A stretch of DNA of 36,371 bases, taken from contig SVLV01000003.1 of the NCBI GenBank assembly GCA_015067765.1, forward strand, positions 1-36,371, given 5' to 3'. Within the stretch, counting starts at the first letter, position 1; the number at the start of each line of letters is the position of its first letter. The DNA is from Oscillospiraceae bacterium (GTDB taxonomy: Bacteria > Bacillota > Clostridia > Oscillospirales > Oscillospiraceae). Below the pieces are notes generated by a model that saw only the letters and a program-made list of their open reading frames with translations, ran no database searches and was not told the origin of the DNA. The translations under genes were made by a program, and so were the position numbers. Shown here piece after piece: positions 1-36,371 of this stretch.

Positions 1-49
1 CTTCTCGTATCCCTATAGGATACTTTTTCATGCCTTTCTTACCGGACAT
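1..49 (-). CDS. Transposase OrfA-like fragment (cut by window edge)
   Basis: Reading leftward from an ATG at 49, 16 codons are visible: MSGKKGMKKYPIGIRE. The Lys/Arg-rich start followed by YP and a short acidic tail resembles the beginning of the helix-turn-helix OrfA of IS3-type transposases. That is family recognition from a very short stretch. An AGGGGG Shine-Dalgarno lies about 8 nt upstream, inside the right arm of the hairpin at 57-90. The rest lies beyond the window, so completeness and family cannot be judged. It is the only sign of a mobile element here. Confidence 0.5.
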   Translation of the reverse strand, partial: MSGKKGMKKYPIGIRE

Positions 50-56
50 AATAACA

Positions 57-96
57 CCCCCTGATGTAGTTATTATCCTACATCAGGGGGCTTTTT
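57..96. terminator. 13-bp hairpin before the transposase start; terminator-like on the plus strand
   Basis: CCCCCTGATGTAG (57-69) and its exact complement CTACATCAGGGGG (78-90) enclose an 8-nt loop and are followed by TTTTT at 92-96. On the plus strand this is a canonical intrinsic terminator. On the minus strand there is no U-tract after the stem; instead the second arm contains the AGGGGG ribosome-binding site of the transposase fragment. It could stop readthrough from vanZ or occlude translation of the transposase. Confidence 0.65.
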
Positions 97-130
97 GTCT
101 ATTGTCCGTTTTTACTGGTTCAGTTCAATT

Positions 131-622
131 TCACCTCGCTTTTTTTGCTTTCCGTTTTCGAATCAGGGCGGCGATCACCATAAAGGCAACCATGCCGCAA
201 ATGGCACCTGCTGTGTCGATGCAGACATCCCAGGGACTGCAGGCCCGGCCGGGGACAAAGGACTGATGGATCTCGTCACTGATGGCATAGAGCAGGCAGA
301 TCCCCACCGGTGCGCTCCACTGCAGCAGCCGGGACAGGGGATAGGTCCGCAGGGCATTGGCACAGAGCATGGCCAATGCGGCGTACTCCGCCATATGGGC
401 CCCTTTTCGTACCAGAAGCCGGCATATGTCAAGCCAGCGCAGCTGCTCCTCCGGAGGGAGATCCCCGAAGCCCGGGAAAAAGAAATGCAGCAGCATATTC
501 ACAATACCGCCGCTGAGATTGCCGGAGTCTGTACCCGTCTGAGCGGAGAAGAGAAATATTCCTGCCATCCAAAGCACCACTGCGGCGGCAGAAAGGATAC
601 GATCCCAATATAACCGTTTCAT
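131..622 (-). CDS. VanZ-like family membrane protein
   Basis: A 163-residue membrane protein of the VanZ-like family. Visible family marks are an N-terminal membrane segment ending in FSAQTG, then RKGAHMAEYAALA in the middle, and DEIHQSFVPGR followed by a last hydrophobic segment. About four membrane helices are expected. Members have no settled biochemical role; the founding VanZ gives low-level teicoplanin resistance, which should not be assumed here. The ATG at 622 follows AAGAGGTG. It is transcribed alone from a promoter at 643-671, divergently from the nicotinamidase-like gene. The basic C-terminus (RKRKAKKAR) fits a cytoplasmic tail. Confidence 0.85.
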   Translation of the reverse strand: MKRLYWDRILSAAAVVLWMAGIFLFSAQTGTDSGNLSGGIVNMLLHFFFPGFGDLPPEEQLRWLDICRLLVRKGAHMAEYAALAMLCANALRTYPLSRLLQWSAPVGICLLYAISDEIHQSFVPGRACSPWDVCIDTAGAICGMVAFMVIAALIRKRKAKKAR

Positions 623-642
623 ATGACACCTCTTTCCACCTT

Positions 643-671
643 ATTGTAACACCGATCCGACGGTATGGCAA
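643..671 (-). promoter_or_regulatory. Promoter of the VanZ-like gene
   Basis: On the minus strand TTGCCA (671-666), a 17-bp spacer and TACAAT (648-643) lie just upstream of the gene starting at 622. It is back to back with the pncA-like promoter at 692-720, so a regulator bound at 687-698 could touch both. Confidence 0.65.
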
Positions 672-686
672 CGGGGGAAAAGGAAA

Positions 687-698
687 CTGTCTTGACAG
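687..698. promoter_or_regulatory. Candidate NiaR operator at the pncA-like promoter
   Basis: CTGTCTTGACAG is a perfect palindrome with a TT centre. It overlaps the -35 element (692-697) of the nicotinamidase-like gene. The inner ten bases TGTCTTGACA recur at 2434-2443 in the large palindrome over the EIIC-like transporter promoter, next to niaR. Assignment to NiaR is inferred from this sharing and the gene context. Confidence 0.6.
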
Positions 699-720
699 GG
701 AGCGGGGGATTGGACATAAT
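692..720 (+). promoter_or_regulatory. Promoter of the pncA-like gene
   Basis: TTGACA (692-697), 17-bp spacer, CATAAT (715-720). The gene starts at 742, so the leader is very short. The -35 is embedded in the palindrome at 687-698, which suits simple repression. Confidence 0.75.
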
Positions 721-741
721 AGGAAAAAAGGAGGTGGCAGG

Positions 742-1269
742 ATGAAAAAGATTCTGATTGCCGTGGATCTGCAGAAGGACTTTGTGGACGGCGCGCTGGG
801 CACTGCGGAGGCAGTGGCCATGCTGCCCCGGGCCGCACGGAAACTGCAGGACCATGAGGGACCGCTCTTTGTGACGCTGGACACCCATCAGCAGGACTAT
901 CTGCAGACCCGGGAGGGCAAGTTTCTGCCGGTGGAACACTGCGTCCGCGGCAGCGCCGGCTGGCAGCTGCACCCGGTGATCGCCGGGGCCCTGGAAGGAA
1001 AGGCCTACCGGGTGGTGGAAAAGCCCACCTTCGGCTCGGTGGAATTGCCCAAACTGGTCCGGGAGGCGGCGGGTGATGAGGCATTCACTGTGGAACTGCT
1101 GGGCCTGTGCACCGACATCTGCGTGGTGTCCAATGCGCTGCTGCTGAAGGCCCACTTTCCAGAGGCGGACATCTCGGTGGACGGCAGCTGCTGCGCCGGC
1201 GTAACACCGGAGAGCCACCGGGCGGCGCTGGAGACCATGAAGATGTGCCAGATCACCGTAACAGAATAA
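742..1269 (+). CDS. pncA: Nicotinamidase-like cysteine hydrolase (isochorismatase fold)
   Basis: A 175-residue isochorismatase-fold hydrolase whose motifs fit nicotinamidase, which converts nicotinamide to nicotinate plus ammonia in NAD salvage. The likely catalytic triad is Asp9 (AVDLQKDF), Lys94 (VVEKPTFGS) and Cys127 (GLCTDICV). Likely metal ligands are Asp47 and His49 (LDTHQ) and His66 (EHCVRGSAGWQLHP). The EHCV-G-GW pattern is typical of nicotinamidases rather than isochorismatases. The start follows GGAGGTGGCAGG. Its promoter carries a palindrome shared with the transporter promoter beside niaR, which supports a NAD role. It is slightly shorter than usual family members. Another amidohydrolase specificity remains possible. 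Confidence 0.78.
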   Translation: MKKILIAVDLQKDFVDGALGTAEAVAMLPRAARKLQDHEGPLFVTLDTHQQDYLQTREGKFLPVEHCVRGSAGWQLHPVIAGALEGKAYRVVEKPTFGSVELPKLVREAAGDEAFTVELLGLCTDICVVSNALLLKAHFPEADISVDGSCCAGVTPESHRAALETMKMCQITVTE

Positions 1270-1272
1270 GAG

Positions 1273-1312
1273 AAAAAGCATCGGAACTGCAGTGCGGTTC
1301 CGATGCTTTTTT
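1273..1312. terminator. Bidirectional terminator between convergent pncA-like and EIIC-like genes
   Basis: AAAAAGCATCGGAAC (1273-1287) pairs with GTTCCGATGCTTTTT (1297-1311), flanked by A- and T-runs, so it can terminate both the pncA-like gene and the transporter gene ending at 1320. Confidence 0.9.
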
Positions 1313-1319
1313 GATATAC

Positions 1320-2399
1320 TTACAGGTCCAGTTTCAGATCGCCGTCCTTGATCCAGCCCCACTTGCGCAGGGGGATGGCAATGAGCCAGGTGAGGAGAGC
1401 GGGCAGCACCACACAGATCAGCGCCAGGCCGATCCAGTCCATAGCGGTAGGAGTGATAGCAGTAGCGCCTACCATCTCCACAGCCTTCTCGCTGGGAGCC
1501 ATCCAGCCGGTCCATACACCGAGAGGACCACACAGACCACAGGTGCCCATGCCGGAGTTGATGGCATCACCGTTCATCTGCAGGCGGAACAGGCAGGTGG
1601 CGATGGGGCCGGTGATGGCAGAGGCCAGCGTGGGCGGGATCCACACCCGGGGATTGCGGACGATGTTGCCCATCTGCAGCATACTGGTGCCCAGACCCTG
1701 AGAGACCAGGCCGTTCCAGCGATTTTCCTTGAAACTCATGACGGCGAAGCCCACCATCTGTGCACAGCAACCGGCCACGGCGGCGCCGCCGGCCAGACCC
1801 ACCAGGCCGAAGGAGGCGCAGATGGCAGCCGAGGAGATGGGCAGCGTCAGGGCGATGCCCACCAGTACGGAGACGGCGATACCCATCCAGAAGGGCTGCA
1901 GCTGGGTGGTGGTGTTGATGAGGGTGCCGAAGGCATGGGCCGCCGTGCCCACAGGGGGCGCGATCACATAGGACAGGCACACACCGGCGAAGATGGTGAC
2001 AAAGGGGGTCACCAGAATGTCCACCTTGGTCTCCTTGCTGATGGCCTTGCCGATCTCAGCGGCCAGAATGGCCACAAAGAACACGGCCAGCGGTCCGCCG
2101 CTGCCGCCCATGGCATTGGCGGCCTGACCCACAGCGGCCAGAGAGAACAGCACCAGAGGAGGCGCCTGCAGAGCGGAGCCAATGGCGACGGCCATGGCCG
2201 GGGCGGACATGGCGCTGGCATAGCCGCCCATCTCCACCATGAAGGGGAGGCCAAACTGCTGGCCCAGTGTCTTGATGATGGTGCCGATCAGCAGGGAACA
2301 GAACAGGCCCTGCGCCATGGCACTCATGGCATCGATAAAGTAACGTTTGGCGGAGAAGATAATGTTCTTCCGCTGCAGGAATACACGAACCTTTTCCAT
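1320..2399 (-). CDS. Stand-alone PTS EIIC-type membrane transporter, candidate niacin-type importer
   Basis: A 359-residue, strongly hydrophobic protein of the EIIC_2 type (PF13303-like by recognition), with about ten membrane segments and Gly/Ala-rich stretches such as GGSGGPLAVFF. No EIIA or EIIB domain, phospho-Cys motif or PTS partner gene is present nearby, so sugar phosphotransfer is not supported. The start is placed at the ATG at 2399 (MEKVRVFLQRKN): GAGGT precedes it by 7 nt, and in-frame upstream codons would run into the promoter palindrome. It has its own consensus promoter with a long palindrome sharing its core with the pncA-like promoter, and niaR lies immediately upstream. Transport of nicotinate, nicotinamide or a related vitamer is therefore an inference from context. 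Confidence 0.8.
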   Translation of the reverse strand: MEKVRVFLQRKNIIFSAKRYFIDAMSAMAQGLFCSLLIGTIIKTLGQQFGLPFMVEMGGYASAMSAPAMAVAIGSALQAPPLVLFSLAAVGQAANAMGGSGGPLAVFFVAILAAEIGKAISKETKVDILVTPFVTIFAGVCLSYVIAPPVGTAAHAFGTLINTTTQLQPFWMGIAVSVLVGIALTLPISSAAICASFGLVGLAGGAAVAGCCAQMVGFAVMSFKENRWNGLVSQGLGTSMLQMGNIVRNPRVWIPPTLASAITGPIATCLFRLQMNGDAINSGMGTCGLCGPLGVWTGWMAPSEKAVEMVGATAITPTAMDWIGLALICVVLPALLTWLIAIPLRKWGWIKDGDLKLDL

Positions 2400-2419
2400 A
2401 GAATACCTCGCAGAAATCG

Positions 2420-2457
2420 ATAGGGTGGACATGTGTCTTGACACCTGTCCACCCTAT
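2420..2457. promoter_or_regulatory. 38-bp near-perfect palindrome, candidate NiaR operator
   Basis: Arms ATAGGGTGGACA (2420-2431) and TGTCCACCCTAT (2446-2457) surround an inner GTGTC-TT-GACAC (2433-2444). Folded as one palindrome, only one pair in the 18-bp arms fails. It starts at the -10 element and covers the likely transcription start of the transporter gene, a classic repressor position. The inner TGTCTTGACA is identical to the pncA-like operator. Confidence 0.7.
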
Positions 2458-2483
2458 TATAAGCGGATGATGAAATTTGTCAA
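2456..2483 (-). promoter_or_regulatory. Consensus promoter of the EIIC-like transporter
   Basis: On the minus strand TTGACA (2483-2478), a 16-bp spacer and TATAAT (2461-2456): both hexamers match consensus exactly. The strong promoter combined with the overlapping palindrome implies tight repression rather than weak constitutive expression. Confidence 0.8.
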
Positions 2484-2491
2484 TAAAAATT

Positions 2492-2998
2492 TTACTGCAC
2501 CAGCATCCCCATATCCTGCAGGGTGCGCTGCAGCCGGAGGAAAGCCTCCTCGTTGGGGCAGGAGAGGGTGTGCAGATGGATGCCCTCGGTCAGCAGGGAG
2601 AGGGGTTGGGCCCCGGCGGACTGCATCCGCTCCACGAACTGCTCCACATCCAGGCGGCTGCTCAGCTGCAGAGGCGCGGTCAGCTGGCCGTAGACGGGGT
2701 GCTCCACGATCACATCCAGCACGGTGCAGCCGCAATCCACCATGGCGTTCAGTTCTGCACGGGTTCCATCAGAGGAATGGCAGCAGGCCAGCTGACGGAG
2801 CAGACCCTGCTCCACGGGGATCAGATAGCCCCGAGGGGTGGCGGTGATCTGGTGGCCCTGCGCGCGCAGCAGGGCAATGTCCCCCACGATGACCTGGCGG
2901 CTGACAGAGAACTGCTGGGCCAGCACAGTGGCACTGAGGGGCTGTTTGGTCTGATGCAGGGCGGAGAGGATCTCCTGCCGACGCTGAGCAGATGTCAT
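2492..2998 (-). CDS. niaR: NAD-responsive transcriptional repressor NiaR (HTH plus 3H domain)
   Basis: A 168-residue repressor of the NiaR/YrxA family. In Firmicutes this family senses nicotinate and represses NAD synthesis and niacin uptake genes. Residues 1-60 form an HTH_11-type winged helix (QRRQEILSALHQ, then LAQQFSVSRQVIVGDIALLR). The C-terminal 3H domain shows the expected histidines: His74 (ACCHSSDG), His100 (VIVEHPVYG) and His141/His143 (EGIHLHTL). The length is normal. The ATG follows AAGGAG. It starts 12 nt after the TVP38-type gene and probably shares its transcript. The next gene downstream, the EIIC-like transporter, has its own promoter with a palindrome, its likely target. Confidence 0.92.
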   Translation of the reverse strand: MTSAQRRQEILSALHQTKQPLSATVLAQQFSVSRQVIVGDIALLRAQGHQITATPRGYLIPVEQGLLRQLACCHSSDGTRAELNAMVDCGCTVLDVIVEHPVYGQLTAPLQLSSRLDVEQFVERMQSAGAQPLSLLTEGIHLHTLSCPNEEAFLRLQRTLQDMGMLVQ

Positions 2999-3010
2999 AA
3001 CAGATACTCC

Positions 3011-3727
3011 TTACATTTTGGAATGGCGGTCCTTGTGCCGCTGGTGAAACCGGCATACCAGACGATAGAACAGCATGCCCGCCAGAGAAAGAACCAGTAC
3101 GATCACAAACGTGAGGATGGCGAACTTATAATTGGCCAGGCCCAGGGCATTACCGCCGATAACAGAGGAAACTACGGCAGGAATTCGGCCCACAGAAGAA
3201 AGCAGCAGCCATTTGCCCCAGGATATGTCGGTCAGGCCAGCAAAATAGCATAACAGATCCTTGGGCGTGCCGGGGATAATAAAGATCAGCCAGAACAACA
3301 AATCCCGCCGGGGAGAGTTTTGGAGGAAGCGAAGATTTTGGAGCTTTTCCAGAGGAAAAAAGATCTCCACCAAAGGCTGACCGAAACGGCGCACCACCGC
3401 AAAAACAAGGATACTGCCCAAAAACAAACCCAGCAGGCAAAGGAAGGAACCCTCCCAGATGCCAAAAGCATAGCCGCCGCTGATCTCAATGGGTTCGCCG
3501 GGGATGACGGCGATGACCACCTGTATCACACACATGCCGATGTATGCAAGCTTGCCTCCAATTCCATGCCGATCGATCCAAAGACGCATCTGCTCCGGGT
3601 CGCTGGCAAACTGCAGCATGGGCCGGCCAATAAACCAACAAAAGACGGCCACAAGCAGCAGGAAGAGGATTATACCGCAAATGGCGATCCGTTTTTTCTG
3701 TTTTGCTGTAAAACGATGTTCGCTCAT
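3011..3727 (-). CDS. TVP38/TMEM64 (VTT-domain) membrane protein
   Basis: A 238-residue integral membrane protein of the TVP38/TMEM64, DedA-related family. After a basic N-terminus (EHRFTAKQKKR) comes a membrane helix. The VTT hallmark segments follow: VIPGEPIEISGGYAFG around residues 75-90 and IPGTPKDLLCYFAG around 152-165, with further helices to the C-terminus. Relatives are implicated in lipid scrambling or envelope homeostasis; no specific substrate can be read here. The start is the ATG at 3727, preceded by GAGAGGTAGT; upstream in-frame codons would run through the promoter region. A weak promoter (TAGAAT, 17 bp, TATACT) lies at 3755-3783. niaR follows within 12 nt. Confidence 0.88.
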   Translation of the reverse strand: MSEHRFTAKQKKRIAICGIILFLLLVAVFCWFIGRPMLQFASDPEQMRLWIDRHGIGGKLAYIGMCVIQVVIAVIPGEPIEISGGYAFGIWEGSFLCLLGLFLGSILVFAVVRRFGQPLVEIFFPLEKLQNLRFLQNSPRRDLLFWLIFIIPGTPKDLLCYFAGLTDISWGKWLLLSSVGRIPAVVSSVIGGNALGLANYKFAILTFVIVLVLSLAGMLFYRLVCRFHQRHKDRHSKM

Positions 3728-3816
3728 ACTACCTCTCATGGTTGGGATGTGAAAAGTATACCACAAACGGGAGGAAAATTCTATGAATTCCGTATAAATT
3801 TTTCCAAATTCAACGG

Positions 3817-3844
3817 AAAACCCGCCACAAAAGTGGCGGGTTTG
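3817..3844. terminator. Terminator downstream of hom
   Basis: CCCGCCAC (3821-3828), AAAA loop, GTGGCGGG (3833-3840), with flanking A and T runs. On the minus strand it lies just past the stop of homoserine dehydrogenase and is followed by TTTT. Confidence 0.85.
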
Positions 3845-3856
3845 AAGCATTGGAAC

Positions 3857-4996
3857 TCAGCGGATGCCGGCGATGAAGCAGGTGGGATCTTTCTGCACCT
3901 GCTGGTGGGCCCAGGTCAGCATCTGCCCCACGCTGACAGCGGAGGTGATGACGCCGCACTCCCAGCGGTCGGCGGTGATGCTCTCCAGCCAGGCATCGGG
4001 GCAGGAGGTGCGCACATAGTAGGGATGGGCCACCGCATCCCCGTCCAAAGCAGTGGGGGCCATAGCTTCGGTGTAGAAGTTACGCTGACCGTCCAGGATA
4101 TCCAGACAGTCCTGCACCACATTGTAGGCGGTGGGATAGCGGCCGGCGCCCTGACCGAAATAGCTCTGACGGCCGGTCCACTGACCGCTGTAGCTGATGA
4201 GATTGAAGTTGGCGGGCACGGCGGCCTCCAGTTCATGGCTGTCCACCAGCGTGGGCTCGATGAAGGCGCAGACGCCTTCGCCGCAGCGCTGGGCGGTGGC
4301 GATCAGCTTGCAGACGAAACCGTGGGACTGGAAGGCGGCAATATCCCCGTCGGTGACGGTGCGGATGCCGAACATAGGGATCTCCTCCTCTGCCAGCAGG
4401 GCGTCGAAGGCCACGTTGGCGGAGATGGTCAGCTTGCGGCGGATGTCATCACCGTCGATGTCGGCGCTGGGATCTGCCTCGGCATAGCCCAACTCCTGCG
4501 CCTGCTTCAAAATGGCGGGGAAGGACACGGGGGCAGCGTGCATGGCATCCATAATGAAATTGGAGGTGCCGTTCATGATGCCGCCCAGCTCCATCACCTG
4601 ATCCAGGCGCTTGCAGCGCTCCAGATTCACCAGCCAGGGGATGCCGCCGCCCACTGCGGCGGTGCAGCGCAGGGCCACGCCCTGCTCCTTGGCCAGCGCA
4701 ATGAACTCGGGATAGTAGGCGCTGATGACCGCCTTGTTGGCGGTGACCACATGCTTGCCGGCCTTCAGGGCGGCGCAAATATACTCATAGGCGGGATGCA
4801 GGCCGCCCATCACCTCCACCACCGTATCGATGGTGGGATCGGCGAGAATGTCCTGCACCTGTTCGGTGGCCAGTGCACCCAGTTCCGGTTTGGGACTGCG
4901 CACCAATACGCGGGAGACGGTCACATCTTCCCGATTCAAAGCAAAGTCGTAGACGCCGCGGCCCACAACGCCGAAGCCCAACAGACCAATGTTCAT
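3857..4996 (-). CDS. hom: Homoserine dehydrogenase without ACT domain
   Basis: A 379-residue homoserine dehydrogenase, reducing aspartate semialdehyde to homoserine on the way to threonine and methionine. The Rossmann motif GLLGFGVVGRG is at residues 4-14, TANK at 85-88, the substrate-region signature NGTSNF at 142-147, and the catalytic segment DPSADIDGDDIRRK at 175-188. It ends soon after the catalytic domain, so the C-terminal ACT regulatory domain of many 420-450-residue homologues is absent. Classical allosteric threonine inhibition through that domain is therefore unlikely. The ATG follows CGGAGG. It has its own promoter and terminator, with no thrB or thrC beside it. Confidence 0.93.
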   Translation of the reverse strand: MNIGLLGFGVVGRGVYDFALNREDVTVSRVLVRSPKPELGALATEQVQDILADPTIDTVVEVMGGLHPAYEYICAALKAGKHVVTANKAVISAYYPEFIALAKEQGVALRCTAAVGGGIPWLVNLERCKRLDQVMELGGIMNGTSNFIMDAMHAAPVSFPAILKQAQELGYAEADPSADIDGDDIRRKLTISANVAFDALLAEEEIPMFGIRTVTDGDIAAFQSHGFVCKLIATAQRCGEGVCAFIEPTLVDSHELEAAVPANFNLISYSGQWTGRQSYFGQGAGRYPTAYNVVQDCLDILDGQRNFYTEAMAPTALDGDAVAHPYYVRTSCPDAWLESITADRWECGVITSAVSVGQMLTWAHQQVQKDPTCFIAGIR

Positions 4997-5030
4997 AGCA
5001 GTGTTCCTCCGTGTGATTCAAATTGGAAAT

Positions 5031-5059
5031 ATTGTACTGGATTTGACGGGGGGTGTCAA
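5031..5059 (-). promoter_or_regulatory. Promoter of hom with an inverted repeat over the -35
   Basis: TTGACA (5059-5054), 17-bp spacer, TACAAT (5036-5031) on the minus strand. The -35 is part of an inverted repeat TTGAC-N7-GTCAA (5043-5059), which could be a small operator, possibly for the adjacent regulator. The repeat is short enough to be chance. Confidence 0.75.
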
Positions 5060-5060
5060 G

Positions 5061-5088
5061 AAAAGCCACGGTGGCGAACCACCGTGGC
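5061..5088 (-). terminator. Terminator of the YheO-like regulator gene
   Basis: On the minus strand GCCACGGTGG, a TTCG tetraloop and CCACCGTGGC, followed by TTTTCTT. A 10-bp perfect stem with a stable tetraloop. Confidence 0.92.
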
Positions 5089-5095
5089 AGAAGGT

Positions 5096-5791
5096 TTATT
5101 CGGACTTGTTGTTGATCTTGCCCAGATAGCGGTAGATGCTGGCCTCGGAGCTGTGCAATTCCTTGGCCACATAGCTGACGCTGCCCTTCAGCAGGAATAC
5201 ACCCTTGCGGTTGAGCAGCTCCATGATCTCCAGCTTCTCGTTCTGCGTCAGGCGATCCACCGGCACGGGATAGTTGGCCACCACAGAGGAGACGATGCTG
5301 GCGGTGGCACCGGCGATGGAGGAGGGATAATCCCGGTCCGGCTCGTCCAGAACCAGATCGTCGCTGCCGGTGATGAGGTTGATGCCGCTGGGGATGCCGG
5401 GAGTCAGCACGCCGCCGCACAGATCCATCACCCGGGCGGACAGCTCCTCGTAGCGGCTGCTGTCGAAGTTGATGCACAAAAGGCCCACCAGCTGCTGGCG
5501 GCTGTCCTTAATGAAGAGGGTGTTGCAGATCAGCTTCTTGCCGTTGACGGCGGTGGACTCAAAGCGCAGCACATAGTCCTGGGTCTCATAGAGGCGGGCG
5601 GCGATGAATTCCACGGTCTTGTTGCTGAGAGGGGAGCCCAGATGACGGTTGGTCAGCTCACCGTTGGCAATGGCGATGATCTCATTGGAGTGGCTGCTCA
5701 GTTCGTGGAGGGCCACCTCATAGTCCTGACCCAGAATGCCACCCAGGAAATCTACCATCAGCATATAATGCCGTCTCAGTTCCTTATCCAT
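5096..5791 (-). CDS. YheO/DauR-type regulator (PAS-like plus HTH_22)
   Basis: A 231-residue transcription regulator of the YheO/DauR type. Residues about 5-120 match the YheO-like PAS domain (VALHELSSHSNEIIAIANGEL, then LGSPLSNKT and an LFIKD strand). The C-terminus, about 165-230, is the HTH_22 domain (LTQNEKLEIMELLNRKGVFLLKGSVSYVAKEL, ASIYRYLGKI). Relatives regulate amino-acid-related genes in some bacteria; the ligand here is unknown. The ATG follows AAAGGAGGAACAT. A possible promoter (TGGAAA, 17 bp, TATACT at 5923-5951) leaves a leader of about 125 nt. It sits just upstream of hom but is separated from it by a strong terminator, so it is a separate unit. Confidence 0.88.
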   Translation of the reverse strand: MDKELRRHYMLMVDFLGGILGQDYEVALHELSSHSNEIIAIANGELTNRHLGSPLSNKTVEFIAARLYETQDYVLRFESTAVNGKKLICNTLFIKDSRQQLVGLLCINFDSSRYEELSARVMDLCGGVLTPGIPSGINLITGSDDLVLDEPDRDYPSSIAGATASIVSSVVANYPVPVDRLTQNEKLEIMELLNRKGVFLLKGSVSYVAKELHSSEASIYRYLGKINNKSE

Positions 5792-5990
5792 ATGTTCCTC
5801 CTTTGTCCCTGCCGGAGACAGGGGCGTCTTTGTGATCGCTCAGGCGGTGACAGGGTTCTGCACGGCTTGGATGACCGGTATCCGAGATGGCCTCACAGGG
5901 GCAAAATCCCACACATACAAATAGTATACCAAAAAGAGACAGGAATTTCCAGTCCTTTTTGTGCTTTTCTATAAAAGATGTGGTTTTATC

Positions 5991-6021
5991 AAAAAGCAGG
6001 GGCCTCCGAAGAGACCCCTGC
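5991..6021 (-). terminator. Terminator of asnS
   Basis: On the minus strand GCAGGGGTCTC, TTCG loop, GAGGCCCCTGC (one G-U pair), followed by TTTTT at 5995-5991. Confidence 0.92.
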
Positions 6022-6033
6022 GGGAAAGATATC

Positions 6034-7428
<1,395 letters not shown>

Positions 7429-7471
7429 ATACATTCACCTTTTCTGTGCAAATTTTTCCATAGTGCCTTAT

Positions 7472-7500
7472 ATTATAGACCCAAACGGGATATTTTACAA
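7472..7500 (-). promoter_or_regulatory. Promoter of asnS
   Basis: TTGTAA (7500-7495), 17-bp spacer, TATAAT (7477-7472) on the minus strand, about 45 bp upstream of the start codon. Confidence 0.75.
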
Positions 7501-7521
7501 GACCGATTTCTGTGGATTTCG

Positions 7522-7550
7522 TTGACTTCTCCCGACCCGGTCAGTACAAT
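7522..7550 (+). promoter_or_regulatory. Promoter of the DUF1294-GNAT pair
   Basis: TTGACT (7522-7527), 17-bp spacer, TACAAT (7545-7550), about 32 bp before the ATG at 7582. Back to back with the asnS promoter. Confidence 0.75.
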
Positions 7551-7581
7551 GGGAGCAGCGAAAAAACGGGAGGGATTTCCG

Positions 7582-7869
7582 ATGAGAGAACTGCTGGCAG
7601 AGGGCGGCCTGCTGACCGTCTGGCTGATTTTTTGGAACGTTGCAGCATTTGTGCTGTATGGATATGATAAGATGCAGGCCAAACGGGATCGCCGCCGCAT
7701 ACCGGAGAAGACATTATTTCTGGTGGCACTGGTGGGCGGCAGTGCCGGTGCGCTGGCCGGCATGTATCAGTTCCGCCACAAGACCCGCCACTGGCAGTTC
7801 CGTCTGGGTCTGCCGGCTATTCTGGTGTGCCATCTGGTGCTGGCCGGCTGGCTGCTGGGTCTGTTTTAA
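7582..7869 (+). CDS. DUF1294 family small membrane protein
   Basis: A 95-residue membrane protein with the full DUF1294 signature: WNVAAFVLYGYDKMQAKR, the RIPEKTLFLVALVGGSAGALAGM block, then FRHKTRHWQFR before a last hydrophobic helix. Three membrane helices are apparent. Members are widespread in Firmicutes but have no established function. The start is the ATG at 7582, preceded by GGGAGGG; in-frame upstream codons belong to an antisense artefact over asnS. The GNAT gene follows 12 nt downstream, so the two are co-transcribed. Confidence 0.9.
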   Translation: MRELLAEGGLLTVWLIFWNVAAFVLYGYDKMQAKRDRRRIPEKTLFLVALVGGSAGALAGMYQFRHKTRHWQFRLGLPAILVCHLVLAGWLLGLF

Positions 7870-7881
7870 GGAGGGTCGGTT

Positions 7882-8406
7882 ATGGTGATTCGAAAAGCAC
7901 GGGAGCAGGACATCCCGGCGGTGGCCGCCATCTATGAGGCCATCCACGATGCCGAGGAGGCGGGAAAAACCACCATCGGTTGGATGCGGGGCACCTATCC
8001 CACGGAGACCACGGCCCGCCATGCCCTGAAACTGGGGACCCTGTATGTGCTGGAGGAGGATGGCCGCATTATGGCTGCTGCCAAGATCGATCAGGAGCAG
8101 GTGGAGGAGTATGCCGACTGCAGCAGCTGGCAGTACCCGGCGCAGGACCATCAGGTGCTGGTGCTGCACACCCTGGTGGTGGATCCGGCGGCCGGCGGCA
8201 GAGGGTACGGCTCTGCCATGGTGGCCTTCTACGAGCAGCAGGCCAGAGAGCGTGGCTGCCCCTTCCTGCGGCTGGATACCAACTGCCGCAACGCCAATGC
8301 CCGGGCCCTGTACCGAAAGCTGGGCTACCGGGAGGTAGGGGTCGTCCCCTGCGTGTTCAACGGCATCTCCGGTGTGCAGCTGGTGTGTATTGAGAAGAAA
8401 GTGTAA
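7882..8406 (+). CDS. GNAT family N-acetyltransferase
   Basis: A 174-residue acetyltransferase of the GNAT fold, transferring an acyl group from acyl-CoA to an unknown acceptor. It opens with the typical VIRKAREQDIPAVAAIYEAI. The CoA-binding motif A is LHTLVVDPAAGGRGYGSAMVAFYEQQARERG (about 95-125), and motif B is LDTNCRNANARALYRKLGYREVG. The N-terminal third (GWMRGTYPTETTARHAL) is seen in Firmicute stand-alone GNATs of unknown substrate. It follows AAGGAGG and is the second gene of the DUF1294 operon, which ends at a strong terminator. Confidence 0.9.
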   Translation: MVIRKAREQDIPAVAAIYEAIHDAEEAGKTTIGWMRGTYPTETTARHALKLGTLYVLEEDGRIMAAAKIDQEQVEEYADCSSWQYPAQDHQVLVLHTLVVDPAAGGRGYGSAMVAFYEQQARERGCPFLRLDTNCRNANARALYRKLGYREVGVVPCVFNGISGVQLVCIEKKV

Positions 8407-8411
8407 TCAGG

Positions 8412-8460
8412 AAAAAGAGAGATCCCCTCTTCTGCCGGGCAGAGGAGGGGATCGTTTTTT
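8412..8460. terminator. Bidirectional terminator between GNAT and ABC permease genes
   Basis: A stem of about 16 bp (8421-8436 with 8438-8453, one wobble) is followed by TTTTTT on the plus strand. A-rich sequence at 8412-8420 gives a U-tract on the minus strand, serving both convergent genes. Confidence 0.9.
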
Positions 8461-8463
8461 GTG

Positions 8464-11400
8464 TCAGTCCACAGACTTCATGGATTCCACCATGCTGATC
8501 CGCTTGAGGGAGAAATGCATGGCGAAGTTTACCAGGAAAGAGAAGAAGCAGGAGAGGATAGCGGCCATCACATAGCTGGGGAAGTGGATGGTCCGGCCGA
8601 ACATCACGGTGTTGACCTCGGCGGTGCTGACCACGAACCGGGTGAGGGCGGTGCCCAGCAGCAGGCCGATGGCGGTGCCCATCAGGGTTAGGACGATGTT
8701 TTCCCGGTAGATATAGGCGGTGACCTCGCCATCATAGAAGCCCAGCACCTTCAGAGAGGCGATCTCCCGGATGCGCTCGGTGATGTTCACATTGGACAGG
8801 TTGTAGAGCACCACGAAGGCCAGCAGGGCAGCCGACACGATCAGCACACCCACCACATACCCCATGTTGTCAATGACGGTGCGGAACTGCTCCAGCATAT
8901 CCTCACTGGAGGAGATCATCTGCACCAGTTCCTCCGCCAGCAGGCGGGAGGCCATGGTGTGGGTGGAGACGCCCTCCCGCAGATTCATGATGACGGAGTT
9001 GTATTCCGGCGCCTTTTGGAAAATCTGCTCATAGTAGGGGGCGGAGAGATAGACGAAGTGGAAGGCATAGTTCTCGCTGACGCCCACCACATCCAGCGTG
9101 TAGCGGCGGCCGTCGCCATCCTGCAGGATCATCTGATCTCCTGCGGCGATGCCCAGAATCTTGCCCAGCTTCTCCGTGATGACCACACCGGACTCCGGGG
9201 CAGCCACCTGCTCATGGGTGACCCGGTCCTGCAGGCTGATATAGTCATCCAGCCGGTCCTGATGCTGGGACACCACCAGATTGATCTCGTGGGTCTGGCT
9301 GCCGTCCACTGCGTTCATGGTGGTGCGGTACTGGCTCATCCAGTCGGCTACATCGTGGGAGGTGTGCAGGTAAGCGGCAAGATCCTCCCGCTGCTGGGGG
9401 TCATCCCCGGCGTAGCCTGCCACCATATCATAGTGAAATACCTGCTGGAACTGCAGATCCACCACATCCTGAATGGCATCGTTGACACCGAACCCCGTCA
9501 GTACCAGGGCGGCGGAGCCGGCGATGCCGGCCAGCGTCATCAGCACCCGCTTGCGGTAGCGGAACAGGTTGCGGGCCGTGACCTTATAGCTGAAGGACAA
9601 CCGGCTCCACAGGGGCTTGATATATTCCAGCGGGACACGCTTACCGGCAGGCGGCGCCTTGGGCCGCATGATGGAGGAGGGGGTCTCCCGCAGGACGCTG
9701 CGGCACACGGACTCGGTGACAAGCGTCACGCAGAGCAGAGCCACCACACCGCAGATGAGGCCCACGTCCCAGTGGAAGGGAGACACCACAGGCGGCAGGT
9801 CGTAGATGATGCAGTAGGCATTGATGATGACGGCGGGGAACAGCTGGAAACCCACCAGCAAACCGAATACGGTGCCCAGCACCGTGGCGCTGAGGGAGTA
9901 CAGATGGAACTTGGCAGCGATCTGCCGGACCGAGTAACCCAGCGCCTTATAGACACCGATCTCGGTGCGATGCTCCTCCACCATGCGGGCCATGGTGGTC
10001 AGACACACCAGTGCGGCCACAGCCAAGAAAAAGATGGGGAACACGGCGGCGATGTTGTCGATGCGCTGGGCATCCTCACCGAAGGCGGAGAATCCCGGTG
10101 CGGCCTCGCCCCGGTCATAGATATACCACTGGGCCGGTTCCAGCTCGGCCAGCATCTCCCGCAGATCGGGAAGCTTTGCCTCGGCCTTGGCCAGCTCCGC
10201 TTCGCCCTCGGCGATCTCAGCCAGGGCATCGGCCTCCTGGGCATCGAACTCCGCCTGGCCCTCGGTCAGATCCTTCTCTGCCTGGGCCAGATCCTTCTCC
10301 GCCTGCTTCAGCTGGCGGTCAAACTCCGCCAGCTGCACGGCGGCATCGGCCAGCTCCTCCCTGCCGTTTTCATACTCGCGGCGGGCATCGGAGGCCTGAT
10401 CCTGAACGGTGGAATAGTAGCTATCCAGCCCGGCACGGGTACGGGCCACCGTTTGCGGGGTGACCCGGCCGTTTTCATCGTAGAGCAGCTCGCCCAGCGG
10501 ATAGGTGTTGCCCTCCAGATCGGTCATGTTGTTGAGGGGGCCCCGCAGAGAGGCGGCGGAGGACTGCAGGGCAGCCTGTCCCGTCAGGGTGGAGGCATTC
10601 ATGTCCTCCATCAGGCGCAGAGCCCGGGAGGTGGACCGGTAGGCATCCCCGATGACGGTGACCTGATGGTCCATCAGATCCAGCAGGGGAGCGGATTGCT
10701 CCAACTGCTCCTGCCCGTCCAGATACTCCTGATAGGATTTCTCGTAGAGGGCCTTGTTGTCGGCCAGCTGCTTTTTGCCGCTGGCCAGTTTTTCTTTTCC
10801 GTCGGCCAGTTCCTGCCGGGCATCGGCCAGCTTCTGCTTGCCGTCCGTCAGTTCCTGCCGGGCATCGGCGATCTTCTCCTCCGCCTCGGTCAGCTGGTCG
10901 CCCAGATACTCCTGCATCTCCTCCAGCCGACCCTGTGCCCGCTGGGTCTCCAGCTGCTCCAGCAGGGTGCGCAGAGGCTCCACCGAGGGCAGATAGTTCT
11001 CATCATAGCAGGTGTAGATCTGAGAGGGACCATAGGTAATATCCAGCTGGGTGTAGAAGGGAGCGGTAAAATTCTCCCCGGCGATATACAGATAGGCATC
11101 CAGAGAGCCGTCTCCCTCCGGCGTGGCGCCGCGGAGGGTCATATCAATGTAGGCGGGGGAATTGACAAAGCCCACGATGCGGAATTCCGTCCGCTCCAGA
11201 GAGTCGGCAAGGTCGTCTGATTCGGCGGCAGCCGTCAGCTGGACGGTGGAACCCACCGAGTATCCCAGCATGTCCCGCAGGTTCTGATCGGCAATGCACT
11301 CGTCGGGTGCGGTGGGGAGCCGCCCCTCCAGAATACGGAGACGGTTGATATAGTCAGCATTGTTGTCGGTGGGGTCCTTGGGCAGGGAGAAGACGCGGGC

Positions 11401-11706
11401 CATGAAGTTTTCTCGGCCCACACCCAGACAATCCACATACTTGACACCCTGCACCCCGGTGACGCCCTCCAGTCGACGGATCAGATCCACATCTGTGTCG
11501 GAAAAGCCCAGGGTGGAGAGTACCTGCATATCCATGGCATTGAAGTCCACATAGTACTTGTCCGCCGTCAGACGCATATCCGTTCCGGAGGCCCGGACGC
11601 CGGCGAAGAAGCCTACACCCAGAGCGATGATGGCCAGAATGGACAAAAAGCGGGGCAGGGAGCGCCGGATGCTGCGTATGGTGTCAGTCAATAAAGCTCG
11701 TGACAA
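8464..11706 (-). CDS. Large FtsX-type ABC transporter permease with two coiled-coil stretches
   Basis: A permease of about 1080 residues in the FtsX/MacB-like class. An N-terminal membrane helix (FLSILAIIALGVGFFAGV) is followed by a large extracytoplasmic region, then two FtsX domains with multiple helices (starting near IAAVFPIFFLAVAALVCLTTMARMVEEHRTEIGVYKALG, and at the C-terminus around ERIREIASLKVLGFY). The outer region contains two heptad-rich coiled coils, encoded by about 10750-10890 and 10150-10420. The preferred start is TTG at 11706, 8 nt after AAGGAG; an ATG at 11745 would overlap the ATPase gene and has no good site. Such permeases export lipids, peptides or antimicrobials, or act mechanically; the substrate is unknown. 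It is co-transcribed with the ATPase. Confidence 0.9.
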   Translation of the reverse strand: MSRALLTDTIRSIRRSLPRFLSILAIIALGVGFFAGVRASGTDMRLTADKYYVDFNAMDMQVLSTLGFSDTDVDLIRRLEGVTGVQGVKYVDCLGVGRENFMARVFSLPKDPTDNNADYINRLRILEGRLPTAPDECIADQNLRDMLGYSVGSTVQLTAAAESDDLADSLERTEFRIVGFVNSPAYIDMTLRGATPEGDGSLDAYLYIAGENFTAPFYTQLDITYGPSQIYTCYDENYLPSVEPLRTLLEQLETQRAQGRLEEMQEYLGDQLTEAEEKIADARQELTDGKQKLADARQELADGKEKLASGKKQLADNKALYEKSYQEYLDGQEQLEQSAPLLDLMDHQVTVIGDAYRSTSRALRLMEDMNASTLTGQAALQSSAASLRGPLNNMTDLEGNTYPLGELLYDENGRVTPQTVARTRAGLDSYYSTVQDQASDARREYENGREELADAAVQLAEFDRQLKQAEKDLAQAEKDLTEGQAEFDAQEADALAEIAEGEAELAKAEAKLPDLREMLAELEPAQWYIYDRGEAAPGFSAFGEDAQRIDNIAAVFPIFFLAVAALVCLTTMARMVEEHRTEIGVYKALGYSVRQIAAKFHLYSLSATVLGTVFGLLVGFQLFPAVIINAYCIIYDLPPVVSPFHWDVGLICGVVALLCVTLVTESVCRSVLRETPSSIMRPKAPPAGKRVPLEYIKPLWSRLSFSYKVTARNLFRYRKRVLMTLAGIAGSAALVLTGFGVNDAIQDVVDLQFQQVFHYDMVAGYAGDDPQQREDLAAYLHTSHDVADWMSQYRTTMNAVDGSQTHEINLVVSQHQDRLDDYISLQDRVTHEQVAAPESGVVITEKLGKILGIAAGDQMILQDGDGRRYTLDVVGVSENYAFHFVYLSAPYYEQIFQKAPEYNSVIMNLREGVSTHTMASRLLAEELVQMISSSEDMLEQFRTVIDNMGYVVGVLIVSAALLAFVVLYNLSNVNITERIREIASLKVLGFYDGEVTAYIYRENIVLTLMGTAIGLLLGTALTRFVVSTAEVNTVMFGRTIHFPSYVMAAILSCFFSFLVNFAMHFSLKRISMVESMKSVD

Positions 11707-11722
11707 GCTCAGCGCTCCTTTC

Positions 11723-12424
11723 TTACCATTCAATGGTGGCCACATCCACCGGGTTGGGATGGAATTCGTTGGAGGCCACCTTGCTGTTGCGGATGGTGAT
11801 GACCCGGTCAGCCATGGGGGTAATGGCGGAGTTGTGGGTGACCACGATCACCGTCATGCCGTCCTTGCGGCAGGCGCTCTGCAGCAGGGCGAGAATCTGC
11901 TTGCCGGTCTGATAGTCCAGCGCGCCGGTGGGCTCATCGCACAGCAGCAGCTTGGGCCGCTTGGCAAGAGCACGGGCAATGGAGACCCGCTGCTGCTCGC
12001 CGCCGGAGAGCTGGGCAGGGAAGTTGTTGAGTCGGTGCCCCAGACCCACGGCCTCCAGCGCCTCCTGTGCCGGCATGGGATCGGCGCAGATCTGCGCGGC
12101 CAGCTCCACATTTTCCAGCGCCGTCAGATTTTGCACCAAATTATAAAACTGGAACACGAAGCCCACATCGTGGCGGCGGTAACCAATCAGCTCCCGGGGG
12201 GTGAGCTGGGCAATGTCCCGGCCATCCACCAGAATCTGACCCTCGTCGCAGGTGTCCATGCCGCCCAGCATGTTCAACACCGTGGTCTTGCCGGCACCGG
12301 AGGGGCCCACGACCACCACAAACTCGCCCTGTTCCATATGAAAATTGATGCCGTTGGCGGCGGTGGTGACCACCTCGCCGGTCTGATAGCGCTTATACAG
12401 ATCGATCAGTTCCACATATGCCAT
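11723..12424 (-). CDS. ABC transporter ATP-binding protein (MacB/LolD type)
   Basis: A 233-residue cytoplasmic ATPase that pairs with the FtsX-type permease 16 nt downstream. Walker A is GPSGAGKTT (about residues 40-48), followed by the Q-loop region [21 protein letters not shown], the signature [15 protein letters not shown], Walker [13 protein letters not shown] and the switch His in VVTHN. The sequence and length are those of the MacB/LolD (type VII) class, which drives mechanotransmission rather than classical import. The start follows CGGAGG. The gene is first in the two-gene operon. Confidence 0.94.
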
Positions 12425-12471
12425 GGTGCAGGCCTCCGTTTTCCTTAGGGTACTTAGAAATTGCGGCTTAT

Positions 12472-12500
12472 ATTATACTGATTTTTGCCGCATTTGGCAA
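12472..12500 (-). promoter_or_regulatory. Promoter of the ABC transporter operon
   Basis: TTGCCA (12500-12495), 17-bp spacer, TATAAT (12477-12472) on the minus strand. The -35 is in a short inverted repeat (TTGCC-N6-GGCAA, 12500-12485), possibly a regulator site. No two-component genes are adjacent. Confidence 0.75.
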
Positions 12501-12560
12501 CGGAAGAGGGGAAAGAAAGTGCCAATTTACAGAAACTTTACGGTTTTATGGCAGTTGTCA

Positions 12561-12604
12561 GCAAAACAACCAGCCGCCCATGGCTGGGCGGCTGGTTGTT
12601 TTGC
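12561..12604 (-). terminator. 20-bp perfect hairpin terminator after the deacetylase gene
   Basis: Arms 12561-12580 and 12585-12604 are perfectly complementary with a 4-nt loop and include A/T runs near the base. It lies just past the polysaccharide deacetylase stop at 12617. Confidence 0.88.
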
Positions 12605-12616
12605 GGCAGGAGTATT

Positions 12617-13402
12617 TCAGGCGGCATCCTCCTGTGCCGGGAACTGGCGGCCGGTGTGGTCGATGGTGTAGTTCTCCCAGTGGATCAGCTGACTGATGGG
12701 GACGATGGTGTAGCCCTCCCGGATCAGCTGCTCCAGAATTCCCGGCAGGGCCTCCGGGGTGTGGAGGGCGGCATTGTGAAACAGGACGATGCTGCCGGGT
12801 TCCACCTTTCCGCAGACCCGCTTGGTGATGGCCGCCGCGTCCAGATCCTTCCAGTCCAGGCTGTCAGTGTCCCACTGGACCGGTTCCATCCCCAGGGAGC
12901 GGATGGCGGAGATCACATGGTCGTCATACTCCCCGTAGGGGCAGCGCAGTAGGGTGGGGGTGACACCGGTGATGGCGGCGATCTTTTCGTTGCAGGCGGT
13001 AACATCCTCCATGATCTGCTGGGCGGTGAGACTGTTGTAGTGATCGTGGTGGTTGGAATGGTTCATTACCTCGTGGCCTGCATCGTGGAGAGCCTTTACA
13101 GATTGGGGATATTTGTCGACCCAATCGCCCACCACGAAGAAGGTGGTCTTGATGTTGTAGCGGGCAAGAATGTCGATGAGCAGCTCCGTGTCCTCGTTGC
13201 CCCATGCGGCATCGAAGGAGATGGCGCAGAGCTTTCCCGGCCGCTCCACCGAATAGATGGGCAGCTGCCGCTGGGCTGCCGCCGCACGGACAGCGGCGGG
13301 GTAGTTGACGGCATAGAAGATGCCGGCTGTGAGCAGCAGACCGGCCAGCAGCATAACGGAGCTGCGCCGCAGAAGAAGGATTTTCACAGAACCTTTTGCC
13401 AT
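12617..13402 (-). CDS. Polysaccharide deacetylase, PdaB-like
   Basis: A 261-residue membrane-anchored NodB-domain protein. Residues 13-32 form a signal anchor. The catalytic domain begins with FDAAWG (63-68), where classical deacetylases have TFDDG; the altered motif 1 is typical of the sporulation PdaB branch. Motif 2 is HSNHH (115-119), motif 3 RCPYGEYD (153-160), motif 4 WDTDSLDW (177-184) and motif 5 LFHN (207-210). The second motif-1 Asp is replaced by Ala, so deacetylase activity is uncertain. In Bacillus, PdaB is needed for late spore maturation. A CATAGGGTG box lies 24 nt upstream of the start. The gene stands alone with its own terminator. Confidence 0.87.
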   Translation of the reverse strand: MAKGSVKILLLRRSSVMLLAGLLLTAGIFYAVNYPAAVRAAAAQRQLPIYSVERPGKLCAISFDAAWGNEDTELLIDILARYNIKTTFFVVGDWVDKYPQSVKALHDAGHEVMNHSNHHDHYNSLTAQQIMEDVTACNEKIAAITGVTPTLLRCPYGEYDDHVISAIRSLGMEPVQWDTDSLDWKDLDAAAITKRVCGKVEPGSIVLFHNAALHTPEALPGILEQLIREGYTIVPISQLIHWENYTIDHTGRQFPAQEDAA

Positions 13403-13425
13403 GGTGATCCCGTCCTTTCTGAGAA

Positions 13426-13434
13426 CACCCTATG
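13426..13434 (-). promoter_or_regulatory. Possible sporulation sigma -10 box (CATAGGGTG)
   Basis: On the minus strand CATAGGGTG lies about 24 nt before the PdaB-like start. CATA followed by a T three bases later fits -10 elements of mother-cell sigma factors E and K. The same box, differing at one base, precedes the SpoIID operon (26089-26097). No convincing -35 is seen here. Confidence 0.35.
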
Positions 13435-13455
13435 CGGCAGGGGCGGAGAATAGAA

Positions 13456-13490
13456 GAAAAACCGGAGAGATGCATGAGCATCTCTCCGGT
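13456..13490 (-). terminator. Terminator of the small HTH gene
   Basis: CCGGAGAGATGC (13462-13473), 4-nt loop, GCATCTCTCCGG (13478-13489). On the minus strand it is followed by TTTTTCTTC. Confidence 0.92.
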
Positions 13491-13514
13491 TGGCATACTG
13501 TATCAATAGGGGGC

Positions 13515-13838
13515 TCAGTCCGCCTGCTTGGTGCAGCGGTCGTACTCCACCTGAAGCACAGTGGAGACCGTGTGGCGGCCGTAGTCATCCAGCTGCGCAT
13601 ACTGGTCCAGCATCTTCTGGGTGTCCTCCGTCAGATAAGCGGAGGCGTCCTCGGTGATGGACTGGATGCCCAGCGTCTTGCAGATCTTCAGGACGGTATC
13701 GAAAGAGGAACCACCGATGCCGCTGTGCAACGCGCTGTTGATGGTGGACAGAGGAATGTCCACGGCGAATGCAAACTGGCGGACACTCTTGTACTGGCGG
13801 TCAATCTCTGTACGAACGATTTTGGTCAAGTTATCCAT
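13515..13838 (-). CDS. Small HTH (XRE-like) DNA-binding protein
   Basis: A 107-residue protein with an XRE-like helix-turn-helix in its first half (IVRTEIDRQYKSVRQFAFAVDIPLSTINSALHSG, about residues 6-40, then SFDTVLKICKTLGI). The C-terminal half contains a short helical tail (LDQYAQLDDYGRHTVSTVLQVEYDRC) seen in Firmicute regulators. The start is the ATG at 13838 (MDNLTKIV), preceded by GAGGGG; in-frame codons farther upstream cross the promoter. The promoter is flanked by a TTCCAAAAT inverted repeat, suggesting autoregulation. No target gene is evident from the neighbourhood. Confidence 0.85.
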   Translation of the reverse strand: MDNLTKIVRTEIDRQYKSVRQFAFAVDIPLSTINSALHSGIGGSSFDTVLKICKTLGIQSITEDASAYLTEDTQKMLDQYAQLDDYGRHTVSTVLQVEYDRCTKQAD

Positions 13839-13861
13839 TGTAAACCCCTCTTTACAAAAAA

Positions 13862-13922
13862 TTCCAAAATTCGATAAACGCTTAACAATCTGGATTATAG
13901 CACAATCGCTATTTTGGAACAA
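13862..13922 (-). promoter_or_regulatory. Promoter with flanking TTCCAAAAT inverted repeats
   Basis: TTGTTC (13922-13917), 17-bp spacer, TATAAT (13899-13894) on the minus strand. TTCCAAAAT at 13862-13870 and its complement at 13911-13919 bracket the core promoter. The upstream copy overlaps the -35, as expected for two half-sites or a repression loop. Confidence 0.65.
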
Positions 13923-14023
13923 TAGGAAATTTATGAATTTTTTTAATTTTTTTCATTTAAAGAGAGAATAATGGGGGATTTTGCGTAAAGTTTTGCGCGG
14001 GATAACGAGAGGTCAAAAAGCAC

Positions 14024-14052
14024 TTTTCAATCCTGTGGGACTGTGATAAAAT
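14024..14052 (+). promoter_or_regulatory. Promoter of the BrkB-TrkA pair
   Basis: TTTTCA (14024-14029), 17-bp spacer, TAAAAT (14047-14052), about 21 bp before the ATG at 14073. Both hexamers are degenerate. Confidence 0.5.
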
Positions 14053-14072
14053 ACTTGGAAAAGAGGGGTATC

Positions 14073-14927
14073 ATGCACAAGCGGGAACGGTACCACTGGC
14101 CACCTCCCGGCAGGATGCTGCGGGAACTGGTGCGGCGGTATTTTGCCCACCATGTGGGCCGTGACAGTGCGGCGCTGACCTACTATTTGCTCTTTGCTAC
14201 CTTTCCGCTGCTGGTGTTTACCGGCGGCCTGCTGCACACACTGCAGCTGGACGGGGAGGCCCTGCTGGAGACATTGTCCCGGCTGGTGCCGGAGGCGGTG
14301 GCGCAGCTGGTGGGCAGCTATCTGTCCTATGCAGAGGGAAAGGCCGGCGGGCGTCTGCTGGGCTTCAGCTTGGTGTTTTCCGTTTGGTTTCCCATGCGGG
14401 CGGCCAGCTGCCTGATGCATGCCATCCGCAAGGCCTATGGGAGTCCGCCGCCCCGCCATGCGCTGGGGCAGCAGCTGCGCAATCTCATCTTCGCCATTTG
14501 GCTGATGGGGATGATTGGGGTGACGCTGCTGGGGATCACAGCGGGCCGCTGGATGCTGGAGGCTTTGGCAGAATGGATTACCATCCCGCCGCTGCTGCTG
14601 CGTCTGTGGGGCCCTGTGCGGTTTTTGATTCTGGGCGGGCTGATGTTTGCCATGCTGGTGCCGCTGTATCTGCTGGCCCGAGGATGCCGCTGTCCCATGG
14701 GGGAGATCCTGCCGGGGGCAATTGGATCCCTGCTGGTGTGGCTGCTGCTGAGTCTGGCCTTTTCCTACTATGTGGAGCATCTGGCCCGGTATACGGAGTT
14801 GTACGGATCCATCTCCGCTGTGGTGGTGGCGCTGCTGTGGCTGTATATGACCGCGGCGGTGCTGATCATGGGAGCGGAATTTAACGGAGCCCTTTTGCGG
14901 GGACGAGAACAATATGCCCGGCGGTGA
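14073..14927 (+). CDS. YihY/BrkB family membrane protein
   Basis: A 284-residue integral membrane protein of the YihY/BrkB family (historically mislabelled ribonuclease BN). Six membrane segments are visible. Family hallmarks are RDSAALTYYLLFATFPLLVF near residue 30 and YGSISAVVVALLWLYMTAAVLIMGAEFN near the C-terminus. The molecular function is unsettled; transport or envelope roles have been suggested. The start is the ATG at 14073 with AAGAGGGG 5 nt upstream. trkA begins 24 nt after its stop, so the two are probably co-transcribed. Confidence 0.9.
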   Translation: MHKRERYHWPPPGRMLRELVRRYFAHHVGRDSAALTYYLLFATFPLLVFTGGLLHTLQLDGEALLETLSRLVPEAVAQLVGSYLSYAEGKAGGRLLGFSLVFSVWFPMRAASCLMHAIRKAYGSPPPRHALGQQLRNLIFAIWLMGMIGVTLLGITAGRWMLEALAEWITIPPLLLRLWGPVRFLILGGLMFAMLVPLYLLARGCRCPMGEILPGAIGSLLVWLLLSLAFSYYVEHLARYTELYGSISAVVVALLWLYMTAAVLIMGAEFNGALLRGREQYARR

Positions 14928-14950
14928 CGCCGGAGCAGAGAGGAACGCAT

Positions 14951-16309
14951 ATGAAGATCATCATTATTGGAAATGGTAAGGTGGGCTATGCCATCGCCAG
15001 CCAGCTGGCGGGCGAGCACCACGAGATCATGATGGTGGATGCCAAACGCAGCGCCCTAGAACGGGCGGACAGCGCTTTGGATGTGATGTGTGTGGAGGGC
15101 AACGGCGCCAGCATCCGTGTGCTGGTGGAGGCCGGTGCCCGGACGGCGGATCTGGTGATCGCCGTCACCAATGCGGACGAGACCAATCTGGTCTGCTGCC
15201 TGATCGCCAAGAAGTTGGGCGCCAAGCACACCATTGCCCGGGTCCGCAATCCGGAATATCGGCGGGATGCCGATCTGCTGAAGCGGGAGATCGGGTTGGA
15301 TATGGTCATCAATCCGGATTTGGGTGCCGCCAAGGAGATTGCACGGATTCTGTCCTTCCCGGCGGCTTTCTCCGTGGAGCCTTTTGCCCGGGGCCGCATC
15401 GATATGATCGGCGTCCACCTGTCTGCGGAGGACAGTATTGTGGGCAAGCCCCTCAGTGAGGTGCATAAGGTGCGCCTGGCGGAGGTGCTGCTGTGCGCGG
15501 CGGAGCAGGATGGGGAGATCGTGATCCCCGACGGTAACTTTGTGCCCCGCGCCGGGGATAAAATCTACATGATCGGTACCCGCGAAGAACTGCAGAAGAT
15601 GCTGCGCAAAATGGGCCACACCCAGCAGAAGGTGAAGGATGTGAGCATTCTGGGCGGCGGCCGAATCGCCATGTATCTGGCCTGGGAGCTGGATCGCAGC
15701 GGCATCGGCGTGCAGATCGTGGAGCGCAAGGCGGAAAAGTGTGAGGCTCTGGCCGCACAGTTGCCCCGCGCCATGATCATTCAGGGTGACGGCACGGATC
15801 AGGCCCTGATCCGGGATGAGGGCGTCTTTGAGTCGGATGCCTTTGTGGCACTGACAGACCGGGATGAGGACAATCTGCTGATGGCCCTCTCCGCCCAGCG
15901 GGCCGGTGTACCCAAGGTGCTGGCCAAAATGAGCCGCCCCAATTACATCGATCTGGTGCAGGATACCCGGATCGGCAGCATCATCAGCCCCAAGGATATC
16001 ATTGCCGACCAGATCACCCGCTATGTGCGTGCTCTGGCCAATTCCGAGGGCAGCGCCGTGGAGACCCTGTACAAGATGCTGGGCGGCGAGATGGAAGCTT
16101 TGGAATTCACGGCCGGGCCCGGCAGCCGTGCGCTGCTGGATATCCCCCTGAAGGATCTGCCCCTGAAGAAGGGGATCCTGATCGGTGCCATCGCCCGGGG
16201 AGACAAGATCATGATCCCCGGAGGTCTCTCCACCATTCAGGAGGGGGACCATGTGGTGGTGGTCAGCAAGGCTATCGGCATCGATGATCTGACCGATGTG
16301 CTTGCCTGA
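14951..16309 (+). CDS. trkA: Trk potassium uptake regulator TrkA
   Basis: A 452-residue peripheral membrane protein gating a Trk/Ktr potassium channel subunit. It has the duplicated TrkA layout: RCK-N domain 1 with GNGKVGYAIA (7-16), TrkA-C 1, then RCK-N domain 2 (VSILGGGRIAMYLAWEL, near 225) and TrkA-C 2 at the end. Both Rossmann glycine motifs look intact for NAD/ATP binding. The start is the ATG at 14951, after AGAGGAACGCAT. The cognate TrkH is not adjacent; the only TrkH in the window is at 27908-29359 on the other strand. A strong terminator follows at 16321. Confidence 0.94.
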   Translation: MKIIIIGNGKVGYAIASQLAGEHHEIMMVDAKRSALERADSALDVMCVEGNGASIRVLVEAGARTADLVIAVTNADETNLVCCLIAKKLGAKHTIARVRNPEYRRDADLLKREIGLDMVINPDLGAAKEIARILSFPAAFSVEPFARGRIDMIGVHLSAEDSIVGKPLSEVHKVRLAEVLLCAAEQDGEIVIPDGNFVPRAGDKIYMIGTREELQKMLRKMGHTQQKVKDVSILGGGRIAMYLAWELDRSGIGVQIVERKAEKCEALAAQLPRAMIIQGDGTDQALIRDEGVFESDAFVALTDRDEDNLLMALSAQRAGVPKVLAKMSRPNYIDLVQDTRIGSIISPKDIIADQITRYVRALANSEGSAVETLYKMLGGEMEALEFTAGPGSRALLDIPLKDLPLKKGILIGAIARGDKIMIPGGLSTIQEGDHVVVVSKAIGIDDLTDVLA

Positions 16310-16320
16310 TGAGAAACTCT

Positions 16321-16356
16321 GTGCGTCCCGGCTATCACACCGGGGCGCACTTTTTT
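16321..16356 (+). terminator. Terminator of trkA
   Basis: GTGCGTCCCGG (16321-16331) pairs with CCGGGGCGCAC (16340-16350, one wobble), followed by TTTTTT. Confidence 0.92.
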
Positions 16357-16357
16357 C

Positions 16358-16386
16358 TTTACGAAATGGAAAAAAGGGGATACTAT
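16358..16386 (+). promoter_or_regulatory. Possible promoter of the M29 aminopeptidase gene
   Basis: TTTACG (16358-16363), 17-bp spacer, TACTAT (16381-16386), directly after the trkA terminator and 36 bp before the ATG. The match is moderate. Confidence 0.45.
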
Positions 16387-16422
16387 AAAGGGAAAGAAGA
16401 ATACCCGACAGGAGGATCCATC

Positions 16423-17658
16423 ATGAGAAATATGGAAGAGAAGCTTCAGGAATATGCCCGTCTGTTAATTGAGGTGGGCCTGCAGGTACAAAAGGGACAG
16501 ACAGTGGTCATCTCCTCCCCGGTGGAGTGCGCCCATTTTGCCCGCCTGTGTGCCGGCGCCGCCTACGACGTGGGCTGCCGGGAAGTGGTAATGAACTGGC
16601 ATGACGATGCCCTGGGCCGGGAGAAGTTTCTCCGGGCTGACAGCGGCGTTTTTGATGAGGTGCCCCAGTGGCGCCGGCATTTCTACAATGACTATGCCAA
16701 CAGCGGTGCCGCCTATCTGTCCATCGCGGCAGAGGATCCGGAACACCTGAAGGGAGTGGATCCGGATCGGCTGGTGCGCTCCCAGCGGGCAAGCGGTGAG
16801 GCGCTGAAGGATTTCTATCGCCAGCAGATGGCCGGTGGGTTCCCCTGGTGCATTGCCTCCATTCCCATCCCCAGCTGGGCCTGCCGGGTGTTTCCCGATG
16901 TGCCGGTGGAGGAGGCTATGGAGAAGCTGTGGGATGCCATCTTTGAGGCGGTGCGCATCAGCGGTGACGGCGAGAGCGTCCTGCGCTGGCAGGAGCACAT
17001 GGATCGCCTGGCTCAGCGAAAGGCCAAGCTCAACGAACTGCATTTCAAATCCCTCCACTACACCAACAGTCTGGGCACGGACTTGACGGTTCAGCTGCCG
17101 GAGAAGCATATCTGGGAGGCTGGAAACGATGTGACCCGCAGCGGGCAGAGCTATATTGCCAACATGCCCACGGAGGAACTGTTTACCTCCCCGCTGCGCA
17201 CCGGTGTCAACGGTGTGGTCTATGCTTCCATGCCTCTGGCCCACGACGGCAACATCATCGACGGATTCCATTTTGTGGTGCGGGAGGGCAAGATCGTAGA
17301 GGCCCATGCCCGGCAGGGAGAGGAGTTCCTGCAGGCTGCCATCACGGTGGACGAGGGCGCATCCTATTTCGGCGAGGTGGCGCTGGTGCCCTATGACAGC
17401 CCCATCTCCAATCAGAAGATCCTGTACTACAACACCCTCTTTGATGAGAATGCCGCCTGCCATATTGCCTTCGGTGAGGCATATCCCTGCCTGGAGGGCG
17501 GCCTGGAGATGGACAAGGAGCAGCTGAAGGCCCACGGACTCAATGATTCCATCACCCACGTGGACTTTATGATCGGCACCAAGGATCTGTCCATTGTGGG
17601 CACCACCTGGGACGGCAGGGAGATCCCCATCTTCACTGATGGCAATTTTGCCATCTGA
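16423..17658 (+). CDS. M29 family metallo-aminopeptidase
   Basis: A 411-residue aminopeptidase of peptidase family M29 (AmpS/PepS/aminopeptidase T), a cytoplasmic dinuclear metal enzyme that trims N-terminal residues from peptides. The expected ligands can be placed by analogy with characterised members: Glu251 in NMPTEEL, Glu318 in FGEVALVPY, His347 in DENAACHIAFG, Tyr354, and His379/Asp381 in THVDFMIG. The length is normal. The start follows GGAGGATCCATC. It is a single-gene unit with a possible promoter right behind the trkA terminator. Confidence 0.94.
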   Translation: MRNMEEKLQEYARLLIEVGLQVQKGQTVVISSPVECAHFARLCAGAAYDVGCREVVMNWHDDALGREKFLRADSGVFDEVPQWRRHFYNDYANSGAAYLSIAAEDPEHLKGVDPDRLVRSQRASGEALKDFYRQQMAGGFPWCIASIPIPSWACRVFPDVPVEEAMEKLWDAIFEAVRISGDGESVLRWQEHMDRLAQRKAKLNELHFKSLHYTNSLGTDLTVQLPEKHIWEAGNDVTRSGQSYIANMPTEELFTSPLRTGVNGVVYASMPLAHDGNIIDGFHFVVREGKIVEAHARQGEEFLQAAITVDEGASYFGEVALVPYDSPISNQKILYYNTLFDENAACHIAFGEAYPCLEGGLEMDKEQLKAHGLNDSITHVDFMIGTKDLSIVGTTWDGREIPIFTDGNFAI

Positions 17659-17672
17659 TTTTCAAGAATTGT

Positions 17673-17704
17673 AACAGAGCGGTGGCAAAAGCCTCCGCTC
17701 TGTT
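17673..17704 (+). terminator. Hairpin after the M29 aminopeptidase gene, weak terminator
   Basis: AACAGAGCGGTGGC (17673-17686), AAAA loop, GCCTCCGCTCTGTT (17691-17704) with one wobble. No U-tract follows, so termination may be partial. Confidence 0.5.
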
Positions 17705-17737
17705 GGCGTAATCTGCATGAAACGGGAAGCGGCACCC

Positions 17738-17766
17738 TTTACTTTCGTGGTTTGTCGTGCTAAAAT
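17738..17766 (+). promoter_or_regulatory. Promoter of yerC
   Basis: TTTACT (17738-17743), 17-bp spacer, TAAAAT (17761-17766), 52 bp before the yerC start. Confidence 0.6.
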
Positions 17767-17817
17767 GAATTCACCAAAATACGATGACCGGCATCTGTCC
17801 GGAGAAGGGAGTGCGTC

Positions 17818-18132
17818 ATGGCACGGCCAGCAAAAGCAAAGATTGCAAACCGGGAAATCCATGAGGGCCTCTATGAGGCCATCCTGCTGCTGAAGACAAA
17901 AGAGGAATGTATCAGCTTCTTTCAGGATCTGTGCACCATCTCGGAGCTGCGGGCAATGGAGCAGCGCTTTGAGGTGGCAAGCCTGTTGGATGAGGGCATG
18001 ATCTACAGTGAAATTCTGGAGAAGACCGGCGCCTCCAGCGCCACCATCAGCCGGGTCAACCGCTCTTTGTGCTACGGCGCAGGCGGCTATGACATCGTGC
18101 TGCCCCGTGTAAAGGAGAAGCAGGATTCATGA
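17818..18132 (+). CDS. yerC: YerC/YecD family TrpR-related DNA-binding protein
   Basis: A 104-residue protein of the Firmicute YerC family, structurally related to the Trp repressor. The TrpR-like region is clear: LLLKTKEECISFFQDLCTISELRAMEQRFEVASLL, then the helix-turn-helix YSEILEKTGASSATISRVNRSL and the characteristic YGAGGYD before a short tail. The DNA target and ligand are not established; there is no reason to assume tryptophan. The ATG follows AAGGGAGTG. The stop overlaps the start of the methyltransferase gene by four bases (ATGA), giving translational coupling. Confidence 0.93.
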   Translation: MARPAKAKIANREIHEGLYEAILLLKTKEECISFFQDLCTISELRAMEQRFEVASLLDEGMIYSEILEKTGASSATISRVNRSLCYGAGGYDIVLPRVKEKQDS

Positions 18133-18869
18133 GCGCTTACGGACAACTGGCCGGTGCCTATGACAGCCTGACGGAGGATGTGGCCTACGAAAAGCGGGCG
18201 GACTTTCTGGAGAAACTGTTTGCCCGCAGGAAACGCCCTGTCCACACAGTGCTGGATCTTGCCTGCGGCACCGGCACCATGACCTGGCTGCTGACCGGCC
18301 GGGGCTATGAGATGATCGGTGTGGACGGGTCGGAGGATATGCTGGCGGCCGCCATGGAAAAATCCGGTTCGGTGGAGGGGATCCCTCCGGTGTTTCTGCA
18401 CCAGTCCATGCCGCGGCTGGATCTGTACGGCACGGTGGATGCTGCTATCTGCTGTTTGGACAGCTTGAATTATCTGACCGATCCCCGGGATGTGCAGCGT
18501 ACCTTCCGGCGGCTGCACCTGTTTGTGGAGCCGGGCGGTCTGCTGGTGTTCGATGTCAATACACTGGAGAAATTCCGCGGTTTGGACGGACAGGTGTATC
18601 TGGATGAGACGGAGGATACCTACTGCGTCTGGCGCACGGAGTTCCGCCGGGATCTGTGCACCTACTGGGTGGATCTGTTTGAACTGGGGGAGGACGGCCT
18701 GTGGGAGCGCAGCTTTGAGCTGCACCGCCAGCGGGCCTACACCGTGGAGCAGCTGACCGGATGGCTGCAGGAGGCCGGCTTCGGCCAGATCCGGGTATAT
18801 GGCGATGGCAAACTGCGCCCGCCCCGTCCGGGGGATCAGCGGGTGTATTTCTCCTGCGTGCGGGAATAA
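18129..18869 (+). CDS. Class I SAM-dependent methyltransferase
   Basis: A 246-residue methyltransferase. Motif I is VLDLACGTGTMTW (41-53), followed by the acidic strand-2 end in IGVDGSEDML and a motif around DAAICCLDSLNYL. The middle and C-terminal parts match the Firmicute family with YDSLTEDVAYEKRADFLEKLF at the N-terminus and an EPGGLLVFDVNT motif. The substrate is unknown. It is coupled to yerC by a 4-bp overlap, a pairing that may be functional but does not reveal the acceptor. hslO starts 30 bp downstream. Confidence 0.9.
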   Translation: MSAYGQLAGAYDSLTEDVAYEKRADFLEKLFARRKRPVHTVLDLACGTGTMTWLLTGRGYEMIGVDGSEDMLAAAMEKSGSVEGIPPVFLHQSMPRLDLYGTVDAAICCLDSLNYLTDPRDVQRTFRRLHLFVEPGGLLVFDVNTLEKFRGLDGQVYLDETEDTYCVWRTEFRRDLCTYWVDLFELGEDGLWERSFELHRQRAYTVEQLTGWLQEAGFGQIRVYGDGKLRPPRPGDQRVYFSCVRE

Positions 18870-18899
18870 GTCTATTGTAATTTTGAGGATAACATCATT

Positions 18900-19790
18900 A
18901 TGAGCGATCGTATTGTAAGAGCCATCACTTCCGATGGCATGGTGCAGGCTGCTGCCATCAGCAGCCGGGAATTGACGGAGCGGGCACGGCAGATCCATCA
19001 GACCCTGCCGGTGGCCACGGCGGCTTTGGGCCGTACGCTGGCCGGCGCCTCCATGATGGGCAATGCCCTGAAGGGACAGGGTGCCAGCCTGACGCTGCAG
19101 ATCAAGGGCGGCGGCCCGCTGGGAACCATTCTGGCGGTGGCGGATCCCGACGGTAATGTGCGGGGCTATGTGACCGAGCCCCAGCTGGATCTGCCCCTGC
19201 GCCCCGATGGCAAGCTGGATGTGGGCGGCGCTGTAGGCGCGGAAGGATCCATGACCGTCATCAAGGACCTGCACATGAAGGAACCCTATGTGGGCACGGT
19301 GCAGCTGCTGGGCGGCGAGATCGCCGAGGATATTGCCGGGTACTTTGTGGAGTCCGAGCAGATCCCCACGGCCTGCGGTCTGGGCGTGCTCATTGAGCGG
19401 GATCAGAGTGTCCGGGCGGCCGGCGGCTATTTGATCCAGCTGATGCCCGGCGCCGGGGAGGATGTCATTACCCGGGTAGAGGGCGGCGTGCTGGCAGCCG
19501 GCAATGTGTCTGCCATTTTGGACAAGGATCCCGATCCGGAGCAGATGCTGCGCACGGTCCTGTCGGATTTTGAGGTGAAGATCCTGGAGAGCAATCCTGT
19601 GGAGTACCGGTGTTACTGCAGTCGGGATCGGGTGGAGCGCGCCCTGATCTCTCTGGGTGTGGAGGAACTGCAGCAAATTTTGCAGGAGCAGAGCAGCTGC
19701 CAGATGACCTGCCAGTTCTGCGATGCGGTCTATGAATTCTCCTCTCAGCAGCTGCAGCAGCTGATCGACGGATTGCAGGAAAAAATTTAA
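18900..19790 (+). CDS. hslO: Redox-regulated chaperone Hsp33
   Basis: A 296-residue Hsp33, the cytoplasmic holdase activated by oxidation. The N-terminal core holds RIVRAITSDGMVQAAAISS and the glycine-rich QIKGGGPLGTILAVAD. The C-terminal zinc switch is intact, with Cys238, Cys240, Cys271 and Cys274 (CYC and CQFC). The CXC plus CXXC arrangement is diagnostic. The length is normal. The start has only a weak GAGGA about ten bases upstream. It lies 30 bp after the methyltransferase gene and may share the yerC transcript. No hairpin is visible between its stop and the tRNA promoter. Confidence 0.96.
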   Translation: MSDRIVRAITSDGMVQAAAISSRELTERARQIHQTLPVATAALGRTLAGASMMGNALKGQGASLTLQIKGGGPLGTILAVADPDGNVRGYVTEPQLDLPLRPDGKLDVGGAVGAEGSMTVIKDLHMKEPYVGTVQLLGGEIAEDIAGYFVESEQIPTACGLGVLIERDQSVRAAGGYLIQLMPGAGEDVITRVEGGVLAAGNVSAILDKDPDPEQMLRTVLSDFEVKILESNPVEYRCYCSRDRVERALISLGVEELQQILQEQSSCQMTCQFCDAVYEFSSQQLQQLIDGLQEKI

Positions 19791-19808
19791 AAAAACGAAA
19801 ATTTGTTA

Positions 19809-19837
19809 TTGACATGGGGGAGCATCTTTAGTATAAT
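19809..19837 (+). promoter_or_regulatory. Consensus promoter of the tRNA operon
   Basis: TTGACA (19809-19814), 17-bp spacer, TATAAT (19832-19837), both exact. The first tRNA begins about 25 nt after the expected start site. A CGCCG-N7-CGGCG hairpin lies in the leader at 19844-19860. Confidence 0.92.
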
Positions 19838-19867
19838 TACCTTCGCCGTCAGTTCGGCGGCAAGGAC

Positions 19868-19944
19868 GGGAGCATAGCTCAGCTGGTTAGAGCACCTGCC
19901 TTACAAGCAGGGGGTCACTGGTTCGAGTCCAGTTGTTCCCACCA
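19868..19944 (+). tRNA. tRNA-Val (anticodon TAC)
   Basis: The acceptor stem GGGAGCA pairs with TGTTCCC (one G-U). The D-arm AGCTGGTTAGA, anticodon loop CTTACAA and T-loop GGTTCGAGTCC are canonical. CCA is encoded (19942-19944). First gene of a five-tRNA operon. Confidence 0.96.
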
Positions 19945-19950
19945 TGTTAT

Positions 19951-20027
19951 GGCCAAGTAGTTCAGTTGGTTAGAACGCCAGCCTGTCACGCTGGAGGTCG
20001 AGGGTTCGAGCCCCTTCTTGGTCGCCA
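19951..20027 (+). tRNA. tRNA-Asp (anticodon GTC)
   Basis: The acceptor GGCCAAG pairs with CTTGGTC. The anticodon loop is CTGTCAC and the T-arm contains GGTTCGAGCC. CCA is encoded. Six bases separate it from tRNA-Val. Confidence 0.96.
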
Positions 20028-20030
20028 TAT

Positions 20031-20106
<76 letters not shown>

Positions 20107-20131
20107 TGGTGCTGAAATATCGGCGCCATAT

Positions 20132-20207
20132 GCGGGCGTAGCTCATCTGGTAGAGCGCGACCTTGCCAAGGTCGAGGTAGCGAGTTCGAGCCTCGTCGCC
20201 CGCTCCA
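20132..20207 (+). tRNA. tRNA-Gly (anticodon GCC)
   Basis: The acceptor GCGGGCG pairs with CGCCCGC. The anticodon arm is CCTTGCCAAGG, the T-arm contains AGTTCGAGCCT, and CCA is encoded at the end (discriminator T). Confidence 0.96.
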
Positions 20208-20248
20208 AAAATGTGAGAACCGGAGCGAAAGCTCCGTTTCTCATATAT

Positions 20249-20323
20249 GGTGACATAGCCAAGTGGTAAGGCAAGGGTCTGCAAAACCCTCATTCCCCGG
20301 TTCAAATCCGGGTGTCACCTCCA
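20249..20323 (+). tRNA. tRNA-Cys (anticodon GCA)
   Basis: The acceptor GGTGACA pairs with TGTCACC. The anticodon arm is GGGTCTGCAAAACCC, the T-arm contains GGTTCAAATCC, and CCA is encoded. A short hairpin (GGAGC-GAAA-GCTCC, 20222-20235) precedes it, probably a processing spacer. Confidence 0.96.
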
Positions 20324-20329
20324 GAAAAG

Positions 20330-20362
20330 AAAAGCACTGCGTATGCAGTGCTTTTTCTTTTT
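20330..20362 (+). terminator. Terminator of the tRNA operon
   Basis: AAAAGCACTGC (20330-20340), GTAT loop, GCAGTGCTTTTT (20345-20356), then a further T-rich run. Confidence 0.93.
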
Positions 20363-20414
20363 TACTTTTCGCTAAAAGCCCGCAAAGGATAACGGAATTT
20401 GCCCCGGAAGCCTA

Positions 20415-20443
20415 TTGAAAAGCCGTTTGTTCTGTGCTACACT
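20415..20443 (+). promoter_or_regulatory. Promoter of the CPA2 antiporter
   Basis: TTGAAA (20415-20420), 17-bp spacer, TACACT (20438-20443). Transcription would start near 20450, about 128 nt before the ATG. Confidence 0.65.
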
Positions 20444-20449
20444 AGGGAG

Positions 20450-20577
20450 CGCTCCGGATCTGTGCCGGGGCCCCGGGATCGTCTGCCCAACGGATGTTGG
20501 ACCCTTCCCCTGCATCAAGACCGGGACGCGTCCACTCTGACCTCCGCCCCCTCGTATGGAAAGAAGTGTGGTTACAC
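20450..20577 (+). other. GC-rich, foldable leader before the antiporter gene
   Basis: Short self-complementary blocks succeed one another: GGAGCGCTCC (20446-20455), GGGGCCCC near 20468, CGTCTG/CGGATG closing a CCCAA loop (20480-20496), a GGG/CCC pairing around that helix, and GGACGCGTCC (20523-20532). No credible ORF is seen. It may be a cis-regulatory RNA; I cannot match it to a known class by eye. Confidence 0.35.
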
Positions 20578-21870
20578 ATGAAAGAAATTCTGATCTGTCT
20601 GTCCTTTGCTTTGCTGTTGGGCCTGCTGATGACCCGTCTGGCCAAGATCGTCCGTCTCCCCGCGGTGACGGCCTATCTGGTGACGGGCCTGCTGCTGGGT
20701 CCCTTTTTTATTGGCGCGCTGCAGGTGCCGGGTCTGGGCTTTGGCTCGCTGGAGCAGGTGGAAGCCTTCGGGATTCTGACCCAAATGGCACTGGGCTTCA
20801 TCGCCTTTGCCATCGGCAATGAGTTTCGTCTGGCCCAGCTGAAGACCATGGGCCGCACCGCCATTACGGTGGGCGTGCTGCAGGCGGTGGCCACCACGGT
20901 ACTGGTGGACATCGCACTGATCGCGCTGCATCTGGTGTTCCCGCAGGCGCTGAGCCTGCCGGCTGCTATTACGCTGGGCGCCATCGCCTCCGCTACCGCA
21001 CCGGCAGCCACCCTGATGGTGGTGAATCAGTACAAGGCGGAAGGTCCTCTCACCAGCCTGCTTCTGCTGGTGGTGGCCATTGACGACGTGGTGGGCCTGG
21101 TATTGTTCTCGGTGTCCTACGGTGTGGCCACGGCGCTGGAGCAGGGCCGGGTGGAAGTGATGGGCGTGGTGCTGGAGCCTCTGATTGAGGTGCTGCTGTC
21201 GCTGGCGCTGGGCGCTCTGAGCGGCGTGCTGCTGAATGTGGCGGAGCGGTATTTCCACTCCCGCAGCAAGCGCATGGCCATCTCCATCGCCTTTGTGATG
21301 CTGACAGTGGGCCTGTCCATGAGCAAGTTCACTGTGGGCGGCATCCACTGCGGATTCTCCCTGCTGCTGGTGTGCATGTCCATGGGCACGGTGTTCTGCA
21401 ATATCTGCGAGACTTCCGAGGAGCTGATGGACCGGGTGGACCGCTGGACCACGCCGCTGAATGTGCTGTTTTTCGTCATCTCCGGTGCGGAACTGAATCT
21501 GAATGTGCTGAAAGATCCCATGGTGCTGCTGGTGGGTGCAGTCTATATCATCGCCCGCTCCGCCGGTAAGATCTCCGGTGCCTGGGGCAGCTGCACCATG
21601 ACCCACTGCAGTGACCGCATCCGCAGGCATCTGGGCATCACCCTCCTGCCGCAGGCCGGTGTGGCCCTCGGTATGGCGGTGACGGCCGCCAATCTGCAGG
21701 ACGGCGATATTGTGCGCAATGTGGTGCTGTTCTCCGTGCTGGTCTATGAACTGGTGGGTCCTGCCCTCACCAAGCGGGCACTGATGGCTGCCGGAGAAAT
21801 CCGGATGGAGGGCCGTACCTCCGCCCGGCAGAAGAATGCGCCGCGCCCCATTTTCCATCTGCATAAATAA
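20578..21870 (+). CDS. CPA2-type cation:proton antiporter
   Basis: A 430-residue membrane antiporter of the monovalent cation:proton (CPA2, Kef/Nap) type with about 12-13 helices. The N-terminal half holds LAKIVRLPAVTAYLVTGLLLGP and the ALGFIAFAIGNEFRL segment. The ion-binding region is around TLGAIASATAPAATLMVVNQYKAEGPLTSLLLLVVAIDDVVGLVLFS, where the IDD acidic pair is the likely exchange site. It lacks the C-terminal RCK domain of Kef channels. The ATG at 20578 has only a weak AAGAAG site, consistent with leader-controlled translation. Na+ or K+ specificity cannot be decided from sequence. Confidence 0.9.
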   Translation: MKEILICLSFALLLGLLMTRLAKIVRLPAVTAYLVTGLLLGPFFIGALQVPGLGFGSLEQVEAFGILTQMALGFIAFAIGNEFRLAQLKTMGRTAITVGVLQAVATTVLVDIALIALHLVFPQALSLPAAITLGAIASATAPAATLMVVNQYKAEGPLTSLLLLVVAIDDVVGLVLFSVSYGVATALEQGRVEVMGVVLEPLIEVLLSLALGALSGVLLNVAERYFHSRSKRMAISIAFVMLTVGLSMSKFTVGGIHCGFSLLLVCMSMGTVFCNICETSEELMDRVDRWTTPLNVLFFVISGAELNLNVLKDPMVLLVGAVYIIARSAGKISGAWGSCTMTHCSDRIRRHLGITLLPQAGVALGMAVTAANLQDGDIVRNVVLFSVLVYELVGPALTKRALMAAGEIRMEGRTSARQKNAPRPIFHLHK

Positions 21871-21875
21871 AAAGG

Positions 21876-21913
21876 AACACCTCCTTCGCTGTGGCGGCGA
21901 AGGAGGTGTTTTT
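21876..21913. terminator. Terminator of the antiporter gene
   Basis: AACACCTCCTTCGC (21876-21889) pairs exactly with GCGAAGGAGGTGTT (21897-21910), followed by a T run. The A/T-rich flank on the other side may also serve the XRE gene ending at 21963. Confidence 0.92.
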
Positions 21914-21962
21914 GCGTGTGAGAAGGGTTTAAGCCGGGCAGAACGATGCGACCGGATAGAGA

Positions 21963-22262
21963 TCATACATATGAGTGCTTTTTGCGCAACTGTTCTACAA
22001 TCAGACGGACGGCCTGTTCATCCTCATCGTTCAAACCGGATATGTCGATGGTGCGCTCGCTTTCGATTCCCAGCAGATAGTCGCTGGTAACATGAAAAAC
22101 GGCGGCCAGCTTTATCAGTACCTCCGGAGAAGGTGCCCGTTCCCGCAATTCATAGAAGGAAACGACAGATTTGGTGACACCAATCTGTTCTGCCAGCTGT
22201 TTCTGCGTCAGGCCTGCCTGAATCCGCAGTGTTTTCAATTTTGTGCCGAAATCAAATTCCAC
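21963..22262 (-). CDS. XRE family transcriptional regulator
   Basis: A 99-residue regulator. The XRE helix-turn-helix fills residues 5-62 (FGTKLKTLRIQAGLTQKQLAEQIGVTKSVVSFYELRERAPSPEVLIKLAAVFHVTSDYLLGI), with a short acidic/helical tail (GLNDEDEQAVRLIVEQLRKK) that may mediate dimerisation. The start codon is GTG at 22262, preceded by GAGGTGA. It is divergent from the surface protein gene, and a TGTCA-CT-TGACA palindrome lies between them, so it probably controls itself and that gene. Confidence 0.92.
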   Translation of the reverse strand: MEFDFGTKLKTLRIQAGLTQKQLAEQIGVTKSVVSFYELRERAPSPEVLIKLAAVFHVTSDYLLGIESERTIDISGLNDEDEQAVRLIVEQLRKKHSYV

Positions 22263-22278
22263 GAAAATTCACCTCATT

Positions 22279-22290
22279 TGTCACTTGACA
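22279..22290. promoter_or_regulatory. Palindromic operator between the XRE gene and the surface protein gene
   Basis: TGTCACTTGACA is a perfect 12-bp palindrome one base upstream of the -35 at 22292. Its centre differs from the NiaR-like core (ACTT rather than TT between TGTC and GACA), so it is probably the site of the adjacent XRE protein. Confidence 0.55.
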
Positions 22291-22291
22291 C

Positions 22292-22320
22292 TTGAGTTTA
22301 CAGGAAATGAATATTATAAT
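22292..22320 (+). promoter_or_regulatory. Promoter of the surface protein gene
   Basis: TTGAGT (22292-22297), 17-bp spacer, TATAAT (22315-22320). Transcription would start near 22327, giving a leader of about 95 nt that contains a complete micro-ORF. Confidence 0.75.
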
Positions 22321-22361
22321 GGTGGAATAGAATACGAAAATAGTGTTCTAAAGGAGAGGCA

Positions 22362-22409
22362 ATGAGAACGGAAACACAATTTCCGGTTCATTTCGCTCCA
22401 AATGGTTAG
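22362..22409 (+). CDS. Micro-ORF of 15 codons ahead of the surface protein
   Basis: ATG at 22362 to TAG at 22407-22409 encodes MRTETQFPVHFAPNG. It has a very strong AAAGGAGAGG site at ideal distance, better than many real genes here. The stop overlaps the beginning of the GGGAGGA ribosome site of the next gene, so ribosomes would terminate exactly where the surface protein must initiate. This looks like a translated leader peptide, though a chance ORF cannot be excluded. No repeated codon suggests classical amino-acid attenuation. Confidence 0.45.
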   Translation: MRTETQFPVHFAPNG

Positions 22410-22421
22410 GGAGGAAAATAT

Positions 22422-24572
22422 ATGCGTACTTTGAAAGCAAAAGGGATCTCTGTGATCCTGGTGCTGATGATGGTACTGTCTCTGCTTCCGGTGGCAGCCT
22501 TTGCAGAGAACGCCTCAGTCAGCCCCGAATTCCAGACCATCCTCAATGAGGAGGGGAAACTGGAGGTCAAACATTTTAAACCCGCCAGTGATGAGGAGGC
22601 TATGCTGCTGGAGCAGAATCTGTATTTCACCTATGGCTTTGAGGACAGTAACTTCGAGCCTGTGGAGCGCGACCATTACTTTATGGTCAGCGATTATGAT
22701 GATTCCGGCGCCGTGCCTACGGCGCGGGTTGCCCGGATCAATGAGAATTGGGAGGAACTGGAGAGTCACACGGTGGAGCTGGTGTTCGTCTATGATGAGG
22801 GCATCAAGGCTCAGGTGGATCAGATCATCCAGGGTCTACCCAACGGAGAGGAAACTGCTCCCGGCGTATATGATCGCTACTACTATGCCGTAACGGATCT
22901 GGCCATGTTCAACTACTGGCTCAACGGCGGCGATGTGGACGATCTGCTGTTCTACTCCGAGGAATTCAAGAACTATATCGACTACAAGAATTTCTCTGTC
23001 TATATCGGTATGGGTACGGATGCCCCCTTCTATACGGATGTGGCCGGCCACGGCACGTTTATGTATGACGATACAGCCTACGGTGTTAAGGACCTTGGCG
23101 CCAGAATGGACCACATCCTGTATGTGGCCGACGGCGCTGCCGATCTGAAGGCTGCCGCTCAGGCCCGTCTGGATGCCTATCTGGGCGAGGGTGTTGTGAC
23201 CGTGGTCGATGCCACCGCCGGTGAGGCGGCTATGTATGCCAACTATATTAGCCGCTACCGGGATGATAAGACCTTTGAGGAATTTGTGGCACTGTGCGGC
23301 GCTGTGGACGGCGTCATCACCGATGATGTGGTGGTGGAGAGCGACTACAGAGCGCAGTATAGCTACGAAGTTGCTGAGGCCGGTGTATCCGACAGCTATG
23401 ATGACTGGAAGGTCAGCTATATGAATATGGTGACCGGCTGGGGCGGATCGCTGCCCACCGCCGAGGGCCTGATTGATATGCCCGGTCTGACCACCGCCAG
23501 CCCCTGCTTCAAGGCAGAGGTGAACGGCCAGATCCGCTACTTCCAGGTGAAGGCTGACAGCAGCAAGATGGTCACCCCCGCCTATCAGAATGTGGACGTG
23601 GGCACTGAGATCGCCGTCTCCACCGAGGAGACCTCCGTACCTCTGGATACCATGCTGCAGGTGGAGCAGCTGACCGAGGGCACCGAGTATGACGAGATCA
23701 TGTCCGTGCTGGATGTGGAGGAGAGCGTCACTTATGACATCAAGCTGCACTCCGCCTCCAAGAACCAGTATGTGACCCAGCTGCCCAGCGGCAAGTTCCT
23801 GGTGAAGATCCCCGTGCCTGCCGAGCTGGAGGGCAAGGACCTGATCGTGTACTACGTGAACGCCAATGGCGAAGCTGACCCCTACGATGTTACCCCCGAG
23901 GACGGCTATGCTGTGTTTGAGACCGATCACTTCTCCATCTACACCCTGGCCGACAAGAGCACCGAGAGTGGTGCCGGTGACATCACCCACGACACCGAGG
24001 CCGACAAGAATGTGGGCAGTGCTACCCTGACCGAGGATGCCAATTTGGGCGACAAGGTGCTGACCGAGGCCGAGAAGGCACAGGTGGCACAGGGTAAGGA
24101 TGTCAGCGTGTGGCTGGAAGTGGAAGAGGCACAGCCCTCTGCAGAGGATGCCGCGCTGGTGGAAGCCAAGCTGGGCGACTATGAGCTGGGTATGCATCTG
24201 GATGTGACCCTGTGGAAGCAGCTGGAGGGTGAGACGGAGCAGAAGGTCACCGAGACCGCGGGCAAGGTGAGCATCACCTTCACCGTGCCGGAGAAGCTGC
24301 TGAACAAGGATTCCTCCAAGGTCAGAAGCTACAAGGTGATCCGCATCCACGATGGGGCTGCCGAGCTGCTGGATGCCAAGTTCGACACCACCAAGAACAC
24401 CGTCACCTTTGAGACGGATCGTTTCTCCACCTACGCGCTGGTGTATCAGGATGCTGCCAAGGGCGGCTCCCCCGATACCGGTGATGCCGGCATTGCCCTG
24501 TATGTGGGTATGAGCGTTCTGTCCGCCATGGGCGCCGCCGCTCTGGTGCTGAATCAGAAGAAGCGCGCATAA
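22422..24572 (+). CDS. Secreted, sortase-anchored surface protein of unknown function
   Basis: A 716-residue exported protein. The signal peptide covers residues 1-28 (KAKG, hydrophobic core, AFA cut before ENAS). The C-terminus has a complete sorting signal: SPDTG at 683-687, a hydrophobic helix and the tail NQKKRA, so cell-wall anchoring by a sortase accepting SPxTG is likely. The middle is acidic and rich in Tyr, Asp and Glu. Two similar segments (FETDHFSIYTLADKS near 505 and FETDRFSTYALVYQD near 665) suggest duplicated beta modules. No catalytic domain is recognised. A divergent XRE regulator and a leader micro-ORF precede it. A strong GGGAGGA site sets the start. Confidence 0.88.
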   Translation: MRTLKAKGISVILVLMMVLSLLPVAAFAENASVSPEFQTILNEEGKLEVKHFKPASDEEAMLLEQNLYFTYGFEDSNFEPVERDHYFMVSDYDDSGAVPTARVARINENWEELESHTVELVFVYDEGIKAQVDQIIQGLPNGEETAPGVYDRYYYAVTDLAMFNYWLNGGDVDDLLFYSEEFKNYIDYKNFSVYIGMGTDAPFYTDVAGHGTFMYDDTAYGVKDLGARMDHILYVADGAADLKAAAQARLDAYLGEGVVTVVDATAGEAAMYANYISRYRDDKTFEEFVALCGAVDGVITDDVVVESDYRAQYSYEVAEAGVSDSYDDWKVSYMNMVTGWGGSLPTAEGLIDMPGLTTASPCFKAEVNGQIRYFQVKADSSKMVTPAYQNVDVGTEIAVSTEETSVPLDTMLQVEQLTEGTEYDEIMSVLDVEESVTYDIKLHSASKNQYVTQLPSGKFLVKIPVPAELEGKDLIVYYVNANGEADPYDVTPEDGYAVFETDHFSIYTLADKSTESGAGDITHDTEADKNVGSATLTEDANLGDKVLTEAEKAQVAQGKDVSVWLEVEEAQPSAEDAALVEAKLGDYELGMHLDVTLWKQLEGETEQKVTETAGKVSITFTVPEKLLNKDSSKVRSYKVIRIHDGAAELLDAKFDTTKNTVTFETDRFSTYALVYQDAAKGGSPDTGDAGIALYVGMSVLSAMGAAALVLNQKKRA

Positions 24573-24594
24573 GAAGCCGATTGAACAGGACCCC

Positions 24595-24630
24595 GGAGCA
24601 CTGCTCCGGGGTCCTGTTTTGTCTGTGGGG
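24595..24630 (+). terminator. Terminator of the surface protein gene
   Basis: ACAGGACCCCGGAG pairs with CTCCGGGGTCCTGT around a 5-nt loop, followed by TTTT. Confidence 0.9.
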
Positions 24631-24663
24631 AGAGGAATCGTTCACAAATTGTTAAAATATTCA

Positions 24664-24693
24664 TTGCGCCGGGCAGGGGGGATATGGTAGAAT
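24664..24693 (+). promoter_or_regulatory. Possible promoter of the PlsC-like gene
   Basis: TTGCGC (24664-24669), 18-bp spacer, TAGAAT (24688-24693), 50 bp before the ATG. The match is moderate. Confidence 0.45.
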
Positions 24694-24742
24694 TTTGTCA
24701 CGGACACACTGTGCCGCAACAAAATATTACGGGAGACGATCC

Positions 24743-26017
24743 ATGAAGATTAAAGTTCGCAACAAGACCTATGATCAGGTGATGGCGCTGCCCCGTCCTC
24801 CGCACAAAGCACCCAGAAAACCCATGCTGCTGTTCCGGCTGCTGCTGTGGGCGTTGTCCCTGCCGTCTGTGCTGCTGTGCCGGGTGAAGTTCCGCCGGCA
24901 CGGTATGGAGCAGCTGGGCAAGGAGCCCTGCATGATTTTGATGAACCACTCCTGTTTTCTGGATCTGAAGATGGCTTCGGTGCTGTTCTCCGATCGACCC
25001 TTCCAGATCGTCTGCACCTCCGACGGCTTTGTGGGTAAGGCATGGCTGATGCGCCTGCTGGGCTGCATCCCCACCCAGAAGTTCGTGTCGGATCTGGCAC
25101 TGGTGCGGGATATTCGCCACGCCCTGCAGGAGAATCGCTGCTCCGTGCTGATGTATCCGGAGGCCAGCTACAGCTTCGACGGCACGGCCACCCCGCTGCC
25201 GGAGAGCGTAGGCAAGATGCTGAAGATGCTGCGTGTGCCGCTGGTGACGGTGATCACCCATGGCGCCTTTTCCCACGATCCCCTCTACAACGGTCTGCAG
25301 CTGCGGAAGGTGGATGTCAGCGCCGATGTGACCTATCTTCTGACCCCGGAGCAGATCAAATCCATGTCTGTGGAGGAGATCAACGAGAAGCTGCGGGAGG
25401 TGTTCTCCTTCGACAACTTCGCCTGGCAGCAGGAGAATCGGATCTGCATCGACGAGCCTTTCCGGGCCGATGGACTGGAGCGCGTGCTCTACAAGTGCCC
25501 CCACTGCGGTGCCGAGGGTGTAACGGTGGGCAAAGGCGTGGAACTGCGCTGCGGCAGCTGCGGGCAGGTCTATGTGCTGGATGAGTATGGCAAGCTGCAG
25601 GCAGAGAACGGGAAGTTTGACCATGTACCCCACTGGTACAGCTGGGAGCGGGAATGTGTCCGCAAGGAACTGGAGGCGGGCACCTATCGGATGGAGGCAC
25701 AGGTGGAGATCTGCGCGGTGGTGGATTACAAGGCTGTGTACCGCGTGGGTGAGGGTGTGCTGGTCCACGATGCGGAGGGCTTCCATCTGACCGGCTGTGA
25801 CGGAAAGCTGGACTATCACCAGTCCCCCATGTCCTCCTATGGCCTGTATGCCGACTACTTCTGGTACGAACTGGGCGACATGGTCTGCATCGGTGACAAG
25901 GACTGCCTGTACTACTGTTTTCCCAGGGAGGGCGGCGACCCGGTAGCCAAGACCCGTCTGGCGGCGGAGGAACTGTACCGCCTGAAAAAGCAGCAGACCG
26001 AAAAGGTCAAAGCATAA
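24743..26017 (+). CDS. PlsC-like acyltransferase with C-terminal zinc ribbon
   Basis: A 424-residue protein. Residues about 28-195 are a 1-acylglycerol-3-phosphate acyltransferase domain: membrane segment 28-46, catalytic NHSCFLD (68-74, His69 and Asp74) and the glycerol-phosphate motif YPEAS (138-142), where PEAS replaces the usual PEGT. From about 250 a zinc ribbon follows (Cys252, Cys255, Cys270 and Cys273; CPHC and CGSC), then about 150 residues of unknown fold rich in Tyr and Trp. A typical PlsC has about 240 residues, so the C-terminal half is an addition. Acylation of a lipid precursor is likely; the role of the extension is unknown. The ATG at 24743 follows GGGAGA. It is a single-gene unit. 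Confidence 0.82.
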   Translation: MKIKVRNKTYDQVMALPRPPHKAPRKPMLLFRLLLWALSLPSVLLCRVKFRRHGMEQLGKEPCMILMNHSCFLDLKMASVLFSDRPFQIVCTSDGFVGKAWLMRLLGCIPTQKFVSDLALVRDIRHALQENRCSVLMYPEASYSFDGTATPLPESVGKMLKMLRVPLVTVITHGAFSHDPLYNGLQLRKVDVSADVTYLLTPEQIKSMSVEEINEKLREVFSFDNFAWQQENRICIDEPFRADGLERVLYKCPHCGAEGVTVGKGVELRCGSCGQVYVLDEYGKLQAENGKFDHVPHWYSWERECVRKELEAGTYRMEAQVEICAVVDYKAVYRVGEGVLVHDAEGFHLTGCDGKLDYHQSPMSSYGLYADYFWYELGDMVCIGDKDCLYYCFPREGGDPVAKTRLAAEELYRLKKQQTEKVKA

Positions 26018-26030
26018 TCGTTTTATCGGA

Positions 26031-26064
26031 ATCCCGCTGCGGCATGGGCCGCGGCGGGATTTTT
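26031..26064 (+). terminator. Terminator of the PlsC-like gene
   Basis: ATCCCGCTGCGGC (26031-26043) pairs with GCCGCGGCGGGAT (26048-26060, one wobble), then TTTT. Confidence 0.9.
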
Positions 26065-26088
26065 GCTGCACCGGGGCAGGCGGGGCTG

Positions 26089-26097
26089 CATAGGATG
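26089..26097 (+). promoter_or_regulatory. Possible sporulation sigma -10 box (CATAGGATG)
   Basis: CATAGGATG lies about 34 nt before the first gene of the SpoIID operon, with AC 17 nt upstream (26070-26071), compatible with a sigma-K-like arrangement. It matches the box before the PdaB-like gene except for one base. Confidence 0.35.
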
Positions 26098-26130
26098 GTG
26101 GGAAAACCATGCAGAAAGGAAGGATGCGGT

Positions 26131-26493
26131 ATGGCGCAGTGGGAGAGCCGGCAGCAGCTGGCGGATTTTTTTCGGGAACATCCCGGTCAGGGACGATTGC
26201 GGGTGCAGATCTCCACAGGGCGGGGGAGCTTTCCTGTGGGAGGTGTGCGGGTGGAGGTGACCCGGGACCTGAACGGCGGACGGCAGGTGTTCTACCGGGC
26301 GGACAGTGACCGTTCCGGTATTGTCACGGGCATCACCCTGCCGGCGCTGGCCGGCAGCGACCGGGCGGGCGGAACGGAGTATCAGGTGTGGGTGGAGCAC
26401 CCCACCTACCTGCCGGTGACAGGGCGGGAGGTGCAGGTCTATCCCGGTGTGGAGACGGTGCTGCCGGTGGACCTGCAGCCCCGTACGGAATAG
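26131..26493 (+). CDS. Small beta-sandwich protein paired with a SpoIID-domain gene
   Basis: A 120-residue protein that I do not recognise by name. After a short helical start (WESRQQLADFFREHPGQG) the sequence alternates strands (RLRVQISTG, PVGGVRVEVTRD, EYQVWVEHPTYLPVTGREVQVYPGVETVLPVDLQP). It resembles a carboxypeptidase-regulatory or transthyretin-like fold, a weak resemblance. No signal peptide is present. The start is the ATG at 26131 after AAGGAAGG. It ends 16 nt before the SpoIID/peptidoglycan-binding gene and is surely co-transcribed, so a spore-envelope role is inferred. Confidence 0.75.
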   Translation: MAQWESRQQLADFFREHPGQGRLRVQISTGRGSFPVGGVRVEVTRDLNGGRQVFYRADSDRSGIVTGITLPALAGSDRAGGTEYQVWVEHPTYLPVTGREVQVYPGVETVLPVDLQPRTE

Positions 26494-26509
26494 GAAGGGG
26501 GTGTGTGCG

Positions 26510-27847
26510 ATGCCATATCCGGTGATTCCGGAGCAGATCACGGTTCATCTGGGCGCACCCTCCCAGTCGGCGCCCAATGTGACGCTGCCTTTTGCCGATT
26601 ACATCAAAAATGTGGCCTCCAGCGAGATCTATCCCACCTGGCCGGAGAGCGCCATCCGGGCCAACATTCTGGCTCAGATATCCTACGCCCTCAATCGGGT
26701 CTATACAGAGCACTACCCGGCCCGGGGCTACGACTTTGATGTGACCAACACCACCCAGTACGATCAGGCTTTCGTGGAGGGGCGGGAGATCTTTGAGAAC
26801 ATCAGCCGCATTGTGGACGACATTTTCAATGACTACATTGTTCGGCAGGGCAGCATCGAACCCCTCTTCGCCCAGTTCTGCGACGGACGGCAGAGTACCT
26901 GTGAGGGCTTGTCCCAGTGGGGGACGGTGGATCTGGCGGAGGAGGGCTACACGCCCTATCAGATCCTGCAGTACTACTACGGCGGAGACATCAACATCGT
27001 CTTCAATGCACCGGTGGGAGGCGGTGTCCCCTCCTATCCCGGGCGGCCCCTGTCCCGTGGCAGTGTCGGGGAGGACGTGCGGACCCTGCAGCGGCAGCTG
27101 AACCGCATCGGAAAAAACTATCCGGCCATTGGACAGATCCCGGAGGTGAACGGGATTTTTGACCGCACCACCGAGGAGGCGGTGCGGGTCTTTCAGCAGG
27201 TGTTCAATCTGGCAGTGGACGGTGTGGTGGGAAAGGCTACCTGGTATCAGATCAAGCGGATCTACCAGGGGGTGAAGCGTCTGTCGGAACTGACCAGTGA
27301 GGGACTGACCATCGCAGAGGCTCAACGGCAGTATCCCCGCCTTCTACAGTTCGGTGACAGCGGAACCGGTGTGCGGACGGTGCGGTACTATCTGGCTTTT
27401 CTGGGATTTTTCCTGCCCCAACTGCCCCAGTTGGAGGTGACGGATCAATTCGATCAGCAGATGCTGGATGCGGTCTATGCCTTTCAAAATTATGCGGGGA
27501 TCACTCCGGATGGCCTGGTGGGACGGGATACCTGGAACCGGCTGCAGGAGACCTATCGGCAGGTGCTGGACCAGCTGCCGGCGGAATACCGGGAATTTGC
27601 CGGGGAACTCTATCCCGGTCGGTTCGTGGTGCTGGGGGACAGCGGGGAGCAGGTGCGGCTGCTGCAGAGTCGGCTCAATGCCATTGCCCGGCAGGAGGGA
27701 TGGCCCACGGTGGAGGAGGACGGCGTCTTTGGCCCGGCCACGCAGGGGGCGGTGCGTCAGCTGCAGCGGCAGCTGGGGCAGGATGCCACCGGCGTGGTGG
27801 GTCCCCTGCTGTGGTCGCAGATCATGACCATGGGGGCAGGGTATTGA
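26510..27847 (+). CDS. SpoIID-domain protein with three peptidoglycan-binding repeats
   Basis: A 445-residue protein. Residues about 25-160 resemble the SpoIID domain, a lytic transglycosylase fold, including NVASSEIYPTWPESAIRANILAQ with Glu39 in the position of the catalytic glutamate, then CEGLSQWGTVDLAEEGYTPYQILQYYYG. Three PG_binding_1 repeats follow, at about 182-250, 283-355 and 380-442, each with a G-xGDxGxxVRxLQ start (LSRGSVGEDVRTLQRQL, LQFGDSGTGVRTVRYYL, VLGDSGEQVRLLQSRL). No signal peptide or membrane segment is visible, unlike SpoIID. It may therefore act in the mother-cell cytoplasm on the spore surface or be exported atypically. The start follows AGGAAGGGGG. Confidence 0.85.
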   Translation: MPYPVIPEQITVHLGAPSQSAPNVTLPFADYIKNVASSEIYPTWPESAIRANILAQISYALNRVYTEHYPARGYDFDVTNTTQYDQAFVEGREIFENISRIVDDIFNDYIVRQGSIEPLFAQFCDGRQSTCEGLSQWGTVDLAEEGYTPYQILQYYYGGDINIVFNAPVGGGVPSYPGRPLSRGSVGEDVRTLQRQLNRIGKNYPAIGQIPEVNGIFDRTTEEAVRVFQQVFNLAVDGVVGKATWYQIKRIYQGVKRLSELTSEGLTIAEAQRQYPRLLQFGDSGTGVRTVRYYLAFLGFFLPQLPQLEVTDQFDQQMLDAVYAFQNYAGITPDGLVGRDTWNRLQETYRQVLDQLPAEYREFAGELYPGRFVVLGDSGEQVRLLQSRLNAIARQEGWPTVEEDGVFGPATQGAVRQLQRQLGQDATGVVGPLLWSQIMTMGAGY

Positions 27848-27858
27848 CCCACATAAAA

Positions 27859-27891
27859 ACACCCGGGCAAACGGTTGGTTTGCCCGGGTGT
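27859..27891. terminator. Terminator between convergent SpoIID-type and trkH genes
   Basis: ACACCCGGGCAAAC (27859-27872) and GTTTGCCCGGGTGT (27878-27891) form a perfect 14-bp stem. On the minus strand it is followed by TTTTT (trkH side); on the plus strand a weaker GCGGTTTT follows. Confidence 0.9.
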
Positions 27892-27907
27892 GCGGTTTTG
27901 GGAGGGA

Positions 27908-29359
27908 TCAGCGGCCGTGATGGCGCTTCCAGGTGGAGGGGGCCAGTGTCAGCAGCAGGGGGTATATTTCCAAACGGCCCAGCAGCATAGCGAAGGACAG
28001 CAGGAGCTTGGCCTGCGGGGAGTAGGCGGCATAGTTGCCGGTGGGGCCGACGGCCGAGAGGCCTGGGCCGATGTTGTTAAAGCAGGCGGTCACGGCGGAG
28101 AAGTTGGTTTCCAAATCAAACGGCTCGGCAGAAAGTACCAGGAAAATGGCAGCAAAACTGAGCATATACAGGGTGAAATAAGCGCTGACACCGGAGAGAG
28201 TATGCTCGTCCACCGCGCGGCCATCCAATCGGCAGACAGACACGGAACGGGGGTGGAGGGCCTGGCGCAGTTTCTGTCGACCCAGCTGGAACAGCAGCAC
28301 GATACGGGATACTTTCAGGCCGCCTGCCGTGCTGCCGGCACAGCCGCCGATGAACATCAGAAGCAGCAGAACAGCCTTGGAGAGGCTGGGCCAGAGGTTG
28401 AAGTCGGCGGTGGCAAAGCCGGTGGTGGTCATGATAGAACTGGTTTGAAACACAGCGTGACGCAGCGCCTCGGCAACATTTTCATACATAGGGGAGATGT
28501 TCCACGTGATGAGAGCTACAGCTGCGAAGATGATGGCCACATAAGTGTGCAGTTCGTTGCTGTGGAAGAAATCCCGGATCCGCCGCAGGAGCAGCAGATA
28601 GTACAGGTTGAAGTTGATGCCGAACAGCAGCATGAAGATGGAGATGACCCACTGCAGATAGGGGCTGTAGCCGGCCAAACTGTCATTCTTCATGCCGAAG
28701 CCGCCGGTGCCGGCGGTACCGAAGGCGTGCAGCAGGCTTTCGAACAGGGACATGCCGCCGGCCAGCAGAAGAAGGACCAGCAGGAGTGTCATACCCAGAT
28801 AGATCACATACAGGGTCCGGGCCGTATCCTGCGCCCGGGGAACGATCTTGTCCACAATGGGACCGGGCATCTCCGCCCGGAGGATGTGAATGGAGCGGTC
28901 GGAGTTCTTGCCCGTCAGCATCACCAGAAAGACCAGCACACCCATGCCGCCCACCCAGTGGGAGAAGCTGCGCCAGATCAGGATGCTGGGGGAAAGTGCT
29001 TCTACATCGGCAAGGATGGATGCGCCGGTGGTGGTAAAGCCGCTGACGATCTCAAAGAAGGCATCCACAAAGGAGGGGATCTCTCCGCTGAGCACAAAGG
29101 GGATCGCGCCCACGGCGGACAGAGCCAGCCAGGCCAGGGAGACAATCACGAAGCCGTCGCGGATGGAACTGCCGCCGGTGTTCTTGCGGCAGAGGCAGTA
29201 CAGCAGACCGCCCAGCAGCAGGGCGGCGGCAATGGCGATCAGGAAATCCGTGGCACAGCCATCCTGATAGAGCAGGGAGGTGATCAGCGGCAGCACCAGC
29301 AGACCGGCCTCCACCAGCAGGACCTTGCCTACGGTGCCAAATACAGTATGGTAATTCAT
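27908..29359 (-). CDS. trkH: TrkH family potassium uptake channel
   Basis: A 483-residue potassium translocating subunit with the four-repeat pore architecture. The filter segments are visible in order: SGFTTTGASIL, FGTAGTGGFG, TTTGFATADF and FNNIGPGLSAVGP. The intramembrane Lys/Arg-containing region near GGCAGSTAGGLKVSRI matches TrkH/KtrB proteins. TrkA at 14951-16309 is the likely cytoplasmic partner. The start follows AAAGGACGC. It has its own promoter and terminator and is the only gene in its unit. Confidence 0.95.
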   Translation of the reverse strand: MNYHTVFGTVGKVLLVEAGLLVLPLITSLLYQDGCATDFLIAIAAALLLGGLLYCLCRKNTGGSSIRDGFVIVSLAWLALSAVGAIPFVLSGEIPSFVDAFFEIVSGFTTTGASILADVEALSPSILIWRSFSHWVGGMGVLVFLVMLTGKNSDRSIHILRAEMPGPIVDKIVPRAQDTARTLYVIYLGMTLLLVLLLLAGGMSLFESLLHAFGTAGTGGFGMKNDSLAGYSPYLQWVISIFMLLFGINFNLYYLLLLRRIRDFFHSNELHTYVAIIFAAVALITWNISPMYENVAEALRHAVFQTSSIMTTTGFATADFNLWPSLSKAVLLLLMFIGGCAGSTAGGLKVSRIVLLFQLGRQKLRQALHPRSVSVCRLDGRAVDEHTLSGVSAYFTLYMLSFAAIFLVLSAEPFDLETNFSAVTACFNNIGPGLSAVGPTGNYAAYSPQAKLLLSFAMLLGRLEIYPLLLTLAPSTWKRHHGR

Positions 29360-29416
29360 ACAAAGCGTCCTTTCTTACAGTCCTGTACCTGCAGCGGCAC
29401 AGGGGAACGTATGCCT

Positions 29417-29445
29417 ATTATAACACCGGGAGTGGAATCTGTCTA
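29417..29445 (-). promoter_or_regulatory. Promoter of trkH
   Basis: TAGACA (29445-29440), 17-bp spacer, TATAAT (29422-29417) on the minus strand, with a leader of about 50 nt. Confidence 0.7.
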
Positions 29446-29488
29446 CTTTTTGGAAAATACGGGGAGTGTGTTATTTCAATAAAGGTGG

Positions 29489-29516
29489 TTGCCAAACGCA
29501 AACAAGGTGGTATAAT
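29489..29516 (+). promoter_or_regulatory. Promoter of the DUF2156-GNAT fusion gene
   Basis: TTGCCA (29489-29494), 16-bp spacer, TATAAT (29511-29516), about 54 bp before the ATG. Confidence 0.7.
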
Positions 29517-29570
29517 ATGCAGGGATAAGGATATGCCGCGGAAGTGCCGCGGGAAAGGAACGCGAAAATC

Positions 29571-30965
29571 ATGCTGCAGTTTGAGCCGCTGACACTTGAA
29601 AATGCTGCCCGGGTGCAGCCCTATTATGCCCAGGTGGGTTACCGCCTGTGCGAATATTCCGTCGGCGTAAAGCTGATGTGGCAGGATTATCTGCACCCCG
29701 CCTTCTGCGAGGCTGCCGGCTGCCTGATCGTGCGCAACGAGATCGAGGGCAGGCAGCAGTTCGACTTCCCTGTGCCGGGTCCGGAGGGGGATGTGGAGGC
29801 TGCTCTGCTGGCCATCGAGGACTATTGTACCCAGAAGGGACTGCCGTTGGTGCTGTCGGTGGTACCGGAACGGGAGGCCGGTCGACTTGTCTGCCGGTAC
29901 CCCGTGGTGTCGGTCACCAACCAGCGGACCTGGAAGGATTATCTCTACCGGGCGGAGGATCTGGCGGAATTCGCCGGCCGTCGCTACAGTGGCCAGCGCA
30001 ACCACATCAACAAGTTCCGCAAGGTCTGTCCTGATGCACAGTTTATTCCTCTGACCACAGAGAATGGGGAACTGGTGGAACGCTTCTGGCAGGACTATGA
30101 GGCGGAGTTTCACAAGGAGAGCGAGATTGCCCGCAAGGAGCTGGCGGGGGCCAAGGCGATGTTCCGCCTGCTGGACACCGACTGGTTCCGGGCCGGCGGC
30201 CTGCTCAGTGAGGGCCGCCTGGTGGCGCTGAGTCTGGGCGAGGTCTGCGGCAACACCCTGCAGGTCCATATTGAGAAGGCACTGTATTCCTGCACGGGCG
30301 CATATCCTGCCATGGTGCAGGCCTTTGCGCAGAACTGCAGGCAGGATGTGATCTGGCTCAACCGGCAGGATGATGCCCGGGATCGGGGGCTGCGCACCTC
30401 CAAGCTGCAGTATCTGCCGGCGGAACTGGGGGCTAAACCTCGTTTCCAGGTTGGCACGGAACTGGACAGTTTGCGGGAGATCCCCGTAATCGAGACGGAG
30501 CGGCTGGTGCTGGATGGTCTGCGCCCGGAGGATCGGGAGGCCTACAATGCCCTGTGCCTGGACGATGCGCGCAACCGCTGGTGGGGCTATGACTGGCGGA
30601 AGGATCTGGTGGGAGAATGGACGGAGGACTACTTCCTGCAGGTGGCGGAGGCGGATTTTGCCGCCCGGATGTGCGTCAACTTCGCAGTGCGGCTGGAGGG
30701 CAAATGCATCGGCGAGGTGGTGCTCTATCACATGGATTACCGGGGCGGCGGTGAGCTGGGCTGCCGGATCGCGCCGGAGTATGCCGGCTTTGGCTATGGT
30801 ACCGAGGCATTCGCTGCGGCGGCGGACTGGGCCCTGTATCGGCTGGGTCTGCACCGGGTGGTGGCCAAGTGCTATCGGGAGAATGAGAGCTCCTACAAGA
30901 TGCTGTCCTCCTGTATGCGCAGAAACGGTGAGGACGAGACCTTCTTCTATTTTGAAAAACTGGTG
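29571..30965 (+). CDS. DUF2156 (MprF C-domain-like) fused to a GNAT acetyltransferase
   Basis: A 464-465-residue fusion. Residues about 1-290 form the DUF2156 fold, itself a tandem GNAT (FEPLTLENAARVQPYYAQVGYRLCEYSVGVKLMW, then RYSGQRNHINKFRKVCPDAQFIPL and AYPAMVQAFAQN), related to the aminoacyl-transfer domain of MprF and FemX-type enzymes. Residues about 300-465 are a RimJ/RimL-like acetyltransferase (ETERLVLDGLRPEDREAY, then GELGCRIAPEYAGFGYGTEAF and HRVVAKCYRENESSYKML). The acceptors are unknown. The start is the ATG at 29571 after GGAAAGGAA; a GTG at 29544 is in frame but lacks a site. Stop codon TAA is at 30966-30968. It is a single-gene unit. Confidence 0.86.
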
Positions 30966-30973
30966 TAACAGAG

Positions 30974-31003
30974 CACCCCGGATGCGATGTCCGGGGTGTT
31001 TTT
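30974..31003 (+). terminator. Terminator of the DUF2156-GNAT gene
   Basis: CACCCCGGA (30974-30982) pairs with TCCGGGGTG (30990-30998), followed by TTTTT. Confidence 0.9.
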
Positions 31004-31014
31004 GCGTCTTTGGA

Positions 31015-31045
31015 TGCATAGCCAAAGGAGATTTCTCCCATACTA
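31015..31045 (+). promoter_or_regulatory. Sigma-G-like promoter of the GerA-family gene
   Basis: TGCATA (31015-31020), 18-bp spacer, CATACTA (31039-31045). This closely matches the forespore sigma-G consensus known from Bacillus (TGMATA, 17-18, CATAMTA). It lies 28 bp before the ATG at 31074. Confidence 0.75.
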
Positions 31046-31073
31046 ACCCAAATTGTGCCGGGGAGTGGTGGCT

Positions 31074-32477
31074 ATGAAGGGAAGATTTGACGAGAGCACA
31101 GCAATGCTGGACCACCTTTTGGGGGTGGGCCGCAGCTTTGATATGACCCGGCGGAGTCTGTGTATCGGCGGTCGGCGGGCAGTGCTGTGGGTGATCAACG
31201 GTTATGCCGAGGATGGACTGCTGGAACGGGCTATCTCCGCCTGGCGGGAGACAGGGCCGCTGGAGGAGGAACTGACCCTGCAGGCCTTTTTGGACCGGTA
31301 TGTGACGGTGTGCGATGCGGCGGTGGAGGAGGATCTGCAGAAGGCGGTGACGGCGGTATTCTCCGGCAAGTCACTGCTGGTGCTGGAAGGGCTGCCGGGG
31401 GGGATTCTGCTGGATGCCAAGCAGTTTCCCCTCCGCGGTGTGGAGGAACCCAATTCCAGTAAGGTGCTGCGGGGCAGCCATGACGGCTTCGTGGAGAGTC
31501 TGATGACCAATGCGGCACTTCTGCGCCGGCGGATCCGGGACCCGGCGCTGATACTGGAGCGACTGGTGGTGGGCGGCAGATCCCGGACGGATGTGGCTCT
31601 GTGCTACATGGAGGGGGAGGCGGACCCCGCAGTGGTGGATACCCTGCGGCAGAAGCTGCAGGCCATAGATGTGGGCTCGGTTGCCATGAGTCAGGAGAGT
31701 ATCTCCGAGGCCATCGTCCCCCGCCAGTGGTACAACCCCTTTCCCAAAGTCCGCTATACGGAGCGGCCGGACATGGCCACCGCCTCGGTGATGGAGGGCA
31801 GCGTCCTGTTGATGGTGGACAATAGCCCCGCGGTGATGGTGCTGCCGGTGTCCCTGTTTCAGTTTGCCGAGGAGGTCAATGATTATTACTTTCCGCCCCT
31901 GGTGGGATCCTATCTGCGTCTGGTGCGGGTGCTGGTGCTGCTGCTGACCATTTTCATCACGCCGCTGTGGTATCTGCTGGTGAAGGATCCGGGGCGGCTG
32001 CATACAGATCTGCATTTTCTGCTGATTCAGGATGAATACTTTGTGCCGCTGATCGTGCAGCTGCTGCTGGTGGAACTGATCGTGGACATTCTGAAACTGG
32101 CCTCCCTCAACACGCCGGACACACTGGGCAACTCCTTCAGCATGCTGGGGGCGCTGATCCTGGGGGATTTTGCGGTGCAGTCCCGGTGGCTGGTGCCGGA
32201 GGTACTGGTATATATGGCCTTTGTGGCCATTGCCAACTTCACCCAGCACAGCTTTGAGCTGGGGTATGCCTGCAAGCTCTGCCGTATGGCGCTGTTGGTG
32301 CTGATCTGGCTGCTGGATTGGTGGGGCTTCGGCCTGGGGGTGCTGGGCGTTGTGGTACTGCTGGCCACCAACCGTCCGCTGGTGGGAAAGGGGTATCTGT
32401 ATCCTCTGATCCCGTGGGATGGAAAGAAACTGTGGGCGCTGCTGCACCGGCGGCCCATCCACAAGAATAATACCTGA
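31074..32477 (+). CDS. GerA-family spore germination protein (SpoVAF-like)
   Basis: A 467-residue protein of the GerA family. The soluble N-terminal region covers about 1-270 (FSGKSLLVLEGLPGGILLDAKQFPLRGVEEP, GRSRTDVALCYMEGEADPAVVDTLRQKLQAIDV, then PKVRYTERPDMATASVMEGSVLLMVDNSPAVMVLP). About five membrane helices follow. No GerB or GerC partner gene is nearby. In Bacillus the stand-alone family member SpoVAF is forespore-made, so this looks more like SpoVAF than a three-part nutrient receptor. A sigma-G-like promoter supports forespore expression. The start is the ATG at 31074 after GGGGAGTGG. spoVA genes themselves are not in the window. Confidence 0.9.
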   Translation: MKGRFDESTAMLDHLLGVGRSFDMTRRSLCIGGRRAVLWVINGYAEDGLLERAISAWRETGPLEEELTLQAFLDRYVTVCDAAVEEDLQKAVTAVFSGKSLLVLEGLPGGILLDAKQFPLRGVEEPNSSKVLRGSHDGFVESLMTNAALLRRRIRDPALILERLVVGGRSRTDVALCYMEGEADPAVVDTLRQKLQAIDVGSVAMSQESISEAIVPRQWYNPFPKVRYTERPDMATASVMEGSVLLMVDNSPAVMVLPVSLFQFAEEVNDYYFPPLVGSYLRLVRVLVLLLTIFITPLWYLLVKDPGRLHTDLHFLLIQDEYFVPLIVQLLLVELIVDILKLASLNTPDTLGNSFSMLGALILGDFAVQSRWLVPEVLVYMAFVAIANFTQHSFELGYACKLCRMALLVLIWLLDWWGFGLGVLGVVVLLATNRPLVGKGYLYPLIPWDGKKLWALLHRRPIHKNNT

Positions 32478-32483
32478 TGACGG

Positions 32484-32517
32484 GCGCTGTTCTTTCGGGG
32501 ACAGCGCTTGTCTTTTT
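32484..32517 (+). terminator. Terminator of the GerA-family gene
   Basis: GCGCTGT (32484-32490) and ACAGCGC (32501-32507) form the stem, extended by imperfect pairs, followed by TTGTCTTTTT. Confidence 0.8.
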
Positions 32518-32528
32518 GCAGATTATCG

Positions 32529-32557
32529 TTGAGATGTGGGAGAAAATGTGGTATAAT
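32529..32557 (+). promoter_or_regulatory. Promoter of the HAD-MFS-GDPD-rsmD operon
   Basis: TTGAGA (32529-32534), 17-bp spacer, TATAAT (32552-32557), about 22 nt before the ribosome site. No other promoter is evident until the window end, so coaD probably shares this transcript. Confidence 0.78.
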
Positions 32558-32585
32558 GACCCATCAAACTTGGGGAGGTATGCCC

Positions 32586-33389
32586 GTGGGCCGTCTGACG
32601 GATAAGAGACTGTTTCTTTTGGATATGGACGGCACCATCTATCTGGATGAGGAAGTGTTTGCCGGAGTGCCGGAGTTTCTTCGCTATGTGAAGGAGATCG
32701 GCGGGCGGTATCTGTTTCTCACCAACAACTCCTCCAAGGGGATCGATGAGTATCTGGCCAAAATGCAGCGGTTGGGCCTGCCGGCCACGGAGGAGGATTT
32801 CCTCACCTCGGTGGATGCTACCATCCGCTACCTTCGACGGGAACATCCCGGTAAGCTCTGCTATGTGATGGGGACCCGATCCCTGCTGCGACAGCTGTCG
32901 GCGGCGGACATCCGGGTCACCGACCGGTTGGAGGATGGCATCGACCTGCTCCTGTGCGGCTTTGACCGGGAACTGACCTTTCAGAAACTGGAGGATGCCT
33001 GTATCCTGCTGAACCGGGAGGTGGACTTTGTGGCCACCAATCCCGATTGGGTGTGCCCCACCTGGTACGGCTCTGTGCCGGACTGCGGCAGTGTCTGTGA
33101 GATGCTGTTTCGCGCCACAGGCCGCAGGCCTGTGGTCATCGGAAAGCCCCAGCCGGAGATGGCCCTGCTGGCTATGGAACGCACCGGTTTTACAGCGGAG
33201 CAGACGGTGATGCTGGGGGATCGGCTTTACACCGATATCGCCTGCGGCGTCAATGCCGGGATAGACACGGTGTTCCTGCTGTCCGGTGAGGGCGTCATGG
33301 AGGACATCGACCAATACGATATTCATCCTACCTGGATCTATGACCATATCGAGAGATTCTACAACGATGTGAAGGAGAATAATCTATGA
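32586..33389 (+). CDS. HAD-IIA (NagD/AraL-like) phosphatase
   Basis: A 267-residue cytoplasmic sugar-phosphate-type phosphatase of HAD subclass IIA. Motif 1 is LLDMDGTIYLDEEVF (catalytic Asp pair), motif 2 FLTNNSS, motif 3 Lys in VVIGKPQPEM, and motif 4 MLGDRLYTDIACG. Substrates of this subclass are typically sugar phosphates, p-nitrophenyl phosphate or phosphoglycolate-like compounds. The start is taken as GTG at 32586, because GGGGAGG is 7-8 nt from it but nearly touches the ATG at 32580. Its stop overlaps the start of the MFS gene (ATGA), so the two are coupled and the phosphatase may act on what the transporter brings in. Confidence 0.92.
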   Translation: MGRLTDKRLFLLDMDGTIYLDEEVFAGVPEFLRYVKEIGGRYLFLTNNSSKGIDEYLAKMQRLGLPATEEDFLTSVDATIRYLRREHPGKLCYVMGTRSLLRQLSAADIRVTDRLEDGIDLLLCGFDRELTFQKLEDACILLNREVDFVATNPDWVCPTWYGSVPDCGSVCEMLFRATGRRPVVIGKPQPEMALLAMERTGFTAEQTVMLGDRLYTDIACGVNAGIDTVFLLSGEGVMEDIDQYDIHPTWIYDHIERFYNDVKENNL

Positions 33390-34936
33390 AGCTCAATTAC
33401 AAGCGCACATTGCTGGTCGGCTTTGCCTTCTTCCTGATCTGCGCCTTCTGGCAGGCCTATGACAACACCATCCCCCTGATCCTGACCAACAAGTTCGGCA
33501 TGAGCCAGACCTGGTCCGGCGGTATTATGGCTCTGGATAACATTCTGGCCCTGTTCATGCTGCCTCTGTTCGGCGCCATCTCCGACCGCTGCACCCACAA
33601 GCGCGGCCGCCGCACTCCCTTCATTGTGCTGGGTACGCTGGTGGCCTGCGTGTTGCTGCTGTGCCTGAGCTTTGTGGACAATGCCCAGCTGGGTAATCTG
33701 AAGAAGGTCTCCGCCATCGATGATCCCGCTGCTCTGCAGGAGATCTATGACCAGCAGGCCGATGCCGCACTGCTGACCCCCGACGGTGAGAAGTTTGTCC
33801 TCCGTGAGAAGTTCACGGCTCAGGAGTTCGCTGCTATCCGCAGCCAGGTGGAACGGGACGGCAAGACCGTCACCAATCCGGAGTATACCTCCTATGTGGT
33901 GCCTGCCCGGCAGGCCTATGCCTGGACCGTCACGGCTCAGAGTCCGGCCACGCTGGTGTTTTTTGTGATCGTGCTGCTGATGATCCTGATCTCCATGGCC
34001 ACCTTCCGCTCCCCGGCGGTGGCTCTGATGCCGGATGTGACCCTCAAGCCCTTGCGCTCCAAGGCCAATGCCATCATCAATCTGATGGGCACGGGCGGCG
34101 GTATTCTGGTGCTGGTGCTGGGCATCGTGTTTGCAACCGGCGCGGTGAAAAACAGTATGATGAGCTACATGGGTTACTTTGGCGTCATCGCGGCCATTAT
34201 GCTGGCGGCGCTGGTGGTGTTTATCCTCAATGTCAATGAGGTGGAGTGGGCCCGCGAGATGCATGAGCAGAGTCTTGCGCTGGGTCTGGAGGAAAACGAG
34301 GAACAGGCGGCCGGAACATCCCGGAAGCTGACCATGGCGGAGCTGAAGTCTCTGGTCTTTATCCTGCTGAGTATCGTGCTGTGGTTCTTTGGCTACAATG
34401 CCATTACCTCCAAGTACTCTGTCTATGCCAGCAACATCCTTCACAAGGATTATAATCTGACGCTGATCATTGCCCAGGCTGCGGCCATCGTGGCCTATCT
34501 GCCGGTGGGTATGATCGCCAGCAAGGTGGGCCGGAAAAAGACTATTCTGGCCGGTGTGGTGATGCTGACGGTTGCTTTCCTGGGCGGCAGCTTCATCACG
34601 GATACCAGTCCCACGCTGGTGATGAACTGTCTGTTCGCTCTGGCCGGCATTGCGTGGGCCACCATCAATGTCAACTCCTTCCCCATGGTGGTGGAGATGT
34701 GCTCCGGCGGCGATGTGGGCAAATATACCGGTTACTACTATACCGCCTCCATGGCGGCGCAGGTGGCCACCCCGCTGGTGTCCGGCTTCCTGATGGACCA
34801 TCTGGGCATGCGGGTCCTCTTCCCCTATGCCACGGTATTTGTGGCACTGGCCTTTGTGACCATGCTCTTCGTGCACCACGGTGACAGTAAGCCTGAGGCC
34901 AAGAAGGGGCTGGAGGCGCTGGAAGACGCGGAGTAA
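33386..34936 (+). CDS. MFS transporter (SLC45/GPH-like) with a large loop insertion
   Basis: A 516-residue major facilitator with 12 helices. It carries the family A motif DRCTHKRGRRTPFI (67-80), and a second such motif in KVGRKKT near 375. The FWQAYDNTIPLIL start and DRC-KRGRR-P pattern resemble SLC45-like and plant sucrose/proton symporters, so a sugar or glycoside substrate is likely but unproven. Between helix 3 and helix 4 a hydrophilic stretch of about 90 residues (about 97-186) replaces the usual short loop and should face outside. It is coupled to the HAD phosphatase by a 4-bp overlap; GDPD follows after 3 bp. Confidence 0.9.
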   Translation: MKLNYKRTLLVGFAFFLICAFWQAYDNTIPLILTNKFGMSQTWSGGIMALDNILALFMLPLFGAISDRCTHKRGRRTPFIVLGTLVACVLLLCLSFVDNAQLGNLKKVSAIDDPAALQEIYDQQADAALLTPDGEKFVLREKFTAQEFAAIRSQVERDGKTVTNPEYTSYVVPARQAYAWTVTAQSPATLVFFVIVLLMILISMATFRSPAVALMPDVTLKPLRSKANAIINLMGTGGGILVLVLGIVFATGAVKNSMMSYMGYFGVIAAIMLAALVVFILNVNEVEWAREMHEQSLALGLEENEEQAAGTSRKLTMAELKSLVFILLSIVLWFFGYNAITSKYSVYASNILHKDYNLTLIIAQAAAIVAYLPVGMIASKVGRKKTILAGVVMLTVAFLGGSFITDTSPTLVMNCLFALAGIAWATINVNSFPMVVEMCSGGDVGKYTGYYYTASMAAQVATPLVSGFLMDHLGMRVLFPYATVFVALAFVTMLFVHHGDSKPEAKKGLEALEDAE

Positions 34937-34939
34937 GCC

Positions 34940-35761
34940 ATGGGATATCTGGTGACTATGCTGATTCTGCTGGCGCTGCTGTATGTATGGATGCTGCGCT
35001 GCCGCAGAAATCATCCCCACTGGGAGAAACTGCAGGGTGTTCGTTTTGCCCACCGGGGCTACCATGATAAGCCTCAGATCCCGGAAAACTCCATGGCTGC
35101 CTTTCGTCGCGCCCGGGAGCGTGGCTGGGGGGTGGAGCTGGATGTCCATCTGACCCGGGACGGGGCGCTGGCTGTGATCCACGATGCCAGCCTGCTGCGC
35201 ACCGCGGGAGCAGATGTATACATCGAAGATCTGACGGTGGAGGAACTGAAGCAGTACCGCCTGGAGGGGACGCAGGAGCAGATCCCCCTGCTGGAGGAGG
35301 TGCTGGAGCTCTTCGCCGGAGGTCCGCCCATGGTGGTGGAGCTGAAGGCGGAGCGGGGCAACCACGACCGCCTGGCGGAGGCTGCCTGCCGCGTGCTGGA
35401 CCGGTATCCCGGCATCTATGCGGTGGAGTCCTTTGACCCCCGCTGCATCCGCTGGCTGTACCGGAACCGCCCGGAGATCCTGCGGGGTCAACTGAGTGCG
35501 GAGTACCTGAAGAATCCGGAAGGCATCCGCCTGCCGCGGCCTTTGATGTTTGCGCTGCAGAACCTTTTGAGCAATTGCCTGACCTGCCCCGATTTCATCG
35601 CCTACCGGGTGGAGGACCGCAGAAAACTGAGCCTGTGGCTATGCCGGAAGCTGTATGGGGTACGGGAGTTTAACTGGACGGTTACCGAAAAAGAAAAACT
35701 GTTGGAGATGGAGCGGCTGGGAAATCATGTGATTTTCGAGCGGTTCGATCCGGAGGAGTGA
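34940..35761 (+). CDS. Membrane-anchored glycerophosphodiester phosphodiesterase family protein
   Basis: A 273-residue GDPD-family enzyme, hydrolysing glycerophosphodiesters to glycerol-3-phosphate and an alcohol. An N-terminal helix (residues 3-20) anchors it. Catalytic features are HRG (38-40), PENS (48-51), Glu66 and Asp68 in ELDVHLTRDG, the His at 81 in VIHDASL, and the later VVELKAE. The length is on the long side, with a C-terminal segment (DRRKLSLWLCRKLYGV) of unknown role. Three bases after the MFS stop, it is in the same operon. The GGA-rich end of the MFS gene supplies its ribosome site. Confidence 0.92.
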   Translation: MGYLVTMLILLALLYVWMLRCRRNHPHWEKLQGVRFAHRGYHDKPQIPENSMAAFRRARERGWGVELDVHLTRDGALAVIHDASLLRTAGADVYIEDLTVEELKQYRLEGTQEQIPLLEEVLELFAGGPPMVVELKAERGNHDRLAEAACRVLDRYPGIYAVESFDPRCIRWLYRNRPEILRGQLSAEYLKNPEGIRLPRPLMFALQNLLSNCLTCPDFIAYRVEDRRKLSLWLCRKLYGVREFNWTVTEKEKLLEMERLGNHVIFERFDPEE

Positions 35762-35767
35762 AGTATC

Positions 35768-36319
35768 ATGCGTGTGATCACTGGGTCTGCCCGGGGCAGA
35801 CGGCTGAAGGAACTGGAGGGAATGGAGACCCGTCCCACCACCGGAAAGGTGAAGGAGAGCCTGTTTTCCATCATCCAGTTTGATATTGAGGGGCGGCGGG
35901 TGCTGGATCTGTTTGCCGGTACCGGCCAGTTGGGCATTGAAGCCCTCAGCCGCGGAGCGGCCTCGGCGGTGTTTGTGGAAAAACGCAGCGATGCGCTGCG
36001 GCTGATCCGGGAGAATCTGAAGACCTGTGATCTGGAGGACCGCGCCACGGTGAAGAGTGGGGACGGACTGGCCTATCTCAAGTCCGGTGAGAAGTTTGAT
36101 ATCATCTTCCTGGATCCCCCCTACGACTCCGATCTGCTGGAAAAATCGCTGGAACAGATCGCGGCATTTGACATTTGCCGTGAGCATGGTATGATACTGG
36201 CAGAGAGTGCGGCGGATAAGGTCCTGCCTCCGCTGGCGGCCCCCTACAAAATTTATCGGGAATATCGCTACGGAAAGATCAAGCTGACGGTGTATCATCG
36301 CGGCGGAAAAGAGGATTGA
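35768..36319 (+). CDS. rsmD: 16S rRNA (guanine966-N2)-methyltransferase RsmD
   Basis: A 183-residue RNA methyltransferase modifying G966 of 16S rRNA. The N-terminal RVITGSARGRRLK and TRPTTGKVKESLFSI signature is typical. Motif I is LDLFAGTGQLGIEALSRGA (46-64), and the catalytic motif IV is DPPY at 116-119. The length is normal. It starts 7 bp after the GDPD gene and precedes coaD, a pairing conserved in many Firmicutes. Confidence 0.96.
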   Translation: MRVITGSARGRRLKELEGMETRPTTGKVKESLFSIIQFDIEGRRVLDLFAGTGQLGIEALSRGAASAVFVEKRSDALRLIRENLKTCDLEDRATVKSGDGLAYLKSGEKFDIIFLDPPYDSDLLEKSLEQIAAFDICREHGMILAESAADKVLPPLAAPYKIYREYRYGKIKLTVYHRGGKED

Positions 36320-36324
36320 TCTCT

Positions 36325-36371
36325 ATGAAAATCGCAATTTACCCCGGCAGCTTCGACCCCATCACGTTGGG
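36325..36371 (+). CDS. coaD: Phosphopantetheine adenylyltransferase, partial (cut by window edge)
   Basis: The first 15-16 codons, MKIAIYPGSFDPITLG, match the N-terminus of CoaD, which converts 4'-phosphopantetheine to dephospho-CoA. The nucleotidyltransferase fold opens with this PGSFDP motif. The start is 5 nt after the rsmD stop, with AAGAGGA upstream. The remainder lies outside the window. Confidence 0.93.
   Translation, partial: MKIAIYPGSFDPITL

Follow-up and report, generated by a model that had tools for sequence, protein, structure and literature searches.

A predicted NiaR operator within a longer covarying palindrome upstream of an EIIC-like gene in an Oscillospiraceae genome

Known NiaR regulons and the layout of the locus

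The NiaR (YrxA) regulon and its type I operator, TGT-N4-ACA, are already known from the Bacillus/Clostridium group and from Fusobacteria. In B. halodurans, the DNA used for NiaR gel shifts contains ATGTCTTGACAT (PMC7713382, in excerpt), and in S. pneumoniae promoter mutations have been used to test the operator TACWRGTGTMTWKACASYTRWAW (PMC5343564, in excerpt). The locus considered here shares with these systems a 3H-domain repressor, an identical operator core, and a set of targets made up of pncB, probably pncA, and a predicted transporter. It differs from them in the transporter, which is of the PF13303 (PTS_EIIC_2) EIIC type, and in the operator, which is lengthened by covarying outer arms. 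These arms, reaching beyond the NiaR consensus and often followed by a T tract on one side only, are what is new here.

Two other transporters, NiaX (an ECF S-component) and NiaP, hold the same place in the regulon as the EIIC-like protein, which differs from both in being a PF13303 protein. A predicted nicotinate-regulated transporter of B. halodurans may belong to the same family as this protein. NiaY is likewise a NiaR-regulated membrane protein in Firmicutes, cited (PMC5343564, in excerpt) as predicted to transport niacin in five genomes from the Bacilli and Clostridia, and the PF13303 importer may be this published NiaY. Literature searches linking PF13303, COG3641, PfoR, or PTS EIIC with niacin, for niacin transporters in these bacteria, and for operators overlapping terminators found nothing on the present case and nothing that pointed to the covarying arms, with subscription papers mostly outside their reach.

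The window, meaning the whole 36,371-nt stretch that was analyzed, is the start of a 100.7-kb contig (C48) in a genome of 1.54 Mb that is 79% complete. The five closest named loci, as judged by the EIIC-like protein, are in Oscillospiraceae metagenome bins, at 85–87% identity. A gene of the isochorismatase family, encoding a 175-aa probable nicotinamidase (742–1269, + strand; pncA-like below), is followed by the convergent gene for the EIIC-like membrane protein (2399–1320, − strand; 359 aa), a predicted niacin importer. Beyond the second of two candidate sites lies niaR (2998–2492, − strand; 168 aa), encoding a predicted niacin-responsive repressor, directly upstream of the EIIC-like gene and in the same direction. 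The original prediction had niaR between the two sites; that position belongs to the EIIC-like gene, with niaR just upstream of it. The EIIC-like ORF is listed from a GTG at 2444; the ATG at 2399 is the more likely start, since it has GAGGT in front of it. Where the pncA-like and EIIC-like genes converge, a 19-nt inverted repeat (1273–1311; 95% complementary), ending in runs of A and T, is probably a two-way terminator. The neighboring genes, one VanZ-like (131–622, − strand) before the pncA-like gene and one for a VTT-domain membrane protein (3011–3727, − strand) before niaR, have no NAD link that could be seen. In a search in which nadA stood for de novo synthesis, none was found in the genome, an absence that is not sure because the genome is 79% complete; the host is probably unable to make vitamin B3 from scratch.

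NiaR and its predicted sites

The niaR product has an N-terminal HTH_11 domain (5.2e-15) and a C-terminal 3H domain (6.3e-33), both above cut-off. Its best solved relatives are NiaR chains (9ebr, 9.7e-38; 7cv0, 8.7e-33), and its three PDB matches are T. maritima NiaR (1j5y, and 9ebr, whose source was read from its near identity to 1j5y) and B. halodurans NiaR (7cv0). The metal and niacin residues H74, E82, H141, and H143, aligned to the T. maritima chain, have the same spacing as H83, E91, H150, and H152 of the B. halodurans protein. The ten-base core of the window sites is the core found in the B. halodurans gel-shift DNA (PMC7713382, in excerpt), and the window operator fits that of S. pneumoniae (PMC5343564, in excerpt). 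With the co-occurrence of site and niaR in relatives (below), these features make NiaR a well supported candidate for the factor acting at the window operator, in agreement with the original prediction.

There are two exact copies of TGTCTTGACA in the window, at 688–697 and 2434–2443, so that the ten core bases are the same at both sites, as had been proposed; shuffled windows contain 0.05 copies on average, and two copies were found in none of 100 shuffles. The first candidate site, CTGTCTTGACAG (687–698, + strand), overlaps the −35 box of the pncA-like gene, whose promoter reads TTGACA (692–697), a 17-nt spacer, and CATAAT (715–720). The second, GTGTCTTGACAC, is the center of a 38-bp inverted repeat (2420–2457, assigned to neither strand) with arms at 2420–2437 and 2440–2457 that are 94% complementary and 2 nt apart; its middle is the predicted 22-bp NiaR type I operator GACAGGTGTCAAGACACATGTC (2428–2449, − strand). 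The repeat overlaps by two bases the −10 box (TATAAT, 2461–2456) of the predicted EIIC-like promoter (2456–2483, − strand), whose TTGACA, 16 nt, and TATAAT match the consensus at 12 of 12 positions. Both placements, over the −35 of one gene and at the −10 of the other, are as originally described. Against the 22-mer consensus the EIIC-like site scores 17/20, a site before pncB 15/20, and the pncA-like site 9/20; the TGT-N4-ACA palindrome is present at all three, at the promoters of NAD genes. No site was found before niaR in the window (best score 11/20, equal to the reversed control), so that niaR is not supported as a member of its own regulon. The compact regulon of the original prediction is thus supported in the case of the transporter, less strongly so in that of the pncA-like gene, and falls short for niaR as a regulated member.

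The genome-wide scan proposed with that prediction gave four copies of the exact core. Simple arithmetic predicts about three for a 10-mer in a 1.54-Mb genome read on both strands, so it is their position that carries information and not their number. Three of the four precede NAD-salvage genes, which is not the pattern of a motif lying before many unrelated genes. The third copy, on another contig and like the outer palindrome arms absent from the original prediction, lies ahead of the pncB frame, some 60 bp from its first start codon; the protein scores 706 bits against an NCBIfam nicotinate phosphoribosyltransferase cut-off of 469. The fourth (G000:C19:3548–3557, L116) does not precede such a gene; its neighbors are an MFS gene on one side and, on the other, a lipoprotein-like ORF with no Pfam match. 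It scores 9/20 on the 22-mer and is probably there by chance. With one mismatch allowed there were 49 places, as against 76 for the reversed control, so that this count is uninformative, and the follow-up was confined to the four exact places.

Upstream regions of EIIC-like genes were compared in a family sample of 120 genomes, in which PF13303 was found in 76 and the 3H domain in 54; six of the 76 EIIC loci were unscorable at contig ends, leaving 70. A site was called at 14/20 to the 22-mer, or at 12 with TGTC..GACA, a rule set after the scores were seen; in the reversed control 14 was reached in 1 of 132 and nothing scored higher. By this rule 36 of the 70 regions carry a site, and all 36, the window included, are in niaR-positive genomes, while 29 of the 34 siteless genes are in genomes without niaR and five are in niaR-positive ones. 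Under the 14-of-20 rule alone, the four site/niaR cells are 33, 0, 8, and 29. The p value for co-occurrence (7e-15) is, like the others given here, a guide only, since genomes and loci are related. Among 80 loci with organism names, a set sharing some genomes with the 120, 50 are sited; niaR was found upstream in 31, every one of them sited, and 19 sited loci have no niaR within the 3 kb upstream that were examined. The gene order pncB-niaR-EIIC is found in 11 genomes. Cultured relatives such as Pseudoflavonifractor phocaeensis (L260) and Oscillibacter sp. ER4 (L274) share the order of the window locus. NiaR control of the EIIC-like transporter is strongly supported by these comparisons. Across the phylum, outside the family (64 PF13303 loci, L123–L186, of which 58 were scored), just one reached 14/20, and the link to NiaR is therefore not general for PF13303. 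Second PF13303 copies in G064 and G078 had no BLAST match.

A few loci are arranged differently. In G054, G002, and G037 (L386, L387, and L388), niaR and a site are followed by a different membrane protein of ~190 aa in the EIIC-like position. One of the three matches PF12822 (ECF S-component), below cut-off; this protein appears to replace the EIIC-like importer in the same place and is in one case weakly like an ECF S-component. In G007 (L402), niaR is followed by a site (14/20) and an isochorismatase-family gene. In G043:C29, G044:C17, and G026:C3, niaR is directly before nadA and in the same direction, with no site by the rule in the two stretches scanned (L389, L394).

The transporter and the salvage genes as targets

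The EIIC-like protein matches PF13303 with 298.6 bits (cut-off 28.9; 6.7e-89), the sole domain found; PF12822, which would have pointed to a NiaX-type ECF S-component, was not detected, and PDB sequence searches with the protein and with its alignment gave no useful match. It has an EIIC fold, with 10–14% identity to the PTS glucose/maltose EIIC permeases (PtsG, MalT, ChbC). Its distribution follows that of salvage: pncB is found in 69 of the 76 genomes with the EIIC-like gene and in 16 of the 44 without, and nadA in 3 of 76 as against 23 of 44 (two weak pncB matches, in G018 and G104, and two weak pncA-like matches were left out of these association counts). Because EIIC-like genes accompany pncB and avoid nadA, niacin import is the most likely role of this EIIC-fold protein, which probably works without the PTS. 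Leaving aside any role in termination, NiaR control of a niacin importer is considered likely.

The pncA-like protein matches PF00857 (81.8 bits, cut-off 27; 8.4e-23), and its best solved relative is a Pyrococcus pyrazinamidase/nicotinamidase (6.6e-10). It scores 24.7 bits against the 174 of the NCBIfam equivalog NF008623 (PncA), and is for that reason called pncA-like only. Relatives are found directly before pncB in 13 of 42 genomes. In promoters of pncB (30 examined, from 87 genomes with a match), sites are present at 5 of 15 niaR-positive loci and at 0 of 15 niaR-negative ones. For pncA-like genes, 30 of 42 promoters were examined, plus 13 pncA-pncB pairs, three of them already among the 30; sites are present at 4 of 8 niaR-positive pairs and at 0 of 5 niaR-negative ones, and the core precedes close pncA-like relatives at 2 of 30 loci, the window included. 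No association was found between the pncA-like and EIIC-like genes (27 of 76 vs. 13 of 44, p 0.55).

Each of these two assignments has an alternative. At the pncA-like gene, TTGACA serves both as −35 box and as half of the operator, which makes this the weaker site, and NiaR may control the transporter and pncB only, the match here being a chance one. As TTGACA is needed for the −35 in any case, only the TGTC before it would have to be explained; the score of 9/20 is no better than that of the fourth copy on C19, and the rarity of the core among pncA-like loci also fits chance. However, a TGTC ahead of a given −35 box is expected only about once in 256 by arithmetic, the gene is two from niaR, pncA-pncB promoters have sites in niaR-positive genomes and not in niaR-negative ones, and some Firmicutes are known to have pncA under NiaR (PMC5343564, in excerpt). 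A chance match is thus held to be somewhat unlikely, and NiaR probably acts at this −35. For the EIIC-like protein, the family name and fold are those expected of a PTS sugar permease, which, like some other transporter, might have come under NiaR by chance. The host genome has a PTS enzyme I, and enzyme I is commoner where the EIIC-like gene is present (26 of 76 genomes vs. 6 of 44, p 0.018). It is nevertheless missing above cut-off in 50 of the 76, including 23 of the 45 that are at least 95% complete, a difference from the PTS permeases that, together with the strong association with pncB, the avoidance of nadA, and the pncB-niaR-EIIC gene order, makes a sugar permease or another transporter distinctly improbable. 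In the family sample as a whole, enzyme I exceeds its cut-off in only 32 of 120 genomes; most of the weaker matches are confined to a single C-terminal stretch of ORFs of ~880 aa, the pattern that pyruvate phosphate dikinase would presumably give.

Outer arms of the palindrome

Beyond the operator, the arms of the 38-bp palindrome are not explained by NiaR recognition. In 81 distinct sited regions, Watson-Crick pairs are present at 64–80% for positions 12–17 from the dyad and at 54–59% for positions 18–20; pairs 12–20 fall outside the 22-bp consensus by which the sites were chosen. When the regions were reduced to 66 distinct outer arms, mean pairing over pairs 12–20 was 66.8%, compared with 36.6% when 3′ arms were swapped among sequences (sd 1.9; highest of 2000, 43.1%) and 25–31% when the arms were slid. 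In alignment A3, covariation was counted on the five outer pairs free of gaps, because the aligner had gapped the outer 5′ arm; it was 0.757, compared with 0.226 for shuffled arms, none of 500 shuffles reaching the observed value, and with no more than 0.203 for slid ones, so that pairing is kept while the sequence changes. Changes at positions in the operator flanks, too, are matched between the two sides. Nine sites before pncB, pncA-like, or isochorismatase genes have at most three of nine outer pairs; the numbers for the three sites at small-membrane-protein genes are 4, 7, and 5. Two further comparisons were dropped: one of inverted repeats at sited and siteless loci, since the siteless group held duplicates of sited loci, and one of upstream-gene direction by longest ORF, in which the niaR side of the window came out as antisense.

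The arrangement of these arms suggests that promoter, operator, and terminator are combined in one element. In 66 of the 81 sited regions the first base of the −10 box is about 24 nt ahead of the dyad; a start would therefore be expected near −12 and, if this start is right, the 5′ outer arm would be outside the transporter's own transcript. In the 44 regions with at least seven of nine outer pairs, mean predicted hairpin energy is −26.5 kcal/mol for RNA read through from upstream and −11.7 for RNA from −12. These regions are T-rich at +23 to +32 (4.2 per 10, vs. 2.4 in 26 regions with at most four outer pairs, p 3e-4), with no enrichment upstream of the palindrome or further on. Right after the stem, at least five T in eight are found in 28 of the 44 and in 1 of the 26, in which the stem ends elsewhere. 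Where niaR is directly upstream, its distance to the dyad is 50–80 nt at 30 of 40 loci, which leaves little room for another terminator, and the palindrome is accordingly proposed to end the niaR transcript. Full arms are slightly commoner at such loci (26 of 40) than at those without niaR directly upstream (18 of 41, p 0.08). In the window itself the stem is followed by a weak T tract, with 4 T in 9, and a scan of the window for consensus terminators does not list the palindrome, which is tentatively seen as a hairpin that acts as terminator or insulator. That niaR transcription stops there, with the transporter's own transcript left unaffected, is put forward as a tentative reading, possible rather than probable.

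Other explanations of the arms were weighed against this one. They could serve the 5′ end of the transporter mRNA as a protective or regulatory hairpin, transcription starting earlier than assumed here; the window hairpin is strong (−25.9 kcal/mol, z −3.5) and just before the ribosome site, and where niaR is not directly upstream 18 of 41 sited loci still have the arms. This is judged unlikely, as the usual −10 position, with a start 6–8 nt behind it, leaves the 5′ arm untranscribed and a hairpin in such a role would not be expected to be followed by a T tract. Template switching perfects imperfect palindromes through copying errors, and could have kept the arms complementary without any function, as the joint changes within the operator flanks might suggest; that the nine pncB, pncA-like, or isochorismatase sites have so few outer pairs, and that a one-sided T tract goes with the arms, makes this improbable. 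The symmetry of the arms around the operator would also fit a larger NiaR assembly touching them, which is very unlikely given that their pairing is conserved and their sequence is not, and that other NiaR sites are without them.

The farthest-reaching reading, in which one palindrome of ~40 bp combines the start region of a promoter, a NiaR operator, and the intrinsic terminator of niaR, and the gene behind it encodes a PTS-free niacin importer of EIIC fold, is given a probability of roughly 0.35. The NiaR control of a niacin importer, considered likely, does not depend on it: in this bacterium, whose genome yielded no nadA, vitamin B3 salvage would come under a small NiaR regulon. Nicotinate-loaded NiaR, seated on the type I operator that covers the EIIC-like start region, would turn the niacin importer off, and would act also before pncB; the −35 of the pncA-like gene is a further probable target. 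In the wider reading, the outer arms would lengthen the operator into a hairpin that is complete only in RNA read through from niaR, since the transporter's own RNA is expected to begin behind the 5′ outer arm, which itself follows the −10 box; niaR transcripts would stop at the palindrome and the transporter's own transcript would pass.

In the gut genome set of PMC6593275 (in excerpt), known B3 transporters are present in only 25% of B3 auxotrophs. The EIIC-like protein offers a testable candidate for the niacin importer where de novo NAD synthesis seems to be missing, as in many gut Oscillospiraceae and in some Lachnospiraceae. The flanks of its repressor site, held by base pairing and not by sequence, point to a second job for the same DNA.
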